Below, in pieces: positions 1-64,000 of a stretch of DNA of 64,000 bases (positions are counted from its first letter, which is position 1; every line of letters starts with the position of its first letter). Below the pieces are notes generated by a model. It had not been told where the DNA came from and ran no database searches. It was given only the letters and a program-made list of their open reading frames with translations. Origin of the DNA: Ectobacillus funiculus (GTDB taxonomy: Bacteria > Bacillota > Bacilli > Bacillales > Bacillaceae_G); NCBI RefSeq assembly GCF_004138295.1, contig NZ_SCFM01000001.1, forward strand, positions 1-64,000, read 5' to 3'. The translations under genes were made by a program, and so were the position numbers.

Positions 1-42
1 CTTCGCCCAAAAGCAGGGCTCGCCAGTCGGCGAGTTTTCTTT
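1..42 (+). repeat. Interspersed hairpin repeat, 3' end only (cut by window edge)
   Basis: The first bases match the terminal module of the repeat family best seen at 22577-22720. They include the GCTCGCC/GGCGAG stem and the closing TTTTCTTTA. The 5' module, if present, lies outside the window. The T-rich end would work as a terminator for plus-strand transcription entering from the left. Confidence 0.8.
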
Positions 43-189
43 AGAACGTAAGCATAAGAACATTGGAAACAGGCAGTTAGCAGGTTACCTGTTTCCAATA
101 TTTTTTATATGTTTCTACTGCCATGACCATGAAATGACGTGTAAAATGAAGAGAGAAGGTGCAGATGGGGATATATTGGAGCTGAGCAG

Positions 190-864
190 ATGGAGCAATT
201 AAATAAATTCGTAGAGAGAATCGAAACAACGCTACTAAAGGGAGTTCGTCTAGAAAGCGAAAATCCGTATGATCCAGTTGTTGTTAAGCACACTCCAACT
301 GGATGGAGCTGTATAGGAGCAGGAAACTATGCGGCTGTGTTTGCATACCAAGGAAATGAAGAGTGGGTTGTGAAAATTTATGCTAGGGAACAAGAAGGAC
401 TGAAAAAAGAAGCAAAGGTATACCGTAAGCTAGGGGGGCATCCTGCTTACTCTGAGCTTATTTATCAGGGAGAGCAATACTTAGTGTTAAAAAGGCTCAG
501 GGGTATTACTTTATACGAAGCGGTTCATAAAGGGATACAAATTCATGAGAGTATTATCCACGATGTAAATGAAGCATTACAATATGCTAGAGAGCGCGGA
601 CTCACCCCTTGTGATATCCATGGGAAAAATGTGATGATGAATGAAGGGAAAGGGTATGTAGTTGACATCTCTGATTTTTATAAGCCTGGCGAGGACGAAA
701 AGTGGAATGATTTAGTGAAAGCTTATTATAAATTCTATAAGCCATTTTTTTATAAATATTCTATACCAATCCCTGATTTTGTATTGGATGCTATACGGCA
801 CTCATATCGATTTTATCGAAAATGGAGAAAGAAAAGAAAGCAAGTGCAGTTGTATAAAGGATAA
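190..864 (+). CDS. Protein kinase-like protein (YrzF-like)
   Basis: A 224-residue soluble protein with the outline of a small eukaryotic-type kinase. It has a glycine-rich loop (GAGNYAAVF, about residues 42-50), a lysine in VVKIY (about 59-63), a catalytic-loop-like DIHGKNVM (about 142-149) and a metal-binding-like DISDF (about 158-162). These are the residues expected for phosphotransfer, but the C-lobe is short and basic, ending in a Lys/Arg-rich tail. It resembles Bacillus YrzF-type proteins; the substrate is unknown. The start is an ATG preceded by GGAGCTGAGCAG. A terminator follows at 902-939, so it appears monocistronic. The kinase-like fold is fairly sure, catalytic activity is not. 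Confidence 0.7.
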   Translation: MEQLNKFVERIETTLLKGVRLESENPYDPVVVKHTPTGWSCIGAGNYAAVFAYQGNEEWVVKIYAREQEGLKKEAKVYRKLGGHPAYSELIYQGEQYLVLKRLRGITLYEAVHKGIQIHESIIHDVNEALQYARERGLTPCDIHGKNVMMNEGKGYVVDISDFYKPGEDEKWNDLVKAYYKFYKPFFYKYSIPIPDFVLDAIRHSYRFYRKWRKKRKQVQLYKG

Positions 865-901
865 GATGTTTCCTTGCTTGTATGAACAAGTCCTTATAAT
901 A

Positions 902-939
902 AAATAATCCTCTCCGATGTGTGTTGGAGAGGATTATTT
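902..939. terminator. Bidirectional intrinsic terminator
   Basis: A 13-bp stem (AATAATCCTCTCC with GGAGAGGATTATT) around a 10-nt loop, with A-rich and T-rich flanks. It lies between the convergent genes ending at 864 (+) and 980 (-) and can serve both. Confidence 0.85.
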
Positions 940-979
940 ATCTGTAGGGTATAAGCAGTGTTTGTGTTGTTATTCAAAG

Positions 980-1702
980 TTATCGGTAAGGAACCTCACG
1001 GGCTAAATATTCTCCTATTAAATCTTTAATATAAGGAGCTTCTTCTTCCTTGAAGAAAATCATAATGCCTTCTTCGGATTCTTCTCCATTTTCCTTTGTC
1101 ACAGTATTGCGAAGCAGAACGCCGTCTCCTGTTTCTGGGACAATGCCAAGTTTATAATGAATGTTATACTCTATATCTCCATTAGGAGAGTGCTCTTCAA
1201 TGTGAGCATATTTATCATTTGTAATCCACTCAATAGAATCATTCTCCTCGACGTCTTCTTCAAACTCATCATCATAGTCATCAAATTCTTCAGGATCATC
1301 ATCATAGTCATCAAATTCTTCAGGATCATCATCGTAGTCATCAAATTCTTCATCTTCTTCATCGAAATCCGCATCTTCCATTTCATCCAAATATTCATGA
1401 AAAGCATCATGGATAAATGCGAGCATTTCATCTAAATTCCCAAACAGAGCCTTTGTTTCAAAAGCAGTATCCTCTTCAGAATGATAGCAATAAAATTCTT
1501 GATTGACTGGATCAAAATGGATGAGACAAAAGCTTTCCTGTTCACCCTCATCAAAACCGACAGCAACTGAGAAGATAAACGAAGGATGCTTTGTTGTTGT
1601 GTCTGTATCAAATACAATATTAAGTTCATCAAAGCCCTCGCATATGCCAGGAAGGCTTTGTCTTACTGCGTGTTCCATTCTATAAAACCATTCTAAGCTC
1701 AT
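980..1702 (-). CDS. Hypothetical protein with acidic tandem repeats
   Basis: A 240-residue cytosolic protein that I do not recognise. An N-terminal globular half (residues 1-105) is followed by a strongly acidic stretch of mostly Asp/Glu (about 106-153) holding three near-identical ten-residue units, EEFDDYDDDP. A second globular part (about 155-240) ends in a helix. The acidic linker would be extended and highly charged. The start is an ATG six bases after GGAGGAGA. No membrane segment or signal peptide is seen. It is flanked by terminators on both sides and so is probably a single-gene unit. Confidence 0.75.
   Translation of the reverse strand: MSLEWFYRMEHAVRQSLPGICEGFDELNIVFDTDTTTKHPSFIFSVAVGFDEGEQESFCLIHFDPVNQEFYCYHSEEDTAFETKALFGNLDEMLAFIHDAFHEYLDEMEDADFDEEDEEFDDYDDDPEEFDDYDDDPEEFDDYDDEFEEDVEENDSIEWITNDKYAHIEEHSPNGDIEYNIHYKLGIVPETGDGVLLRNTVTKENGEESEEGIMIFFKEEEAPYIKDLIGEYLAREVPYR
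1262..1351 (-). repeat. In-frame 30-bp tandem repeat, three units
   Basis: Three consecutive 30-bp units encode EEFDDYDDDP, EEFDDYDDDP and EEFDDYDDEF inside the acidic protein. The first two units are nearly identical at DNA level, so copy number could vary by slippage. Confidence 0.85.
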
Positions 1703-1802
1703 ATGATCTCCTCCTCGCTATAACGACTACCCCTAAAGGTTTCCCATGTAAGGCTAAAACATGCTATTTACTTCGAAAAATACAAATAAGAGGAATAAAA
1801 AA

Positions 1803-1839
1803 AAGGGCAATCACAGAACACTATGATTGCCCTTTTTTA
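1803..1839 (-). terminator. Terminator of the amino-acid permease gene
   Basis: An 11-bp stem (AAGGGCAATCA/TGATTGCCCTT) directly after the permease stop. On the minus strand it is followed by a run of T residues. Confidence 0.85.
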
Positions 1840-3255
1840 TTAGCTTGCTTGTTTTTTGCCTGCGTTAGCCCCGTTTAAGTTGCTGTGTCTGCGTCCGTAT
1901 ACGAAGTAAATAACAAGACCGATAACCAGCCAAATACCAAAGCTAATCCAAGTAACTGCAGGAAGCTGCAGTACGAGATATCCACAGAAGAGAACTGCTA
2001 AAATTGGAACTAACGGAACGAGTGGAACCATGAAGCCTCGTTTTAAGTTAGGTTGTGTTTTACGTAGTACTAAAATACCGACGGAAACCATAATAAACGC
2101 GAACAAGGTTCCGATGTTTGTTAGTTCCGCTAATTTGCTAAGAGGAAGTACTCCCGCAAAGAATGAAACAACTAAACCAATTAACCAAGAGTTTACCAAT
2201 GGGGTTTGTGTTTTTGAATTTACTTTAGAGAACACTTTTGGAAGTAATCCGTCACGGCTAATTGCATAGAATAGACGAGTTTGTCCATACATCATAACAA
2301 GTAATACTGTTGTAATACCTGTGATTGCCCCTAGAGAGATAAAGCCTGCTATCCAATCTTGACCAATGTAATTTAACGCAAAAGCCACTGGATTTTTTAC
2401 ACCAAGCTCAGTGTAAGGGACAATCCCTGTTAAAATTGCAGAAACGACAATATATAATATAGTACAAATTGCCAAGGAGGAAATAATTCCAATTGGCATG
2501 TTACGCTTTGGATTTTTAACCTCTTCTGCAGCAGTTGAAACTGCATCAAAACCGATATAAGCAAAGAATACGGTTGCTGCACCTGTTGCTACACCGGAGA
2601 AGCCAAATGGCATAAATGGTGTCCAGTTGTCTGGTTTTACATACCATACACCTACGCCGATAAATAAAAGAACAACTGCTATTTTAATGATTACCATGAT
2701 CGTATTGAAACGTGCTGATTTTTTTGCGCCTTGTGTTAATAGGAATGTCATAACAAAAACGATTAAAATAGCTGGTAAATCAATAAATGTACCCTTTTCT
2801 GGATTATATGCACTTGTTAAGGCTGTTGGGAAATGGATACCAAAGCCTGCAAGCAATCCTTGGAAATAACCGGACCAACCAGCTGCAACAGCTGAGGCTG
2901 CAACACCGTATTCCAAAATTAAATCCCATCCTAAAATCCAAGCGATCAGCTCACCAAACGTCGCATAGCTGTAAGTATAAGCGCTTCCAGATACTGGCAC
3001 AGAAGAAGCGAATTCTGCATAGCAAAGAGCCGCAAATACGCAAGCCAGACCTGAAAGAACAAATGAGAGTACAAGTGCAGGTCCAGCGTGTTCAGCGGCT
3101 GCAACTCCTGTTAGTACGAAAATCCCCGTACCAATAATGGCACCGATTCCGAGCATCGTTAAATCGAATGCTCCTAGTTCTTTTTTGAGTCCTACACCTT
3201 TATTGTCAGATTCTTTAAGAAGAGTCTGAATAGACTTCTTTCGAAAAAGACTCAT
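1840..3255 (-). CDS. APC-family amino-acid permease (YfnA/CAT-like)
   Basis: An integral membrane transporter of the amino acid-polyamine-organocation superfamily, probably importing a cationic or neutral amino acid. It is 471 residues with about 12 hydrophobic segments. The first has the family signature GIGAIIGTGIFVLTG, and segment 6 carries FFAYIGFDAVSTAAEEVKNP, typical of cationic amino-acid transporter-type permeases such as B. subtilis YfnA. I chose the ATG at 3255 because AGGAAGGTGA lies just before it; the longer frame begins with a GTG inside that ribosome site. A promoter is visible at 3316-3344 and a terminator follows, so it is transcribed alone. The family is sure, the substrate is not. 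Confidence 0.9.
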   Translation of the reverse strand: MSLFRKKSIQTLLKESDNKGVGLKKELGAFDLTMLGIGAIIGTGIFVLTGVAAAEHAGPALVLSFVLSGLACVFAALCYAEFASSVPVSGSAYTYSYATFGELIAWILGWDLILEYGVAASAVAAGWSGYFQGLLAGFGIHFPTALTSAYNPEKGTFIDLPAILIVFVMTFLLTQGAKKSARFNTIMVIIKIAVVLLFIGVGVWYVKPDNWTPFMPFGFSGVATGAATVFFAYIGFDAVSTAAEEVKNPKRNMPIGIISSLAICTILYIVVSAILTGIVPYTELGVKNPVAFALNYIGQDWIAGFISLGAITGITTVLLVMMYGQTRLFYAISRDGLLPKVFSKVNSKTQTPLVNSWLIGLVVSFFAGVLPLSKLAELTNIGTLFAFIMVSVGILVLRKTQPNLKRGFMVPLVPLVPILAVLFCGYLVLQLPAVTWISFGIWLVIGLVIYFVYGRRHSNLNGANAGKKQAS

Positions 3256-3315
3256 ATAAATCACCTTCCTAGTGTGCTGAAAAAATTATGTCGAAATATT
3301 TTGTTCGCAGAAGTG

Positions 3316-3344
3316 ATTGTATAATGGATATGACAGTTTGTAAA
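3316..3344 (-). promoter_or_regulatory. Sigma-A type promoter for the permease gene
   Basis: On the minus strand TTTACA is followed after 17 bases by TACAAT, about 60 bases upstream of the permease start. No T-box or riboswitch motif was seen in this 400-bp gap (3256-3656); the rest is AT-rich with no other recognisable signal. Confidence 0.6.
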
Positions 3345-3613
3345 GTTTAAATATTAAAAAAATTATAGAAAGATATGACAAATTCTTTAAATTTATATAT
3401 AAAGCAACCGAAAAATACAAGGGGTAATTGTTAGAATTTTGGATATATTCTTAACAAGACTAGTTCTTTAAAAGGTTGATAGAATGAGGAAATAAAAGGA
3501 ATGGAATTATTAGAATAGTTTTTTGGGATCTGGGGAATAGCGGGATAAAAACTTATTTTTATTATTTTAGGAAATAGATGAAGGTTGGATTTATATTGTA
3601 TGCGTATAAAAGA

Positions 3614-3649
3614 AAGGCGAAATAGATTGCAACTGCATTCCATTTCGCC
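3614..3649 (-). terminator. Terminator of the ferritin-like gene
   Basis: A 9-bp stem AGGCGAAAT/ATTTCGCCT immediately after the stop codon, followed on the minus strand by a T-rich tail. Confidence 0.7.
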
Positions 3650-3656
3650 TATCGCT

Positions 3657-4187
3657 TCATTCAGAGCGGCTGAGTCCAGCTTGGAAGGCTGCAAGGTGAT
3701 TAAGGGAAGCGTGTCGAATGGTTGTCATCGCTCTTTGGACATCTGCAGGGATTCCGGGAGTCTCAAGAAGTTTAGTATACATTGAAATGTGATCTGTTTC
3801 TTTCTCGATGCCTACTCTAAAGGCTGCCTTTAAGGATGCTGGCGCTTCTGTAAGATTGGCAGCTTGATTTTTAGGGACAGGGACCTTGTAGGCTTTAAAT
3901 AACGGTAGTAAGGTTTCAATATGTGATTGCTCGGCCTTTTTAATACGCACAAATGGTTTGACAGCCCCGAATTTTTGAATGACTGCGTCACACCTTGCCT
4001 GTGCTGCATATTCATCCTGAAGTGCGTATGTTAATGCTTTTTCTAATGTAATGGAAGAGTCTTGCAGCGCCCCCTTTGCTCCTAGGTTTTGGAGCGTATT
4101 TGTTTGAGCGGAAACAGTGTAAGATACTGTAAGGAACAAAATGGAGGCAATCATGCAGCTGATATACTTAGAAACCGAAGTTTTCAT
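3657..4187 (-). CDS. Secreted ferritin-like domain protein (DUF2202-type)
   Basis: A 176-residue protein with a typical signal peptide (positive start, hydrophobic core, VSAQ cleavage region near residue 28). A four-helix ferritin-like domain follows. Candidate di-iron ligands appear in order: E in DEYAAQ, the EQSHIE box, EKETDH, and H in SLNHLAAF. This pattern fits the DUF2202 group of exported ferritin-like proteins, whose function is not settled; metal binding or oxidative protection is plausible. The start is the ATG behind GGAAGGAGA, not the upstream in-frame codons. The gene is monocistronic, with its own terminator. Confidence 0.75.
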   Translation of the reverse strand: MKTSVSKYISCMIASILFLTVSYTVSAQTNTLQNLGAKGALQDSSITLEKALTYALQDEYAAQARCDAVIQKFGAVKPFVRIKKAEQSHIETLLPLFKAYKVPVPKNQAANLTEAPASLKAAFRVGIEKETDHISMYTKLLETPGIPADVQRAMTTIRHASLNHLAAFQAGLSRSE

Positions 4188-4329
4188 GACAAGAAAATTC
4201 TCCTTCCGTACTTGTATTACGAATAGCTTATACAATATTTGTAACAATATACAGATAGTATGAACGAAGGATAAAAGATGGTTTTCATTCTTTCAATTCT
4301 ATGGTATTGTAAGACAATAACGCAAAGGA

Positions 4330-4662
4330 ATGAGAATATTGACACAATTGACACAATTCGAAAATGTAACTATTTCAAAGAAAGCTAATGTGTATTTTGA
4401 AGGAAAGGTAACAAGCAGAACAGTAGTGTTCCCTGATGGTACAAAAAAGACATTGGGTATTATGCTTCCGGGAGAATACGAATTCTCTACTTCTGTGAAG
4501 GAAGAGATGGAATTCGTAGGAGGGACTTTAGAATATAAGTTACAAGGCCAAGATTGGCAAAAAATCGAGGAGAGCGGCGTATTCTATGTGCCTGCAAACG
4601 AGACATTTCTATTGAAGGTTTATACTGTTGCTGATTATTGCTGCTCATATATAAGTGAATAA
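4330..4662 (+). CDS. ppnP: Pyrimidine/purine nucleoside phosphorylase
   Basis: A small cupin-fold enzyme of the PpnP (YaiE, DUF1255) family that splits nucleosides with phosphate into base plus ribose-1-phosphate. The 110 residues carry the family core: FENVTISKKANVYFEGKVTS, the GIMLPGEYEFST segment, VPANETF and the DYCCSYI end. AAAGGA abuts the ATG at 4330 and is nine bases from an in-frame TTG at 4339, so the TTG may be the true start; either leaves the domain whole. It is transcribed alone, with a strong terminator downstream. Identity is fairly sure from the motif order. Confidence 0.85.
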   Translation: MRILTQLTQFENVTISKKANVYFEGKVTSRTVVFPDGTKKTLGIMLPGEYEFSTSVKEEMEFVGGTLEYKLQGQDWQKIEESGVFYVPANETFLLKVYTVADYCCSYISE

Positions 4663-4685
4663 TTATCTATTAACCATGTAACAAA

Positions 4686-4723
4686 TAGAGGGTGTCTCGA
4701 ACTTCGGGACACCCTCTATTTTT
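4686..4723 (+). terminator. Terminator of ppnP
   Basis: A stem TAGAGGGTGTC/GACACCCTCTA followed by TTTTTAG directly after ppnP. Confidence 0.9.
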
Positions 4724-4783
4724 AGTACACGAAGAGTGGGTTTTAAACTAACATACTGATTTTAGATGCTCGATGAGTTTTCT

Positions 4784-5212
4784 TTAGGTAGATGATAAAG
4801 GCTTGTTTCTTTCTTTTAGAATATCTTGAATGATTTCGATGTGAACGGCAGCCCAAGCTTTCTCGTGAAAGTGAAGGATCACGCTAATGGTTAGAAGGAG
4901 GATGTAAATAAAAGAGAAGCCAATGACAATTAAACCTCCGTAATTAAAAAGAAATTTTTGCAGTTGATTGGAGAATACTAACAAAATTAACGGTCCCGAT
5001 GACACAAGGATAGGGATAATTCCTGAACCATTCTTTTCTTTAATCATACGATAATAAATTTTTTTTAACATACGGTCATCAATGGTACTATAAAACTTTT
5101 GGATTTCATCAATTTCTGTAAGTTCTTGGATAGATATAAACTGTTGGTCCTTACTCAGTGTTGTTTTTAGTTTTAGATAAAATCTATGAGCATCTCCGCG
5201 TGTTGCAAACAT
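4784..5212 (-). CDS. Small membrane protein, unknown function
   Basis: A 142-residue protein I do not recognise. A soluble, charged N-terminal part (about 1-65) is followed by two hydrophobic segments (about 66-86 and 93-115) and a short amphipathic C-terminal tail. The start is an ATG seven bases after GGAGG. It looks like a two-pass membrane protein with both ends inside. No neighbour suggests a role. Confidence 0.65.
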   Translation of the reverse strand: MFATRGDAHRFYLKLKTTLSKDQQFISIQELTEIDEIQKFYSTIDDRMLKKIYYRMIKEKNGSGIIPILVSSGPLILLVFSNQLQKFLFNYGGLIVIGFSFIYILLLTISVILHFHEKAWAAVHIEIIQDILKERNKPLSST

Positions 5213-5356
5213 ATTCAATCCTCCATTATTAAGGAATTCTTAATAGAAGATTTTGCATGAGAGCTGCTTTTTATACGTAGCTGAGGTATTTTAAGATAGG
5301 CTGCCTTAGCAGGAGTTGGTAGAATCTAGCTCATAATGCGGAAAAATGGATGTAGG

Positions 5357-5382
5357 AAAGGCTGGTTCACCATTCAGCCTTT
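5357..5382 (-). terminator. Hairpin after the YppF-like gene
   Basis: A stem AAAGGCTG/CAGCCTTT directly beyond the stop at 5385. The flanking T tract is short, so this may be a weak terminator. Confidence 0.5.
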
Positions 5383-5384
5383 CG

Positions 5385-5606
5385 CTATAAAGCTGTTCGG
5401 TTAAATGTTAGAATATTTTCAAGAATAAACCTCCCGGCTCTCTCCACTCCTCGCTTATTAAGCTCTCGAAATAAACTTTTATAGTCACTGGCAGATAAAT
5501 CGCCACCAGTATAGCTTTTTTGCAGATAGTCTAATAATTCCATTGTATGTAACGGTACTCGTTTGTTCATGAGTATAAATTGGTGTATAAAGTCTTGCAG
5601 TAACAC
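5385..5606 (-). CDS. Small YppF-like hypothetical protein
   Basis: A 73-residue soluble protein, mostly helical, with a core resembling the short Bacillus YppF family (ELLDYLQKSY..., then ASDYKSLFRELNKRG). The function of that family is unknown. The start is a GTG ten bases after GGAGG. No partner gene is evident, and a hairpin lies just past the stop. Confidence 0.6.
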   Translation of the reverse strand: MLLQDFIHQFILMNKRVPLHTMELLDYLQKSYTGGDLSASDYKSLFRELNKRGVERAGRFILENILTFNRTAL

Positions 5607-5728
5607 TATTACTCAACCTCCATATAACATGTTTAATATACAAAAATCATACCATGGAACCGATTATAAATTGATTATTTTGAAAATTCAAACTTGCGAC
5701 ATTTATCAACAATATCCTAGTTTATTTT

Positions 5729-5743
5729 TTTGCACTTTAAGAA
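5729..5743 (+). repeat. Short fragment matching the 5' end of the interspersed repeat
   Basis: TTTGCACTTTAAGAA equals the first bases of the repeat family (compare 52883 and the reversed copy at 41492-41602). It sits exactly at the point where the DUF3231 homology begins, so it may mark the deletion junction. Confidence 0.45.
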
Positions 5744-6149
5744 TGATGTGATGGGATTTGCTCAAGTAGCCAAACATCAGGAAGTAGAACGGTATTTCTT
5801 AAGGGGAAAACAAATTGTCCAAAAGCATATGGACTTCTTTAGTGAGATTTTAAAGAAAGAAGACCTTTCTGCTCCTATGTCTTGGGATACAGCTGTTAGT
5901 AATTCTACAATAAGTCCCTTTTCAGATAAGTTGATGATGTTTCATGTATCCGCAATGACGGCAGCTGGAATAGGGAACTATAGAGTAGCTATGTCTGCAA
6001 GTCCAAGGCGGGATATTGGAATGAGATATGCATCCTTACTTCCTGAAGTTTCGTTATATGCAGAAGCTGGGGCTAATATTATGATTGAGCATGGTTGGTT
6101 AGAGGAATCGCCCCAAACAGATGACCGGGATAAGCTGGCAAAGGAATAA
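5730..6149 (+). pseudogene. DUF3231 family protein, C-terminal remnant
   Basis: About 130 residues match the C-terminal domain of the DUF3231 family, usually about 330 residues in two related halves. Recognisable blocks are GFAQVAKHQEVERYFLRGK, PFSDKLMMFHVSAMTAAG, ASPRRDIGMRYASLLPEV and EAGANIMIEHGWLE. The N-terminal half is absent upstream, where only AT-rich DNA is found. The frame opens at a TTG inside a repeat-like fragment without a ribosome site, so it is probably not expressed. The family's function is unknown. I read it as a deletion remnant. Confidence 0.75.
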
Positions 6150-6332
6150 ATAGTGCACGAATGCAAGCGATAAAGCCTGCAGTAAAAATCTGAGCTATTG
6201 ATACTAATCAGATTTTTACTGCATAAGGTATGAATGCAGTATCGTTAAATTGTAGATAGCAGATGAATTCTTTTTGCTAATTAGTTAACATAGTGTATAA
6301 TACCTTGTTGGTATAAAGGAGGGGCGGGACAA

Positions 6333-7673
6333 ATGAAAAACAGAACTTCTATTATGATTAGCATTATCCTTGCGATGTTAGTTGCGTCTATGGATTCTAC
6401 TATCATGAATACGACTATGCCGATTATTGCAAAGGAATTAGGGCGATTTGACCTATATGCGTGGTCATTTGCGTCATATATGATTTTTTGTACAGTTCTT
6501 TCGCCAGTTGCGGGAAGAATTTCTGATTTATTCGGAAGGAAACAAGTATTTGCATCGGGAATTATTTTATTCTTAATTGGTTCGCTTTTGTGTGGATTAG
6601 CTCAAGGTATGATACAACTGGTTATCTTCCGTGCTATTCAAGGAATCGGGGCGGGTGTCATGATGCCATTCCCTGCGATTATTGCAGGAGATTTATTTCC
6701 GATTGAGAAGCGTGGGAAGATTCAAGCCTTTTTTACGGCAATGTGGGGGCTCTCTGCGATATTGGCTCCGATGCTTGGTGCCTTCTTTGTAGAGTATATG
6801 ACATGGAGATGGATTTTCTTTGTCAATTTGCCGATTTGTATTTTGTCTATTGTTATGCTGCTGCCGTATAAAGAGGTGTATACACCGAAAAAAGCAAGTG
6901 TGGATTATCTGGGTGCGGCTTTATTTGCGATTGGTGTCAGTCTGTTGCTGCTTGTGACGGTATTAGAGAGCGAGCAACTTTTATATGGGATTGCAGGAAT
7001 TATGATTCTCGTTATCTTTTATTTTTATGAGAAAAAGCAAACGTCTCCTATTGTCCCGATATCGATGATTCACCACAAAACGATTAAGTGGATGAATATT
7101 AATGGATTCGTAGGATGTGCTGCTTTATTTGGTACATCCAGTTACATCCCTTTGTTTTTGCAGAGAATGGCCCATCAATCGATTTTTATGAGTGGTGTAG
7201 CGTTACTAGGTATGTCACTCGGCTGGATGGTGGCTGCTGTACCGGCAGGGAAATGGATCCTCAAATATGGATACCGTATGCTGCTTATTATTGGCAATGT
7301 TTTACTTGTTATGTCTGGTATTATGCTCGCTCTGCTGCAAGAAGGAAATGGCTTCTGGTATGTATTTATCGCTATGGTTGTTCAAGGGATTGCATTTGGT
7401 CTAATCTCGACCGTCAGCGTCATTGGTGCACAGCAATTTGTAGCACCGCATGAAAAAGGGATTTCGACGTCTTTTCTAATGTTCTCTCGTAATATCGGTA
7501 CCGCGATTGGTGTAACAATTATGGGTGCTTTCCTGACAAAGGCGTCCATTTTTATGGAAGGTATGCACCATTTGTTTGTATTTGGGTTTGTAGGAAGTTT
7601 GCTTGCGCTTTTAACTGCATTCTTTATTCATGATAAATCGCACGAAGAAACAACGAGCGTACAAGTGGTGTAA
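6333..7673 (+). CDS. DHA2-type multidrug MFS exporter
   Basis: A 446-residue proton-coupled drug exporter of the major facilitator superfamily, EmrB/QacA branch. It has about 12-14 hydrophobic segments. Motif D1-like MDSTIMNTTMPII lies in segment 1, the loop 2-3 motif GRISDLFGRKQVF at about 63-75, and the antiporter motif with APMLG in segment 5. The start follows AAAGGAGG closely. It is monocistronic with a terminator just downstream. No adjacent TetR/MarR regulator is seen. The substrate cannot be told from sequence. Confidence 0.88.
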   Translation: MKNRTSIMISIILAMLVASMDSTIMNTTMPIIAKELGRFDLYAWSFASYMIFCTVLSPVAGRISDLFGRKQVFASGIILFLIGSLLCGLAQGMIQLVIFRAIQGIGAGVMMPFPAIIAGDLFPIEKRGKIQAFFTAMWGLSAILAPMLGAFFVEYMTWRWIFFVNLPICILSIVMLLPYKEVYTPKKASVDYLGAALFAIGVSLLLLVTVLESEQLLYGIAGIMILVIFYFYEKKQTSPIVPISMIHHKTIKWMNINGFVGCAALFGTSSYIPLFLQRMAHQSIFMSGVALLGMSLGWMVAAVPAGKWILKYGYRMLLIIGNVLLVMSGIMLALLQEGNGFWYVFIAMVVQGIAFGLISTVSVIGAQQFVAPHEKGISTSFLMFSRNIGTAIGVTIMGAFLTKASIFMEGMHHLFVFGFVGSLLALLTAFFIHDKSHEETTSVQVV

Positions 7674-7685
7674 TAGATAAAAAGG

Positions 7686-7735
7686 ATGAAAGTCACAGGC
7701 AGGTATGATTCACTCTATACTTGTTTGTGACTTTT
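7686..7735 (+). terminator. Terminator of the MFS gene
   Basis: A long imperfect stem with AAAGTCACAGGCAGGTAT and ATACTTGTTTGTGACTTT arms, followed by T residues. Confidence 0.75.
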
Positions 7736-7955
7736 TGTATGACGAAAAGGTGAAAATGAATAACGGCTCTTTTATAATCTTGACTACCCAATAACTGTTT
7801 TGTGTAATACATTAGATATACTAGAAGTGGCATCAGCAATTGGATTTATATAAATTGGTAATTGTAACCATTTTTTATTGCTTTTTGGCTGTGAATCCTG
7901 AATTTTCACATAAGTTCCATGTGAAAGTGCATGATATTAAACTTTATTAACACAG

Positions 7956-8004
7956 GGACATAACGTGTCCAAGGATTGCTTGTTATGCCCTCTTATAATA
8001 TAAT
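7956..8004 (+). promoter_or_regulatory. Promoter and palindromic operator of the RsbK/RsbM-like operon
   Basis: TTGCTT at 7976 and TATAAT at 7999 are separated by 17 bases, a good sigma-A promoter. Directly upstream is a palindrome GGACA-TAACG-TGTCC (7956-7970), well placed for an activator. The leader of about 200 bases up to 8212 holds no other recognisable element. Confidence 0.5.
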
Positions 8005-8211
8005 TTCACTTGGGAATATTAAGAAAAAACAGTTGTTTTTCTACATGACTTTTTTATGTTTGCTTTTGGATTTATAAATTTTTATCGATCCGCTCTCTAA
8101 TTAAAAAACTCGGCTGAAACAATACCTTCTCATCCTTTCTTTACAGGTATGAAAAAGTTTGATAGAAATATCTTCGAGTTTTTGAGTCATGTTAAATGGA
8201 ACGGAGGTCAT

Positions 8212-10965
8212 ATGAAGTTTAAGACAAAGCTATATGTTGGACTAGGTTCTATATTTGCCCTAATTATAATCCTTTTAGGCATTCTATTGAGTATGCTTAA
8301 TCAATTAACTGTAAATATGAATGTTGTAGTGAATGAATTGTCTGATAGGGTAAAGCTCACTTCAGCTATTCAGTATGAGACGAATAATATGGATAAAGAA
8401 TTGCGTGAGGTTGCATCTCATCCTCCTGAGGACATTCGTCCGAAGATTATAAATGATTGGGAACAATCTCGCCTGAATATCAACAAGTCCCTTGCTTCCC
8501 TTCAGGAGATAGATAAACGTGAGAAGTCTCAGGAATTAATCGCAAAGTTTAACACTCTGTATGAAGCATATGAAGGCATTGGTCAGCAAGTTATCACCCT
8601 TCAAAAGGTTGATCCCAATGCTGATTTGGATACATTGTTATGGGGGGACTTTAAGCTGACGCAACAACGTATGCTGCAACTCGTAGATTTGCTTCATACG
8701 TTGCAGGAACAAGAAATGAAAAATGAGCTTTATCGAACTCGACAAACATATAACTTAGCTGTTCAGGTGATTTATGCTTATGCCATCATAGGGTTTTTAA
8801 TCGGTTTAGGAATCGCCCTTTGGTTAATAAGAGGCATGATAAGGAATCTAAATCGAGTGACATCAGTGATGACGAGTGTTTCCGAGTATCAAGGAATGCG
8901 GTTTCCTCGGATTGAGGTTACTTCTAAGGATGAAATTGGCGCGATTTCCGAAGCTTTTAATGGTATGGCCCAATCCCTAGAGGAATATATGGAGCAGGAG
9001 CAGGAATTAAAGAAAAAGGCGGAGGAACATAGCTGGTTAAAGTCAAGGATTGCAGAAATCACTGCTATATATCCTACGGTAGAGGATTTTCAAACATTGG
9101 CGAAGTTATTTATTGAAAAGATTACACCGATGGTACGAGCCCAATATGGTACCTTCTATATTAACGAGGGAAGCGGCGAACAGCAGTATCTGAAAAGAAT
9201 GGCTTCGTACGCATTTATTCCTGACGCGGCTGAGTTCGATGGCTTTCATTTTGGAGAAGGATTGGTAGGTCAATGTGCTATCGAGAAGAAGCCTATTTTA
9301 ATTACGGAAGTGCCTGACGATTATATGAAAATTACCTCTGGAACTGGTAGGGCAGCGCCGAAGAATATTTTGATCCTTCCTGCTGAGTTTGAAGACGAGG
9401 TCGTAGCCGTCATTGAGTTTGCTTCATTTGAGCCGTTTAGTGACCTTGAGCAGCTATTTCTTCATGAAGTTATGAGCCATATTGGAATTACGATTAATAG
9501 TATTGGAAGCCGTATGAAAGTGAGAAATTTGCTTCATGAATCACAGGTTCTAACTGAAGAAATGCAGAGCCAATCTGAGGAACTGCAGATGCAGCAGGAG
9601 GAACTAAGAACAATGAATGAGCAGCTTGAGGAGCAGTACCAAAGCTCAGAACAGAGGAAAGAGGAGCTTGAAAAAATCAGCAGAATGCTCGAGGAAAAGG
9701 CTCAGCAGCTTGTCCTTAGCTCCCAATATAAATCTGAGTTTCTGGCAAACATGTCTCATGAGCTTCGAACACCGCTTAATAGCCTGTTGATTCTAGCTCA
9801 AATGTTGGCAGAGAAAGATTATGCAAATCTTACATCTAAGCAATTAGAGTATATTCAAACCATTTATTCATCTGGTAATGACCTACTCCATCTTATCAAT
9901 GATATTTTAGATTTAGCGAAGGTGGAAGCAGGAAAAATAGAAGTAATTCCGACTGCTGTAAGACTTCAAGATGTGAAACAGCTTGCTGAAAGACAATTTT
10001 TACCATTAGCACGTCAAAAGGGAATCCGTTTTTCAGTGCAGCTAGATGAGGACGTACCAGAAGTACTTTATACGGATGAGCATCGACTTAATCAAGTTTT
10101 GAAAAATCTATTATCGAATGCTTTTAAGTTTACAGAAAAAGGGAGTGTATCTTTAATCATACACAAGGCTGTTAAAAAAGGCTCGAAGGATAGATTTTCT
10201 GTGGAACAAAAAGATTCAGCATTAGCTTTTTCAGTAATTGATACCGGAATTGGTATTCCAAAAGAAAAACAAGCGCTTATTTTTGACGCCTTTAAACAAG
10301 CCGATGGGACTACTAGCCGCAAGTATGGCGGTACCGGATTAGGGCTATCGATTAGTCGAGAAATTGCTCAATTGCTGGGTGGATTTATTGAAATGGATAG
10401 TGAAGAGGGAGCAGGGAGTTCTTTTGTCCTATACCTTTCAAACTATGAATTAAACAGTCATGGAGAATCCCTATCTGCAAGAATGGAAGTTGCAGCGGGT
10501 CAGATGGAGCAGGAGATTTCTTCAGTTGAAAATAAAGTGAGCGCCTATCCGTATGAGACAAATGAATCTAATACAAGTGGAAATGCCTTGATGAGAGGGA
10601 AGAAGATTCTAATTGTGGACGATGATATGCGGAATATATTTGCCTTAACAGCAGCACTGGAAGGATATGAGATGGAAGTTTTATTTGCGGAAAATGGCGA
10701 GGAAGGAATTGAGGTTCTACAGGAAAATCGTGATATAGACTTGCTTATGATAGATATTATGATGCCAAAAATGGACGGATTTGAAGCAATGCGCTTAATT
10801 CGAGGTATGAGCGAGTTTGCAGAGTTGCCAATTATCGCTTTGACGGCTAAGGCTATGAAGCACGACAGGGAACAATGTATTGAAGCAGGAGCCTCCGATT
10901 ATATTAGTAAGCCAATTAATTTAGATCAGCTATTCTCTTTAATGCAAGTATGGCTATATAGATAG
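8212..10965 (+). CDS. Hybrid sensor histidine kinase, RsbK-like
   Basis: A 917-residue membrane-bound hybrid kinase. Order: TM1 (about 7-27), extracellular helical CHASE3-like region (28-185), TM2 (about 186-206), HAMP (to about 265), GAF (about 290-433), coiled coil rich in Gln/Glu (about 440-506), HisKA with ANMSHELRTPLN (His near 516), HATPase (about 616-740, DTGIGIP and GGTGLGL), and a C-terminal receiver (about 795-915, IDIMMPKMDG). This is the domain plan of B. cereus RsbK, the sigma-B activating kinase, and the next gene is a CheR-type methyltransferase like its partner RsbM. The start is the ATG behind CGGAGGTCAT, not the upstream in-frame codon. The role in sigma-B control is inference, since no sigB genes are in the window. 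Confidence 0.85.
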   Translation: MKFKTKLYVGLGSIFALIIILLGILLSMLNQLTVNMNVVVNELSDRVKLTSAIQYETNNMDKELREVASHPPEDIRPKIINDWEQSRLNINKSLASLQEIDKREKSQELIAKFNTLYEAYEGIGQQVITLQKVDPNADLDTLLWGDFKLTQQRMLQLVDLLHTLQEQEMKNELYRTRQTYNLAVQVIYAYAIIGFLIGLGIALWLIRGMIRNLNRVTSVMTSVSEYQGMRFPRIEVTSKDEIGAISEAFNGMAQSLEEYMEQEQELKKKAEEHSWLKSRIAEITAIYPTVEDFQTLAKLFIEKITPMVRAQYGTFYINEGSGEQQYLKRMASYAFIPDAAEFDGFHFGEGLVGQCAIEKKPILITEVPDDYMKITSGTGRAAPKNILILPAEFEDEVVAVIEFASFEPFSDLEQLFLHEVMSHIGITINSIGSRMKVRNLLHESQVLTEEMQSQSEELQMQQEELRTMNEQLEEQYQSSEQRKEELEKISRMLEEKAQQLVLSSQYKSEFLANMSHELRTPLNSLLILAQMLAEKDYANLTSKQLEYIQTIYSSGNDLLHLINDILDLAKVEAGKIEVIPTAVRLQDVKQLAERQFLPLARQKGIRFSVQLDEDVPEVLYTDEHRLNQVLKNLLSNAFKFTEKGSVSLIIHKAVKKGSKDRFSVEQKDSALAFSVIDTGIGIPKEKQALIFDAFKQADGTTSRKYGGTGLGLSISREIAQLLGGFIEMDSEEGAGSSFVLYLSNYELNSHGESLSARMEVAAGQMEQEISSVENKVSAYPYETNESNTSGNALMRGKKILIVDDDMRNIFALTAALEGYEMEVLFAENGEEGIEVLQENRDIDLLMIDIMMPKMDGFEAMRLIRGMSEFAELPIIALTAKAMKHDREQCIEAGASDYISKPINLDQLFSLMQVWLYR

Positions 10966-11832
10966 GTGGGGACGGCTATTACAGATCAATTTAATAAAAT
11001 CAGAGACAATCATCATAGTGAGCTGGAAAAAATAGAGATAGAGCTATTGTTGGAAGGTATTTACCGTTATTATGGTTTTGATTTCAGAAACTATGCCTTC
11101 CCGTTCCTGCAAAGGCGAATTCTGCATTGCATGGGAGCAGAGAAGCTTACAAGTGTATCAGCATTGCAGGAAAAGGTCTTTCGTGATTCTGCAGTAATGA
11201 AAAAATTGTTTGCTGAGTTCTCTGTGAATGTGACAGAGATGTTTCGTAATCCTTCCTTTTTCTTGGCGCTTCGTACAAAGGTGCTCCCTATGCTGAGAGA
11301 GTGCAATAATATCCGTATTTGGCATGTTGGTTGTGCCTCAGGAGAGGAAGTGTACTCTATGGCAATTCTTTTGCATGAAGAAGGGCTGTATGAGAAAACA
11401 ACTATTTATGCAACTGATATGAATGCGAAGGTTTTGAAAAAGGCTAAGCAAGGGACCTTCCCTTTAGAAAGAATGCAAACTTATACAAAAAATTATTTTC
11501 AATCCGGAGGGAAAAGAGCTTTTTCAGAGTACTATACAGTGCAGCAGGAACAAGTAATTTTTCAGCCATTTCTTAGAGAAAATATCGTGTTTGCTCAGCA
11601 TAATGTTGTGACGGACCATTCATTTAATGAGTTCCATATTATTATTTGCCGGAATGTTATGATTTACTTTAATAAAGTTTTGCAAAATCATGTACATCGA
11701 CTATTATACGACAGTCTAAGCGTATCTGGTTTCCTTGGACTGGGTGAAAGAGAGGAAGTTCAATTTACGAGCTATGCAGACTACTATAACGAATTTGACT
11801 CGAAAGAAAGACTATATCGGAAAATCAAATAG
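10966..11832 (+). CDS. CheR-type SAM-dependent methyltransferase, RsbM-like
   Basis: A 288-residue cytosolic enzyme that methylates glutamates in receptors or kinases. The N-terminal helical CheR domain has the YYGFDFRNYAFPFLQRRI segment, then NVTEMFRNPSFF. The SAM site follows, with IWHVGCASGEEVYSMA (about 117-132), YATDMNAKVL, and IIICRNVMIYF near 225-235. In B. cereus, RsbM methylates RsbK and restrains it; the same pairing is inferred here from adjacency. The GTG start directly follows the stop of the upstream kinase and has no clear ribosome site, suggesting translational coupling; a nearby start is possible. Its 3' end overlaps the next frame. Confidence 0.85.
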   Translation: MGTAITDQFNKIRDNHHSELEKIEIELLLEGIYRYYGFDFRNYAFPFLQRRILHCMGAEKLTSVSALQEKVFRDSAVMKKLFAEFSVNVTEMFRNPSFFLALRTKVLPMLRECNNIRIWHVGCASGEEVYSMAILLHEEGLYEKTTIYATDMNAKVLKKAKQGTFPLERMQTYTKNYFQSGGKRAFSEYYTVQQEQVIFQPFLRENIVFAQHNVVTDHSFNEFHIIICRNVMIYFNKVLQNHVHRLLYDSLSVSGFLGLGEREEVQFTSYADYYNEFDSKERLYRKIK

Positions 11833-13837
11833 TGTAATAACTTCTAAGAAAGTGAATATCTTAATGGTTGATGATCGACCAGAAAACTTGTTAGCTCTAG
11901 AGGCAGTGCTTACATCTCCTCATTATCACTTAGTTAGCGCAAGCTCTGGAGAAGAAGCGTTAAAGTGTTTGTTGCAGAAGGATTTTGCAGTTATTTTACT
12001 GGATGTACAAATGCCGGGATTGAATGGATTTGAAACTGCGAAATTAATTAAGAAACGAGAAAAGTCCAAGAATATCCCAATTATTTTTATTACAGCTATC
12101 AGCCAGGATATGGAGCATGTTCTTCAAGGCTATTCCGTTGGAGCTATTGATTATATTTTTAAACCATTTTATCCAGAAACGCTCCAAAGAAAAATAGAAC
12201 AATTTGTAAAAATACATCAAAATCATGAACAAATCAGGATGCAAAGTGAAGCAAAGCGTTCCGTCGAACTTGAGGAAGTGCATAATAAATTAGATATAAC
12301 AACTCTTGATTTACGCAAGACAGAGGCACTTTCAAGAGTAATTGGTGAAACATTAAGGGATACAATTGTTACTTGTGATGAGCGAGGCTACATTCTATCT
12401 GTCAATCCTGCGGTAACAGAGATGTTTGGATACCAAACAGAAGAGTTACTAGGACAATCTATTACAGATCTCCTCCTTTCTATAAAGCAGGATGGGGGAG
12501 AAAGTACTACTTTTACCACTGCTTCCTTTGTTAAGCAAGTTACTAGGCAGGTAATGGAATGTACTGCGTTACGCAAAGATGGAAGCCATTTCTTTGCTGA
12601 CATTCAAATCGGAGAAGCTATCATTGAAGGCGATTGCATCTTTGTGTGCTCCATTCATGACATTACAGAGCGGAAGCAAATGGAAGAAGTGAGAAACCAA
12701 AGATTTAATGAGTTAGAAAAGCTGGTGGAGGAAAGGACGTTAGACCTTTTATTAGCTAATGAGAAGTTACAGAAGGAAATTGAGGAAAGAAAAAAGATAG
12801 CAGATGATCTCTATCTATCTCAAGACCGCTTTCGGAAGATTTTTGAATCCAGTCCGTGTTTAATAGCGATTCGTTCCTTACAGGATGGAAGATATATAGA
12901 TGTGAATGCAAGCTGGTTACATTATACCGGTTATCATTATGATGAGGTGAAGCAGCAAACGTCTGACTTATTAAATTTTGTTCAGAGCTGTGATGGCGAC
13001 GATACTGACTTTGATACTCTTGCATTTAGTAAGCCAATTCGGAACATGAAAATCAGTTATCAAACTAAAATGGGAGAAGTACGGCGTGGTTTATTATCAA
13101 CAGAAATGATAGAAATTCAGGATGAAACATGCGTCCTGATTGTGCTGATAGATATTACCGAAAGGGATCTTCTAGAGAAAGAAGTGTCGCGATTAGATCG
13201 TTTGAATTTAGTTGGGGAGATGGCTGCTGGAATTGCCCATGAAATTCGAAATCCGATGACAACGGTTCGTGGATTCTTGCAAATCGGAAGAATCGACAGC
13301 AAACAGCTTTCGCCTGAGCATATCGATTTAATGCTGGAGGAGCTTGACAGAGCCAATGGTATTATTAAAGAGTTCCTGAATCTGGCCAAAAACAAAACGA
13401 ACCATAAAACAAAACAATCTCTCAACTCGATTATTGAGGCCTTATTTCCGCTTATACATGCAGAAGCCTTGCTTGCAGGCAAACGGCTTTTGTTAGATTT
13501 GGAGGACTGTGCGGAGCTGTACTTAGATGAAAAAGAAATTCGCCAGCTTGTATTAAATCTTTCTTTAAATGGGCTAGAGGCTATGACCTCTGGAGGCCAG
13601 CTTACGATTAAAACCTATTCCGAGGGGCAAGAGGTTGTAATGGAAGTACAAGACCAAGGCACTGGCATTACAGCAGAATTGCTTGATAAAATTGGAACTC
13701 CATTTTTTACAACGAAGGATAATGGAACAGGACTAGGTTTAGCAGTATGCTATAGCATAGCTGAACGCCATCATGCTGTAATTAAAGTACAAACAAATGA
13801 CCAGGGAACTATCTTTTCAATTCATTTTAAAGCCTGA
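11774..13837 (+). CDS. Response regulator-PAS-PAS-histidine kinase fusion
   Basis: About 687 residues, cytosolic. Order: receiver (about 27-145, LMVDDRPENLLALEAV and LLDVQMPGLNGF), PAS 1 (about 186-302), linker coiled coil, PAS 2 (about 349-462), HisKA with AAGIAHEIRNPMTT (about 476-538) and HATPase (about 576-686, DQGTGI and GTGLGLAV). The kinase half is of the sporulation KinA/KinB style. The front receiver suggests it takes phosphate from the upstream hybrid kinase. It overlaps cheR by about 60 bases. The start is uncertain: an ATG at 11774 is used here, but the receiver itself begins at a GTG at 11852 and the open frame extends to 11735. No DNA-binding output is present. Confidence 0.8.
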   Translation: MQTTITNLTRKKDYIGKSNSVITSKKVNILMVDDRPENLLALEAVLTSPHYHLVSASSGEEALKCLLQKDFAVILLDVQMPGLNGFETAKLIKKREKSKNIPIIFITAISQDMEHVLQGYSVGAIDYIFKPFYPETLQRKIEQFVKIHQNHEQIRMQSEAKRSVELEEVHNKLDITTLDLRKTEALSRVIGETLRDTIVTCDERGYILSVNPAVTEMFGYQTEELLGQSITDLLLSIKQDGGESTTFTTASFVKQVTRQVMECTALRKDGSHFFADIQIGEAIIEGDCIFVCSIHDITERKQMEEVRNQRFNELEKLVEERTLDLLLANEKLQKEIEERKKIADDLYLSQDRFRKIFESSPCLIAIRSLQDGRYIDVNASWLHYTGYHYDEVKQQTSDLLNFVQSCDGDDTDFDTLAFSKPIRNMKISYQTKMGEVRRGLLSTEMIEIQDETCVLIVLIDITERDLLEKEVSRLDRLNLVGEMAAGIAHEIRNPMTTVRGFLQIGRIDSKQLSPEHIDLMLEELDRANGIIKEFLNLAKNKTNHKTKQSLNSIIEALFPLIHAEALLAGKRLLLDLEDCAELYLDEKEIRQLVLNLSLNGLEAMTSGGQLTIKTYSEGQEVVMEVQDQGTGITAELLDKIGTPFFTTKDNGTGLGLAVCYSIAERHHAVIKVQTNDQGTIFSIHFKA

Positions 13838-13843
13838 TTTGCT

Positions 13844-13873
13844 CCGCTTTAAGAAAGGATAAATTTCCAGCTT
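13844..13873 (+). repeat. Fragment of the interspersed repeat, 5' module
   Basis: GCTTTAAGAAAGGATAAATT and the following TCCAGCTT match the opening of the repeat (for example 22577-22608) with one or two changes. The rest of the element is missing. It lies in the short gap before the sugar-binding protein gene. Confidence 0.6.
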
Positions 13874-13899
13874 GAATTATAATGGAAAGGGAATCGATA

Positions 13900-14850
13900 G
13901 TGAGAAAGAGATGGAGGAACATTCTATTTATTTGTGCTGTCCTTTGTGTCGTTTTTATAGGTTATACAGTTACATTTGCTAAAAAGGACAAGCCTGAGAT
14001 TGTTGTTGTTTTAAAAGGATCAGATATACAGTATTGGAAAATTGTTAAGGCAGGAGCCGAAAAAGCATTTAAGGATTTTGGGGTACAGGGGAAAGTTGTA
14101 GCGCCTGAGACCACCTATCCAGCCGAAAATCAAATTCGTATACTGAAAAATGTGTTGAAGGAAAAACCAAAAGCATTAATCGTTGCCTTGACGGAGCCTT
14201 CTATAACTGTACCTGTATTAAAAGAATATAAAAAGAACAATATTCCTGTGTTATTAGTCGATACAGGAGCAAATTGGGATGGTCAAACTGCTTTTATCGG
14301 TACAGATAACCCTACACTAGGAAGAAAGGCAGGAGAGTTGTTAGCTTCTATGCTGCAGCCTGGGGATAAAGTAGCCCTTATTGGCGGGGAAAACTCGGTG
14401 TTTGTTGAGAGAAGCGCGGGGGCGAAGGATGCCTTAGGGGCTGCAGGTATCGGCATTGTCTCGGAGCAATCGGGGTATAACGAAATTGGTGATCTAAAAC
14501 CAGTAATGGAAAACGTATTACAAGCACATCCTGAGATTAAAGGTGTATTTGCTACTGACGATATAATGGCTTTAGATGCATTAAAGGTAATAGAACAAAA
14601 AAGGTTAAACATACCAGTTATTGGTGCAGATGGTATTATAAAACTTATCGATTATATTGAAAAAGGAACTTTAACGAGTACAGTAGCACAAAACCCATAT
14701 GATATGGGATATATAAGCGTAGAAAATGCAGTAAAAGCCATAAAGGGTGAAAAAATACCAAAACAGATTGATAGTGGTGTTGATATTATAACGAAGGATA
14801 ATGCGAAAGAGAAATTAGACTTTTTAGAAAAGGTCTTGAAGGAAAGATAG
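13900..14850 (+). CDS. Orphan periplasmic-type sugar-binding protein
   Basis: About 316 residues of the Peripl_BP_4 (ribose/LacI-type) fold. A single N-terminal hydrophobic segment (about 8-27) without a lipobox cysteine makes it membrane-anchored or secreted. The mature domain starts at PEIVVVLKGSDIQYWKIVKAG. It then shows IVALTEPS, VLLVDTGANWD and VFATDDIMALDALK, typical of the two-lobe ligand site. No ABC permease or ATPase genes are nearby. Its place at the end of the kinase/methyltransferase operon suggests it presents a ligand to a sensor. I prefer the GTG at 13900, seven bases after AAAGGGA; an ATG at 13882 has no ribosome site. Confidence 0.8.
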   Translation: MRKRWRNILFICAVLCVVFIGYTVTFAKKDKPEIVVVLKGSDIQYWKIVKAGAEKAFKDFGVQGKVVAPETTYPAENQIRILKNVLKEKPKALIVALTEPSITVPVLKEYKKNNIPVLLVDTGANWDGQTAFIGTDNPTLGRKAGELLASMLQPGDKVALIGGENSVFVERSAGAKDALGAAGIGIVSEQSGYNEIGDLKPVMENVLQAHPEIKGVFATDDIMALDALKVIEQKRLNIPVIGADGIIKLIDYIEKGTLTSTVAQNPYDMGYISVENAVKAIKGEKIPKQIDSGVDIITKDNAKEKLDFLEKVLKER

Positions 14851-14894
14851 ATGTTGCGAAATATTTATAATCCTGAATAAGTTACTTGAGGAAC

Positions 14895-14938
14895 AAGAAA
14901 AAAGCTACAGAGATATGATGCTCTGTAGCTTTTTTCTT
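14895..14938 (+). terminator. Terminator of the signalling operon
   Basis: AAGCTACAGAG pairs with CTCTGTAGCTT, flanked by A and T runs (bidirectional form). Confidence 0.9.
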
Positions 14939-14940
14939 GT

Positions 14941-15060
14941 AAGATAAGAAAGTATAACTTTTCGGGGTGCTGTCTAGCTCCCAAGGCCAAAAATGGCAGA
15001 CTCCGAGCTGAATCTCCGCAAAAGGAAAAAAGTTCCTTTTACTCCGACACACCCCTACAC
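14941..15060. other. Intergenic DNA with a Bacillus-type TGTCTAGCTCC segment
   Basis: This 120-base stretch carries AAGAAAGTATAAC, like the start of the interspersed repeat, then GTGCTGTCTAGCTCC, a string I associate with intergenic repeats in several Bacillus/Geobacillus genomes. GGAAAAAAGTTCC is a short palindrome. No coding frame is convincing. It may be a third, degenerate repeat class; this is a guess. Confidence 0.35.
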
Positions 15061-15069
15061 AGCCATAAA

Positions 15070-15118
15070 AAGGTTAACTTCTCCGCTTTTCTTATAGAGG
15101 ACAAGTTAACCCTTTTGG
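15070..15118 (-). terminator. Terminator of the peptide transporter gene
   Basis: AAAAGGTTAACTT and AAGTTAACCCTTTT form a stem of about 11 bp around a 23-nt loop, between the stop at 15151 and the upstream operon. Confidence 0.65.
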
Positions 15119-15150
15119 CCAGTAAAAATATTCTGCAGTGATCAGGAAGG

Positions 15151-16644
15151 TTATCGAATACCTTTCATAAAACGCTGGAGTTTTGATGACATTAAAAATA
15201 ATAGAATTGACAAGAGGATCGAGGCTGCGCCAATAACACCAAAGTAGATCATTTCGGTTTCAGGTGTGTAAAATTTAACGATTTGTGCATTGATTGCTTG
15301 GGCAGCAGCATTGGATAAAAACCATAAACTCATGGTTTGTGCTGAGAAAGCAACAGGTGCTAATTTTGTGGTAGCTGATAATCCTACAGGTGACAAACAC
15401 AATTCACCAATTACGACAACGAAGTAACTTAGAACAAGCCAGAGCGGGTTTACTAATGAATGAGTGCCGCCGAAGTAAGCAGGCAGAAGAATCACTAGGA
15501 ATGACAAACCAGCGAATAATAATCCTAATGAAAATTTTTGTGGAATTGTTGGCTGTCGATCTCCTAGCTTTACCCATACCCAGGCAAGTACAGGTGCCAT
15601 AATGATAATAAATAATGGATTCAAGGATTGAAACCAAGCTGGTGAAATATGAATTCCAGCAAAATCTAATTGTGTACGTTTATCGGCATAGCTCGCAAGG
15701 ATGGTCGCTCCTTGCTCTTGTATAGCCCAAAACATGATCGATGCGATAAATAACGGAATATAGGCGATGATTCGTGAACGCTCATCATTTGTTGTTTTAG
15801 GACTGCGGTACATCGTAACAAAATAAGCGATTGGAATTGCAATTCCTAATACCCCCACAAGTGCAATAAAGGTTTTAACAGTTAAAGCGTCCGTTAGAAT
15901 AGCAATGATAATTAAGATAGCAACAATAACAGCAGCTAGTCCAAAAAGAGTGAAAACCTTTTTCTTTTCTGCTTGTAATAAAGGATTTGCTATCAATGTA
16001 CCTGCGAGACCAAGATTTGTTTTCTTAGTGAACATAAAGACCATTAATCCTAGGAACATACCGACAGCAGCAATTCCGAAACCTAAATGGAAATTATATT
16101 TCATTCCAGCAGTTCCGGCTATTAAAGGGGCAAGGAATCCTCCAAGATTAATTCCCATATAAAAAATGCTAAATCCAGCGTCTCGACGATTGTCCTTTAT
16201 ACTATAAATTTCCCCGACAATGCTAGAAACATTAGGCTTTAATAATCCAGTACCGATGATAATGAGAACCATTGAAATAAAGAACATTGCTAGGCTTCCA
16301 GGGATAGCTAAAACAATATGGCCAAGCATAATCGATATTCCACCGTAAAACACAGCCTTTGATGTTCCGAAAAGCCTGTCAGCAAACCATCCTCCAATAA
16401 TTCCTGACATATAGACTAATGATCCGTATATAGACATAATAGCCAGCGCAGTCTGCTGATCAAGTCCTAATCCCCCTTTTGAAACTTCATAGTACATGTA
16501 GTAAACAAGGATTGCCCTCATTCCATAATAGGAAAAACGCTCCCAGAATTCCGTGAAGAAGAGAGTGAATAAGCCTTTAGGGTGTCCGAAAAACCCCTTT
16601 TGAGGAACGCTTTCCACAATTTTACGCTTATTTAAGTCTGACAT
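15151..16644 (-). CDS. dtpT: POT-family di/tripeptide transporter
   Basis: A 497-residue proton-coupled oligopeptide transporter with about 14 hydrophobic segments. The family signature ExxERFxYYG is intact (FWERFSYYGMRAILVYYM, about 33-50). The second PTR2 signature region has FSIFYMGINLGGFLAPLIAG (about 160-180). The C-terminal half has CLSPVGLSATTKLAP, as in lactococcal DtpT. It imports small peptides as a nitrogen source. The ATG follows AAAGGAGGTTGCAGG. It stands alone; upstream DNA is A/T-rich with no clear CodY box. Confidence 0.92.
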   Translation of the reverse strand: MSDLNKRKIVESVPQKGFFGHPKGLFTLFFTEFWERFSYYGMRAILVYYMYYEVSKGGLGLDQQTALAIMSIYGSLVYMSGIIGGWFADRLFGTSKAVFYGGISIMLGHIVLAIPGSLAMFFISMVLIIIGTGLLKPNVSSIVGEIYSIKDNRRDAGFSIFYMGINLGGFLAPLIAGTAGMKYNFHLGFGIAAVGMFLGLMVFMFTKKTNLGLAGTLIANPLLQAEKKKVFTLFGLAAVIVAILIIIAILTDALTVKTFIALVGVLGIAIPIAYFVTMYRSPKTTNDERSRIIAYIPLFIASIMFWAIQEQGATILASYADKRTQLDFAGIHISPAWFQSLNPLFIIIMAPVLAWVWVKLGDRQPTIPQKFSLGLLFAGLSFLVILLPAYFGGTHSLVNPLWLVLSYFVVVIGELCLSPVGLSATTKLAPVAFSAQTMSLWFLSNAAAQAINAQIVKFYTPETEMIYFGVIGAASILLSILLFLMSSKLQRFMKGIR

Positions 16645-16896
16645 CCTGCAACCTCCTTTATATTATTTTATAATAATACTATTGATGGTTTTACTTAGTC
16701 AAAAATTACTTCTATATATTCAAAAAAATTTCATAATGTTAAGTTTTTTTGTTTGTTTTTATGGGGTTATTATGTTTTTTTGAAGCTTTTATGTATCGTT
16801 CTTGTTGGAATTGTTTAATAATTATGAAATATAAAATTTTTTTGAGATATTAATTTAAGCGGAGGTGGCTGCTGCTGTTTGATGTAATGATAGGTT

Positions 16897-16922
16897 AGGA
16901 GCAGCAGTCGCTGCTCCTTTTC
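16897..16922 (+). terminator. Orphan terminator-like hairpin
   Basis: GGAGCAGC-AGTC-GCTGCTCC followed by TTTTCT. The 390-bp gap 16645-17033 contains no gene ahead of it on the plus strand. It could end a short untranslated RNA starting after about 16750, or be a relic. A related string (GGTGGCTGCTGCTG) precedes it at 16864. Confidence 0.5.
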
Positions 16923-17033
16923 TGTAGAGAAATTTTAGGCATAGACGTCTTTAAAATAGAATATTAATTTGTTTTAAGAGAGCGAGCAATTTGATTATTT
17001 GCAGCATAACATAAAGTACCAATCAACAGGGAG

Positions 17034-17324
17034 ATGATGACAATAGGTGCTTGGATGATTTACGCGCTGTGGGCGGTATTAGGTTTTATGTTGCTTGATT
17101 TGGTTGTTGGCTTTGTTAAAGCTTTGGTTACTGGGACGTTTTCTTCGAAATTGGTGTTAGATTATTTAAAAGATGTTCTATACTATGTATTTCCGTTATT
17201 ATTTGTTATGAATATTATGTCAATTGATCCTACAGGCTGGATACTTATGATTTTTTACTATATTGGCAGCTTGGCTGTTATTTGGAATTATTTGGTCTCA
17301 ATTAAAAATAAATGGAAAGCATAA
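17034..17324 (+). CDS. Small multi-pass membrane protein (holin-like)
   Basis: A 96-residue, very hydrophobic protein with three to four membrane segments and a short basic C-terminus (SIKNKWKA). Size and layout resemble small phage holin-like proteins, but no lysin or phage gene is adjacent, so function is open. Two consecutive ATG codons follow AGGGAG at very short spacing; the second or a downstream ATG may be used. A terminator follows. Confidence 0.6.
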   Translation: MMTIGAWMIYALWAVLGFMLLDLVVGFVKALVTGTFSSKLVLDYLKDVLYYVFPLLFVMNIMSIDPTGWILMIFYYIGSLAVIWNYLVSIKNKWKA

Positions 17325-17340
17325 GCTCTCTCTTATTGTT

Positions 17341-17373
17341 AAAAAAGTCGCTTGTTAACAAACGACTTTTTTA
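17341..17373 (+). terminator. Bidirectional terminator
   Basis: AAAAAAGTCG/CGACTTTTTT stem after the small membrane protein gene. Confidence 0.85.
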
Positions 17374-17384
17374 TTTGGTGTATT

Positions 17385-17458
17385 TTAACAATAGTGTGTA
17401 TATGTAACTAAGTCTCTGTCTTCGCCTAACGGCTCGCTAATCGGCGAGTTTTTTTATT
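17385..17458 (+). repeat. Interspersed repeat, 3' module only
   Basis: AGTGTGTATATGTAACTAAG then TCTCTGTCTTCGCCTAACGG match the second half of the repeat. It ends in CTCGCTAATCGGCGAG and a T run. The 5' hairpin module is missing. Confidence 0.75.
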
Positions 17459-17941
17459 ATAGTGAATATTGGGTTCAAGCTATTCTGGGTACTTATTTTG
17501 AATTAAATGTAAAGTGCTGGATTTTGATGATGAGTATATTAACAGCCTGAAAAAGAGGTTAGTGAAACAACTTCGGTTCTAAAAAGAGAAACAACGAATA
17601 AAATCTGTGGAAAGATTCTTTTTATAAGACATCCTTAGAGGGAGAGTTTATAGTTTTTGTTTAATTCTGGTAACTGAAAAGCAGGATGAGGGTATGTCTG
17701 CTTTTCAGGAATCTATGGACTTTATAGGTAATGAATATTATTTTTTTACATGGAAAGAAAAAGCCTTTTAATGCTATAAAGAAGGCTTTTTTGGGTTCAG
17801 GGAAACCAGTGAAAGGGAAGAGTGAGTCCTCCTCACTATACTTTATGGAGTTTTCATCATGTAGCGTTTGTCTTTAGGTATGAAGTACCCCTTGAGACTG
17901 TGTTTTTGTAGAACAGTAAAATCTGTAAAGGGAGTGGGGGC
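17459..17941. other. Gene-free stretch with two hairpins before the FtsH-like gene
   Basis: No convincing coding frame in 480 bases. A perfect 11-bp stem (CTGAAAAGCAG/CTGCTTTTCAG, 17674-17708) and a terminator-like AAAAGCCTT...AAGGCTTTTTT (17758-17793) are present. Together with the partial repeat on the left this suggests scrambled or acquired DNA. Confidence 0.5.
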
Positions 17942-19567
17942 ATGAGGAAGTATCGGTGGATTAAGTGGCGTAAATTCCTTCTTTGGTTGGCAATCTTCGT
18001 TCTTATCGGTGTCGTGTTATGGATAGGAGGGCCGCCAGCCAGGGAGATCGCATTAGGCATTCTTAATATTTTACTGCAGCTGCTTTTTGCTGTTGTGTTT
18101 ATAATTATCCAATTTGTTGCTCTTTTCTGGTTCCTGGCCCGCGGACGCACATATTGGATTTTGCCTGGCGAAACCGGTGCTACCTGGGATGATTATCGAG
18201 GGAATCCTGAGATTGTTGAAAATGCTAAGCGGATTGTTATCCTGCTTAAAGGTGTCAAAGAATTTAAGGAGATGGGTGGCGAGGCAATACGGGGATTGTT
18301 GCTTTGCGGACCTCCCGGAACAGGAAAATCTTATCTAGCTCAGGTGATTGCCAACGAAGCACAGGTGCCCTTTGCTTATGCTTCAGCTCCAAGTTTTCAA
18401 AATATGTTTTTTGGTGTCGGCAACTTAAAGGTCATGTCTTTATATAAGAAAGCCCGGAAGCTGGCAAAGGTATATGGTGCTTGTATCATCTTTATTGACG
18501 AAATCGATGCGATTGGGATGAACAGGCAGGCAGGGGCTGGCGGAATGGGAGGGATGTTTGGCATGGGTGGGGCAGGCTTGCTTAATGAGCTGCTCTTGCA
18601 GATGGATCCCCCGAACATCGATAACTCCTGGTTTGCTAAGACGCTTCGCTCACTCGGGTTGCGCCGCACAAAGGCAGAGCGTCCGGCGGTGTTGACGATT
18701 GGAGCGACTAACATGCCCGATGTACTCGATCCTGCACTGCTCCGACCTGGACGCTTCGACCGGAAGCTTTGGGTAGACTCTCCTGACTATGATGGCCGAG
18801 TGGATGTCTTCCATTATTACCTCGAGAAGGTGAAAAGGGACCCCAGCTTGACTCCAGAGCGTGCGGCACTTGACACAGTTGGCTACAGCCCCGCGCAGAT
18901 TAAACATATTGTCAATGAGTCAGTTGTAATTGCTCATCAGCGAGGAGCCCAACTGTCTAGCTATGAGGATTTCCGGGCTGCTATGGAGACCTATGAGTGG
19001 GGACTCAAGCAGCCGCTTCGCTCCATGAGCGAGGATGAGAAGCGGAACGTTGCTTACCATGAGGCTGGTCATGCAGTGGCTCAATATCTGCTAAAGCCGC
19101 ATGAACGGGTTTGGAAGGTGACAATCATCCGCAGGGGCAGTGCGCTCGGTCTTGCCGCTACCAAACCGATACATGAAAGGTATAATCGAAGCAATAGTGA
19201 GATTTTGGCGGAGATCCAAGTTTGTTTAGCAGCCCGTGCGGCGGAAGAAGAGTTTCTAGGGAAGAAATTCAATGGAGTGACTTCTGATTTGAGGCGGGCT
19301 ACAGAGTTGGCCGGTGCTTATCTCGGTTTGGTTGGTATGGGGGATGAACTGTTTAGTTGGCTTGCTTTAGACTCGCGACCAGATGGACTTAAAGCGCTCC
19401 GCCCTAAAATTAACGAGTTGTTAAATGGCCAGATGATTGAAGTGAAGAATTTAGTACGGGAACAAGCTGAATTTGTTCATACCATCGCGGATGAGTTGCT
19501 GAAGCGGGGAGATTTAACCGGGGAGGAGATTGAGCAGATTTATAATCAATTATCTCATCATAACTAG
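17942..19567 (+). CDS. FtsH-like membrane AAA+ zinc protease
   Basis: 541 residues. Two N-terminal membrane segments (about 10-30 and 38-65) are followed by an AAA+ domain: Walker A GPPGTGKS (about 121-128), Walker B CIIFIDEIDAIG (about 180-191) and second region of homology NMPDVLDPALLRPGRFDR (about 257-274). A zinc peptidase has HEAGHA (about 370-375) and the downstream Asp in GVTSDLRRAT (about 437-446). It lacks the usual extracytoplasmic domain and is shorter than housekeeping FtsH (about 640), so it is a second, divergent copy. Codons are visibly richer in G and C than its neighbours, and an IS607 remnant follows, suggesting transfer. The start is an ATG after GGAGTGGGGGC. All catalytic motifs are intact. 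Confidence 0.85.
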   Translation: MRKYRWIKWRKFLLWLAIFVLIGVVLWIGGPPAREIALGILNILLQLLFAVVFIIIQFVALFWFLARGRTYWILPGETGATWDDYRGNPEIVENAKRIVILLKGVKEFKEMGGEAIRGLLLCGPPGTGKSYLAQVIANEAQVPFAYASAPSFQNMFFGVGNLKVMSLYKKARKLAKVYGACIIFIDEIDAIGMNRQAGAGGMGGMFGMGGAGLLNELLLQMDPPNIDNSWFAKTLRSLGLRRTKAERPAVLTIGATNMPDVLDPALLRPGRFDRKLWVDSPDYDGRVDVFHYYLEKVKRDPSLTPERAALDTVGYSPAQIKHIVNESVVIAHQRGAQLSSYEDFRAAMETYEWGLKQPLRSMSEDEKRNVAYHEAGHAVAQYLLKPHERVWKVTIIRRGSALGLAATKPIHERYNRSNSEILAEIQVCLAARAAEEEFLGKKFNGVTSDLRRATELAGAYLGLVGMGDELFSWLALDSRPDGLKALRPKINELLNGQMIEVKNLVREQAEFVHTIADELLKRGDLTGEEIEQIYNQLSHHN

Positions 19568-19778
19568 TTGGTTACCGAAGGCAGAATCCAAAGAATATCC
19601 TTCAGCTGCTATTCTTATCTATATAAGTTGAATTTAATTTTTGCATCCTGATACACAGTCTATTAATGACTTCTTCCGGCGTTTGGTTAATAGAAGCAAT
19701 GAATGCTTGCACATGTTTTCGAATTATCGGGGACCTAGGTAGTGGTTTGAATTATCAAAAAAAGGTTTAAAGGAATTA

Positions 19779-20051
19779 ATGAAGTTGATACAATCCAACC
19801 AAGTAAAACGGATTGTTGTAAACTATCGGGATAGACTCATTCGCTTTGGAATGGAACTTTTAGAACAAATATGTGAGTGTCACGGAACAGAAATTGAAGT
19901 CATTAACCATACAGAAGACAAAACGTATGAACAGGAACTTGTCGAAGATATGTTATCCATTATGGCTGTTTTTAGTAGTCGTTTGTATGGGAATCGGGGC
20001 CACAAACAAAAGCAGATAAAAGAAAAGATTGAAGATATTTTAAAAGGGTAA
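19779..20051 (+). pseudogene. IS607-type serine recombinase, C-terminal remnant
   Basis: 90 residues match the end of the IS607 TnpA catalytic domain: NQVKRIVVNYRDRLIRFGME, then a segment on EIEVINHTEDKTYEQELVEDM and LSIMAVFSSRLYGNRGHK. The N-terminal MerR-like DNA-binding part and the catalytic serine region are missing, so it cannot be active. The first ATG lacks a proper ribosome site. It marks a decayed insertion beside the FtsH-like gene. Confidence 0.8.
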
Positions 20052-20149
20052 AATGATCTAAAGTTACTCTTTTTTTGTTTATACATCTATTTACACTCTT
20101 GTTGTATGATGAACCAAATAAAGGTTTTAAGATGTTAGTACACCTTCTA

Positions 20150-20345
20150 TCGTGATATTAACAGTAGTATAAATCATGCACGAAAAGCCAAAAAGATATT
20201 GCCACGCACGGGCTACATCGGGGTGGAACACCCAATGTATATGGTTTGGTGGGATTGGAAGCGGGGGAAACTCTCTCGCGGAAGATTTCCAGCTCCAGCT
20301 AAGGGAAATAAGTTCTTAGGTTGAAACAAGGAACCTTACCCCTTA
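20150..20345 (+). ncRNA. Possible IS607 right-end / omega-RNA remnant
   Basis: After the recombinase remnant comes DNA unlike ordinary intergenic sequence. It is G-rich, with a GGGTG-GAA-CACCC hairpin (near 20222) and a second paired block around GGGGGAAACTCTCTCGC (20270-20290), then a stem near 20330. In intact IS607 elements the tnpB 3' end and its guide (omega) RNA occupy this place. No tnpB frame survives. The assignment is inference from position and structure only. Confidence 0.35.
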
Positions 20346-20414
20346 TAGGATAAGGTCCCGTAAATCTACTCATTTTCATTCATTTTAGTTGAAATGGAGT
20401 AATTTATGGAGTGC

Positions 20415-20461
20415 GGCTATTGGAAAAGAGATGGCTGCAATAAAACACCGCTACAATAGCC
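20415..20461 (-). other. Hairpin downstream of the RNase J gene
   Basis: GGCTATTG/CAATAGCC, extended by GCG/CGC-type bases, lies just beyond the RNase J stop. It has a 30-nt loop and no T run, so it is at best a weak terminator or 3'-end stabiliser. Confidence 0.35.
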
Positions 20462-20490
20462 CCGCTTCGGTAATTATGAAATGAATGATT

Positions 20491-22164
20491 TTATACTTCA
20501 ATGATGATAGGAAGAATCATCGGCCTTCTTTTTGTACGAGAGTATAAAAATTGTCCGAGTTTTTCTTTTACATCCCTTTTTAGAACACTCCATTGGCTAA
20601 TATTTGATTTTTGTAAGCTGGTGATGGTTGTTACAACGAGCTGATTAATTTCCTTCATGAGATCTTCCGACTCGCGACCATATATAAATCCGCGGGAAAT
20701 CGTGTCCGGACCAGCAATGATTTTATGTTCCGTTTTACTAAGGGTGATAACAATCACGAGCATACCATCCTCAGAAAGCTGTTTGCGATCCCGTAAAATA
20801 ATGTTTCCAACATTACCAATACTTAGGCCATCTACATAGATATTGCCCGCAGGTATTCGTCTAGTTTGTCGAGCCACCTGGTTATGTATATCGACAATAT
20901 CTCCATTATTAATTATAAAGATATGCTCTTTTTTGACACCGACCGATTCTGCCAGTAAGCGATGATGATGCAGCATTCTAAATTCGCCATGAATTGGAAT
21001 GAAATATTTGGGCTTCATTAAAGTGAGCATTAGCTTTAATTCTTCCTGATATGCATGCCCGGAAACATGCATTCCCGTTGAACTACCTGAGCCATAAATG
21101 ACATGAGCCCCTAATAAAAATAAATTGTCGATAATACGTGAAACATTGCGTTCGTTTCCTGGTATAGGGCTTGCAGCTATAATGACGGTGTCCTCCGGCA
21201 GAACCTCTACTTGCCGATAGCTTCCGCTGGCTAGACGGGCGAGAGCAGCCATAGGCTCACCTTGGCTTCCTGTACAAAGGATAGCTACTTTTTCAGGATC
21301 CATTTGATTAATTGCATTTGCTTCAATCAACATCCCTTCAGGAATATCTAAATAACCTTGTTCCATAGCAACAGACACTACATTCACCATACTCCGTCCC
21401 AGCAAGGCTAGTTTCCTGTTCGTTTTTAAAGCGGCATTCACGATTTGTTGTACACGATTCACATTAGAGGCAAAAGTAGAGATGAAAATTTTTCTATGAG
21501 CTTTCATGAATGCTTCTTCAATATGCTCGCCAACAAAGCGTTCCGATGGGGTAAATCCCGGGCGTTCAGCATTTGTGCTTTCAGAGAGTAACGCTAAAAC
21601 TCCATTACTTCCTATTTTAGCCATTTTATGAATATCCGGATATTGATTATTCACAGGGGTCAAATCAAATTTGAAATCACCCGTATGAACGACTGTGCCT
21701 TCAGGTGTATGAAATGCAATCCCAAGGCAGTCAGGAATACTATGGTTTGTTTTAAAAAAGGTTAGACGAATTTCTCCAAATTCAATATCCGATTCAGAGT
21801 GAATCGGAAACAATTGAGCTAAATCTTGAAGTCCATGTTCTTGCAATTTAATTTCAATTAAACCGAGTGTTAGGCGTGTAGCGTAAATGGGTATATTCAG
21901 TTCCTTTAATAGATATGGAACACCCCCGATATGATCTTCGTGTCCATGGGTAACAACTAAAGCTCGAATTTTATCCTTATGTTCTTGTAAGTATGTAATA
22001 TCAGGTATAATTAAATCAACGCCTAATAAATTTTCATCCGGAAACTTAGAGCCGCAATCGATGACTACGATGTCATTAGCGTATTGTAGCGCATACATAT
22101 TTTTTCCTATTTCATTAATGCCGCCTAAAGCAAAAATAGACAATGTATTTTCTGTTGTGCTCAA
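20491..22164 (-). CDS. Ribonuclease J family protein
   Basis: A 557-residue metallo-beta-lactamase/beta-CASP nuclease acting in mRNA decay as 5' exo- and endonuclease. Seen: the zinc motif THGHEDHIGG (about 74-83), HTGDFKFD (about 163-170), the beta-CASP SGHAYQEE (about 368-375), and the C-terminal end RTKRRPMILPIIIEV typical of RNase J. It shares features with both J1 (active HxHxDH) and J2 (KIGSNGVLALLSES-type segment), so it may be a third paralogue like those of the B. cereus group rather than rnjA itself. The ATG follows AAGGAGG. J1 is normally next to a small YkzG-type gene, which is absent here. Confidence 0.88.
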   Translation of the reverse strand: MSTTENTLSIFALGGINEIGKNMYALQYANDIVVIDCGSKFPDENLLGVDLIIPDITYLQEHKDKIRALVVTHGHEDHIGGVPYLLKELNIPIYATRLTLGLIEIKLQEHGLQDLAQLFPIHSESDIEFGEIRLTFFKTNHSIPDCLGIAFHTPEGTVVHTGDFKFDLTPVNNQYPDIHKMAKIGSNGVLALLSESTNAERPGFTPSERFVGEHIEEAFMKAHRKIFISTFASNVNRVQQIVNAALKTNRKLALLGRSMVNVVSVAMEQGYLDIPEGMLIEANAINQMDPEKVAILCTGSQGEPMAALARLASGSYRQVEVLPEDTVIIAASPIPGNERNVSRIIDNLFLLGAHVIYGSGSSTGMHVSGHAYQEELKLMLTLMKPKYFIPIHGEFRMLHHHRLLAESVGVKKEHIFIINNGDIVDIHNQVARQTRRIPAGNIYVDGLSIGNVGNIILRDRKQLSEDGMLVIVITLSKTEHKIIAGPDTISRGFIYGRESEDLMKEINQLVVTTITSLQKSNISQWSVLKRDVKEKLGQFLYSRTKRRPMILPIIIEV

Positions 22165-22576
22165 AGTGAACTCCTCCTTTGGAAAGGATTAAAGATATGT
22201 AAGGATATAAAGAAATTCTTTTTTACGCTTCTTATTACCACTCAATAGCATTTTGATTTTTTACAGAATGAATGGTTGCTTTCTTTATTATCTAGTTGAG
22301 CTGGAGTATAGTTAGTTCAGCTCAATTAACCTTCAGTTTATATGTTCTCCAAGTATATGTAATATAATTCCGAGGGAAGCGCATAGCGTAGGTGATGATA
22401 CGGTGGGAACCTTGGTAGTTGCTGTTAATTACAATGTGGAAAAGGACAAAATTTCCAGTTAGAAGTCATTCAATGATCTTTTGTTAAAATTTATATATGT
22501 GAATTTTTAGTTTTTATCTATAAGTTGTGGTTTAGAATTCATTACCGGATAAACAGAAGCATATGAGTGGTTTTTC
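22165..22576. other. Gene-free stretch, possible structured segment
   Basis: AT-rich except near 22370-22425, where CCGAGG can pair with CCTTGG around AGCGCATAGCGT. No coding frame or known riboswitch core was recognised. Confidence 0.3.
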
Positions 22577-22720
22577 TTGCACTGTAAGAAAGTATAAATT
22601 TCCAGCTAGGCGCGAATTCGACGTAGTCGAAAATTTTAGGAATACGAATACAGTGTAAGGGCAACTACGCCTCTGTCTTCGCCCAAGGGCAGGGCTCACC
22701 AATCGGCGAGTTTTCTTTAT
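22577..22720 (+). repeat. Interspersed hairpin repeat, full-length reference copy
   Basis: The most complete copy. The 5' module has CACTGTA...TACAGTG outer arms and TAAATTTCC...GAAAATTTTA inner arms. A spacer with CGCCTCTGTCTTCGCCCAAG follows, and then the 3' module CTCACCAATCGGCGAG plus TTTTCTTTAT. It is intergenic, about 290 bases before the GGDEF-EAL gene and 400 after the divergent RNase J start. It carries no open frame. Confidence 0.9.
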
Positions 22721-22952
22721 TCAACGAGGTACTTATGGAATAAAAAACTCTAGGCAAGTAGCATGCTATGTATGTTAAAATGCTTTTATGTGAATATTTT
22801 ACGCTTTAGCATCGATAAAGTGAAAATACAGTAGAGAGTCTATAAGTAAAATCTTTTTTAGTTTGAATATTCCATAATAGCCATATTACTTGTGTTATTT
22901 AGTTCCTACTTATATGGGATGCCTATATACTTAAATGAATTTAAAATCAATA

Positions 22953-22970
22953 TTACTTATAAGTAACATG
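22953..22970. promoter_or_regulatory. Palindrome TTACTTATAAGTAA, candidate operator
   Basis: A perfect 14-bp palindrome followed by CAT, about 45 bases before the GGDEF-EAL start. The same 15 bases ACTTATAAGTAACAT recur at 28178-28192. Confidence 0.4.
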
Positions 22971-23011
22971 ACTTATATAAGGTGTTTTATTTTTTACAGA
23001 AGGAGAGGTAC

Positions 23012-25567
23012 ATGATAGTGTCAATAAAGAAGAGGCTATCTTTAATTTTTACCTTACTAGTATTATGTATTTTAATAGCTAATAATACATTGCACTATAT
23101 ATTATCCAAAAATAAATTAATAGAATATAATGAAAAAGAAATAGCATTAATTACCCAAGAAGTATCGTACCAGGTAGAGAATGCAAAAGAGGGTTCTTTA
23201 TATGTGGAAAATATTATTGGCAGGGAGTTGAGAACAGCTTCTATCGCCATAAACAAATCTTTACCGTCCAAATATGAAGATGTGACAAATGAACAGTTAA
23301 AAGCCTTAGCTGATGAACTAATGATATCCCATATTACGTTATTGGCACGAACGCAGGATGATATTATAGGAGTAAAGTCCTCTGATCCGCATGAGATTAA
23401 TATGTCAACAAAAGAATGGACCTATTGGCATGATGCCTTTCAACAGCTCTTCTCTTTATCCCCTGTTACAGTGAAAGAAGGGCTAGCTTTACCTAACTAT
23501 TGGACAGGACCGATTGAGATTGCTTCTAGCAATCCTGATCATACAGATAAATGGGGTTACTATTATGATGGATCCTCTAATTTTATAATAGACCCATATC
23601 TCCGTGACAATCAGGTGCTAGATTATGAAAAACGGTTTGGACCAGCTAATGTAATGGATCGTTTCACGAAAAAACTCGATGGTATCTTAGAATTGACGGT
23701 TTTTAATCCGAAAAATTTTGGCCAGAAGAATAGCAGTGTATCTATAAATGGGAATACTTATATCAAGATAGCCGATCAGCCGATTTGGTACGGAACATAT
23801 AAGTATAGAAATCAAAAAACAGATGCAAAACTCATTCAAACAGCGATAAAGACTGGAAAAACACAGAGTTATATTAAAGAGATAAATGGAAAAGATGTTA
23901 GGAAAACTTTAGTTCCTATCCGAACAGGAACTGCAGAACCGTATGTTATAGGAGTCACATATGATTACAGCATAATTGAGAAAGAACTCAAAAATGAACT
24001 GCTAAAACATTTGTTATTATCCATTCCCTTTATATTAATTGTGCTCATAACAAGTATTGTGTTTTCGCGTTCTATTACAAAACCAATTGGTTATATAGTT
24101 GAACAGGTAAATGAGATTGCCCAAGGAAACTTTGGGAAAAAGTTAGTTTTAAAACGAAAAGATGAACTAGGGCATCTTACACAAAATGTAAATGCTTTAT
24201 CCAGTTTTTTGAAAAACTATGTAGATGATTTAAAACAAAGCCAGGAAGTTATTGAATTCCAAGCGTATCATGATCCGCTCACTGGGTTGCCTAACAGAAG
24301 ATATTTTCAAGAAGAGCTGCATCAGGGAGTGGCGAATGTGAAAAAAACAGGGAATATCATCGCTTTGTTGTTTATTGATATAGACCGTTTCAAAGACGTT
24401 AATGATTCGTTGGGACATGCTAAAGGGGACCGCTTGATAAAGCTGATCTCTGAGCGGATAAAGGGATGCCTGCCTGCGAAAGATAGTGTCCTCACGAGAC
24501 AGGGCGGGGATGAATTTGTTATTTTATTTAGTAACCTTGATTTAGAGAAAATAAAAGAGATAGCTGAAACAATTGTAGCTGCCGTCAAACAGCCTTATTC
24601 TGTAGAAGGAAATGAAGTTTATGTAAGTGCAAGCTGTGGCATGAGTGTATATCCGACTCATACGGAAGATCCTGATGAACTTATGGTATATTCGGACGTA
24701 TCGATGTACGCTGCGAAAAAACAAGGCGGCAACAAGGTTATCCTATATGATGATGCAATAAACAAAGAGAAAAAACAAAGATTGCGCATAGAAACACGTT
24801 TGAGAAAAGCAATTGAAAATGAGGAAATTGAAGTGTATTATCAGCCAAAAATCAATGCTCAAGCAGATGTAATAACAGGGGTAGAGGCATTGTTGAGATG
24901 GACTGATGCGGAATTGGGGTTTGTACGGCCAGACATATTTGTTTCCGTTGCGGAAGAAACAGGACTCATTCATTCTTTATGGGAGTTAGCGATGAGGAAA
25001 GCTTGCTCTCAAATAAGTAAGTGGAATGAGAAGCGTTTAGAACCGTTGAGCCTTGCTGTTAATTTTTCGGCTAAACAATTTCAAGACCCTGCTTACCTGG
25101 TAGGACGGGTGAGAGAAATTTTGAGCGAATGTCAACTGGCAGCACAAAACTTTGAAATAGAAATTACAGAAAGTACGTTATTTATCAACTCGGACGAAAC
25201 AATTAAAGCTTTAGAAAGCTTACAAGAATATGGCGTATCTATTTCTATTGACGATTTCGGAACAGGGTATTCTTCATTAAGCTACTTAAAGACTCTACCA
25301 ATAAATTGTCTTAAAATAGATCGATCATTTATTCAAGATATCCAGGAAGATTATAGTGATTCTGAAATTGCTAAAGCCGTTATCAATCTAGCTCAAAGCC
25401 TTCGGTTACAAGTAGTGGCAGAAGGGGTTGAGCAAGAATATCAAAAAGAATTTCTAATGAAAAATAATTGCTATCATATGCAGGGCTATTTGTTTAGTAA
25501 GCCAGTTTGTAAAGAGGAGCTTGAACGGTTATTGCTAAATATAAATGAACAGAAAACTTACTCATAA
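23012..25567 (+). CDS. Membrane GGDEF-EAL c-di-GMP enzyme
   Basis: 851 residues. TM1 (about 8-28), a large extracellular sensor (30-328), TM2 (about 330-352), HAMP (to about 405), GGDEF (about 418-573) and EAL (about 590-843). The synthase motif is intact (RQGGDEFVIL); no RxxD inhibitory site is visible before it. The phosphodiesterase motifs VYYQPKI, GVEALLRW, DDFGTGYSSLSYLK and VAEGVEQE are complete. It should make and/or break cyclic di-GMP, which in Bacillus controls motility and biofilm. The ATG at 23012 follows AGGAGAGGTAC and is preferred over an upstream in-frame codon. Direction of net activity is unknown. Confidence 0.9.
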   Translation: MIVSIKKRLSLIFTLLVLCILIANNTLHYILSKNKLIEYNEKEIALITQEVSYQVENAKEGSLYVENIIGRELRTASIAINKSLPSKYEDVTNEQLKALADELMISHITLLARTQDDIIGVKSSDPHEINMSTKEWTYWHDAFQQLFSLSPVTVKEGLALPNYWTGPIEIASSNPDHTDKWGYYYDGSSNFIIDPYLRDNQVLDYEKRFGPANVMDRFTKKLDGILELTVFNPKNFGQKNSSVSINGNTYIKIADQPIWYGTYKYRNQKTDAKLIQTAIKTGKTQSYIKEINGKDVRKTLVPIRTGTAEPYVIGVTYDYSIIEKELKNELLKHLLLSIPFILIVLITSIVFSRSITKPIGYIVEQVNEIAQGNFGKKLVLKRKDELGHLTQNVNALSSFLKNYVDDLKQSQEVIEFQAYHDPLTGLPNRRYFQEELHQGVANVKKTGNIIALLFIDIDRFKDVNDSLGHAKGDRLIKLISERIKGCLPAKDSVLTRQGGDEFVILFSNLDLEKIKEIAETIVAAVKQPYSVEGNEVYVSASCGMSVYPTHTEDPDELMVYSDVSMYAAKKQGGNKVILYDDAINKEKKQRLRIETRLRKAIENEEIEVYYQPKINAQADVITGVEALLRWTDAELGFVRPDIFVSVAEETGLIHSLWELAMRKACSQISKWNEKRLEPLSLAVNFSAKQFQDPAYLVGRVREILSECQLAAQNFEIEITESTLFINSDETIKALESLQEYGVSISIDDFGTGYSSLSYLKTLPINCLKIDRSFIQDIQEDYSDSEIAKAVINLAQSLRLQVVAEGVEQEYQKEFLMKNNCYHMQGYLFSKPVCKEELERLLLNINEQKTYS

Positions 25568-25789
25568 GGCTGTTGAGTTTATTTGGGCGGGCTCATGGAA
25601 TGAGAGAGTGCATTATATATGATAAAAGCTTCATATGATAAAACCAGTATCTATCTAGCTGTATTGACCGAACCTGATAACAGAATGTATATTTTAATTA
25701 ATGCTTAAAACTACTGGAGTGTTATTGGCGTGCATTACTAGCTAACGAGAGTAAGTAGATATTTAGAATAAAGGAGCTGTATATACGAA

Positions 25790-26443
25790 GTGTTTATTAC
25801 TGAAAACAAGGAGCATAGGTTAATTACCCAGAACTTTTTTGATATATTGGAACAAAATCCTGCTGAAATCAATAAAAAGATTGCTCAGTCACAAAATTTT
25901 ATGAATGCTGTTAGAGAGCTGATTGAATTATGTGGGGATGATCCGGATCGCGATGGTCTTGAAGAAACTCCATATCGAGTACTGAAAGCATTTTTAGAAT
26001 ATACAGAAGGGTATAGAGAAGACCCTAAAGCTCACCTGATGAAAACCTTTGATGTTGATCATCAAGAGTTGGTTTTAGTAAGAGATATTGAATTTCATTC
26101 CATGTGTGAGCATCATTTTGCCCCCTTCTTTGGTGTAGCCCATGTAGGTTATATACCTAATGAGAAAATTACAGGCTTATCAAAAATTGCTCGTCTGGTC
26201 GAAGGATATGCAAAAAGATTTCAAGTTCAAGAACGAATGACAACTGAAATTGTAGAGGCGATAGAGGAGATTTTAGAGCCTAAAGGAATAATGGTAGTGA
26301 TTGAGGCAAAGCATATGTGCATGTGTGGGCGTGGCATTAAAAAGTCAAATGCATCCACTGTTACCTCGTCCGTTCGTGGTATATTTGCCGATCAACCGGA
26401 TGCGCGTGCTGAATTTTTATCACTTCTCCAAGGACGTATTTAA
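25790..26443 (+). CDS. folE: GTP cyclohydrolase I
   Basis: Catalyses GTP to 7,8-dihydroneopterin triphosphate, the first step of folate or queuosine-type pterin synthesis. 217 residues; the catalytic core has SMCEHHFAPFFG (zinc Cys and His), KITGLSKIARLVEGYAKRFQVQ (split here only for reading) and CMCGRGIKK. An N-terminal extension of about 30 residues is present. GTG start; AAAGGAG lies about 14 bases upstream, wider than usual. folE usually pairs with mtrB in Bacillus, so this may be an extra copy. A terminator follows. Confidence 0.92.
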   Translation: MFITENKEHRLITQNFFDILEQNPAEINKKIAQSQNFMNAVRELIELCGDDPDRDGLEETPYRVLKAFLEYTEGYREDPKAHLMKTFDVDHQELVLVRDIEFHSMCEHHFAPFFGVAHVGYIPNEKITGLSKIARLVEGYAKRFQVQERMTTEIVEAIEEILEPKGIMVVIEAKHMCMCGRGIKKSNASTVTSSVRGIFADQPDARAEFLSLLQGRI

Positions 26444-26469
26444 GTGGTTTATAGTTGATTCTATTAAGG

Positions 26470-26506
26470 AAAAAAAGCGTATGCCAAAGTGTTTACGCTT
26501 TTTTTC
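26470..26506 (+). terminator. Terminator of folE
   Basis: AAAAAAAGCGTA/TACGCTTTTTTT, bidirectional form. Confidence 0.9.
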
Positions 26507-26656
26507 TTAGGGAAATAGACAATAAATGTAAGGCGTGGCAATAGCGGATATGGTTACAGATTTAAGTTGTATTCAGAGTTGATTTTGTCAAAATAAGAAA
26601 ATAGCTGTGAGTCAGAAGAACGTATAAATAAAAAATGATTAAGGTGGAAGAATACG

Positions 26657-27193
26657 GTGAAAAAAACATTGCTAATTGATATGGACTCGGTAATATGTGA
26701 CTTAATGTCAGTATGGCATGAGCGTTATAACAGAGATTATCAGGATAATTTAACTGTTGATCGGTTAGAATGTTGGAATTCTGAAAAATATGTCAAGCCT
26801 GAATGCGGGACAAAAATATATGATTATTTAAAGGAACCTGGTTTATTTCTAGGATTAGAACCACTTCCTAATGCTATCGAGGTGCTAGAAAGATTACACG
26901 GTAAGTATGATATTTTAATAGTAACAAGCAGTGTTTCTAATGCTTTTGCCGAAAAGGAACTATGGATCGAAAAGTATCTTCCTTTTATTGGAAAACATAA
27001 TTTGGTTTTTTCTCATCGTAAAGATATGATTGTGGGAGATTTATTGTTTGACGATGCGCCGCACAATTTAACAGCGTTTTCCTCAACAGGCCGGATTGCA
27101 GTAGCGATGGATTATCCTTATAACAAAGAAGTCCCTGTTCCAAGGGTTAAAAATTGGCTGGAGTTTGAAGAGTTTCTAAAAAAAGGGGACTGA
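26657..27193 (+). CDS. 5'(3')-deoxyribonucleotidase (NT5C family HAD)
   Basis: A 178-residue HAD phosphatase that removes phosphate from deoxynucleoside monophosphates. Motif I is LLIDMDSVICDL (about 4-15; nucleophile Asp plus the second Asp), motif II is VTSSVS (about 89-94), a motif III lysine precedes DMIVGD, and LLFDDAPHN is motif IV. GTG start nine bases after AAGGTGG. The next gene begins 16 bases downstream, so the two are co-transcribed. Confidence 0.82.
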   Translation: MKKTLLIDMDSVICDLMSVWHERYNRDYQDNLTVDRLECWNSEKYVKPECGTKIYDYLKEPGLFLGLEPLPNAIEVLERLHGKYDILIVTSSVSNAFAEKELWIEKYLPFIGKHNLVFSHRKDMIVGDLLFDDAPHNLTAFSSTGRIAVAMDYPYNKEVPVPRVKNWLEFEEFLKKGD

Positions 27194-27209
27194 GAGGGGG
27201 ATAGGCTGC

Positions 27210-28163
27210 ATGCAACATGTTGATGTAATCATTATTGGGGGTGGACCAGCAGGAATTTCGGCTGCGATATGGTGCAAGAGACTGGGAGTTAACCATCTCC
27301 TTCTTGAGAAAAAGGAAGAACTGGGCGGACAATTCTCCAAGATCCATAATGAAATTATCGATTATCCAGGGCTATATGCTAAGGATGGCAAGGAAATGCA
27401 AAGGATGTTTGTAGAGCAGTTTGACTGCTCAGGATGCTCATACAGATTAGGTACAAACATTTTCTCTATTAATCATTCCCTACAAACGATTAAGATTCAA
27501 CAGAAAAATAAAATAGAAGAAATTCACTTTAACTATCTAGTGTTAGCGACAGGGACTAATCAAAGAAAGCTTGAGGTTCCTGGAGAGAAGGAAATGATAG
27601 ATAGAGGAGAAAGCTATTCTGCTACAGCAGACAGATATTTGTTTAAAAATAAGATAGTTGCTGTTGTAGGTGGAGGAGACCGTGCTTTTGAAGGAGCAAT
27701 TTTATTAGCGGAGGCAGGAGCAATAGTTTATTTAATCCACCGTTCTAAATATTTTAAGGCAAGAACCCAATATACTGATATCGCTTCTCAAAAAGGGAAT
27801 ATAAAAATTATTACAGATACTAAAGTCACCGCCATTCATGGAGACAAGCAGGTAACATCCATCGATCTGATCAATACGCATTTAAATAAGGTTTTTTCCT
27901 TAGAGATAGACGCTCTATTTGTAAGAATAGGAACAAAGCCAAATACTGAGTTGATTGAAGATAACATAGAAATAACTGAGCAAGGGGTAGTAGTTGTAGA
28001 TCACATAGGAAAAACTAGTAATGATTCTATTTATGCAATAGGTGATATTTGCACAAAGCCTTTATTTTCTAGTATCGTCTCTTCAGTGGGACAAGGAGCC
28101 ATTGCTGCAAAGCATATATCCCTACGTCTAACTAGCAATGATGAACACGTAACTTGGTCTTAA
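27210..28163 (+). CDS. Thioredoxin-reductase-like flavoprotein lacking the CxxC
   Basis: A 317-residue FAD/NAD(P)-dependent oxidoreductase. FAD site GGGPAGISAAIWCKRLG (about 10-26), LGGQFS, ATGTNQRKL, NADPH-type VVGGGDRAFEGA (about 147-158), and C-terminal YAIGDICTKP then SSVGQGAIAAKH. In TrxB the redox centre is CATC; here the aligned residues are SATA, so it cannot be an ordinary thioredoxin reductase. Ferredoxin-NADP or bacillithiol-type reductases of the same fold also lack it, but their other signatures differ. It is co-transcribed with the nucleotidase. Substrate unknown. Confidence 0.8.
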   Translation: MQHVDVIIIGGGPAGISAAIWCKRLGVNHLLLEKKEELGGQFSKIHNEIIDYPGLYAKDGKEMQRMFVEQFDCSGCSYRLGTNIFSINHSLQTIKIQQKNKIEEIHFNYLVLATGTNQRKLEVPGEKEMIDRGESYSATADRYLFKNKIVAVVGGGDRAFEGAILLAEAGAIVYLIHRSKYFKARTQYTDIASQKGNIKIITDTKVTAIHGDKQVTSIDLINTHLNKVFSLEIDALFVRIGTKPNTELIEDNIEITEQGVVVVDHIGKTSNDSIYAIGDICTKPLFSSIVSSVGQGAIAAKHISLRLTSNDEHVTWS

Positions 28164-28177
28164 TAGTTAGGAGTATA

Positions 28178-28192
28178 ACTTATAAGTAACAT
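28178..28192. promoter_or_regulatory. Second copy of ACTTATAAGTAACAT
   Basis: A 15-base direct match to the sequence at 22955-22969, just after the flavoprotein gene and about 280 bases before ppc. Candidate operator or insertion scar. Confidence 0.35.
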
Positions 28193-28211
28193 AATATAAA
28201 ATTATTAAGAC

Positions 28212-28257
28212 AGTCTGCATCCATACATATAGAAAGTGTATTACTGCAGACTTTTTC
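28212..28257 (+). terminator. Terminator of the nucleotidase-flavoprotein pair
   Basis: AGTCTGCA/TGCAGACT with TTTTT following. Confidence 0.8.
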
Positions 28258-28456
28258 TCCATCCCACTTCAGAAACAGTACTAATATTATCAAAAAAATC
28301 AGCAAATAATACGATTTTTCGACAAGAAACGAAGTATGCTAGTTAATAATTAATCAGTCTGTGGTATAATAAATCAATGCTTCATATGCAGTGGTATTAC
28401 TCATAGAACATTAAGGAATTACCACATAATTACCACTTTGGAGGGTTGTAACTACA

Positions 28457-31222
28457 ATGACATTACATTTATCCGTAAAAGAGCAAGGTCACGGCGACCC
28501 TTTGCAACGAGATGTAAAATTTTTGGGAGATATCTTAGATGAGGTTCTTCTTCATGAAGGGGGGCAAGCATTAGTCAATAAGGTGGAGAACATCCGTAGT
28601 ATTGCAAAATCACTTCGAGATGAGCATAATCCATCTGTGTACGCACAGTTAAAAGAAGAAATGACAAATTTACAGCCGCCATTAAGGCAGAATGTAATTC
28701 GGTCGTTTTCTATTTACTTACAGCTTGTGAATATTGCTGAGCAAACTCATCGAATTAGAAGACGTCGTGAGTATCAGCACCAGAGCGGTGAACTCCTTCA
28801 ACCAGGTTCCCTTGAAGATGGAGTGGCGTCTTTAATTGAAAATAATATTTCAACGGATATTGTTGAAAATGCTTTACAAACATTATCACTTGAGTTGATT
28901 ATTACGGCTCATCCGACAGAAGCAACGAGACGGACGGTATTGCAAATTCACCAACGTATCGCTAACTTGTTACAGCAATTAGATCAGCCGTGCACAAAAC
29001 GTGAAAAGGAAGACCTAGAAGAGAGCTTATTTAACGAAATCACGGTATTATGGCAAACAGATGAATTGAGAGATCACAAGCTTACTGTTATGAATGAAGT
29101 GAAAAACGGTCTCTATTATTTTGATGAAACGTTATTTGATGTGCTGCCTCAAGTTCATCAAGACTTAGAGGATTTACTTGTTGAGAAGTATGGACAAAAT
29201 TGGGATGTACCTACCTTCCTTCGCTTTGGCTCCTGGATCGGCGGCGATCGTGATGGTAACCCAAATGTAACTGCTGCAATGACGTGGAAAACGTTAGAGC
29301 AACAACGTGAACTAGCTTTGCAAAAATACAAAGCTGCTCTTCAAGTTTTGATGAAGCGACTAAGTCATTCGACAAAGAGGATACAGGTCAGTGAGGAGCT
29401 GCTTAACTCAGTTGAACAGGAAACAGCTTTATTTGAAGGGCAAAAGAAATGGCGAAATGAAGATGAAATTTATCGCTGCAAAGTAACCATTATGCTTGAA
29501 AAATTAGAGCAATGTGGTCAAAGCGGTGCGGGATATCAGTCTGCTGATGAACTGCTTCGTGATATTGTGATGATTGAAAAGAGCATTAAAAGTCATCATC
29601 CGCATGGCTATGCATTAAAAATGCTGCGAAAATTAAAGCGACAAGTTGAGTTATTCGGCTTCCATTTGGCTACTCTTGATATTCGCAACCATAGTGGGGA
29701 ACATGAATCTGCAATTGCCGAAATCTTCAAAACAGTCAATGTTACTCCTGACTATAAAGCGTTGACCGAAGAGGAAAAAATGGCTGTTTTAACAAAAGTT
29801 TTACAAGATCGCAGACCATTAATCTCAATTTTTGATACGTATTCTCCAGAAACGCAAGAAATCATCGAAGTATTCCGGATGATTAGAAGAGCGAAAGAGG
29901 AATTTGGCGATCGTGCTATTGAAGTGTATTTAATAAGTATGACGCAATCTTCCAGCGACTTGTTAGAAGTGCTCGTTCTAGCTAAAGAGGTTGGCTTATA
30001 TCGTGTTTATCCGGATGGTCGCGTTGTAAGCAATCTGCATGTTGCTCCATTATTGGAAACAATCGATGATTTAACAGCGGGTCCAAAGCTGATGGAACGA
30101 TTATTCCAGCTAGAGTTATATCGTAACCATATAGCTGCTCGCAATAACTTGCAGGAAATTATGTTAGGTTACTCCGACGGCAGCAAAGACGGCGGTACGC
30201 TTACTGCTAACTGGAAGCTTTATAAAGCGCAGCAAGAGATTCATGATATGGCGAAGCAATATGATATCCGCTTGAAGTTCTTCCACGGACGCGGCGGCTC
30301 TTTAGGACGCGGCGGCGGTCCTCTAAATCGCAGTCTATTGTCACAGCCTGCTGAGACATTAGGAGATGGTGTAAAAATCACGGAGCAAGGAGAAGTTCTG
30401 TCTTCTCGTTACCTATTGTCTGAGATTGCGTATCGCAGTCTTGAGCAAGCTACAAGCACGCTGCTTACAGCGATTGCACATGTATCAAATGAGGCTGAAC
30501 AAGATGATTTACGCTCTGCGGAGTGGGAACAAGCGATGGATGAGATTGCAGCGTATGCTTTAGAAAAGTATCAATCACTTGTTTTCAAAGATCCGGATTT
30601 CTTAACATACTTTAGACAAGCTACTCCTTTACTTGAGCTTGGGGCTCTTAATATTGGTTCTAGACCAATGAGCCGTAAAGGAAGCAATCGATTTGAAGAT
30701 TTGCGTGCGATTCCGTGGGTGTTTGCATGGACACAAAGCCGTCAATTAATGCCTGCTTGGTTTGCAGCAGGAACTGGCTTGCAAAGTTTTGTTGAGAAGA
30801 AAGAAGGATTGGTTTTACTTCAGCAAATGTACCAAAAGTGGCCATTTTTCCGCTCGACTATCGATAACTTGCAAATGGCTTTAACAAAAGCTGATTTAAC
30901 AACTGCAAAAGAGTATGCAGATATGGTTAAAGACGAAGAAATTGAACAAAGAATCTTTGGTGTAATTACGGAGGAGTATAATAAAACAAAAGATATTATC
31001 CTGCAAATTACAGGACAAAGTAGTTTACTTGACCATGTTCCAAATATTCAAGAATCAGTTCGACTTCGCAATCCATATGTTGATCCGTTGAACTTCCTTC
31101 AAGTTCAGCTTCTTTCAGAGCTTCGTCAAAAAGCAGAGAAGAATGATGATACAAGTGAGCTGCTCCGCGAAGTATTGCTTACTATCAACGGTGTTGCTGC
31201 AGGATTACGAAATACAGGTTGA
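28457..31222 (+). CDS. ppc: Phosphoenolpyruvate carboxylase
   Basis: Converts PEP and bicarbonate to oxaloacetate, refilling the TCA cycle. 921 residues, the usual length. The two active-site signatures are present: ITAHPTEATRRTVL (catalytic His, about 151-164) and FHGRGGSLGRGGGP (about 613-626). SWIGGDRDGNPNVT lies near 253-266. The C-terminal NTG is typical. The ATG follows TGGAGGGTTGTAACTACA. It is monocistronic with a clear terminator. Confidence 0.96.
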   Translation: MTLHLSVKEQGHGDPLQRDVKFLGDILDEVLLHEGGQALVNKVENIRSIAKSLRDEHNPSVYAQLKEEMTNLQPPLRQNVIRSFSIYLQLVNIAEQTHRIRRRREYQHQSGELLQPGSLEDGVASLIENNISTDIVENALQTLSLELIITAHPTEATRRTVLQIHQRIANLLQQLDQPCTKREKEDLEESLFNEITVLWQTDELRDHKLTVMNEVKNGLYYFDETLFDVLPQVHQDLEDLLVEKYGQNWDVPTFLRFGSWIGGDRDGNPNVTAAMTWKTLEQQRELALQKYKAALQVLMKRLSHSTKRIQVSEELLNSVEQETALFEGQKKWRNEDEIYRCKVTIMLEKLEQCGQSGAGYQSADELLRDIVMIEKSIKSHHPHGYALKMLRKLKRQVELFGFHLATLDIRNHSGEHESAIAEIFKTVNVTPDYKALTEEEKMAVLTKVLQDRRPLISIFDTYSPETQEIIEVFRMIRRAKEEFGDRAIEVYLISMTQSSSDLLEVLVLAKEVGLYRVYPDGRVVSNLHVAPLLETIDDLTAGPKLMERLFQLELYRNHIAARNNLQEIMLGYSDGSKDGGTLTANWKLYKAQQEIHDMAKQYDIRLKFFHGRGGSLGRGGGPLNRSLLSQPAETLGDGVKITEQGEVLSSRYLLSEIAYRSLEQATSTLLTAIAHVSNEAEQDDLRSAEWEQAMDEIAAYALEKYQSLVFKDPDFLTYFRQATPLLELGALNIGSRPMSRKGSNRFEDLRAIPWVFAWTQSRQLMPAWFAAGTGLQSFVEKKEGLVLLQQMYQKWPFFRSTIDNLQMALTKADLTTAKEYADMVKDEEIEQRIFGVITEEYNKTKDIILQITGQSSLLDHVPNIQESVRLRNPYVDPLNFLQVQLLSELRQKAEKNDDTSELLREVLLTINGVAAGLRNTG

Positions 31223-31263
31223 TATCTAAGCTAACGTTTTTTGTTTAAATATGTTATGAAAAG

Positions 31264-31295
31264 CAACAGCCCGTAACTTTATTGTTACGGGCTGT
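31264..31295 (+). terminator. Terminator of ppc
   Basis: AACAGCCCGTAAC/GTTACGGGCTGTT with a 6-nt loop. The T tract is poor, but the stem is long. Confidence 0.75.
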
Positions 31296-31427
31296 TAGTG
31301 TTGTAGAAAGAAAACCACCGGTGGCTCTAACTTAATACAAATTCTACTAGCGATTCTTGCTTTTTTTACTATAACGAAAAAGCACTTTGCCTCAAATTAG
31401 TGAATTGAATTTTTAGAAAAAAATTAA

Positions 31428-31445
31428 TTGAAAACGCTTTCTTTT
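31428..31445 (+). promoter_or_regulatory. Catabolite-responsive element (cre)
   Basis: TTGAAAACGCTTTCTTTT fits the CcpA cre consensus (TGAAARCGYTTTC core) fully. A -10 like TAGAAT at about 31461 places the site over the -35, so CcpA would repress the next gene. Confidence 0.65.
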
Positions 31446-31495
31446 TTGCTGAAAGAGTGCTAGAATAAAACTATCAAAAGGGAGTGATAAATGTG

Positions 31496-31837
31496 ATGGT
31501 GGAAAACAAATTATTTTTAGAAGAGTTAAAAGTTTTTGTTGAAAAAGGTTTGACACTTAATGAGTATGATGTAGAATATTTGCAGGAAAAATTCGATAAG
31601 AGTCTGGATCTGATCAATCAGCTTTATCAGCTCTTGATGGAACAACATCACATGCTGCCAATAGTTTCTGATATTGAAGCAGACGTATACTGTTCCATGA
31701 TTGGTTACGAAATTGAACATGGTAGAACTCTTTACGGCGCGTCGTTGGCGGTAGCTGAACGTTTTCAAATTCCTCAAACATATGTAAAATATAAAATAAA
31801 AGATTACAATCAACCGCGGGTAGCTCACATTGCATAA
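31496..31837 (+). CDS. Hypothetical protein behind a cre site
   Basis: A 113-residue soluble, mostly helical protein that I do not recognise. It is acidic in the first half (EELKVFVEKGLTLNEYDVEY) with a basic end. AAAGGGAG precedes several start codons (GTG 31484, GTG 31493, ATG 31496); the last is used. The cre site over its promoter suggests it is made when preferred sugars run out. A terminator follows, so it stands alone. Confidence 0.7.
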   Translation: MVENKLFLEELKVFVEKGLTLNEYDVEYLQEKFDKSLDLINQLYQLLMEQHHMLPIVSDIEADVYCSMIGYEIEHGRTLYGASLAVAERFQIPQTYVKYKIKDYNQPRVAHIA

Positions 31838-31857
31838 ACAGACTTTTTATTATCCAT

Positions 31858-31899
31858 AAGAGAGTCATTCTTATTAACATATAAGAGGACTCTCTTTTT
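31858..31899 (+). terminator. Terminator
   Basis: AAGAGAGTC/GACTCTCTT with a T run, 20 bases after the stop. The rest of the 340-bp gap to cysJ (to 32178) shows no S-box or T-box motif. An AT-rich promoter-like region with TTGACA at 32112 is present without a well-spaced -10. Confidence 0.8.
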
Positions 31900-32178
31900 A
31901 TATGTTTGATTGCATATTTTCATTTGCTGGAACGAGTCTATATGTTATAAAGCCTCCCGACTTCAAACATTCCGTAAGAAGGTTAAGTGGCGGATGTATT
32001 CATAAGTATTCACTAATGGTTTATATAATTAAAACTGATTTGACTTATAGTAATAGTAGAGATACGATTGAGTTAATCATTTTTTCACTGAAAGGTGAAG
32101 GGTAAGGATTATTGACAATAGTCATTATAAACAAAATGACATACAATCAGTTTATATTTATTTGAGAGGTGGATATCG

Positions 32179-34014
32179 TTGCAACTTCAGGTAATAAACA
32201 GTCCGTTTAACCAGGAGCAGGCAGAGCTCCTTAACCGTCTTCTGCCAACCTTGACAGAATCGCAAAAAATCTGGCTGAGTGGCTATTTAGCTGCAGCCCA
32301 GCCTGCTATTCAGGCTGTTTCCGCTTTAGGAACACTAGAAGCACATGTGGCAGAGGTGCCTACCGCGAACGCTGGACCGACAGTCTCTAAAGAAGTGACT
32401 ATTTTGTACGGATCACAAACAGGTAACGCACAAAAGCTTGCAGGGAAAGCAGGCAAGACGCTTGAGGCTCAAGGATTTCAAGTAACAGTTTCGTCCATGA
32501 GCGATTTTAAGCCGAATAATTTGAAGAAGGTTCAAAATCTACTGATTGTCGCAAGTACACATGGAGAAGGCGAGCCGCCAGATAATGCGCTGTCATTCCA
32601 TGAGTTTCTTTACGGCAAACGGGCGCCAAAGCTAGACGATCTTCGTTTTTCTGTGTTGTCGCTTGGGGACAGCTCATACGAGTTCTTCTGTCAAACAGGA
32701 AAAGACTTTGATCAACGCCTAGAACAGCTTGGCGGCACGCGTCTGTACCCCCGTGTTGATTGCGATCTTGATTTTGAAGAGCCGGCAAGCAAATGGATAG
32801 AAGGAGTCTTAGGCAGCTTAAGTGAAGCGAAGGGCGAAAGTGTTGCTCTTGCTACGGCAGCGGCAACTCAGGCGCAAGCAACTGAATCTGTGTATTCTCG
32901 AACAAATCCGTTTCATGCGGAAGTACTTGAGAATTTAAACTTGAATGGTCGCGGTTCCAATAAAGAAACGCGTCATCTTGAGATATCTCTTGAAGGCTCT
33001 GGACTCACATATGAACCAGGGGATAGCCTTGGTATTTATCCGCAAAATGACCCGGATCTTGTAGATCAGCTTCTTGAGGAAACGAAATGGAATCCGGAAG
33101 AAGCGGTGACGGTTAATAAAGAAGGAGATGTTCGTCCGCTTAGAGAAGCGCTCCTCTCTCATTTTGAAATTACTGTTTTAACAAAACCGTTTCTTGAGCA
33201 GGCTGCGAAACTTTCTGGAAATGAGGCTTTACGTGAGCTTACATTGCCGGAGAATAAAGAAAAATTAAAAGAATATGCTGCTGGGCGCGATGTACTGGAT
33301 TTAATTCGTGACTTCGGTCCATGGAATGCATCAGCACCAGAGTTTGTCTCCATTCTGCGGAAACTACCGCCTCGTTTGTATTCTATTGCGAGCAGCTTGT
33401 CCGCAAATCCGGATGAGGTCCATTTAACAATTGGTGCTGTCCGCTATGATGCACATGGACGTGAGCGAAAAGGTGTTTGCTCTATTTTATGTGCGGAGCG
33501 TCTACAGCCAGGAGATACATTGCCAATTTATATTCAGCGCAGTCACTTTAGATTGCCTGAAAATCCAAGTACGCCAATTATCATGGTTGGACCAGGAACA
33601 GGCGTTGCGCCATTCCGTGCTTTTATGCAGGAGCGGGAAGAGGCCGGAGCAGAAGGTAAGTCATGGATGTTCTTTGGCGACCAGCATTTCGTTACAGATT
33701 TCCTTTACCAAACTGAATGGCAAAAATGGCTTAAAGATGGTGTGTTAACGAAAATGGATGTTGCCTTTTCTCGTGACACAGCTGAAAAAGTATATGTACA
33801 GCACCGCATGCTTGAGCACAGCAAAGAGTTATTTGCGTGGCTTCAAGAAGGAGCAGCCTTTTACGTGTGCGGAGACAAGCAGCATATGGCGCGTGACGTG
33901 CATAATGCCCTGCTTGAGATTATCGAAAAAGAGGGCGGCGTGAGTCGTGAAGAGGCAGAAGCTTATCTTGCCGACATGAAAAAACAAAAACGTTATCAAC
34001 GTGATGTATACTGA
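32179..34014 (+). CDS. cysJ: Sulfite reductase flavoprotein (alpha subunit)
   Basis: Passes electrons from NADPH through FAD and FMN to CysI for sulfite to sulfide reduction in cysteine synthesis. 611 residues. Flavodoxin domain (about 70-210, [15 protein letters not shown]), FAD domain (about 235-450, [22 protein letters not shown]), NADPH domain to the end ([29 protein letters not shown]). TTG start behind GAGAGGTGGATATCG. cysI begins 26 bases later, so the two form one transcript. Confidence 0.95.
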
Positions 34015-34040
34015 TTTGGATTGAAAGGAGCTTTTTCAAC

Positions 34041-35759
34041 ATGGTGAACCAAATTTTAAAAGCCCCAGACGGCTCGCCAAGCGACGTTGAGGGAATAAAA
34101 GATAGAAGTAATTATTTACGCGGTACGCTGAAGGAAGTAATGCTGGATCGGATGACAGCTGGGATTCCTGAAGATGATAATCGTTTGATGAAACATCACG
34201 GCAGCTACTTGCAGGATGACCGTGATCTCCGCAATGAGCGCCAAAAGCAAAAATTGGAGCCTGCGTACCAATTCATGCTGCGCGTTCGTTTGCCAGGCGG
34301 TGTAGCATCATCGGATCAGTGGCTTGTTATGGATGACCTTGCTCAAAAATACGGAAATGGGACGTTGAAGCTAACAACACGTGAAACATTCCAAATTCAT
34401 GGTATTTTAAAATGGAACATGAAACAAACGATTCAAGAAATCCATGCGTCTATGATGGATACGATAGCTGCATGCGGTGACGTGAACCGGAATGTTATGT
34501 GTACTTCCAATCCATATCAATCTGAAATTCATGCTGAAGTGCATGAGTGGTCAAAAGTTTTAAGTGACCAATTGTTGCCTCGTACAAGAGCGTATCATGA
34601 AATTTGGCTAGATGAGGAAAAAGTGGCCGGTACACCGGAGGTAGAAGAAGTTGAACCGATGTACGGACCGCTGTATTTACCGCGGAAGTTTAAAATCGGG
34701 ATTGCGGTTCCTCCAGCGAATGATATTGATGTCTTTTCACAAGACCTTGGCTTCATTGCAGTTGTGGAGGAAGACAAGCTTATCGGCTTTAACGTGGCAA
34801 TCGGCGGCGGTATGGGGATGACGCATGGCGACAAAGCGACATATCCGCAGCTTGCTAAAGTGATTGGTTTCTGTAAGCCGGAGCAAATGTATGATGTAGC
34901 TGAAAAAGTTATCACGATTCAGCGCGATTATGGAAACCGTTCTGTCCGCAAATATGCTCGTTTCAAGTACACAGTTGATCGACTTGGACTGGAAAATGTT
35001 AAGGCTGAATTGGAGAACCGCTTAGGCTGGAAACTAGATGAAGCGAAACCATACCAGTTTGAGAGTAATGGCGACCGTTATGGCTGGGTACAGGGGCTTA
35101 AAGGAGAATGGCATTTCACGCTATTTGTTGAAGGCGGCCGTATTACTGATTATGATGACTATAAGCTAATGACGGGAATTCGTGAGATTGCTAAGGTTCA
35201 TACGGGTGAATTCCGTCTGACGGCAAATCAAAATCTGATTATTGCCAATGTATCAAGTCAGAAAAAGAAAAAAATCAATGAACTCATTGAACAGTATGGT
35301 TTAACAGATGGCCAGCATTATTCTGCACTTCGCCGCAGTTCAATCGCCTGTGTTGCGCTTCCGACATGTGGATTAGCAATGGCGGAAGCTGAGCGATATT
35401 TACCAGGCCTTATTAGTAAGATTGATGTTATTATTGATGAGAATGGCTTGCGTGATGAAGAAATCACAATCCGCATGACAGGCTGTCCGAACGGCTGCGG
35501 TCGTCATGCACTTGGTGAAATTGGCTTTATTGGTAAGTCTCCAGGCAAATACAATATGTATCTTGGTGCTGCATTTGATGGTAGCCGTTTAAGCAAAATA
35601 CACCGTGAAAGTATTGGTGAGGAAGAGATTTTGAGTGAGCTGCGTGTGCTTCTGCCTCGCTACGCGAAAGAACGAAACGAAGGTGAGCACTTCGGTGACT
35701 TTGTTATCCGCGCCGGCATCGTCAAAGAAACGACAGATGGTACGAATTTTCACGAGTAA
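34041..35759 (+). CDS. cysI: Sulfite reductase hemoprotein (beta subunit)
   Basis: Siroheme/4Fe-4S enzyme taking six electrons from CysJ to reduce sulfite to sulfide. 572 residues. The cluster cysteines are present as CVALPTC (about 434-440) and CPNGCG (about 480-485). The siroheme-binding Arg region ([14 protein letters not shown]) is intact. ATG after AAGGAGC. A terminator follows at once, closing the cysJI operon. Other sulfate-assimilation genes are not in the window. Confidence 0.96.
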
Positions 35760-35771
35760 TTAAGATAAATG

Positions 35772-35803
35772 AGAGACAGGATTCATTTCTGTCTCTTTTT
35801 TTG
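35772..35803 (+). terminator. Terminator of cysJI
   Basis: AGAGACAG/CTGTCTCT followed by a run of T. Confidence 0.9.
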
Positions 35804-35908
35804 TTTATTAAAACAAAACCTATATTAATTTTTTCTTCCTTACACATTTTGGGGTGATTATTTTATATTTTATTTTGCTATAATGATTGTCAGTGAAGGA
35901 GGATACGC

Positions 35909-36733
35909 ATGAAGAAGTTTTTAATATTTGTCTTAGTTGTAACGAGCTGCATAGCTTTAGGAGTTGCTGGTTGGTTTTATTATCCTAAATATCAAATTTA
36001 CAAGATGAAGAATGCCTCGGCTCCTTCTGTTGAAGCAGAAAAACGCAGCGTTTCGTATATAGATTATGTTCGTCAGCTTAATAAACCCGAATTGAAGCAT
36101 CTTGCGTTAGGGGATTCAATTATCCGCGGGATTGGGGCTGGTGAAAATGAAAGCTTTGTCGATCGTTTTTCAGCCATGCTAGAGCAACAAACGAACAAGC
36201 CTGTTGTATTGCAAAATGAAGGTGTTGCGGGAATGACAAGTTCTGAGCTAAATGCTCTTTTACAAACTGGGAAATTAGATGAGAGTATCCAAAAAGCGGA
36301 TATTATTACAATCAATATCGGAGGTAATGATATTATCCACTCTGTAAAAAACAGAAATTATCTTCAAGCGATTCAGTCATTTGATGGGCTGCAAGCTGCC
36401 TTTGTTGATAATCTTGCCCAAATCACAACAAAAGTGAATGAGCTTAATCCAAAGGCAATAGTTGTGTTGCTTGAATTATATAATCCTTTAGAGCCGGGGA
36501 GCGAATTGTATTCCTTGGCTGATCAGTTGCTGCCAAAGTGGAATGTGAAATTATATGAGGCAGCCAGCCGATTTAGCTCGTCCATTGTGATTGAGACAAC
36601 GAAAGTTATTAATGGGAAACATCTTCAATATCTTTCTGAAGATGGGGTGCATCCGAATGCTTTAGGATATGATGCAATTTCAAAGCAGATGCTGCAACAG
36701 TTTCAAAATCAATCAGTTGGAAAACCAGTATAA
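35909..36733 (+). CDS. SGNH/GDSL-family lipase or esterase (YpmR-like)
   Basis: A 274-residue exported hydrolase resembling B. subtilis YpmR. An N-terminal membrane anchor (about 4-24) precedes the catalytic domain. Block I ALGDSIIRGIG (Ser near 70), block III INIGGNDI (about 132-139) and block V DGVHPNALGYD (Asp and His near 247-251) give the catalytic set. It probably acts on lipids or cell-wall esters outside the membrane. ATG after AAGGAGG. Terminator downstream. Confidence 0.85.
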   Translation: MKKFLIFVLVVTSCIALGVAGWFYYPKYQIYKMKNASAPSVEAEKRSVSYIDYVRQLNKPELKHLALGDSIIRGIGAGENESFVDRFSAMLEQQTNKPVVLQNEGVAGMTSSELNALLQTGKLDESIQKADIITINIGGNDIIHSVKNRNYLQAIQSFDGLQAAFVDNLAQITTKVNELNPKAIVVLLELYNPLEPGSELYSLADQLLPKWNVKLYEAASRFSSSIVIETTKVINGKHLQYLSEDGVHPNALGYDAISKQMLQQFQNQSVGKPV

Positions 36734-36764
36734 AAAGTCGCTGTGAAGTAACAGCGACTTTTTA
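36731..36764 (+). terminator. Terminator of the SGNH hydrolase gene
   Basis: AAAAAGTCGCTGT/ACAGCGACTTTTT overlapping the stop codon region. Confidence 0.9.
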
Positions 36765-36765
36765 T

Positions 36766-36885
36766 CTACTTTAAGAAAGTATAAATTTCGAGCTGGAAGA
36801 CTATTCGATATAGCAAGAAATTTTAGGAATCCACTATAAGGGCCTCTACGCCTTTGTCTCCGCTCAAGAGCAAGGCTTGCCAAGT
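36766..36885 (+). repeat. Interspersed hairpin repeat, 3' end truncated
   Basis: CTACTTTAAGAAAGTATAAA opens it, with GAAATTTTAGGAAT in the middle and TTTGTCTCCGCTCAAGAGC later. It stops at CTTGCCAAG, before the terminal stem is complete. It lies between two convergent genes. Confidence 0.8.
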
Positions 36886-36923
36886 ATTTACTCCACCTAC
36901 GTTATCCCTTTACTATACTTACT

Positions 36924-39134
36924 CTAGTGATGTTTACCTTTATCCTTCTTATCTTTGTGTCCTGAGTTTTCTTTACTATTTCCCTTATTACTGTTCTGTT
37001 TTTGTAGTACAGCTGCTGGTGACGTGGCTGCCGGTGGTGCAATTACTGGCGGTATAACGTCAGGACTAGTCCCCTTAATGTACAGCTCATTATTCAATGT
37101 GTATACACTGCTTGGTTGTTGGGATCTGGATGTATCTGTTCCAAATGCTTTTATCATCGCTTTAAAAATAAGGTGTGAGATCTTTGTAGTATCTCCAAGC
37201 ATATAATTACCAAGACCGTTTTTTGCATACCCTGTCCAAACAGCCAGCGTATATTGTGGCGTGTAGCCGACAAACCAACTATCATTGGTTGCTTTAGATG
37301 GATATCCAAATTGACTGCTTGTCTTATTGTCAAAATTTGTTGTTCCCGTTTTTCCTGCTATGTCCAGACCAGGTATATGGGCTGTTGTGCCTGTTCCGTT
37401 AGAAGCATTTACTACACCACGAAGCATATCAGTAATCATATATGCTGTATAATCCTTCATAACACGATTGCTTTTTGGCTTAAAATTTATTTCCTTGCCA
37501 TCTGGAAAAACAACTTTTGTGACGAAATGAGGCTTTGTATACACACCACCGTTTGCAAATGCACCGTATGCTCCTGCCATTTCAAGAGGAGATACAGGGT
37601 TGCTTCCAATTGCGTAAGATTCATAAACCTGATCATTTGGGAATGTAATCCCAAGCGATTGCGCAAATTCTTTTGCTCTATTCAAACCGACTTTTTGTAA
37701 TGTCTTTAAAGCTGGAATATTTCGTGACTCTACTAAAGCATTCCGGATAGACATGGAGCCTTTGTACTCAGTATATGCATTTCGAATAGGCGTTCCATTA
37801 GAGTATTGATACGGTTCATCTACAACTTGGTGGTATGTCGACCATTTTAAGTTTTCAATCGCTGGACCGTAATCAAAGATCGGTTTAAATGTCGACCCCG
37901 CTTGACGCTTCATATCAATTGCCAAATTATTTCCCAGGAATGTTGCTTTGTATTCATTACGACCACTTCCAAGGGCACGTACTTCACCCGTTTTTGAGTC
38001 CATAAACGTGAAAGCTGCCTGAAAACGATCGTTCGGATAACTTACAATATCTTGTGTAGCCATGATTTTCTCAGCATACTGTTGCGCATTAGGGTCAAGG
38101 GTCATATAAATTTGCAGACCATCTGTACTGATATTGACATCTTTTAATTTGCTTTCAACTTCTTTCGTTGCAGCATCCAAAAACACTTCATATGGCATGC
38201 CTTCTTGATTGTTTCTCGGAACAAGGTCTTTCGTTACTGGAACCTTTATAGCGTCCTGCATTTGTTGTTCCGTAATGTATCCTTGTCTATGCATAGAAGC
38301 CAAGACAAGATTCCGGCGTTTTGTAGCTGCGGCTACGTTTTCTGGTTTAGAAGGATCGTAGTTATTTGGACTTTGTGGTAACCCAGCCAACATAGCAGCC
38401 TGTGGAAGCGTTAATTTTTTCAAATCATTTGATGCAATACCGTAGTAATTTTGCGCTGCGGCAGCAACTCCATAAGAACGATTCCCTAAGTTAATTTTGT
38501 TTAAATACATCATTAAAATATCGTGTTTAGAATATTTTTGTTCCAACTTGTACGATAAATACCATTCCTGTATTTTTCGTTTTAATGTTTTTTGAGGAGA
38601 CAAAAATGAGTTCTTAATTACTTGTTGTGTAATGGTACTTCCGCCTTGCGATCCGAAGCCCCCAGTCAAATTTTCCAAAATGGCTTTGCCAGTCCGTTTT
38701 ATGTCCACGCCGTGATGTTCATAAAAACGTGCGTCTTCAGTAGCAATAAATGCCTGTTCTAACACTTTTGGAACTTGATTGTAGGTAATTTTTGTCCTCC
38801 GTTCCTTTCCATATTCGTAGATAAAATTTCCATCCTTATCGTAAAATTTCGTTGATAATGGATCTGCTAATTTTGAAGCATCTATTGAAGGAGCATCCTT
38901 AATTATATAAAAGAAAACAGAAATTCCTGCCCCTATTGAAATGATACCCATTAGCAAACATGCAAGTAAGATCTTTTTCAAGAGAGGTCTTTTTTTGGGG
39001 GGCTTTTTAGTCCCAGGTTGCGTTTGTTGGCTTCTCTCTATTTGTTTTCGTTCCTCACGAGACTGATACGTTCCTGACATGATTCTTTGTTCTAGTTGTT
39101 TTCGCTCTTCACGAGAACGATATGCATCTGACAT
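36924..39134 (-). CDS. Class A penicillin-binding protein
   Basis: A bifunctional cell-wall synthase of 736 residues. The cytosolic N-terminus holds two copies of SREERKQ(L/I)E (about 6-14 and 24-32). TM at about 55-78. The transglycosylase domain (about 95-270) has EDARFYEHHGVD and GGSTITQQVIKN. The transpeptidase has active Ser in AGSTFKP (about 415-421), SRN (about 468-470) and KTGTT (about 595-599). The C-terminal tail is Lys/Asn/Ser-rich and ends in histidines. It resembles PBP1A/4-type enzymes; ponA itself is usually longer. ATG start after GAGAGGAAT. No partner gene adjacent. Confidence 0.93.
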   Translation of the reverse strand: MSDAYRSREERKQLEQRIMSGTYQSREERKQIERSQQTQPGTKKPPKKRPLLKKILLACLLMGIISIGAGISVFFYIIKDAPSIDASKLADPLSTKFYDKDGNFIYEYGKERRTKITYNQVPKVLEQAFIATEDARFYEHHGVDIKRTGKAILENLTGGFGSQGGSTITQQVIKNSFLSPQKTLKRKIQEWYLSYKLEQKYSKHDILMMYLNKINLGNRSYGVAAAAQNYYGIASNDLKKLTLPQAAMLAGLPQSPNNYDPSKPENVAAATKRRNLVLASMHRQGYITEQQMQDAIKVPVTKDLVPRNNQEGMPYEVFLDAATKEVESKLKDVNISTDGLQIYMTLDPNAQQYAEKIMATQDIVSYPNDRFQAAFTFMDSKTGEVRALGSGRNEYKATFLGNNLAIDMKRQAGSTFKPIFDYGPAIENLKWSTYHQVVDEPYQYSNGTPIRNAYTEYKGSMSIRNALVESRNIPALKTLQKVGLNRAKEFAQSLGITFPNDQVYESYAIGSNPVSPLEMAGAYGAFANGGVYTKPHFVTKVVFPDGKEINFKPKSNRVMKDYTAYMITDMLRGVVNASNGTGTTAHIPGLDIAGKTGTTNFDNKTSSQFGYPSKATNDSWFVGYTPQYTLAVWTGYAKNGLGNYMLGDTTKISHLIFKAMIKAFGTDTSRSQQPSSVYTLNNELYIKGTSPDVIPPVIAPPAATSPAAVLQKQNSNKGNSKENSGHKDKKDKGKHH

Positions 39135-39213
39135 GATTCCTCTCTCCTATGTTTAATCTATTGATGAAGAAGAACTATGTTAAGTAAAGTTCTTATTTAC
39201 TGTACGATGGGCA

Positions 39214-39513
39214 TTATATTTGAACTAACACGTTCTCCTTTATAATGCGCACATAACGTACTAAAGAGGAGTCGATAATAGAATCTCTCTTTTCTGTAAA
39301 ATTCCTATCCTGTATAAGCATGCGGTTAACGTTCTGTTTTGTCTTTTCTAGACTAGACATTATACATGAAACAAGTATCCATATCGATAAAATTAAGGAC
39401 AGCATTCCTACTATTCTTTTGATGTAAACATACGTGTTATCTATAAATATTTCATAAATACCATAGATAGAGCCGAAAAAAATGACGATAAAATCGTGTA
39501 TAGAAATTCTCAT
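39214..39513 (-). CDS. Small membrane protein, unknown function
   Basis: 99 residues with two hydrophobic segments (about 5-25 and 33-55) and a charged C-terminal half. Not recognised. ATG eight bases after AAGGAG. It lies 80 bases upstream of the PBP gene on the same strand, so the two may be co-transcribed. Confidence 0.6.
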   Translation of the reverse strand: MRISIHDFIVIFFGSIYGIYEIFIDNTYVYIKRIVGMLSLILSIWILVSCIMSSLEKTKQNVNRMLIQDRNFTEKRDSIIDSSLVRYVRIIKENVLVQI

Positions 39514-39950
39514 CGGTTTCACTCCTTCGAACTACCATTTATATTTATTCGCAAGAGATCTTATTTTTAAGGGGGTAGGATAAAAATTTTAACAACCTTT
39601 TTTATGTGTTCTTCAATAATGTAGTTTGCCTTCTAAACCGAGAGACAGTAGATATGGTATCAATATCTTTTTATATAATCCGATGAATCAGGAAATTTTT
39701 TACATAGTAGAAGTAATGTGAGTATGGTGATGAGTAAAGTTGATTTTGTGAGATAGTGAAATTTCGCTTATGTTTCTCACATTTACGAAAAGTATACAAA
39801 AGGTATATGCTTTCGGTAATTGGATGTGAAAAAAGCCTTAGGATGAAAATTTTCGATAAACAGGTAGGAAGAAGATAAGGGGAATATAGGATAACGGATA
39901 GGGGCCTTTAACGGCAGTTTCTGAAAAATTGGAATATTTTACTTAGAAAT
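39514..39950. other. Gene-free AT-rich gap
   Basis: About 440 bases with no convincing frame. One imperfect stem, GTGAGA...TCTCAC enclosing AGTGAAATTTCGCT, is at about 39748-39780. Nothing else was recognised. Confidence 0.4.
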
Positions 39951-39952
39951 TA

Positions 39953-40003
39953 TTGACAAAAGATAAAAATACAATTATTATCATTATTGATAATGATAAT
40001 AAA
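39953..40003 (+). promoter_or_regulatory. Promoter with Fur/Zur-like palindrome
   Basis: TTGACA at 39953 and an AT-rich -10 near 39976-39984 are overlapped by a perfect inverted repeat TTATTATCATTA-TTGA-TAATGATAATAA (about 39976-40003). The GATAATGATAAT unit matches the Fur/Zur box style, but the site could equally be the operator of the regulator it precedes. Confidence 0.55.
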
Positions 40004-40030
40004 ACATGGCAATAAAGCAAGGTGATAATG

Positions 40031-40576
40031 ATGAATGAAAAAGCAAATCTAATTTTACATCCAGTTCGCATGCAAATTGTGCAAACCTTAATAGGAGGTC
40101 GCAGGCTTACTGTACAGGAAATGGGGCAACGGTTATTAGCTGTACCGCAGGCTACGCTGTATCGGCATTTAAACAAGCTGGTTCAGGGCGGAGTCATTGA
40201 GGCTGTGGAGCAGCATCAAGTGCGCGGTGCGGTGGAGAAGGTATATGCCTTATCTAGCGGTGGTGTTATTTCTCCACAGGAATTTATGGAAAGCTCAAAT
40301 GAAGCAAAGATGGAGGTATTCATCCAATTTGTGAGCGGTTTAATTAACAACTTTGGCAGCTATGTAAACCAAGAAAAAGCTGATTTTGTAAAGGACGGAG
40401 CTACATTCCGGCAGGCTGAACTACATATGAATGATGATGAGTTTCAAGAGTTTGCTCAAGGCATCGCGGCGGTATTTCAAAAGTTTATTCAAAATGACCC
40501 TCGCGATGATCGGAAAAAGCGGACTATAGCGACAATTATTATCCCTGATGCGGGGAAGGGAGTGGATGAATCGTGA
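40031..40576 (+). CDS. Winged-helix transcriptional regulator (ArsR/HTH_20-like)
   Basis: 181 residues. An N-terminal winged helix-turn-helix (about 5-75: LILHPVRMQIVQTL, then VPQATLYRHLNKLVQGGVIE) is followed by a helical C-terminal domain of unknown ligand. It ends with GTGA overlap to a truncated hydrolase gene, and a CPBP protease follows; such small regulator-hydrolase-membrane sets occur in Bacillus. ATG behind AAGGTGATA; three starts lie close together. It probably controls its own operon through the upstream palindrome. Confidence 0.8.
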   Translation: MNEKANLILHPVRMQIVQTLIGGRRLTVQEMGQRLLAVPQATLYRHLNKLVQGGVIEAVEQHQVRGAVEKVYALSSGGVISPQEFMESSNEAKMEVFIQFVSGLINNFGSYVNQEKADFVKDGATFRQAELHMNDDEFQEFAQGIAAVFQKFIQNDPRDDRKKRTIATIIIPDAGKGVDES

Positions 40577-40734
40577 GTTATGAAGTCAAAGAAGAGAATG
40601 TAGTTATTCAAAGTGAAGTAAAGCTAGCTGGGACCGTGACGATTCCAAATGGGGAGTCTGTGTATCCGGCGGTACTGATTCTCCCAGGTAGCGGTAATAG
40701 TGACCGTGATGGTAGTGGGGGAGGATTATCTTGA
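40573..40734 (+). pseudogene. Alpha/beta hydrolase, N-terminal remnant
   Basis: A 53-codon frame starts with GTG overlapping the regulator stop. Its product matches only the N-terminus of YqkD-type alpha/beta hydrolases: VKLAGTVTIPNGES, YPAVLILPGSGNSDRDG. After DRDG the usual 250 residues are missing and the frame runs into GSGGGLS and a stop. The catalytic Ser, Asp and His are lost. It overlaps the next start by four bases (TTGA). Confidence 0.75.
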
Positions 40735-41480
40735 AGCACGTTAAATTAGCTATTTTTCTTGCCATTTTATGTGTAATCGGTCTCTTATGCGGCATCCCAT
40801 ATATGATAGCAACTATAGGAGATACATTAGCAGGTACAAAGGTTCCTGTTGCTACAGTGATTATTGCATCCGTTGTACAAGGAACGATTCTAGCCTTTGT
40901 ACTCGGTTGGCTCGGCTTAATGATGGGAGAGGCTGTAGGACTTGGTGCCCCTATTTTTCGAAGCTGGATTTTAAAAACAGGAGAAGTTGGTTTTCAGAAG
41001 AGAGATGTTTGGCAAGCTATTATACTTGGGGGAATAGGCGCGCTGGTTGTTATTGGATTGGAGCTGTTTGTTTTCCGGCCACTTATTCCAGAGCTGGTAA
41101 GTATGGACAGCAAGGTTTCCCCTTTAGTAGGGATGCTAACCTTTCTACAGGGAGGAGTGTATGAGGAGGTGCAGCTGCGTCTGTTTCTCATGACCTTGAT
41201 TGTCTGGGTGCTTTCTAGAGTGTTTCGAAAGCAGCAAGGGTTGAAGCCTTGGATGTACTGGACAGGAATACTAGGAGCAGCTCTTTTATTCGGAATAGCT
41301 CATTTTCCGGCAGTACAGCAACTGTTTGGTGAAATCACACCGATTCTCTTTGCTCGCACAATTATACTCAATGGTCTTATCGGTCTGCTTTGCGGTTATT
41401 TGTATTGGAAAAAAGGGTTAGAGTATGCGATGATTGCGCATGCGGTTGGAGATATTGTACTTCATGGCTTATATGCTTAA
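40731..41480 (+). CDS. CPBP-family intramembrane metalloprotease
   Basis: 249 residues with about seven membrane segments. The CPBP (Abi, CAAX-protease) motifs are present: EEVQLRLF (EExxxR, about 144-151), FGIAHFPAV (FxxxH, about 186-194) and AMIAHAVGD (HxxxD, about 234-242). Such proteins cleave within membranes; bacterial roles include bacteriocin immunity. TTG start seven bases after GGGGGAGG, overlapping the truncated hydrolase. Part of the regulator operon. Confidence 0.85.
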   Translation: MKHVKLAIFLAILCVIGLLCGIPYMIATIGDTLAGTKVPVATVIIASVVQGTILAFVLGWLGLMMGEAVGLGAPIFRSWILKTGEVGFQKRDVWQAIILGGIGALVVIGLELFVFRPLIPELVSMDSKVSPLVGMLTFLQGGVYEEVQLRLFLMTLIVWVLSRVFRKQQGLKPWMYWTGILGAALLFGIAHFPAVQQLFGEITPILFARTIILNGLIGLLCGYLYWKKGLEYAMIAHAVGDIVLHGLYA

Positions 41481-41491
41481 AAAAAATGCTT

Positions 41492-41602
41492 CATAAAGAA
41501 AACTTGCCGATTGGTGAGCCCTACTTATACTTTGTTCCTAAAATTTCTCACTACGTCAAATGATCTTCCCGCTAGAAATTTATACTTTCTTAAAGTGCAA
41601 AG
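41492..41602 (-). repeat. Interspersed hairpin repeat, inverted copy with internal deletion
   Basis: Read on the minus strand it begins TTGCACTTTAAGAAAGTATA, keeps AAATTTCTAG...GAGAAATTTTAGGA and ACAAAGTATAAG, then jumps to GGGCTCACCAATCGGCAAG and TTTTCTTTA. It lacks the CTCTGTCTTCGCCC spacer. It sits between convergent genes. Confidence 0.85.
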
Positions 41603-41603
41603 T

Positions 41604-41649
41604 AAAAAAAGCTAATCATCTATATAATAGACGATTAGCTTTTTTTTTC
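41604..41649. terminator. Bidirectional terminator between CPBP and LtaS-family genes
   Basis: AAAAAAAGCTAATCATCTAT can pair with its complement ending GATTAGCTTTTTTTTT. A and T runs flank both sides. Confidence 0.85.
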
Positions 41650-41690
41650 TATTCCAATCACTTTTCCAAATACTGTCTTGGATTTCATCA

Positions 41691-43613
41691 TTAGTGGTTG
41701 TAATTATACTTCGAACTGTCTACAGGTGTAAATCCTTCCGGTGTGTAGAAACGCAATAAATCCTCATATACTACCTTGTCAGAAAGGCTTAGCTTTGTTT
41801 GGACAAGCTGTTCCATGCGTTTGATTTCATCATTGAGCTCTATTGGATTTCCTGTTGCAGAATCAAAATATTTACCATTTAATGCAGTAACAGTCGGACT
41901 TACAAAGTTGCCGTTGCGGAAAGCAACAACCTGCTGATGGTTAGCTGATAATAAATCTGTACCAAATTGCAAATAATTCTTTGTATCAGTGCCCAGCAAG
42001 TGAAGCAACGTTGGGAGAACATCAATTTCCCCGCCATATTGATGCATGACACCGCCTTTTATGCCAGGTACATGGATAATTAACGGTACGCGTTGTAATT
42101 GAGCATCTTCAAAAGGTGTAATGTCCTTACCTAGAACTTGAGACATTGCTTTATCATGATTCTCTGAGATGCCGTAATGATCACCATAGAGAACAATGAC
42201 AGAATTATCATATAATCCAGATTGCTTTAAATAATCAAAGAAGCTTTGGACGGATTCATCTAGGTAACGTGCTGTTTGGAAATACGTGTCAACAGAAGCG
42301 TCACCTGTTTGAGCCGGCTCAATTGTCGCATCTTCCTTACTGATTGGATAAGGAAAATGGTTGGATAATGTAATAAATTTTGCGTAGAACGGCTGCTTTA
42401 AAGTTTGAAGCATCGGAATAGATTCCTGAAAGAATGGTTTATCTTTTAAGCCATAGTTTAACACATCATTTGCGTTCATATCATAGTAGCTTGCGTCGAA
42501 AAAGTGATCAAAGCCAAATGATTTATAAATCTGATCTCGGTTCCAGAAAGTTCTGTAGTTGCCATGGAACACAGCTGATGTATACCCTTGTTGACCTAAA
42601 ATAGCTGGTGCAGCCTGGAATGTATTTTGTGCCTTTGTTGAAAATACAGATCCCTGTGGTAAACCAAACAAAGAGTTTTCTAACATAAATTCTGCATCAG
42701 ATGTTTTACCTTGTCCTGTTTGGTGGAAAAAGTTATCAAAGTACAGCGTGTTAGCGTCCTTTGTTAATGAATTTAAAAATGGAGTTACTTCTTGACCATT
42801 TAAGTTGTAGTTAATTAAAAAGTTTTGGAACGATTCCAAATGAATATAAATGACATTCATACCCTTTGCTTTTCCAAAATACTCCGGGTTAGGACTTGCG
42901 TAATTTGACTTTACATTGTTAAGAACAGTTGTAACATCATTGCCGTCTGCGAAAACTCGCTGGGAAGATGACTTCGCGCTTTGAATCGCATCGTAAATGG
43001 TATAATTATATGCCCCTAAATATTTCACAATATAGGTACGGTCGAATGTTCGTGATAACAATTGTGGACGGTCAGATTCTGCCAACATTAAATTTGCACT
43101 GAAAATGGCAATGGCCACTAGAAATACTAAGGACACCTTATGCTTCCCTACACGAACCGATTCGCGTTTTACGAATTTTGCTGCTACCAACGTAATTAAA
43201 ATGATTAAATCTATGAAATAGAAAATATCATGTGCTTTTAATAAAGCTAGAACACTTCCGCCCATATCACCAAAGTTTTTCGTTTGAGTAAGAGTCGGAA
43301 ATGTAATAAAGTCACTAAAAAATCGGTAATAGACAATATTGGCATATAAAACAAAGGACAAAATAAAATTCATTACAATAATACGGGTATAAACCTTTTT
43401 ACCTTTCGCCAGTAATGCAAGTCCAAGGAAAAATAGAGCTGAACTTATGGGATTGATAAACAAGAGAAATTTCTGTATAGAATTACTAATTCCTAGATTA
43501 AATTCAACACGATAGGCAACATAGGATTTTGCCCAAAATAATACTACTGCCAAAATAAAAAAACCAAGATGGTTGCTTAAAAAGCGTTGTGCTTTGTTCA
43601 CTAAAATCTTCAT
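41691..43613 (-). CDS. ltaS: Lipoteichoic acid synthase-family protein
   Basis: A 640-residue polyglycerolphosphate synthase using phosphatidylglycerol to build lipoteichoic acid. Five membrane segments (about 10-185) precede an extracellular sulfatase-like domain. The manganese site is seen as YIHLESFQNF (Glu near 258), the active threonine in GQGKTSDAEF (near 303), and LYGDHYGISENHDKA (near 480). B. subtilis has four paralogues (LtaS, YfnI, YqgS, YvgJ); which one this equals is not certain. ATG at 43613 with AGAGGTG upstream. Monocistronic. Confidence 0.88.
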   Translation of the reverse strand: MKILVNKAQRFLSNHLGFFILAVVLFWAKSYVAYRVEFNLGISNSIQKFLLFINPISSALFFLGLALLAKGKKVYTRIIVMNFILSFVLYANIVYYRFFSDFITFPTLTQTKNFGDMGGSVLALLKAHDIFYFIDLIILITLVAAKFVKRESVRVGKHKVSLVFLVAIAIFSANLMLAESDRPQLLSRTFDRTYIVKYLGAYNYTIYDAIQSAKSSSQRVFADGNDVTTVLNNVKSNYASPNPEYFGKAKGMNVIYIHLESFQNFLINYNLNGQEVTPFLNSLTKDANTLYFDNFFHQTGQGKTSDAEFMLENSLFGLPQGSVFSTKAQNTFQAAPAILGQQGYTSAVFHGNYRTFWNRDQIYKSFGFDHFFDASYYDMNANDVLNYGLKDKPFFQESIPMLQTLKQPFYAKFITLSNHFPYPISKEDATIEPAQTGDASVDTYFQTARYLDESVQSFFDYLKQSGLYDNSVIVLYGDHYGISENHDKAMSQVLGKDITPFEDAQLQRVPLIIHVPGIKGGVMHQYGGEIDVLPTLLHLLGTDTKNYLQFGTDLLSANHQQVVAFRNGNFVSPTVTALNGKYFDSATGNPIELNDEIKRMEQLVQTKLSLSDKVVYEDLLRFYTPEGFTPVDSSKYNYNH

Positions 43614-43923
43614 AATTCACCTCTGCTAATCTAATTTCATGGTAGTAAGCTTGTAGTTTTTTAGTTTGTAAAAACAAAATTACGCTTTGGATTCGAACAG
43701 ACAACTAAAGGTCACAAAACACATTATAATATTATTGAAGCAGGTCTTCAACTTTCTCTTAACATTTCCTTAATAATTTACAATGAAAAAATGGTTTTAT
43801 ATGGATTGTAGAGTAACTGGATTATGTCATCTTTATAAAAGAAGAAAAAGATAGATTAGAAAGGAGTATACGGTGGTAAACCTTAACTAGTCGCGGGAAA
43901 CTACTAGAAAACTAGCAGGTTTC

Positions 43924-44048
43924 TTTACACTTGCAAGAAAAAGATATTTCCAACCAGAAGCGAATTTGACATAATGGTAATTTTTAATAATTAAGTAGAG
44001 GTGCAACTGCACCTGCACCTCTGTCCTCGCCTAACGGCTCGCCGATCT
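43924..44048 (+). repeat. Interspersed hairpin repeat, degenerate copy
   Basis: TTTACACTTGCAAGAAAAAG, CGAATTTGACATAATGG and CTCTGTCCTCGCCTAACGGC are recognisable; the closing stem stops after CTCGCCGATC. Highly diverged. The surrounding gap (43614-44227) holds no gene. Confidence 0.65.
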
Positions 44049-44227
44049 ATCAGTAATCAATGCGACCAAATTAAGAATTTCATTGTAACCCGTTTAGGGA
44101 GAAGATAACTTAAGTTTGAGAATTATTCTTCATTTTCCGTGACCTTGATGCAACCCGTGTAAAAGACAAAAAGTGCCTTTTGCATGGGTGTTCTCCCATG
44201 GGGCAGAGTGGACTAGGTCTGCTTTTT

Positions 44228-44334
44228 TACACTATAGAAAAGTATCAGTTTCCAGCTAGAAGTTATTTGACGTAGTCGGAAACTTTAGGGATACAGTGTA
44301 AGTGCAACTATGCCCAATCAGTGGGTTTTCTTTA
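44228..44334 (+). repeat. Interspersed hairpin repeat with internal deletion
   Basis: TACACTATAGAAAAGTATCA opens it. Inner arms AGTTTCC and GGAAACT covary against other copies. ATACAGTGTAAGTGCAACTA follows, then CCCAATCAGTGGG and TTTTCTTTA. Its last bases supply the stop codon of the minus-strand gene ending at 44332. Confidence 0.85.
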
Positions 44335-44628
44335 ATGTATATTTTGCTTCGACACAGAAATGGGCGACCCCGTAGAGGTATGTTGGTTTACCCATTCACG
44401 AGTTGTATCAGAAACGGCCGACCAGTTTGGGATTTGCTCGCTATGTTGTTGAATCCAGCTCATGCAAAACTGAGGGTCGATGTTATGCTGCTCACATTGA
44501 GATAAGAAAGACTGAACGGTAGATTCATTACAGTTTTCCCATGATCCGCAAGTTGTGCGCCAAATGTTCTCCATTGTACCCTGGATAGAAGAATTAGTGG
44601 AATTTGTGAACTGATTTTGGTTCGGCAT
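44332..44628 (-). CDS. Small Gln/Asn/Ser-rich hypothetical protein
   Basis: 98 residues, no membrane segment, with three cysteines (CGSWENC, QC, FC) and many Asn, Gln, Ser. I do not recognise it; composition would suit a spore-coat or secreted small protein, but this is a guess. Strong AAGGAGG ahead of the ATG. Its stop codon lies within the end of a repeat copy, so the original C-terminus may have been altered. Confidence 0.6.
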   Translation of the reverse strand: MPNQNQFTNSTNSSIQGTMENIWRTTCGSWENCNESTVQSFLSQCEQHNIDPQFCMSWIQQHSEQIPNWSAVSDTTREWVNQHTSTGSPISVSKQNIH

Positions 44629-44771
44629 AAGAATTCCTCCTTGTCATAAGCTAATAGTGCTCTAAAAGACACATACACAGTATGTCCAAAGAGGTTAAAA
44701 TCATGTAAAGTTACGTAGGTAGTTACGATCATTATCATGAGGTATCTAGTGTTTCTGCTTTGGTTTCCCTC

Positions 44772-45281
44772 TTAAACGATTTCTGGGGCCTCCATACCGA
44801 TTTGGCTCCATTCCTCTTTAGCAGGACCGTATATGCCTGGAACGATTAGATCTGCTTGCCGCATAAGAATGGTCATTTGACCACGGTGATGGATTTGATG
44901 GTTGATGAGGATAGAAAGGGCCATTCCTTTCGTCCAGCCTGCTTGTCCGAACATGTTACATGTTTCTTGCAATGTTTCATCTGTCCATTGCGTTTGAACT
45001 GCTTTGGCTAAGGCTTGGCTCACTTGACGATAGGCATCGGCAATTTCCTTTGCAGTAGCAGGAAGATCAGTATTGTGGGCAGGTGCGTCGAAGAGTAAGC
45101 CTGTTTGTCCCATAATACTTGAAAGAGCTGTGACGAGGTGCCAAGCAAGACCGCCCAAGGTACGATCATTTGGTTTAACAGCCTGCTTGAGAGACTCATC
45201 TGTTAATACATCAAGCACTTTTTGTGTAGAAGAACTTTCGAACTCCCATGCTTTATTAAAACCAGCGGTAGATAAAAACAT
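44772..45281 (-). CDS. DinB-family protein
   Basis: A 169-residue four-helix metal-binding protein of the DinB/YfiT fold. The three histidine ligands appear in GGLAWHLV (about 43-50) and ILINHQIHHRGQM (about 123-135). Members include bacillithiol-S-transferases and detoxification enzymes; the substrate here is unknown. ATG after AAGGAGGGTTTATAC. It is preceded on the same strand by the terminator of the isomerase gene, so it is transcribed on its own. Confidence 0.85.
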   Translation of the reverse strand: MFLSTAGFNKAWEFESSSTQKVLDVLTDESLKQAVKPNDRTLGGLAWHLVTALSSIMGQTGLLFDAPAHNTDLPATAKEIADAYRQVSQALAKAVQTQWTDETLQETCNMFGQAGWTKGMALSILINHQIHHRGQMTILMRQADLIVPGIYGPAKEEWSQIGMEAPEIV

Positions 45282-45370
45282 GTATAAACCCTCCTTATGT
45301 AAATCAAGTTATCTAATTTATATTGTACAACCTTCAGTTAATATTTTCCATCTTAAAGTGTAAAAATAAA

Positions 45371-45401
45371 GAAGGCGTGAAAGATAATAGCCACGCCTTC
45401 C
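45371..45401 (-). terminator. Terminator of the isomerase gene
   Basis: GAAGGCGTG/CACGCCTTC stem with a T-rich tail on the minus strand. Confidence 0.75.
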
Positions 45402-45503
45402 TTATTGTTGTCGTTCCTCCAAAGCATCAGTAGAAACGAGCCGCTTTTATTATGCGTTCCTCTCGCATGTATAGTTGCCATGCGGGGACGTTTCAGCAAC
45501 GCT

Positions 45504-45582
45504 TTTATCATTTTCCGACAGAAGACCCCCACTTCAAGCACGTGACGTGAGCATTAGCGAGTAGGTGGGGGTAGTTCAATTC
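45504..45582 (+). repeat. Palindromic repeat, left copy
   Basis: Starts TTTATCATTTTCCGACAGAA, then ACCCCCAC...GTGGGGGT (8-bp perfect arms) and ends TAGTTCAATTC. Nearly identical to 49501-49581 in the same orientation. The arm sequence is reminiscent of end hairpins of IS200/IS605-type elements. Confidence 0.85.
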
Positions 45583-45590
45583 CGCTTTAC

Positions 45591-46061
45591 TTATATTTCA
45601 GATAATTTTTTCACATGCTTTTCCGCGATTTCGTTTACCTTTTTAACACGTCTTTCATATTTTTCAATCCCGCTAAGGAAATCTGTTTTCATCCATACGT
45701 CTACGATTTCAATAGCTAAGGCTGAACCGATTATTTTTCCTCCAATGCATAGAACGTTACTATCTGTATGTTCACGGGCTAATCGTGCGCAAAATGGATC
45801 CTGACAAACGACTGCATGCAAACCGTATATTTTATTGGCAATGAGGGCACTGCCATAACCAACACCATCAATGAAGATACCGCGGTCCGCTTCTCCTTTT
45901 GCTACTGCTAATGATGCAGGATATATATAATCCGGTAAATCACAGGCATCGGTACTATTTGTTCCGAAATCTAATACTTCATGTCCTTGTTGCTTTAGTA
46001 GTTCCTTTACTTCTTCTTTCAAAGCAACTCCAGCATGGTCACTTGCCATAGCAATTTTCAT
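45591..46061 (-). CDS. RpiB/LacA/LacB-family sugar-phosphate isomerase
   Basis: A 156-residue isomerase of ribose-5-phosphate or galactose-6-phosphate. The N-terminal MASDHAGVALKEEV (about 5-18) with the substrate-binding Asp and His is standard. The catalytic loop differs: classic RpiB has CGTGxG, while here it reads IDGVGYGSALIANK (about 64-77), with no cysteine. CQDPFCARLAREHTDSNVLCIG follows in order. The Cys-less form is found in related LacAB-like proteins, so the substrate may not be ribose-5-phosphate. ATG after GGAGGGTACATAG. The gal operon is 9 kb away. Confidence 0.8.
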   Translation of the reverse strand: MKIAMASDHAGVALKEEVKELLKQQGHEVLDFGTNSTDACDLPDYIYPASLAVAKGEADRGIFIDGVGYGSALIANKIYGLHAVVCQDPFCARLAREHTDSNVLCIGGKIIGSALAIEIVDVWMKTDFLSGIEKYERRVKKVNEIAEKHVKKLSEI

Positions 46062-46323
46062 CTATGTACCCTCCAAACATTTTTTAAGACTTCATTATCG
46101 TATCATCAATTATGGATGTTTTCTATAGCAGGCAGGTTGCAGGAGTGATTTTATCTTGAATTTGCGCACTTATTACAAAGCTATTTTCTATAACTCATTT
46201 ACTTGCACTAATCGTAAAGACCTGTTCCTTTTAAAGTTAATAGAATATGGAATATTAAACCAAATTATGAAAAAATTACAAATAAAACATTTTATTTACA
46301 ATCGCTGGATGTTAATATTACTA

Positions 46324-46343
46324 TTGTTCAAACTTTTAAACAA
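46324..46343 (+). promoter_or_regulatory. Near-perfect palindrome ahead of swrC
   Basis: TTGTTCAAACTTTTAAACAA has 9-base arms with a single mismatch, 20 bases before the swrC start. This is the size and place of a TetR/MarR-type operator. No regulator gene is adjacent. The rest of the gap 46062-46323 is AT-rich without a credible gene. Confidence 0.45.
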
Positions 46344-46363
46344 GTTGAAAAGGGGGGATTCAT

Positions 46364-49300
46364 ATGTCTTGGTTTACTAAATGGGCTTTTCAAAATAAAG
46401 CCGCGGTTTCCATTATGTCTATTCTCATCTTGCTCATGGGGATTGTTAGCTACCTCACTCTTCCTATGGAGTTTCTTCCGCCCATTGATCAGCCGCAGGT
46501 GTCGGTTGTGGTAATGGGTCAAGGAGTTGACTCTTCTACAATGGAGAATCAAGTGACAAAGCCAATTGAAACGGCAGTTGCTACAGTAAGCCGCAAACGC
46601 AATATTTTCTCAACAACAGGTGACGGTTATTCTAAAATAGATATTTTCTTTGAGCCCAAGACTGATAAAAAGGATGCTAAGCAGGAAATACAAGACGCGC
46701 TTAGCACTATTGCATTGCCCTCTAATGTATCCAAACCGAGCATCGTACAGCTTAATACGTCAATGATCCCAATTGCCGATATTGCGATTACCTTTGATGA
46801 TGGTCTTACTCCAAGCAATCTGGAGTTTGCAAAAGAAAAAATTTCTCCTTACTTTAAGGATATTAAAGGCGTATCCAACCTTCAGACGTTTGGGACAACG
46901 GATTCTTTTATTTCTGTTCAGGTAAAGAACAAAGAAATGGGTGAAAAGCAGGTTTCTTTAGAAAATATTATGACTGTGCTTCAGGGGCAGAACATGGCTG
47001 CTTCCATCGGTGAAAAAACCATTGATGGGAAGGCAAGCAACCTGAAGGTAGTCGGGGATGTTAACAAAATTGAAGATTTAAAAAAGCTAACAGTTGCGCC
47101 AAACACATCGCTCTCCGATGTGGCCTCTATTGAAATTAAGAAGGCGGAAAATACTTTAACACGCATTAATGGGAAGGATGGACTTCTTTTTATTGTGACG
47201 AAGGATAGTCATTCTAATGCCGTTTCCATTAGCCACGAGATTAAGAAGGCAACGAAGGAAATTAACAGTAAGTATGATCATGTAAAGGCAACCGTTATTT
47301 TGGCAACAGCTGATATGGTAGAGAATTCCGTCAACAGCATGATGAAGGAAGTACTGCTGGGGGCCTTATTTGCTACTATTGTTATTATGATATTTTTACG
47401 CAATATCCGTTCTACCTTTATCACAATTGTTTCAATCCCGCTATCTTTATGCTTGACGTTATTCTTGCTTGTTAAATCGGGTATTACCTTAAATATATTG
47501 ACACTGGGTGGTATAGCTGTAGCGGTAGGGCGGCTAGTAGATGACAGCATTGTTGTTATTGAAAATATTTTCCACCGAGCTCAGCGCGAGAAAGTTACAG
47601 CGGAGCTTATAATGGCTGCAACAAAGGAGGTTGGCGCAGCCATTACCTCTTCTACATTAACGACAGTAGCTGTCTTTTTGCCGATTGGTCTTGTTAACGG
47701 TGATTTACAGGACTTAGTGCTGCCATTTGCACTGACGATTACGTATTCCCTGCTTACATCTCTTATCGTTGCATTAACTGTTGTTCCGCTTATGAGTGCG
47801 GGGCTTTTGAAAAACGCAAAGCTAAAAGAGCACAAACCGACAGTTAGATTTAAAAATTTGCTGAGCTGGTCGCTTAATCATAAATGGATTATACTCTTAA
47901 CTTCATTTGTTATGTTCGCAGGTTCCATTGGCGCTTACTTCATGATGCCAAAAGGAACTGTTAATAGATCGACTGTCGATTTTATGCAAGTAACGCTAAG
48001 TTATCCGAATGATACACCAATTGAGACTGTGAAAGACAATACGAAAAAGCTAGAAACATTTTTACTCGGTCAAGATGATGTGAAGTATTTGTTTACACAG
48101 CTTGGCAATAGTGCGGATGCTGCCAAATATGGTGAAATTGGTTCTCCTACAAAAGCAAGCTATATGCTGATTTTAAAAAAGGATATTGATTCTGAAGCAC
48201 TTACGAAGAAAATTGAAGAGCAAAAGGGAAATTACTCTGGTGCTAAGCTAACAGCAGGAGCAGGATCTTTGACAGGGAGCGGCGGGCCGCAAATTACAAT
48301 TGATGTTGTCGGTGAAAAGCTAGGCGATCTAGAAACTGCTGCCAAGGATATTAAAGCCAAAATAGCAGGTATAAAAGGCGTGGAGGCTGTTGAAACGAAT
48401 CAAGAGGAGAAGAAAACAGTATACTCCTTTGTAGTTGACCCGTCTAAAGCGAAGGCAGAGCAAGTTGCACAACAGCTGGCCGTAATGTTTAATAGAATGC
48501 CAATGGGAACGATTATGGTCGATGATCAACAGACACCAGTTCTGCTGGAGCCAGTTTTAGATCCGAAGAAAGAATCAGACTTGAAAGATATCAATCTAGC
48601 AACTCCGGCAGGTACCATTCCTGTCTCAGAAATTGCCACGCTCAAAAAGGAAGAACAACCAACCAATGTGTTTCATAAAGATGGAGATTCTTATATTCGT
48701 GTGACAGCTACGGTAGAAGCTGATCAGTTATCTGTTATCTCTACAGAAATCAATAAAGCATTGTTTGGAGAGCAACCAGGAAAAGGGCTGGACTTTCCAA
48801 AGGGAGTGGATATATTTGTAGGCGGTGCGAGTACGCAGCAGGCTGATGATTTCACTGATTTGTTCATGACAATGCTCGCTTCCATCGGGATTGTATTTTT
48901 AATCATGGTTATCACATTTAAAACATTACGTGCTCCTATCGCGATTCTCTTTTCCTTGCCGCTTGCAGCTATCGGTGCTATTTTAGGATTGTTAATTAGC
49001 CGCATCGTGGTAGATCCAACCGCATTGCTTGGAGCATTAATGCTCATTGGAGTTGTTGTAACAAACGCCATTGTACTGCTTGATCGGGTGAAGAAAAATG
49101 AGACTACGATGACGATTCGCGATGCCATTCTTGATGCTGCGGCAACACGCATGCGCCCAATTCTCATGACTGCAGTTGCGACTATTTGCGCTATGCTGCC
49201 ATTACTATTTAAGAAATCAGAAACCGGCAGCCTTGTGTCCGCCAATCTTGCCGTTGTTGTTATTGGAGGATTGAGTGTTGCGACGTTGTTAACACTGGTT

Positions 49301-49384
49301 GTCATTCCGGTTGTATATGAATTGCTTCATTTTAAAAAGGCGAAGCAGCAGCGAATGCAGAAGGAAACAAACACAGCATTATAA
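46364..49384 (+). CDS. swrC: RND-type efflux/lipopeptide exporter
   Basis: 1006 residues, the RND layout: TM1 near 12-32, a large extracellular loop, six membrane segments (about 330-490), a second loop and six more (about 830-990). Motifs AVGRLVDDSIVVIENIFHR (proton-relay Asp pair, about 387-405) and VVVTNAIVLLDRVKK support it. In B. subtilis SwrC exports surfactin and supports swarming. Gram-positive RND pumps have no outer-membrane channel, as here. ATG after AAGGGGGG. It stands alone between two direct copies of a palindromic repeat. Confidence 0.9.
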   Translation: MSWFTKWAFQNKAAVSIMSILILLMGIVSYLTLPMEFLPPIDQPQVSVVVMGQGVDSSTMENQVTKPIETAVATVSRKRNIFSTTGDGYSKIDIFFEPKTDKKDAKQEIQDALSTIALPSNVSKPSIVQLNTSMIPIADIAITFDDGLTPSNLEFAKEKISPYFKDIKGVSNLQTFGTTDSFISVQVKNKEMGEKQVSLENIMTVLQGQNMAASIGEKTIDGKASNLKVVGDVNKIEDLKKLTVAPNTSLSDVASIEIKKAENTLTRINGKDGLLFIVTKDSHSNAVSISHEIKKATKEINSKYDHVKATVILATADMVENSVNSMMKEVLLGALFATIVIMIFLRNIRSTFITIVSIPLSLCLTLFLLVKSGITLNILTLGGIAVAVGRLVDDSIVVIENIFHRAQREKVTAELIMAATKEVGAAITSSTLTTVAVFLPIGLVNGDLQDLVLPFALTITYSLLTSLIVALTVVPLMSAGLLKNAKLKEHKPTVRFKNLLSWSLNHKWIILLTSFVMFAGSIGAYFMMPKGTVNRSTVDFMQVTLSYPNDTPIETVKDNTKKLETFLLGQDDVKYLFTQLGNSADAAKYGEIGSPTKASYMLILKKDIDSEALTKKIEEQKGNYSGAKLTAGAGSLTGSGGPQITIDVVGEKLGDLETAAKDIKAKIAGIKGVEAVETNQEEKKTVYSFVVDPSKAKAEQVAQQLAVMFNRMPMGTIMVDDQQTPVLLEPVLDPKKESDLKDINLATPAGTIPVSEIATLKKEEQPTNVFHKDGDSYIRVTATVEADQLSVISTEINKALFGEQPGKGLDFPKGVDIFVGGASTQQADDFTDLFMTMLASIGIVFLIMVITFKTLRAPIAILFSLPLAAIGAILGLLISRIVVDPTALLGALMLIGVVVTNAIVLLDRVKKNETTMTIRDAILDAAATRMRPILMTAVATICAMLPLLFKKSETGSLVSANLAVVVIGGLSVATLLTLVVIPVVYELLHFKKAKQQRMQKETNTAL

Positions 49385-49390
49385 AGAGGG

Positions 49391-49427
49391 GAAAGCTCCT
49401 GTTTAGCAGAGGGCTTTCTTTTTTTCA
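49391..49427 (+). terminator. Terminator of swrC
   Basis: GAAAGC...GCTTTC stem with an inner CTCC/GAGG-type pairing and a T run. Confidence 0.75.
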
Positions 49428-49500
49428 TTATTTAGCATGTTCAGCCTTTAATACGTTAACATGCTCTTGAAAATGAGAAATAGCCTCTATTTAAATTCTA

Positions 49501-49581
49501 TTTATCATTTTCCGACAGAAGACCCCCACTTCAAGCACGTGATGGGTGAGCATTAGCGAGTAGGTGGAGGTAGTTCAATTC
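49501..49581 (+). repeat. Palindromic repeat, right copy
   Basis: Matches 45504-45582 over its whole length. Differences: GATGGG in place of GAC near the middle and GTGGAGGT for GTGGGGGT, which costs one base pair of the stem. No gene lies in 49428-49794. Confidence 0.85.
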
Positions 49582-49794
49582 TTTGTTGTAAAACTCGTTG
49601 AATGTAGATCGTTTTGCCAACGTTTGCTGGTACTGTATATCGGGCTAAAAGAAACTTGTTAGCTGTTACTGTTTATGAATCCGTCGTACAGGGATATTCG
49701 ATCTATGTGGCATTAAATTGTATGATTTATCAAATCTCCTCTTTAATTTTTTGCATAATTCTGTTACAATCACTCGCAACAGGAGGTGTTTAGT

Positions 49795-49986
49795 ATGTCT
49801 ATTAACTTAACGGAATTACTAGGTGTTCCATACGATAATCTTATGGAAGCGAAGGTAGATAAAAGTCCAAGTGAGATCGTGATTACGAATAACAATGGCG
49901 AAACATATTACATTGTAACGCCTGAAGTATACGAAAATGGACCGAAGCAATCAGGTTATGAAATCGTAGTGTCTGACGGAGAATAA
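49795..49986 (+). CDS. Small acidic hypothetical protein
   Basis: 63 residues, soluble, beta-rich (SEIVITNNNGETYYIVTPEVY). Not recognised. The ATG at 49795 follows AGGAGGTGTTTAGT; the longer frame would start inside that site. A terminator overlaps the stop. The strong signals at both ends make it a credible gene. Confidence 0.65.
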   Translation: MSINLTELLGVPYDNLMEAKVDKSPSEIVITNNNGETYYIVTPEVYENGPKQSGYEIVVSDGE

Positions 49987-50003
49987 TTTTTCTCCGTTTT
50001 TTA
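49976..50003 (+). terminator. Terminator overlapping the stop of the small gene
   Basis: GACGGAGAA/TTCTCCGTT with TTTTTT. The remaining gap to 50329 shows only an AACGCTTTC half cre-like string near 50160. Confidence 0.85.
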
Positions 50004-50329
50004 ATGCCGGTTTGTTGATTGATTACCGTTCATTTCGGAAAAACATGTAGCTTGAGAAAGGATTAGTTTCAGATAATAATGTATTTGTCTATAAAAGATA
50101 TATTAATTTCAATTACCATAATGATAACAAAAATTACATTTAGTTAACAAAACATTTACAACGCTTTCTGTTCTCGGTGAATACCCTTAATATGTAAAAA
50201 AAGGTCCTTAAGCTTCTTGTAGAGTTGCACGAAATAGAATTTCATATTAGGTATGTTTTGAAATACGTAACTTTAGCGAAGTCATTGATGTATATCTTTA
50301 CACCAATATCTGAAACTAGGGGGCAACAT

Positions 50330-51073
50330 ATGCAGCATATATCGGTACTATCCAAGAGAGTAAACATATTGATTTCCGGCGTGGTATTATCTACTGGACT
50401 ATACGGAACTCTGCCCAGTGACAAATTCGATGATGGAGTTACTGTACGATTAGCGGCAACACAAGAAACATCTGTACAAAAATATAAGGAGCCAGAAACA
50501 TTTTCCATTACAAATGTTGTAGAACCGGATGCTCATGCTAAAGAAGTCATAATGAAAGCCTTAACTAGGACAGACATTAAACCTAGACTGGATGACGAAG
50601 GAGGAGTGTACGGGAATTTATTTGCAAGTCAGCCGCATCTCGTTGACGTGATACTAAAGGCTTCTAAAACATTTTCTATTCACCCCTACTTTCTGACGGC
50701 TGTACTCATGCAGGAGAGCGGAAATGGCACTTCCTACTCCTTATATGAAAGAAATAATACATCAGGTATGAGATGTATGAGTCCTGATTCTATTCGGGCA
50801 ATAAAGCAAGTATATCCTGATTACGGGGAGGTAGGCTGTGTGCGAACGACCGATCATGGGGAATACGCAACATTTTCTTCTATTGAAGACTGTATTGTGT
50901 ATACATCTTGGTTATTTCGAAATGTATATGCAAACCAAGGGCTTCTTACGGTTGAAGAAATTGGAAAGGTATATGCACCTGTTGGGGATGAGGGAGATCC
51001 TGAAGGGTTTAATGAGGAATGGACTGCTGGTGTAAAATCGAAGTTAATCCAAATGGGTGTTCAAAATTTTTAG
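50330..51073 (+). CDS. Secreted glucosaminidase-domain (lysozyme-fold) protein
   Basis: 247 residues. A signal peptide or anchor (KRVNILISGVVLSTGLYG, about 9-26) precedes a glucosaminidase-like domain (about 95-245). Putative catalytic Glu lies in VLMQESGNGTS, followed by NNTSGMRCM, which parallels the NNxFGI of the family, and YATFSSIEDCIVYTSWLF. It should cleave peptidoglycan glycan strands outside the cell. No SH3 or LysM wall-binding domain is present. ATG at 50330 after AGGGGGCAACAT; the frame continues upstream without a better start. Confidence 0.75.
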   Translation: MQHISVLSKRVNILISGVVLSTGLYGTLPSDKFDDGVTVRLAATQETSVQKYKEPETFSITNVVEPDAHAKEVIMKALTRTDIKPRLDDEGGVYGNLFASQPHLVDVILKASKTFSIHPYFLTAVLMQESGNGTSYSLYERNNTSGMRCMSPDSIRAIKQVYPDYGEVGCVRTTDHGEYATFSSIEDCIVYTSWLFRNVYANQGLLTVEEIGKVYAPVGDEGDPEGFNEEWTAGVKSKLIQMGVQNF

Positions 51074-51495
51074 TTTTTGAGCGCAGGAACTTTAGGGACA
51101 TTGCAGGACATGATTAGCTTTTACATTCTTATTGCTTGTATGTAAGTTGTATTTCAGGACATTTCGTAGGTTATAGGTAACGGAAGTAAACATGTTTACA
51201 TTTGCCTGTGCGCTTTCTAGTTTTAAAATAGGCATTTGAAAGGATGGACTATGCAGCTAGATACGGATTCCTTTTATAAAAGCATTTCAAAACATAGAAT
51301 ACTCGGCCTGTTCTTAGATGTTGTTTTCTGAATTTTTAGTTTTTTGATGTTGATATAGGTTCAAAAATATCAACTAGTTATCAGTTAATGTAAGTGCTTT
51401 AAAAATTTACGTGTATTGCATGTGTAAATGAAACAGGCTTTATAAATATAATCAGTAATACAGCTAAACATGAAAGTCCCTCATCTACAAGAGGG
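51074..51495. other. Gene-free gap with a perfect palindrome
   Basis: GTAAACATGTTTAC (51186-51199) is a perfect 14-bp inverted repeat in otherwise AT-rich DNA. A TCCCTC/GAGGGA hairpin lies at about 51478-51500. No clear gene. Confidence 0.45.
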
Positions 51496-51723
51496 ATGCT
51501 TGACAATAGTAGTTTTCATAGGTCAATTGTTTACGCTAGACTTATACATATTAGTATCGAACTTTTAAGGTTGGAGAGAAAAGACATACATACTTATGTA
51601 AGCGCTTTTAATGTTAAATTTGGAAATGATATGATCTTTGATCTGAATATCAATCAAAGCGGTAATAAACGGTTGGAGGGGATTAATGATCTAACTGGCC
51701 AGTATTTGCGCTACCTAACATAG
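51496..51723 (+). CDS. Doubtful small ORF
   Basis: 75 codons, no recognised similarity. It lacks a good ribosome site: AGAGGG directly abuts the ATG. The internal composition is plausible for a protein (RLIHISIELLRLERKD), but nothing supports expression. Confidence 0.3.
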   Translation: MLDNSSFHRSIVYARLIHISIELLRLERKDIHTYVSAFNVKFGNDMIFDLNINQSGNKRLEGINDLTGQYLRYLT

Positions 51724-51825
51724 ATAGCATGAAAAACAATATTAGAAGCGGTTAGAGCAGTGGAGAATGATAGAATATATCTTTGTCTGAGCTGTTCACC
51801 CAGTAGATTTAGCTGATCTGATCTG

Positions 51826-51961
51826 TTTCGCTGTAGGAAAGTATAAATTTCCAGCCAAAAGTGGATTCGACGTATCTGGAGATTTTAGGAGTGAAGTATG
51901 GGTGCAACTAAGCCTCTGTCTTTGCCCAAGGACAAGGCTTGCCAATCGGTGAGTCTTCTTT
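51826..51961 (+). repeat. Interspersed hairpin repeat, near full length
   Basis: CGCTGTAGGAAAGTATAAAT opens it, inner arms AAATTTCC/GGAGATTT pair through one G-T, and GCCTCTGTCTTTGCCCAAGG leads to CTTGCCAATCGGTGAG, where the terminal stem survives through two wobble pairs. It lies 330 bases before tnrA. TGTCACAAAATTGTCACA follows it at about 51970. Confidence 0.9.
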
Positions 51962-52288
51962 CATTTATACATTTGTCACAAAATTGTCACAGATGAAGGT
52001 CTCATTTCGACATACAGATAGATTCGGCTTGTCCTATACTTATCCATGTTGAGCATTGTATGAGAAGGCATTATGCATGGAGGATGGGGTGAAGAATAGT
52101 ATTATTCATTTTCTATTTCTAAGCCACACCATGGTCTCAGAATTACAATATGCTCTTTAGAAATAAACGGTAAGGGAAGCTCTAATTGGACGAGTCTACT
52201 AGCTCTGCCTGAGGAAAAAGATAGCTCCAGGCAGTGAATTTTAATATTGTTTTACAAAAATATCTTGATGTAAGGGGAGTGGGCAGTT

Positions 52289-52573
52289 ATGTCAGTACAA
52301 GCTATATCTTATAAAGATAAAAAAGTCATTTCAATTGGTGATGTTAGCAAAATAACAGGAATAACTGAACGACAAATCCGTTATTACGAAGAAAGAGAAC
52401 TAATCTTTCCGAAACGTACAGAAAGGGGAACAAGAAAGTATTCATTTGGCGATATAGAAAGACTAATGGATATTATTGAAAAAAGAGAAGACGGTGTGCA
52501 AACATTTGAAATTAGACAGGATCTGTTGAAAAAGGAAAGGCGGTTGGATGGGAAGAAGTTTCAAGTAATATGA
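52289..52573 (+). CDS. tnrA: TnrA-type nitrogen regulator with shortened C-terminus
   Basis: 94 residues. The MerR-type winged helix matches TnrA closely: [14 protein letters not shown] (about 7-20), [33 protein letters not shown] and KREDGVQT. TnrA activates and represses nitrogen genes during glutamine limitation. Usual length is about 110; the tail that binds feedback-inhibited glutamine synthetase is missing, the frame ending after [11 protein letters not shown]. No other frame restores it. AGGGGAGTGGGCAGTT precedes the ATG. Confidence 0.85.
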
Positions 52574-52882
52574 TGTATGAACGGTAAGATGACAAATTCG
52601 ATATTTCATGAAGGCTTCTTAATGATTTAGTTTTAGGTACGTGTAAGTTGTCCAATGAACCTGCTTTTAATAGTTATCCTTAGATGCTTACGAGTATTAT
52701 TTTCTCCACAACGGCTAGGATGGGGCCAATATGTGTCAAAAAATAGGCCAGAACCATACCTTCCTTCAACCAGAGGGGGTTCCTCCTAGGAAGGGGACAT
52801 AAGGGAAGGGATGGATTGCCATCTCTTATCTGGAGGGAAGCAGCGCGGTATTATTGAAGCATAAAAAGGCCGCAAAGCTTTT
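52574..52882. other. Gap after tnrA
   Basis: No gene seen. An imperfect stem CCTTCCT...AGGAAGG (about 52768-52797) contains an inner GAGGGGG/CCTCCT pairing. Nothing else was recognised. Confidence 0.35.
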
Positions 52883-53014
52883 TTGCACTTTAAGAACGGA
52901 TCAACTTCCGGCTAGGGGCGAATTCGACGTAGCGGGAAACTTTAGGAACAAGGTGTAAGTGCAACTACGCTTCTGTCTTCGCCTAACGGCTTGCCAATCA
53001 GCGCATTTTCTTTA
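52883..53014 (+). repeat. Interspersed hairpin repeat, near full length
   Basis: TTGCACTTTAAGAACGGATC opens it, with outer arms CACTTT and AAGGTG still pairing. The CGAATTCGACGTAG core is kept, and TCTGTCTTCGCCTAACGGC leads to a decayed terminal stem (GCCAATCAGCGC) and TTTTCTTTA. It precedes a convergent minus-strand gene. Confidence 0.9.
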
Positions 53015-53101
53015 CAAAAAAGGCTTTGCGGCGGGACTGTAGCTGTTTTTGCTTAGATCAAAAGCAGTTGTCTGTTTCGAAAGCTCAAGAATGTGGTGCC
53101 A

Positions 53102-53281
53102 TTAGGGTTGAAGTGGCGGGAGGGGAGATGATTCTGTTTCGTTCGAGTTATCGACTTCATTGGTCGTCCCGTTATATTCCCAGCCATTGCTTTCTACCCA
53201 CCATACGAATAACTCCCAAAATTCATCGTGGGGCATATTGACATTTGTAACAATGCCGTTTATTGCGATGTTCTTTTTCAA
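53102..53281 (-). CDS. Small hypothetical protein
   Basis: 59 residues, acidic, with aromatic-rich DEFWELFVWWVESNGWEYNG in the middle and a Ser/Pro tail. Similar short proteins occur in Bacillus, function unknown. The TTG at 53281 is chosen because GAGGTGATAG sits seven bases ahead; a GTG at 53290 would lie inside that site. Confidence 0.55.
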   Translation of the reverse strand: MKKNIAINGIVTNVNMPHDEFWELFVWWVESNGWEYNGTTNEVDNSNETESSPLPPLQP

Positions 53282-53434
53282 TTCTATCACCTCACTGATT
53301 AATAATTCGTTTAGAAATCAATATATTCCTTTAATGTAAGGCTCGTCTGAGGATACATAAATATTGTTTCTGCTCTTTAATTCATTTATGATAAGGATAA
53401 TAATTGTTTAGCGTAAGATAAGGATTGTGAGAGT

Positions 53435-53692
53435 ATGAGAACAGAGATTGAGACGATTTACGATGAAGTATATGAGAGTGTTGAGCAGTATCTGGAGAAG
53501 GTAAGAGAACTTCAGCTATTAAATCTAGAAGCCTCAACCGAAGAGGAAAAAGAAAAAGCATTACGTATGGAGCTCGCACTGCAAACTGCAAAGGATGTAT
53601 TGGAAAATCTGATGGTGCCCGGTAAGAAGCTTACCTTTATGTATGAACCGGGATCAGTAACGTTAGAGATTTTCAAAGATAAAAAAGCTTAA
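53435..53692 (+). CDS. Small coiled-coil hypothetical protein
   Basis: 85 residues, Glu/Lys-rich and largely helical (EEEKEKALRMELALQTAKD), ending in a short beta-like part. Not recognised. The ribosome site is weak (AAGGATTGTGAGAGT before the ATG). A strong terminator overlapping the stop supports it as a real gene. Confidence 0.6.
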   Translation: MRTEIETIYDEVYESVEQYLEKVRELQLLNLEASTEEEKEKALRMELALQTAKDVLENLMVPGKKLTFMYEPGSVTLEIFKDKKA

Positions 53693-53713
53693 TGACTTGT
53701 TCATTAAGCTTTT
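53681..53713. terminator. Bidirectional terminator
   Basis: AAAAAGCTTAATGA/TTCATTAAGCTTTTT between convergent genes, starting within the upstream coding end. Confidence 0.85.
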
Positions 53714-53729
53714 TGGGCGTTATAACACT

Positions 53730-54614
53730 TTAAAATAGATGATCTCCTAGCACTTGGTTGCTTTTGCGAAACTGGCCTGGCGTCATACCGGTTGCTTTTC
53801 GAAATACCTTTGTTAAATAGTTTGCATTCGCATAGCCGACATTTGTAGCGATTTCTTCAACTGAATATTTTGTTTGATGCAGCAGTTCGGCCGCTTTGGT
53901 AATTCGGATTTTGGTCAAATATTGAATGGGGGTTATGCCGGTTGTTTGCTTGAATAAACGGCTGAAGTGAAAACGGGACAAATTTGCTGCTTCCGCCATT
54001 TCGTCAGGTCCGATTTCTTTTTGAAAATGATTGCGGGCAAATAAAACAGCATTTAAAATGTTTTCCGGCCAATCCTCTGTCGATGTATCCAGACTCTTCA
54101 CGTACTGATATAGCTCCATGATAAAGCGGTACGATAGACTTGAGGCCTGAAAGGGATTTGTAATCTTCTTTTCGCTGGCTTCTTGGAAGATTTGAACAAG
54201 AAGCTGGATTGGACTGGATTCAGGATGAAAAGGAACAATAAAATGATGCTGACTCTGAATATAATTCCAGCACTTTTCTACATGCATGCCGTACAGTGTA
54301 ATAAAAATAAACTCCCAATGTTCGCTGTTTTTCGGCAGGTAATATTGGTGATCGCCAGAGATGTTGATAAGAAAAGCTTTTCCTGCATCTAATTTATATT
54401 CTTTTCCATTGATTTCAATCATTCCATAACCGGAAACAGTGTACTGGAAAATGTATTTTTCTGCCTCTTTTCGATTTCGGCCACTCCATTTGTAAAGCGG
54501 AGAGGTTTGCTTCTCCCATCCAACAGACCACATTTGCGCAGCTTCATTCGTTGTCTCCTCCAAAAACCGATAGGCAAAAATGCTGTAATCTTTTATTGGA
54601 AATTTTGAGAGCAA
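53730..54614 (-). CDS. AraC-family regulator, probable regulator of galKET
   Basis: 294 residues. An N-terminal cupin-like sugar-sensing domain (about 40-130: YTVSGYGMIEINGKEYKLDAG) is followed by a C-terminal double helix-turn-helix (about 195-285: DEMAEAANLSRFHFSRLFKQ, GYANANYLTKVFRKATGMTP). It is divergent from galK, so it most likely controls the galactose genes. I prefer the TTG at 54614, seven bases after GAAGGTG. The open frame reaches 54710, but the extra 32 residues are basic, lack a ribosome site and are unlike the family. Confidence 0.85.
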   Translation of the reverse strand: MLSKFPIKDYSIFAYRFLEETTNEAAQMWSVGWEKQTSPLYKWSGRNRKEAEKYIFQYTVSGYGMIEINGKEYKLDAGKAFLINISGDHQYYLPKNSEHWEFIFITLYGMHVEKCWNYIQSQHHFIVPFHPESSPIQLLVQIFQEASEKKITNPFQASSLSYRFIMELYQYVKSLDTSTEDWPENILNAVLFARNHFQKEIGPDEMAEAANLSRFHFSRLFKQTTGITPIQYLTKIRITKAAELLHQTKYSVEEIATNVGYANANYLTKVFRKATGMTPGQFRKSNQVLGDHLF

Positions 54615-54781
54615 ATTTTCACCTTCTTTCCTAAAAATTTCTCTGTACTTTGCATTCTTTCGTTTTTTAATAAGGCTTCTTGTAGCATTTGAAGGGAGCG
54701 GACTCTCCAAGCGATATCATTTTTATGCTTATTATAGATGAAAAAGCAAGAAACTACCTATTTCGCCTTTTTATTTTACCA

Positions 54782-54810
54782 TTGAGAGGCATGAAATAGA
54801 ATCGTAAAAT
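54782..54810 (+). promoter_or_regulatory. Promoter of the gal operon
   Basis: TTGAGA and TAAAAT separated by 17 bases, about 44 bases before galK. No cre site was recognised in the 240-bp divergent region. Confidence 0.6.
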
Positions 54811-54853
54811 GAAGGCATAAATAATATACAGTGTCAAAGGATGGGATGAAGCA

Positions 54854-56032
54854 ATGGTAGAGAACCTCATGCAAGAATTTATGAACGTTTTTCATACAAC
54901 AGATGAACAAATTCGCGCCTTCTTTGCACCAGGGCGTGTAAATTTGATTGGAGAGCATACAGATTATAATGGCGGACATGTTTTTCCTTGTGCATTAAGC
55001 ATCGGGACTTATGCGATTGCGAAAAAGCGTAATGATGACACAGTAAGAATGTATTCGATGAACTTTAAGAATTTAGATGTTATTACATTCTCCATAAAAC
55101 ATTTAGCTTATGAGCAGCAGCACGGTTGGGCTAACTATCCAAAGGGTGTTATGGATATGTTTCAAAAGCATGGCCACAAACTTGAAAGCGGTTTCGACGT
55201 GTTGTTTTATGGCAACATTCCGAACGGAGCAGGTCTTTCTTCTTCCGCTTCTATCGAGTTGGCAACATCGGTTGTAGTAAACGGACTTTTCGATTTAGGA
55301 ATTGATATGATCAGTATGGTTCAGATGAGCCAACAAGCGGAAAATGAATTTATTGGTGTAAACTGCGGAATTATGGATCAGTTCGCCATTGGGATGGGAA
55401 AAGAGCAGCATGCAATTTTGCTAGATTGTCAAACATTACAATATACGTACAGCCCGATTGCGATGGAGGGAGCTTCCTTGGTTATCGCCAATACGAATAA
55501 GCAAAGAGGCTTGGCTGACTCTAAGTATAACGAGCGCCGCGGTGAGTGTGAACGAGCTTTGAAGGACCTTCAGCAGGAGCTTACGATTGCATCTTTAGGT
55601 GAGTTGAGCCCAGAATTATTTGAGCAATACAAGTACTTGATTCAAAATGAAACAGACCGTAAGCGTGCAAAGCATGCAATCTATGAAAATGCACGTACAA
55701 AGGAAGCTGTGCGCTGCCTGCAAGCAAACGATTTAGTCGGACTGGGTCAACTTATGAAACAATCCCATGAATCCTTGCGTGATGATTACGAGGTGACAGG
55801 AAAAGAGCTGGATGCATTAGCAGAAGCTGCATGGGTGCAAGAAGGCACTATCGGTTCACGCATGACAGGCGCCGGCTTTGGGGGATGTACAATCAGTATT
55901 GTGCAGAACGATAAAATCGATTCGTTTATTGAACAAACAGGAAAAATATATACTGAACAAACGGGTTTAACAGCGGACTTTTATGTTGTACAAGTAGGCG
56001 GCGGTGCAAGGGAGCTTACATTTGTAAGATAA
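54854..56032 (+). CDS. galK: Galactokinase
   Basis: Phosphorylates alpha-galactose with ATP, the first Leloir step. 392 residues of the GHMP fold. Signature GRVNLIGEHTDYNGGHVFP (about 28-46), ATP loop PNGAGLSSSASIELA (about 117-131), and the C-terminal MTGAGFGGCTIS (about 336-347) are intact. ATG with GGATGGGATG upstream. First gene of galKET, 21 bases ahead of galE. Confidence 0.96.
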   Translation: MVENLMQEFMNVFHTTDEQIRAFFAPGRVNLIGEHTDYNGGHVFPCALSIGTYAIAKKRNDDTVRMYSMNFKNLDVITFSIKHLAYEQQHGWANYPKGVMDMFQKHGHKLESGFDVLFYGNIPNGAGLSSSASIELATSVVVNGLFDLGIDMISMVQMSQQAENEFIGVNCGIMDQFAIGMGKEQHAILLDCQTLQYTYSPIAMEGASLVIANTNKQRGLADSKYNERRGECERALKDLQQELTIASLGELSPELFEQYKYLIQNETDRKRAKHAIYENARTKEAVRCLQANDLVGLGQLMKQSHESLRDDYEVTGKELDALAEAAWVQEGTIGSRMTGAGFGGCTISIVQNDKIDSFIEQTGKIYTEQTGLTADFYVVQVGGGARELTFVR

Positions 56033-56053
56033 CGAAGAAGGGGGGACCTTATT

Positions 56054-57055
56054 ATGGCAATTTTAGTTTGTGGTGGAGCTGGATATATTGGCAGTCACAC
56101 TGTTTCGGAGCTATTAGATAAAGGAGAAGACGTAATTGTTGTAGATAACCTGCAAACGGGACATAGAGAGGCAGTCCTAGATGGTGTTAAGCTGTATGTT
56201 GGGGATTTACGCGATACGACTTTTTTAAATGAAGTATTTGCAAACAACGGGATTGAAGCGGTTGTGCATTTTGCGGCGGATTCACTTGTAGGCGAAAGTG
56301 TAGAAAACCCGCTCAAGTATTATGATAACAATGTAAATGGCGCCCTTTGTCTGCTGCAGACCATGGTAAAGCATAATGTGAAGAAGATCGTCTTTTCTTC
56401 CACGGCGGCAACGTATGGTGAAGCAAAGGAATTTCCTATCGCAGAAGAGACTTTGACTGAACCAACAAATCCATATGGGGAAACAAAGCTGGCAATTGAG
56501 AAAATGTTAAAGTGGTCGGAGCAAGCTTACGGTATGAAGTATGTTGTATTGCGGTACTTTAATGTGGCAGGTGCTCATATGGACGGGAAGCTTGGGGAAG
56601 ATCATACACCTGAAACACACCTAATTCCAATTATTTTACAGGTAGCATTAGGGAAGCGTGAGAAAATCAATATTTTTGGTGATGATTATGATACGTATGA
56701 TGGGACATGTATCCGTGATTATATCCATGTGACAGACTTGGCTGACGCGCATATTTTAGCAATCGAGAAACTGCGCCGTGATGGTATCAGTGGTACTTAT
56801 AATTTAGGAAATGGAAATGGTTTTACTGTAAAAGAAGTCATAGCTGCAGCGCGCAAGGTGACAAATTATCCTATTCCAGCCGTGGTGGTAACAAGACGTG
56901 CTGGAGACCCGGCAAGGCTTGTCGCTTCTTCTGAAAAAGCCATGACAGAATTAGGGTGGCAGCCGCGTTATACATCACTTGAACAAATGATCCAAAGCGC
57001 TTGGCGTTGGTTCCAAAAGCATCCAGCCGGCTATAGCAAGGAGAAAGTCAACTAG
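56054..57055 (+). CDS. galE: UDP-glucose 4-epimerase
   Basis: Interconverts UDP-galactose and UDP-glucose. 333-residue SDR enzyme: NAD site GGAGYIGSHTV (about 6-16), catalytic SSTAATYG and YGETK (Tyr/Lys near 146-150), FNVAGA and the C-terminal GDPARLVAS. AAGGGGGG precedes the ATG. Located between galK and galT in one transcript. Confidence 0.96.
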   Translation: MAILVCGGAGYIGSHTVSELLDKGEDVIVVDNLQTGHREAVLDGVKLYVGDLRDTTFLNEVFANNGIEAVVHFAADSLVGESVENPLKYYDNNVNGALCLLQTMVKHNVKKIVFSSTAATYGEAKEFPIAEETLTEPTNPYGETKLAIEKMLKWSEQAYGMKYVVLRYFNVAGAHMDGKLGEDHTPETHLIPIILQVALGKREKINIFGDDYDTYDGTCIRDYIHVTDLADAHILAIEKLRRDGISGTYNLGNGNGFTVKEVIAAARKVTNYPIPAVVVTRRAGDPARLVASSEKAMTELGWQPRYTSLEQMIQSAWRWFQKHPAGYSKEKVN

Positions 57056-57083
57056 AGATTTTTAGAGAAGGGAGCGATGAGAT

Positions 57084-58610
57084 TTGGATACTAAAATTTA
57101 CGAGCAAATAGAAAGACTGCTGCAATATGGCCTGAAAAAGAGCCTGATTACAAAGTGGGATGTGGATGTTGTTCGAAATAAGCTGTTGGAAGTGCTTGGA
57201 CTTGATGATTTTACAGCTGTTGAGATAAAAGAAGAACGGCTTGACACTCCTGTTGAAATTTTAGAAAACATATTGGATTGGGCAGCAGAGAACGGTCGTA
57301 TAGAAGCAAATACTGTCACATATCGGGATTTGCTAGATACAAAGATTATGGCATGTTTTGTACCACTTCCTTCTGAGCTGAACCGTCTTTTCTACGAAAG
57401 TTATGAGCGAGAAGGAGCGGAAGCCGCGACGAAGTTTTTCTATCAGTTTTCAAAGGATGTCCATTATATCCGCACAGATCGCATCGCAAAAAATGAGATG
57501 TGGATTGCTCCGACGGAATATGAAGGTATGGAAATTACTATAAATTTATCAAAGCCTGAAAAAGATCCAAGGGCTATTGCAGCGGCAAAACATATTAAGC
57601 AAAGTGATTATCCAAGTTGTTTGCTCTGTAAGGAGAATGCTGGGTATGCTGGACGTGTGAATCACCCAGCTAGGCAGAATCATCGCATCGTACCTGTTGA
57701 GATGGGAGGGACACAATGGTTTCTGCAATTTTCACCATATGTCTACTATCATGAGCATGCTATTGTATTAGCACAAGAGCATACACCAATGAAAATAAGT
57801 AAGGATACCTTTGCACGTCTCCTGCAATTTGTGGAACAATTTCCGCATTATTTTCTTGGATCGAATGCCGATTTGCCAATCGTAGGCGGTTCTATTTTAA
57901 CGCATGACCATTTCCAAGGCGGTCACCATGATTTTCCGATGGCAAGAGCGGCAATTGAGAAGGAATATACTCTTCAGGGTTTTCCGAATGTTCGGACAGG
58001 CGTTGTCAAATGGCCAATGTCTGTCATTCGGTTGCAAGGGGCTGATTATCATGATCTTGTGGAAGCAGCTGATTACATTCTACAACAATGGAAGATGTAC
58101 AGCGATCCAGAAGTCGGCATTTTCGCATTTACGGAGCAAACACCGCATAATACAATTACACCTATTGCTAGAAAGCGGGAGGGTGTTTTTGAAATAGATT
58201 TAGTGCTTCGCAATAATCGCACAAATGATGAACATCCACTTGGCATTTTTCATCCACATGGAGAGGTCCATCATATCAAGAAAGAAAACATTGGACTTAT
58301 TGAAGTGATGGGACTTGCTGTTTTACCAGGACGCTTAAAAGACGAAATGCAGGAACTGGCGCAGGTCATGATTTCAGATTCCTTTGAAGCAAAGATTATG
58401 GAACAAGAGGAAATTGTAAAGCATGCAGAGTGGGCGAGAACGATAAAGGAAAAACATCCAGAACTAGCGCAGGATAATGTACTGGATATTTTAAAGGAAG
58501 AGATTGGGATTGTATTTGCAACAATATTAGAGCATGCTGGTGTATTTAAACGGGATGAGAAAGGACAACGTGCTTTCGAAAGGTTTATTCATCAGATTGC
58601 AAACAAATAG
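57084..58610 (+). CDS. galT: Galactose-1-phosphate uridylyltransferase, class II
   Basis: Transfers UMP from UDP-glucose to galactose-1-phosphate. At 508 residues it is the long, Firmicute-type GalT. CLLCKENAGYAGR (about 172-184) and the HxHxQ-like THDHFQGGHHDF (about 274-285) mark the active site. TTG start about ten bases after AAGGGAG. Last gene of the operon, closed by a strong terminator. No galM is present. Confidence 0.94.
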   Translation: MDTKIYEQIERLLQYGLKKSLITKWDVDVVRNKLLEVLGLDDFTAVEIKEERLDTPVEILENILDWAAENGRIEANTVTYRDLLDTKIMACFVPLPSELNRLFYESYEREGAEAATKFFYQFSKDVHYIRTDRIAKNEMWIAPTEYEGMEITINLSKPEKDPRAIAAAKHIKQSDYPSCLLCKENAGYAGRVNHPARQNHRIVPVEMGGTQWFLQFSPYVYYHEHAIVLAQEHTPMKISKDTFARLLQFVEQFPHYFLGSNADLPIVGGSILTHDHFQGGHHDFPMARAAIEKEYTLQGFPNVRTGVVKWPMSVIRLQGADYHDLVEAADYILQQWKMYSDPEVGIFAFTEQTPHNTITPIARKREGVFEIDLVLRNNRTNDEHPLGIFHPHGEVHHIKKENIGLIEVMGLAVLPGRLKDEMQELAQVMISDSFEAKIMEQEEIVKHAEWARTIKEKHPELAQDNVLDILKEEIGIVFATILEHAGVFKRDEKGQRAFERFIHQIANK

Positions 58611-58622
58611 GAATTCGCTAGC

Positions 58623-58664
58623 AGCCCTCACTTCAAGCGTGTCAGCTTGGAAGTGAGGGCTTTT
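58623..58664 (+). terminator. Terminator of galKET
   Basis: AGCCCTCACTTCAAGC pairs almost fully with GCTTGGAAGTGAGGGCT, then TTTT. Confidence 0.92.
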
Positions 58665-58666
58665 AG

Positions 58667-58780
58667 TTGCGCTGTAAGAAACTGTAAATTTATAGCTAGA
58701 TGCCAATTCGACGTAGACGGGAATTTTAGGAATACAGTATAAGTAGGGCTCCGCCTCTGTCTTCGCCCAAGAGCGGGGCA
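58667..58780 (+). repeat. Interspersed hairpin repeat, 3' end truncated
   Basis: GCGCTGTAAGAAACTGTAAA, CCAATTCGACGTAGACGGG and TACAGTATAAGTAGGGCT are followed by CGCCTCTGTCTTCGCCCAAG. The element stops at GAGCGGGGC without the terminal stem, directly behind the gal terminator. The gap from 58781 to the next gene has no other feature I can name. Confidence 0.88.
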
Positions 58781-59119
58781 ATAAACTATTTGCTCGCTGC
58801 CAAGCAATTTTGTCCCGTTATGAAGCACATGAACTGCACTTTTTTTCTACAAAGTGGTGAATATGATATACATGAGACGAAAAATAAAATAAAATAGGAT
58901 TTTACAAGGCTGTTAAAAAGCTAAACGATAATATACTGTGTTTGGTATAATATCTTCCAGAGGGAAAGTCATTTGAACGTAAGTAGGTACAGTGTTAGAA
59001 GATTTTAATTAATTGATTGTTATTTCCCATACAATAGATGTTGAAACGTAACAGTTATAAAAATCTTCTGGTGACAAAAATGAATGGAGATAGTTTTTAG
59101 TAGAAAGCATGGTGAAGTT

Positions 59120-60379
59120 ATGAGTGTTGTAGTGAAGGATTTACTCGTTAATTTTTTATTCGTTCTTCTACCCTTATTTATAGTGCAAATGTTTTATTTA
59201 TTAAAATACACGAAGCAGCTTGAACATTTAAAAGATTGGATTGTCATGATCTTCCCAGTTCTTTCTATGGTTCTTTGTATGGCTTTTCCAGCCCATATAT
59301 ATGAGGGATTTGTGATAGATTTTCGGCGTATTCCCTTCATTTTAGGGATATTATACGGAGGGCATCGATTTGGATTTTTTTTAATGGCGTTAATGTTAGT
59401 GATCCGTTCTTTTAGTGGGGGATCGGGGTTTCATGTTGCACTTATTATCTATCCATTGTTGACAATCCTCTTAAGCGTCCTAGCAAAACATTATTTGCAA
59501 ATGGCTGTAAAACAAAGAATTCTGCTAAATGTAGTCCTTATTCCCCTTTTAGAAGCAATTTTTTTCATTATGGTAACAAAACTTTTAAATATTAACGTCC
59601 CAGTCTATATTCAATTGTCGATTGTTGCTATTAATATGGGAGCCATGTTGATTGTTATGATTCTTTGGGAGAGTGTCAGAAAAATTCTAGATTTATTACA
59701 GGCATTGGTGAAGGCAGAGAAATTAGAGGTTGTAAGTCACTTAGCAGCGAGCATTTCCCATGAAGTTCGAAACCCATTAACAGTAAGCAGAGGGTTTATG
59801 CAATTGTTGCATGAGGACATACCGGCGAATAAAAGAACGGATTACTTAAATATCGCGGTGAGGGAGTTAGATCGTGCTGTAGAGATCATTAGTGATTATT
59901 TAACGTATGCAAAGCCAGAAGCTAAGGGAAGCGAACAGATCGATGTTTATAAGGAAATTCATCATGCTGTAAAAGTGATTACTCCCCTAGCTAATATGAA
60001 TACAGTACAAATTGATTTGCAAAAACTGAATCACGAGAATGTTTATGTACTAGGAGAACGAAAGCTTTTTGAGCAATGTTTAATGAACATTTTTAAAAAT
60101 GGCGTAGAAGCGATGCCGCATGGCGGGACATTAGAGATATCCCTTGTCTACTACTATTCAACGATACAAATTAATATTCGTGATACAGGCGAGGGAATGA
60201 CGGAGAAACAAATCCAGCGACTAGGAGAGCCTTATTTCACAACAAAGGAAAAAGGTACAGGGCTAGGGATGATGGTTTCGTTTAATATTATAAATCGAAT
60301 GAACGGAAAGATGAGTGTAAGCAGTGAGCAGGGAAAAGGAACATGCTTTTCTATTGAACTCCCTGTTGTATATAAATAG
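59120..60379 (+). CDS. Sporulation-type histidine kinase, KinB-like
   Basis: About 419 residues. Six hydrophobic segments (about 5-195, a 5TM-LYT-type sensor with GILYGGHRFGFFLMALMLVIR) are followed by HisKA (AASISHEVRNPLTVSRGFMQLL, His near 223) and HATPase (NIFKNGVEAMPHGGT, DTGEGM, GTGLGM). This is the plan of KinB, which feeds the Spo0 phosphorelay. No response regulator is adjacent, fitting an orphan phosphorelay kinase. ATG at 59120 has GGTGAAGTT ahead; a weaker ATG at 59084 would add 12 residues. Confidence 0.82.
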   Translation: MSVVVKDLLVNFLFVLLPLFIVQMFYLLKYTKQLEHLKDWIVMIFPVLSMVLCMAFPAHIYEGFVIDFRRIPFILGILYGGHRFGFFLMALMLVIRSFSGGSGFHVALIIYPLLTILLSVLAKHYLQMAVKQRILLNVVLIPLLEAIFFIMVTKLLNINVPVYIQLSIVAINMGAMLIVMILWESVRKILDLLQALVKAEKLEVVSHLAASISHEVRNPLTVSRGFMQLLHEDIPANKRTDYLNIAVRELDRAVEIISDYLTYAKPEAKGSEQIDVYKEIHHAVKVITPLANMNTVQIDLQKLNHENVYVLGERKLFEQCLMNIFKNGVEAMPHGGTLEISLVYYYSTIQINIRDTGEGMTEKQIQRLGEPYFTTKEKGTGLGMMVSFNIINRMNGKMSVSSEQGKGTCFSIELPVVYK

Positions 60380-60441
60380 TTAACTTGGTGGGATGCTAAG
60401 CTAAATTACTGGAGGGATATGGATGCATAGGGCTTTAATTT

Positions 60442-60478
60442 GTTTATACATATCCCCTTTTTGGGGATACGTATAAAC
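60442..60478. terminator. Long hairpin between convergent genes
   Basis: Two 16-base arms (GTTTATACATATCCCC and GGGGATACGTATAAAC) differ at one position and enclose TTTTT. No T tract follows on either strand. It may end transcripts from both sides or protect 3' ends. Confidence 0.5.
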
Positions 60479-60564
60479 ATTATGTATGCGCGCTTATCCT
60501 CATCTTGATGTGGAGAGACGAAGAACTGGCATAGGAACGGAACATGCCGTTTTGCTTAGACTAG

Positions 60565-61944
60565 CTACTCTAGATACAGTTTAGTCGGGTAAGCACCGCT
60601 GAAGCAGGCTATGCAGCGAGTGCTGGTTTCTGCAAGATTCACATCTACTGCTTCTAATAATCCCTCGGTACTTAAAAAAGCCAAAGTATCAGCTCCGATA
60701 GCCTGTCCCATTGCTTGTTCATGTTCAAGTGCATTAGCAAACAACTCTTCTTTTGTCGGCATATCAATTCCATAAAAACAAGGGTTTCGAACCATTGGTG
60801 AACTAATACGTACATGGACTTCCTTGGCGCCTGCCTGTCGGATGAGCTGGACGATTCGTTTGCTTGTTGTCCCCCTTACAATGGAATCATCAACAAGCAC
60901 TACCCTTTTTCCTTCAATAATTTCCTGAACGGCACTTAGCTTAAGGCGGACGGCTAATTCACGCAGTTCTTGGGTCGGTTCAATGAATGAGCGTCCTGCA
61001 TACGGATTTTTGATTAACCCCATTTCATAAGGGATTCCAGATTGTTGAGAAAAACCTATGGCTGCTGGGATGCTTGAATCAGGTACAGCGACAACCACAT
61101 CAGCTTGTATAGGATGTTCCTTAGCTAGAATTTGCCCTAATTCTTTTCGGATGGATAAGACGCTCCTTCCTTGAATAACACTATCGGGCCGGGCAAAATA
61201 AACAAATTCAAAAGAACAAAGAGACAGCTCTTCCTTCTGAGCGAATCGTCCTGTTTGGATCCCATTTTCGTCAAGAAGAAGCCATTCTCCAGGTTCCACA
61301 TCTCTCCAAAATTTAGCATCCACTGCATTCAAAGCACATGTTTCGGAAGCAACGACGATAGCTTCGCCGATTTTTCCTAGAGAGAGAGGGCGCAAACCAT
61401 GACGGTCTAGAGCGATTAGCATTTGTTTTTCTGTCATAATCAGCAAAGCGAAGGAACCATCGATCCGCGTAAGAATATCAGGGGCAGCTTCGTCAAAGTG
61501 CTTTTTCTTAGAGCGGGCGATAAGGTGAGCAATAATTTCTGTATCAGTTGTTGTTTGGAAAATACTGCCCTGCTGCTGCAATACATTTCGCTCTATTCTT
61601 GCATTAACTAGGTTGCCATTATGGGCGACGGCCAAGTCCCCCTCAATATATTTGAATACAAGCGGCTGTGCGTTTTGCAGTAAGCTTTCACCAGAGGTTG
61701 AGTATCGAACATGGCCAATTGCCATATTTCCCTTCAATCCATCAAGAATGTTACGTGTAAATACTTGGGTCACTAGCCCCATGCCGCGATGATGCTTAAA
61801 TGCTTTACCATTGCTGGCTACAATTCCCGCACTTTCCTGACCGCGATGTTGAAGAGCGTGAAGCCCGTAGTAGGTTAAATTAGCTGCTTGTGGATGATTG
61901 AATATTCCAAATACCCCACATTCTTCCTTTATTTCTGAAGACAT
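60565..61944 (-). CDS. purF: Amidophosphoribosyltransferase, stand-alone copy
   Basis: First step of purine synthesis, PRPP plus glutamine to phosphoribosylamine. 459 residues: short propeptide then ECGVFG (nucleophile Cys near 9), HNGNLVNA, the PRPP loop VVLVDDSIVRGTTSKR (about 345-360). Iron-sulfur cysteines are kept in LCSFEF, NPCFYG and CIACFSG. It is clearly diverged from B. subtilis PurF and ends about 15 residues earlier. It lies outside any pur operon, so it may be a second copy. ATG after GGGAGGGAAAGCA. Confidence 0.9.
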   Translation of the reverse strand: MSSEIKEECGVFGIFNHPQAANLTYYGLHALQHRGQESAGIVASNGKAFKHHRGMGLVTQVFTRNILDGLKGNMAIGHVRYSTSGESLLQNAQPLVFKYIEGDLAVAHNGNLVNARIERNVLQQQGSIFQTTTDTEIIAHLIARSKKKHFDEAAPDILTRIDGSFALLIMTEKQMLIALDRHGLRPLSLGKIGEAIVVASETCALNAVDAKFWRDVEPGEWLLLDENGIQTGRFAQKEELSLCSFEFVYFARPDSVIQGRSVLSIRKELGQILAKEHPIQADVVVAVPDSSIPAAIGFSQQSGIPYEMGLIKNPYAGRSFIEPTQELRELAVRLKLSAVQEIIEGKRVVLVDDSIVRGTTSKRIVQLIRQAGAKEVHVRISSPMVRNPCFYGIDMPTKEELFANALEHEQAMGQAIGADTLAFLSTEGLLEAVDVNLAETSTRCIACFSGAYPTKLYLE

Positions 61945-62163
61945 TGCTTTCCCTCCCAGTTATATCCTTTTTCCTATTTTTTACTTTAATGTATTTTCTA
62001 TCCCCGATAAATTTTTAACTTTTAGTTGTACATCAGTAGAAACGAGATATGGCGGAGCTGAAACATATATAGATGAGTAAAGTTAGCAGAGTGGAAGAAG
62101 CCTGTCTTATATCGAAGTGCTGGAAGCGGTGTACTTGGGAAGCGAATGAATGCACAATGCCCT

Positions 62164-62292
62164 TTACATATGTGAGCAAAGGGCGTTATACATGCAAAAT
62201 AGGTGGGAATTTCTCTCTTCCTCAAGGCGGGTGAGTGGTGGATTCCAGTCAATGCCTTGGGGAATGTCCTGTTTAGTATCAAACTTATACAT
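62164..62292 (-). CDS. Short ORF overlapping the end of the CBO0543-type gene
   Basis: 42 codons. The ATG overlaps the stop of the upstream gene (AAAATGTATAAG). Product: MYKFDTKQDIPQGIDWNPPL followed by a Glu-rich helix and FCMYNALCSHM. It reads like a real protein fragment but I cannot place it. Its stop lies in a GCCCTTT/AAAGGGC hairpin. It could be the remnant of a longer gene. Confidence 0.35.
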   Translation of the reverse strand: MYKFDTKQDIPQGIDWNPPLTRLEEERNSHLFCMYNALCSHM

Positions 62293-62842
62293 TTTTCTTG
62301 GATTGCGCCTCAAGCGAATGTAACTTTTGAATAACGGCTTTTACAAATAGTCCTAGTACAATATATCCGGGAACAGAGTAAATATGTTTCCATTTTAATA
62401 ACACATAAAGGCCCAACCATTGAAAAATAGTTTCCCCGACAAATGCAGAGAATAATGCGAATAGTATCATTATTAATATGTATATTTTCCACTTAGCAAA
62501 CCTTTGATAAATCATCATATAAAAGAAGGGGAGAATGGAAAAATCAGCAATTGCCCACAGATCCCTTTCTAAAGGTGTCAACGTATACGGATAAGTCCAA
62601 TAACCAAGTGATGTACCAATTTGGTCTAATATAAAAGCAATTCCAGATATAAGCAGTCCAACCAGACTTATTTCTATTATTCGAGTTTTATCCACCAATT
62701 TCCACCAGAGAAAAAAGGAGATGATTAATACTCCAACCATTATCCACCAATGATACGTAAAAACCACTTCTTGAATCCAGTAATCTAACCATAACTGCCG
62801 TAAATCTTCATATTGTTTTTGTATTTCTTGGAACTGGTTCAT
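62285..62842 (-). CDS. CBO0543-family membrane protein
   Basis: 185 residues with five or six hydrophobic segments and acidic and aromatic loop residues (GYWTYPYTLTPLERDLW). This matches the CBO0543 family of small membrane proteins common in spore-formers. Function unknown. The ribosome site is modest (ACAGGTAGCAAT before the ATG). Confidence 0.75.
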   Translation of the reverse strand: MNQFQEIQKQYEDLRQLWLDYWIQEVVFTYHWWIMVGVLIISFFLWWKLVDKTRIIEISLVGLLISGIAFILDQIGTSLGYWTYPYTLTPLERDLWAIADFSILPFFYMMIYQRFAKWKIYILIMILFALFSAFVGETIFQWLGLYVLLKWKHIYSVPGYIVLGLFVKAVIQKLHSLEAQSKKNV

Positions 62843-63036
62843 ATTGCTACCTGTTTTTTATCTTAGTATTGCCTTTAGAAAACAAACATATGCAGCATCA
62901 ATTAAATTGTTTTGTTCATATCACAAGGATAGGCATATTCGGTTGTATTTGTGAACAGAATTAGTGTTGCTGTTTTTGAAAGAGCGGCAGAACTGCAGAC
63001 AAGGTGAAAATCGCTCAAACCCGTGCTTTAAGCGTA

Positions 63037-63071
63037 GAAACGCAAGGAGATATATGTCTCCTTGCGTTTTC
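63037..63071. terminator. Terminator near the germination genes
   Basis: AAACGCAAGGAGA/TCTCCTTGCGTTT, a 13-bp stem, 70 bases past the stop of the minus-strand germination gene. T-rich on both sides. Confidence 0.8.
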
Positions 63072-63140
63072 GTTTTATGGAAATATTTTCTAGTTTTAAA
63101 GACATCGTGATAAAAAACGAGGGATTTTCTATCTCTTCTG

Positions 63141-63374
63141 TTATACCACACTGCCTTTAGCAGAGGTTGAGTCAATAACATCCGGATCATTCACAGCGGA
63201 AATCGGTATATTAATGAAAGCGAAATCGCCGTTTTCTTCGCCAAAGCCATAATTTCGTTTTTCCGAAACAAATGTATCTACTTGTAGGTAAGGACCTACT
63301 GTTGCAGCGGAGTCGTGATCCATCGTGTTAATTTTCATGCCTAAAAAGTTGACAACCATCGGTGCAAAGTTCAT
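63141..63374 (-). CDS. GerPF-like spore germination protein
   Basis: 77 residues of the GerPA/GerPF family. The segment GPYLQVDTFVSEKRNYGFGEE resembles that family. GerP proteins affect passage of germinants through the spore coat. The ATG at 63374 is ten bases after AAAGGAAG; the longer frame would begin inside that site. It follows the next gene by five bases, so the pair is one transcript, separate from a full gerP operon. Confidence 0.8.
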   Translation of the reverse strand: MNFAPMVVNFLGMKINTMDHDSAATVGPYLQVDTFVSEKRNYGFGEENGDFAFINIPISAVNDPDVIDSTSAKGSVV

Positions 63375-63379
63375 AGTGC

Positions 63380-63637
63380 TCACTTCCTTTCTAAGTTGGG
63401 AGCAGCAGATTCAAAGGATGCTAAGGAATCAAACTGATCTCGGTCATCTACTGCACTTCGTGTTGCTACAAACTCGCTATTATCCCCAAAGTTTTGCCCG
63501 TAGCCCTGATTTTTTTTATCCGAGTTATGCCAATCTGCTAACAAGTTTTGCCCGATATTTACAGCCGAAGCATTTTCAAAGGAATTTATCTTCAATAAGA
63601 AAATATTAATATTAACGTAAGGGACTGGTGCAGGCAT
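63380..63637 (-). CDS. GerPF-like spore germination protein, second copy
   Basis: 85 residues of the same family, starting MPAPVPYVNINIFLLKINSF. The SFENASAVNIGQNLLADWHN segment is typical of the family. The ATG at 63637 follows AGGAGGAGG closely. First gene of the pair. A sporulation-type promoter is suggested upstream. Confidence 0.8.
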   Translation of the reverse strand: MPAPVPYVNINIFLLKINSFENASAVNIGQNLLADWHNSDKKNQGYGQNFGDNSEFVATRSAVDDRDQFDSLASFESAAPNLERK

Positions 63638-63662
63638 GAAAAACCTCCTCCTTTTTGTTCTC

Positions 63663-63690
63663 AAATATATGCCTCTCTAAAGTGAATTAT
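63663..63690 (-). promoter_or_regulatory. Possible sigma-E type promoter
   Basis: On the minus strand ATA, then 16 bases, then CATATATT approximates the SigE pattern (ATA-N16-CATACANT), about 35 bases before the germination genes. Suggestive only. Confidence 0.4.
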
Positions 63691-63711
63691 GATGGATAAG
63701 GGGTGAAACGA

Positions 63712-64000
63712 TTGGATGCCGATAAGATTAAGCAACTTATGGAATTGGCTGCAAATGTATACGGTACAGGTTTTTGGAAGGATATTTTTGATCCGAATAC
63801 GATGAATCCATTTATGGGTGACGGGCAGGAGAAGCTTCAGGCCTTAAAAGATATGATGAATGAAAAGCACCCAGCTACTAAAACACCAAACCGAAACTCG
63901 AGCGATCGTCCATATGCTAGTCAACCCTTATACACAAACGAAAATCACACTTTTCCACTCGTTGATATTATAAAAAAGGATGGAAAAATCATTATAATGA
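63712..64000 (+). CDS. GerT-like Hsp20-family spore protein, partial
   Basis: At least 96 residues, cut by the window end. A helical N-terminus (KIKQLMELAANVYGTGFWKD) is followed by a Pro/Asn/Ser linker, and the start of a small-heat-shock domain is suggested by FPLVDIIKKDGKIIIM. This layout resembles the spore germination protein GerT. TTG start behind GGGGTGAAACGA. It is divergent from the germination pair. Confidence 0.6.
   Translation, partial: MDADKIKQLMELAANVYGTGFWKDIFDPNTMNPFMGDGQEKLQALKDMMNEKHPATKTPNRNSSDRPYASQPLYTNENHTFPLVDIIKKDGKIIIM

Follow-up and report, generated by a model that had tools for sequence, protein, structure and literature searches.

PATEs, which are non-autonomous members of the IS200/IS605 group, and REP sequences have subterminal hairpins, make no target duplication and insert 3' of a short motif. 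Another small repeat, bcr1, is reportedly specific to the B. cereus group, if one goes by the title of Okstad's 2004 report. A passage of PMC6542083 likewise gives bcr1 repeats as restricted to that group, and the description of bcr1 used here also draws on passages of the bcr literature on B. anthracis (PMC2267715). By description only, bcr1 is the nearest in kind to the repeat analysed below.

The window, that is, the whole stretch of 64,000 nucleotides under analysis, was the subject of an earlier note, made from the letters alone, which listed ten copies of an intergenic repeat and two short fragments. All ten copies are recovered by nhmmer with profiles built from genomic copies; their left ends were refined after the profile search (Table 1). 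The hairpin arms that the note quoted are present in the sequence: ACTGT/ACAGT at 22580, AGTTTCC/GGAAACT at 44230, and both ACTTT/AAAGT and AAATTTCT/AGAAATTT at 41494-41597. The fragments near 5729 and 13844 stand in part: 5'-end pieces are visible in the sequence at both places but are absent from the profile matches, and the piece at 5733-5743 is too short for certainty. Four properties went unseen in that first reading: the left boundary lies behind terminator-like structures, the right end is similar to them, units form head-to-tail arrays, and the family is widely spread. We regard the repeats as one family of mobile DNA in Bacillaceae and relatives, made up of small elements that are non-coding and non-autonomous, and name them terminator-following repeats.

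Table 1. Copies of the repeat in the window, their parts, and adjoining features (dG, folding energy of the hairpin).
Feature	Positions	Strand	Remarks
Focal full copy	22580..22719	+	140 bp: 134-bp unit plus 6-bp GAATAC duplication
5' hairpin module of focal copy	22580..22654	+	outer arms ACTGT/ACAGT; inner arms AAATTTCC/GAAAATTT, one mismatch; helices 1 and 2
Conserved core of focal copy	22655..22683	+	consensus ATAAGTGCAACTACGCCTCTGTCTTCGCC, here GTAAGGGCAACTACGCCTCTGTCTTCGCC; common to several genera
3' end of focal copy	22695..22719	+	hairpin CTCACCAATCGGCGAG (one mismatch), then TTTTCTTTA; right boundary; helix 5; appears terminator-like
3' fragment at contig edge	1..43	+
Possible 5'-end fragment behind T-tract	5733..5743	+	by eye
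5'-end fragment	13845..13871	+	also a member of repeat family D6 in the window
Partial copy	17382..17453	+	model 54-130
Terminator-like hairpin just upstream of 17382 partial copy	17340..17373	+	dG -11.7
Copy, 3' truncated	36766..36883	+
Terminator-like hairpin and T-tract adjoining 36766 copy	36730..36765	+	dG -20.5
Shortened copy	41494..41597	-	ends in TTTTCTTTA
Terminator-like hairpin upstream of left end at 41597	41604..41646	-	dG -22.0
Diverged copy	43928..44047	+
Hairpin adjoining 43928 copy	43896..43924	+	dG -8.1
Shortened copy	44230..44334	+	ends in TTTTCTTTA
Hairpin adjoining 44230 copy	44202..44223	+	dG -7.8; then T-tract ending TTTTTTA
Full copy	51829..51962	+	no strong hairpin upstream (dG -4.0)
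Full copy	52886..53014	+	129 bp
Imperfect hairpin upstream of 52886 copy	52837..52881	+	dG -10.4; then TTTTTTG
Copy, 3' truncated	58670..58779	+
Terminator-like hairpin adjoining 58670 copy	58618..58666	+	dG -30.0
Second repeat type, behind terminator-like hairpin	14940..15041	+	shared 5' motif AAGAAAGTATAA, other body GTCTAGCTCC, 3' hairpin then TTTTA; window family D9

Two other features of the window are recorded here. Two near-identical pieces of about 80 bp, both starting TTTATC, lie 4 kb apart at 45504-45582 and 49501-49581; they resemble the ends of what is presumably an IS200/IS605-type element. A run of short repeats at 1226-1375 lies inside the minus-strand open frame 980-1702, where it reads as an acidic repeat stretch.

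Read from the left, a unit stands behind T-rich host DNA and consists of CAC, a 5' hairpin that opens with purine-rich sequence (AAGAAAGTATAAA), then the core ATAAGTGCAACTACGCCTCTGTCTTCGCC, a second hairpin (CTCGCCAATCGGCGAG) and the end TTTTCTTTA. The left-end letters are generally CAC, with GGC in Neobacillus and GTTAAT in Scopulibacillus. The letters of the 5' hairpin differ between genera: among 32 loci inspected by eye, it mostly ends just before ATAAGTG, and it was not seen in L281, L300 and L305.

The non-coding, structured nature of the repeats, which the earlier note had proposed, is borne out, and its claim that paired arms change together holds for the amount of change though not for its distribution over pairs. 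When a hand-written structure is laid over 53 sequences, 87.0% of the cells pair, versus 82.9 in shuffles; 46 cells carry a double change, versus 14.2 (sd 3.1); and the covariation score is 0.152, versus 0.086: for each of the three values, none of 500 shuffles is as high, bearing in mind that the shuffles leave relatedness in and that the structure, drawn from the tested sequences, is favoured over slid versions. The pairs that change on both sides number nine, however, which is not unusual, as 44 of the 500 shuffles reach that value. The double changes lie mainly in helix 2 (25 cells), helix 5 (11) and helix 1 (9), and the loop-to-core helix 3 has none in the 53 sequences: both end hairpins show paired changes. 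RNAalifold returns only six pairs on the 53-sequence alignment; for the set A1, whose 30 sequences are near-identical, it returns 36, and one of these has a double change. The fold may act as RNA or as single-stranded DNA.

Some units are longer. The Cytobacillus loci L259, L294, L299, L302, L306, L307 and L314, together with L244, hold an extra two-hairpin module, or part of one, between the 5' hairpin and the core. The reverse complement of the module of L259 gives a sub-threshold match to the Rfam family Bacillaceae-1 RNA (22.6 bits for a gathering threshold of 35, E 0.015), with both loop sequences kept. Bacillaceae-1 RNA is said to lie near rRNA operons, a position that would fit insertion behind their terminators.

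The host genome (5,446,075 bases in 146 contigs) contains at least 150 matches to the covariance model, with E between 6.4e-40 and 2.5e-32, well beyond what chance would give. On its contig C82, 400 kb that were not chosen for copies, there are 52 matches at 50 independent loci, fragments included. Most full copies of this genome have a unit of 134 bp, and 69 blastn matches to the unit consensus have 81-98% identity. The repeat is confined to this genome among the four of the host genus in the collection. It is found in 13 of the 19 genomes of the host family, twelve of them among the 13 genomes of one other genus, which includes Gottfriedia. The order-wide sample has a blastn match to the core in 33 of 150 genomes and 24 of 83 genera, and a 21-base core pattern occurs in at least 77 stretches of named genomes; among the matches listed are Neobacillus, Cytobacillus, Gottfriedia, Scopulibacillus, Evansella, Virgibacillus, Salinibacillus, Metabacillus, Fredinandcohnia, unclassified Bacillus and a Bacillota MAG. 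Phage records gave no blastn match to the repeat, and IMG/VR no match to the exact core pattern. The core sequence strings searched for occur in no paper, shorter strings of 10-12 letters gave only unrelated titles among those listed, and searches by subject turned up no such repeat by title; this is no proof that the repeat is unpublished. One plasmid record, CP053689.1 (Arthrobacter citreus NEB 577), carries the repeat at the same coordinates as contig C2 of G016; since G016 belongs to the family of the window's host, the species name on that record looks wrong.

These hosts bear on a question raised in the earlier note, namely whether the repeats belong to the bcr1 type. The genus of the B. 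cereus group is far larger than four genomes: since the host genus has only four in the collection, and the host family of 19 includes Gottfriedia, a B. cereus group setting is unlikely, and simple bcr1 identity with a B. cereus group host was dropped on the size of the host genus. That the family is bcr1 or its direct relative is a reading that we consider quite improbable. The two have in common their size class, an intergenic position, structure, high copy number and, at the right end of many copies, TTTA followed by T; but a passage of PMC6542083 assigns bcr1 to the B. cereus group alone, while the present family is found in many other genera. Plasmid searches at E 0.01 and 10 also returned no B. 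cereus group record, a weak test as bcr1 is mostly chromosomal.

For the insertion site, we collected 136 independent non-tandem left flanks, from matches that reach the 5' end of the profile and have 200 bases or more before them; flanks whose last 40 bases were over 75% alike were left out, as were five that were another unit's end (141 to 136). A hairpin with dG of -8 or lower, ending 3-11 bases before the boundary, is present in 89 of them (about 65%): 28 of 47 in the host's own genome, 39 of 53 in the Gottfriedia group and 22 of 36 in other genera, in a non-random sample whose own-genome and Gottfriedia sites are largely best matches or stretches chosen around copies. A hairpin of this strength is found at 71 of 544 T-rich positions of the same loci (a control that included DNA outside intergenic regions), at 24 of 241 random positions, and at 12 of 136 positions 100 bases upstream. 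Compared with the T-rich controls, Fisher's test gives 5e-11 for the own genome, 2e-18 for the Gottfriedia group and 3e-7 for other genera.

The association is also sharply positioned. Of the 136 flanks, 79 have a terminator-like hairpin with T-tract that ends at the boundary itself; 10 have one at -8 and a single flank at -12, and at positions from -15 to -130 the count stays between 0 and 3. This profile is too sharp for mere survival of harmless insertions, and survivorship as the cause of the terminator link was rejected on this ground. The base at -3 is T in 126 of the 136 flanks and that at -2 in 122; the junction mostly reads TTTA, TTTG or TTTT followed by the C of the unit. The 47 sites without a strong hairpin include the focal copy at 22580 (dG -1.5), and at most sites that lack the terminator-like hairpin the boundary still falls in T-rich DNA: the chief requirement may be the T-tract. 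With lengths and gaps searched more widely, seven of the nine left ends in the window have a hairpin whose dG is at least as good as -7.8; one of these hairpins is imperfect and another lies at a partial copy, and the two left ends without are those of the focal copy and of 51829.

The right end of the element resembles its target, as both are a hairpin followed by a T-tract. CTTTA closes 224 of the 238 unique non-tandem right flanks, taken from matches required to reach the profile end, and the next base is T in 155 of them (69/118, 42/52 and 44/68). Between 22400 and 22900 of the window, the terminator scan calls none; the focal 3' end is terminator-like by its sequence.

Units lie head to tail in arrays of up to nine. 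Forty stretches and the window hold 19 runs of adjacent matches, eight of them with three to nine units, and some of the two-match runs are one copy split by a deletion. By a coarse rule, 206 matches, from a set in which 20 of the 40 stretches were chosen around copies, divide into 130 full, 42 without the 3' part, 17 without the 5' part and 17 short at both ends. Several of the 42 keep a remnant resembling TTTTCTTTA just downstream, and are thus internal deletions.

The mobility suggested in the earlier note is supported by precise empty sites in relatives. We surveyed 13 copies in 20 stretches of five Gottfriedia-group genomes. One copy of G010 is absent from G005, G006 and G008, whose flanks are contiguous, and the terminator hairpin is already there in the empty allele; one copy of G004 is precisely absent from G005, G006, G008 and G010. 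A copy of G005 is absent from G006 beside a further rearrangement, with a junction that is not clean; nine of the 13 copies are at sites common to two to five genomes, and one has no counterpart among the stretches compared. Neither of the two clean sites shows a target duplication: the right end belongs to the element itself, and the T-rich letters in common may be assigned to either side. A 20-kb piece of the window, compared with G001-G003, offered no usable flanks, the DNA being too diverged, and the stretch L162 of G016 gave no clean empty site, with other differences at both places. The label of MITE, which the earlier note had suggested, does not apply in the strict sense to a repeat without terminal inverted repeats and without target duplication.

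The same data make it very improbable that the repeat is a structured regulatory RNA, or a backup terminator, which selection maintains and ordinary recombination spreads. Such a reading would account for the paired changes and for one site that is common to five species; it is at odds with empty alleles in close relatives, with 50 loci in 400 kb and with the many decayed copies.

In G016, 37 of 38 C1 matches run with replication, versus 427 of 551 open reading frames (binomial p 0.0007, Fisher 0.0017), a bias that insertion into the lagging-strand template would be expected to produce. In the host genome the figures are 114 of 156 matches versus a gene baseline of 438 of 580 (p 0.46), so that replication-linked orientation was rejected as a general rule.

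Which enzyme could move such an element? The Y1 transposase was rejected as a present-day mover. A full-length intact Y1_Tnp gene is found in one (G014) of the 13 carriers of the window's family, the other 12 having remnants, broken genes or nothing, and G007 has four longer Y1 matches without stops, yet no element. Carriers of other genera all have a Y1 match (23 of 23). No element lies within about 4 kb (less at contig ends) of 20 Y1 loci, which are RAYT-like by size and score, so that RAYT linkage is 0 of 20. By eye, some of these Y1 genes are flanked by palindromes of their own. In L359, L364, L365 and L376 the palindromes beside RAYT-like Y1 genes are of the kind of GGGGTCAGACCCC, and are possibly the true REP partners of those genes. 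L114 (contig C46 of the host genome, near 141999) has a 3'-truncated element followed, some 0.2 kb downstream, by the decayed remnant of a Y1 transposase gene. An autonomous long version was rejected on the stretches inspected, which contain an ordinary gene (L155) or the extra hairpin modules of the Cytobacillus composites.

A second candidate is reverse transcription. Group IIC introns insert at intrinsic terminators, as a passage of PMC4424553 describes, and an RNA of the element, ending at its own terminator-like end, might be reverse transcribed behind terminators by borrowing the machinery or the target logic of these introns. The right end of the element does coincide with the expected end of a terminated RNA, the expandable hairpin modules of Cytobacillus are RNA-like, and inspection by eye of the same genomes shows introns, of whatever class, with a hairpin and T-tract just before their 5' end (L129, L130 and L139). 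We nevertheless judge this route unlikely. The search for RVT_1 found none in 10 of 36 carriers; these ten, mostly draft assemblies, are three of the 13 in the window's family (G009, G010 and G011) and seven of the 23 in other genera. G010, with its copy absent from three relatives, is among them, and a group II reverse transcriptase was rejected as a required mover. The two reverse transcriptase proteins of the host genome (open frames of 568 and 621 aa) need not be of class C. Matches without the 3' part outnumber those without the 5' part, 42 versus 17 of 206, the opposite of target-primed reverse transcription, even if several of the 42 are internal deletions. Finally, no catalytic intron RNA (domain V) appears: the window has no Rfam match at threshold, and the focal copy matches no intron family at E 10.

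Equally doubtful, in our opinion, is an integron-like route, in which a tyrosine or other recombinase would join circular units to terminator-like sites by site-specific recombination. It would explain why targets are not duplicated, why units are arrayed head to tail and why the right end looks like the target, and a mechanism of this type is proposed for bcr elements in a passage of PMC6542083; the targets, however, share a structure and a T-tract, and not a longer core sequence.

Precise joining, a structured target and a target-like right end all constrain the mechanism. The model that we prefer is a non-autonomous element inserted by hairpin-directed, single-strand joining, catalysed by a putative trans-acting enzyme; we give it, as a whole, a probability of roughly 0.6, with the RNA and recombinase routes still in contention. 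Its parts are unequally firm: it is highly probable that the element is mobile and targeted to terminators, while a single-strand DNA step, which we favour by analogy with the chemistry of the IS200/IS605 (HUH) type, is a tentative proposal with somewhat less than even odds. On a single DNA strand, at host terminators and at the element's right end alike, the enzyme would recognise a hairpin plus T-tract and cut 3' of ...TTTA, and it would join element to target at sites of the form TTTTTTA^T. AAGAAAG, the purine-rich 5' motif, may serve as a guide by pairing with the T-tract. Since the inserted DNA supplies a terminator-like end of its own, insertion would do almost no harm, and each copy would in turn offer a target to another.

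The preferred model thus offers a reason for both the intergenic position and the little harm done: a terminator would be added behind a terminator. With the target, the ends and the precise junctions now defined, a vague class of repeats becomes a testable system, in which a comparison of carriers and non-carriers can be used to look for the putative enzyme. The repeats also suggest that searches for structured RNAs may pick up mobile repeats beside operon ends.

The 5' motif and the kind of site are common to at least two repeat types, whose bodies are unlike. In six loci (L066, L023, L248, L307, L327 and L334) the second type adjoins, or nearly adjoins, the TTTCTTTA end of the first; apparent chimeras with the CACTGTAAGAAA start are seen in L332 and L334. 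As the body differs while the 5' motif and the kind of site are shared, the comparison suggests that the ends, rather than the body, would be what is recognised. One could go further and conjecture a distinct mobile class, in which an unrecognised Bacillales enzyme would place any body behind host terminators, provided that the body carries a 5' signal rich in purines (AAGAAAGTATAA) and a 3' end that is terminator-like. We think this extension possible but rather unlikely; if true, terminators would act as genome-wide docking sites.

How do terminator-following repeats compare with the systems already described? Like MITEs, they are short, non-coding and interspersed, with decayed copies, but their ends, CAC... 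and ...TTTTCTTTA, form no terminal inverted repeats, and they make no target duplication. With PATEs and REP sequences they share hairpins near both ends, insertion 3' of a short motif and, again, the absence of target duplication; they differ in that their target is a terminator-like structure, that the palindromes beside Y1 genes are other sequences (by eye), and that a full-length intact tnpA exists in only one of 13 carriers of the window's family. The likeness to group IIC introns lies in insertion behind intrinsic terminators (for the introns, according to a passage of PMC4424553), but the repeat has 134 bp, no protein and no tie to a reverse transcriptase. From bcr1 they are set apart by their hosts, since the named hosts among the matches listed belong to other genera and B. 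cereus group plasmids gave no blastn match. Set beside bcr1 as partial descriptions give it, the repeat is nevertheless alike in being short, structured, mostly intergenic, non-coding, of high copy number and MITE-like. The motif TTTAT, which bcr1 has at each end, is matched in part: at the right end the base after CTTTA is T in 155 of 238 flanks, and at the left junction TTTA, TTTG or TTTT mostly precedes C.
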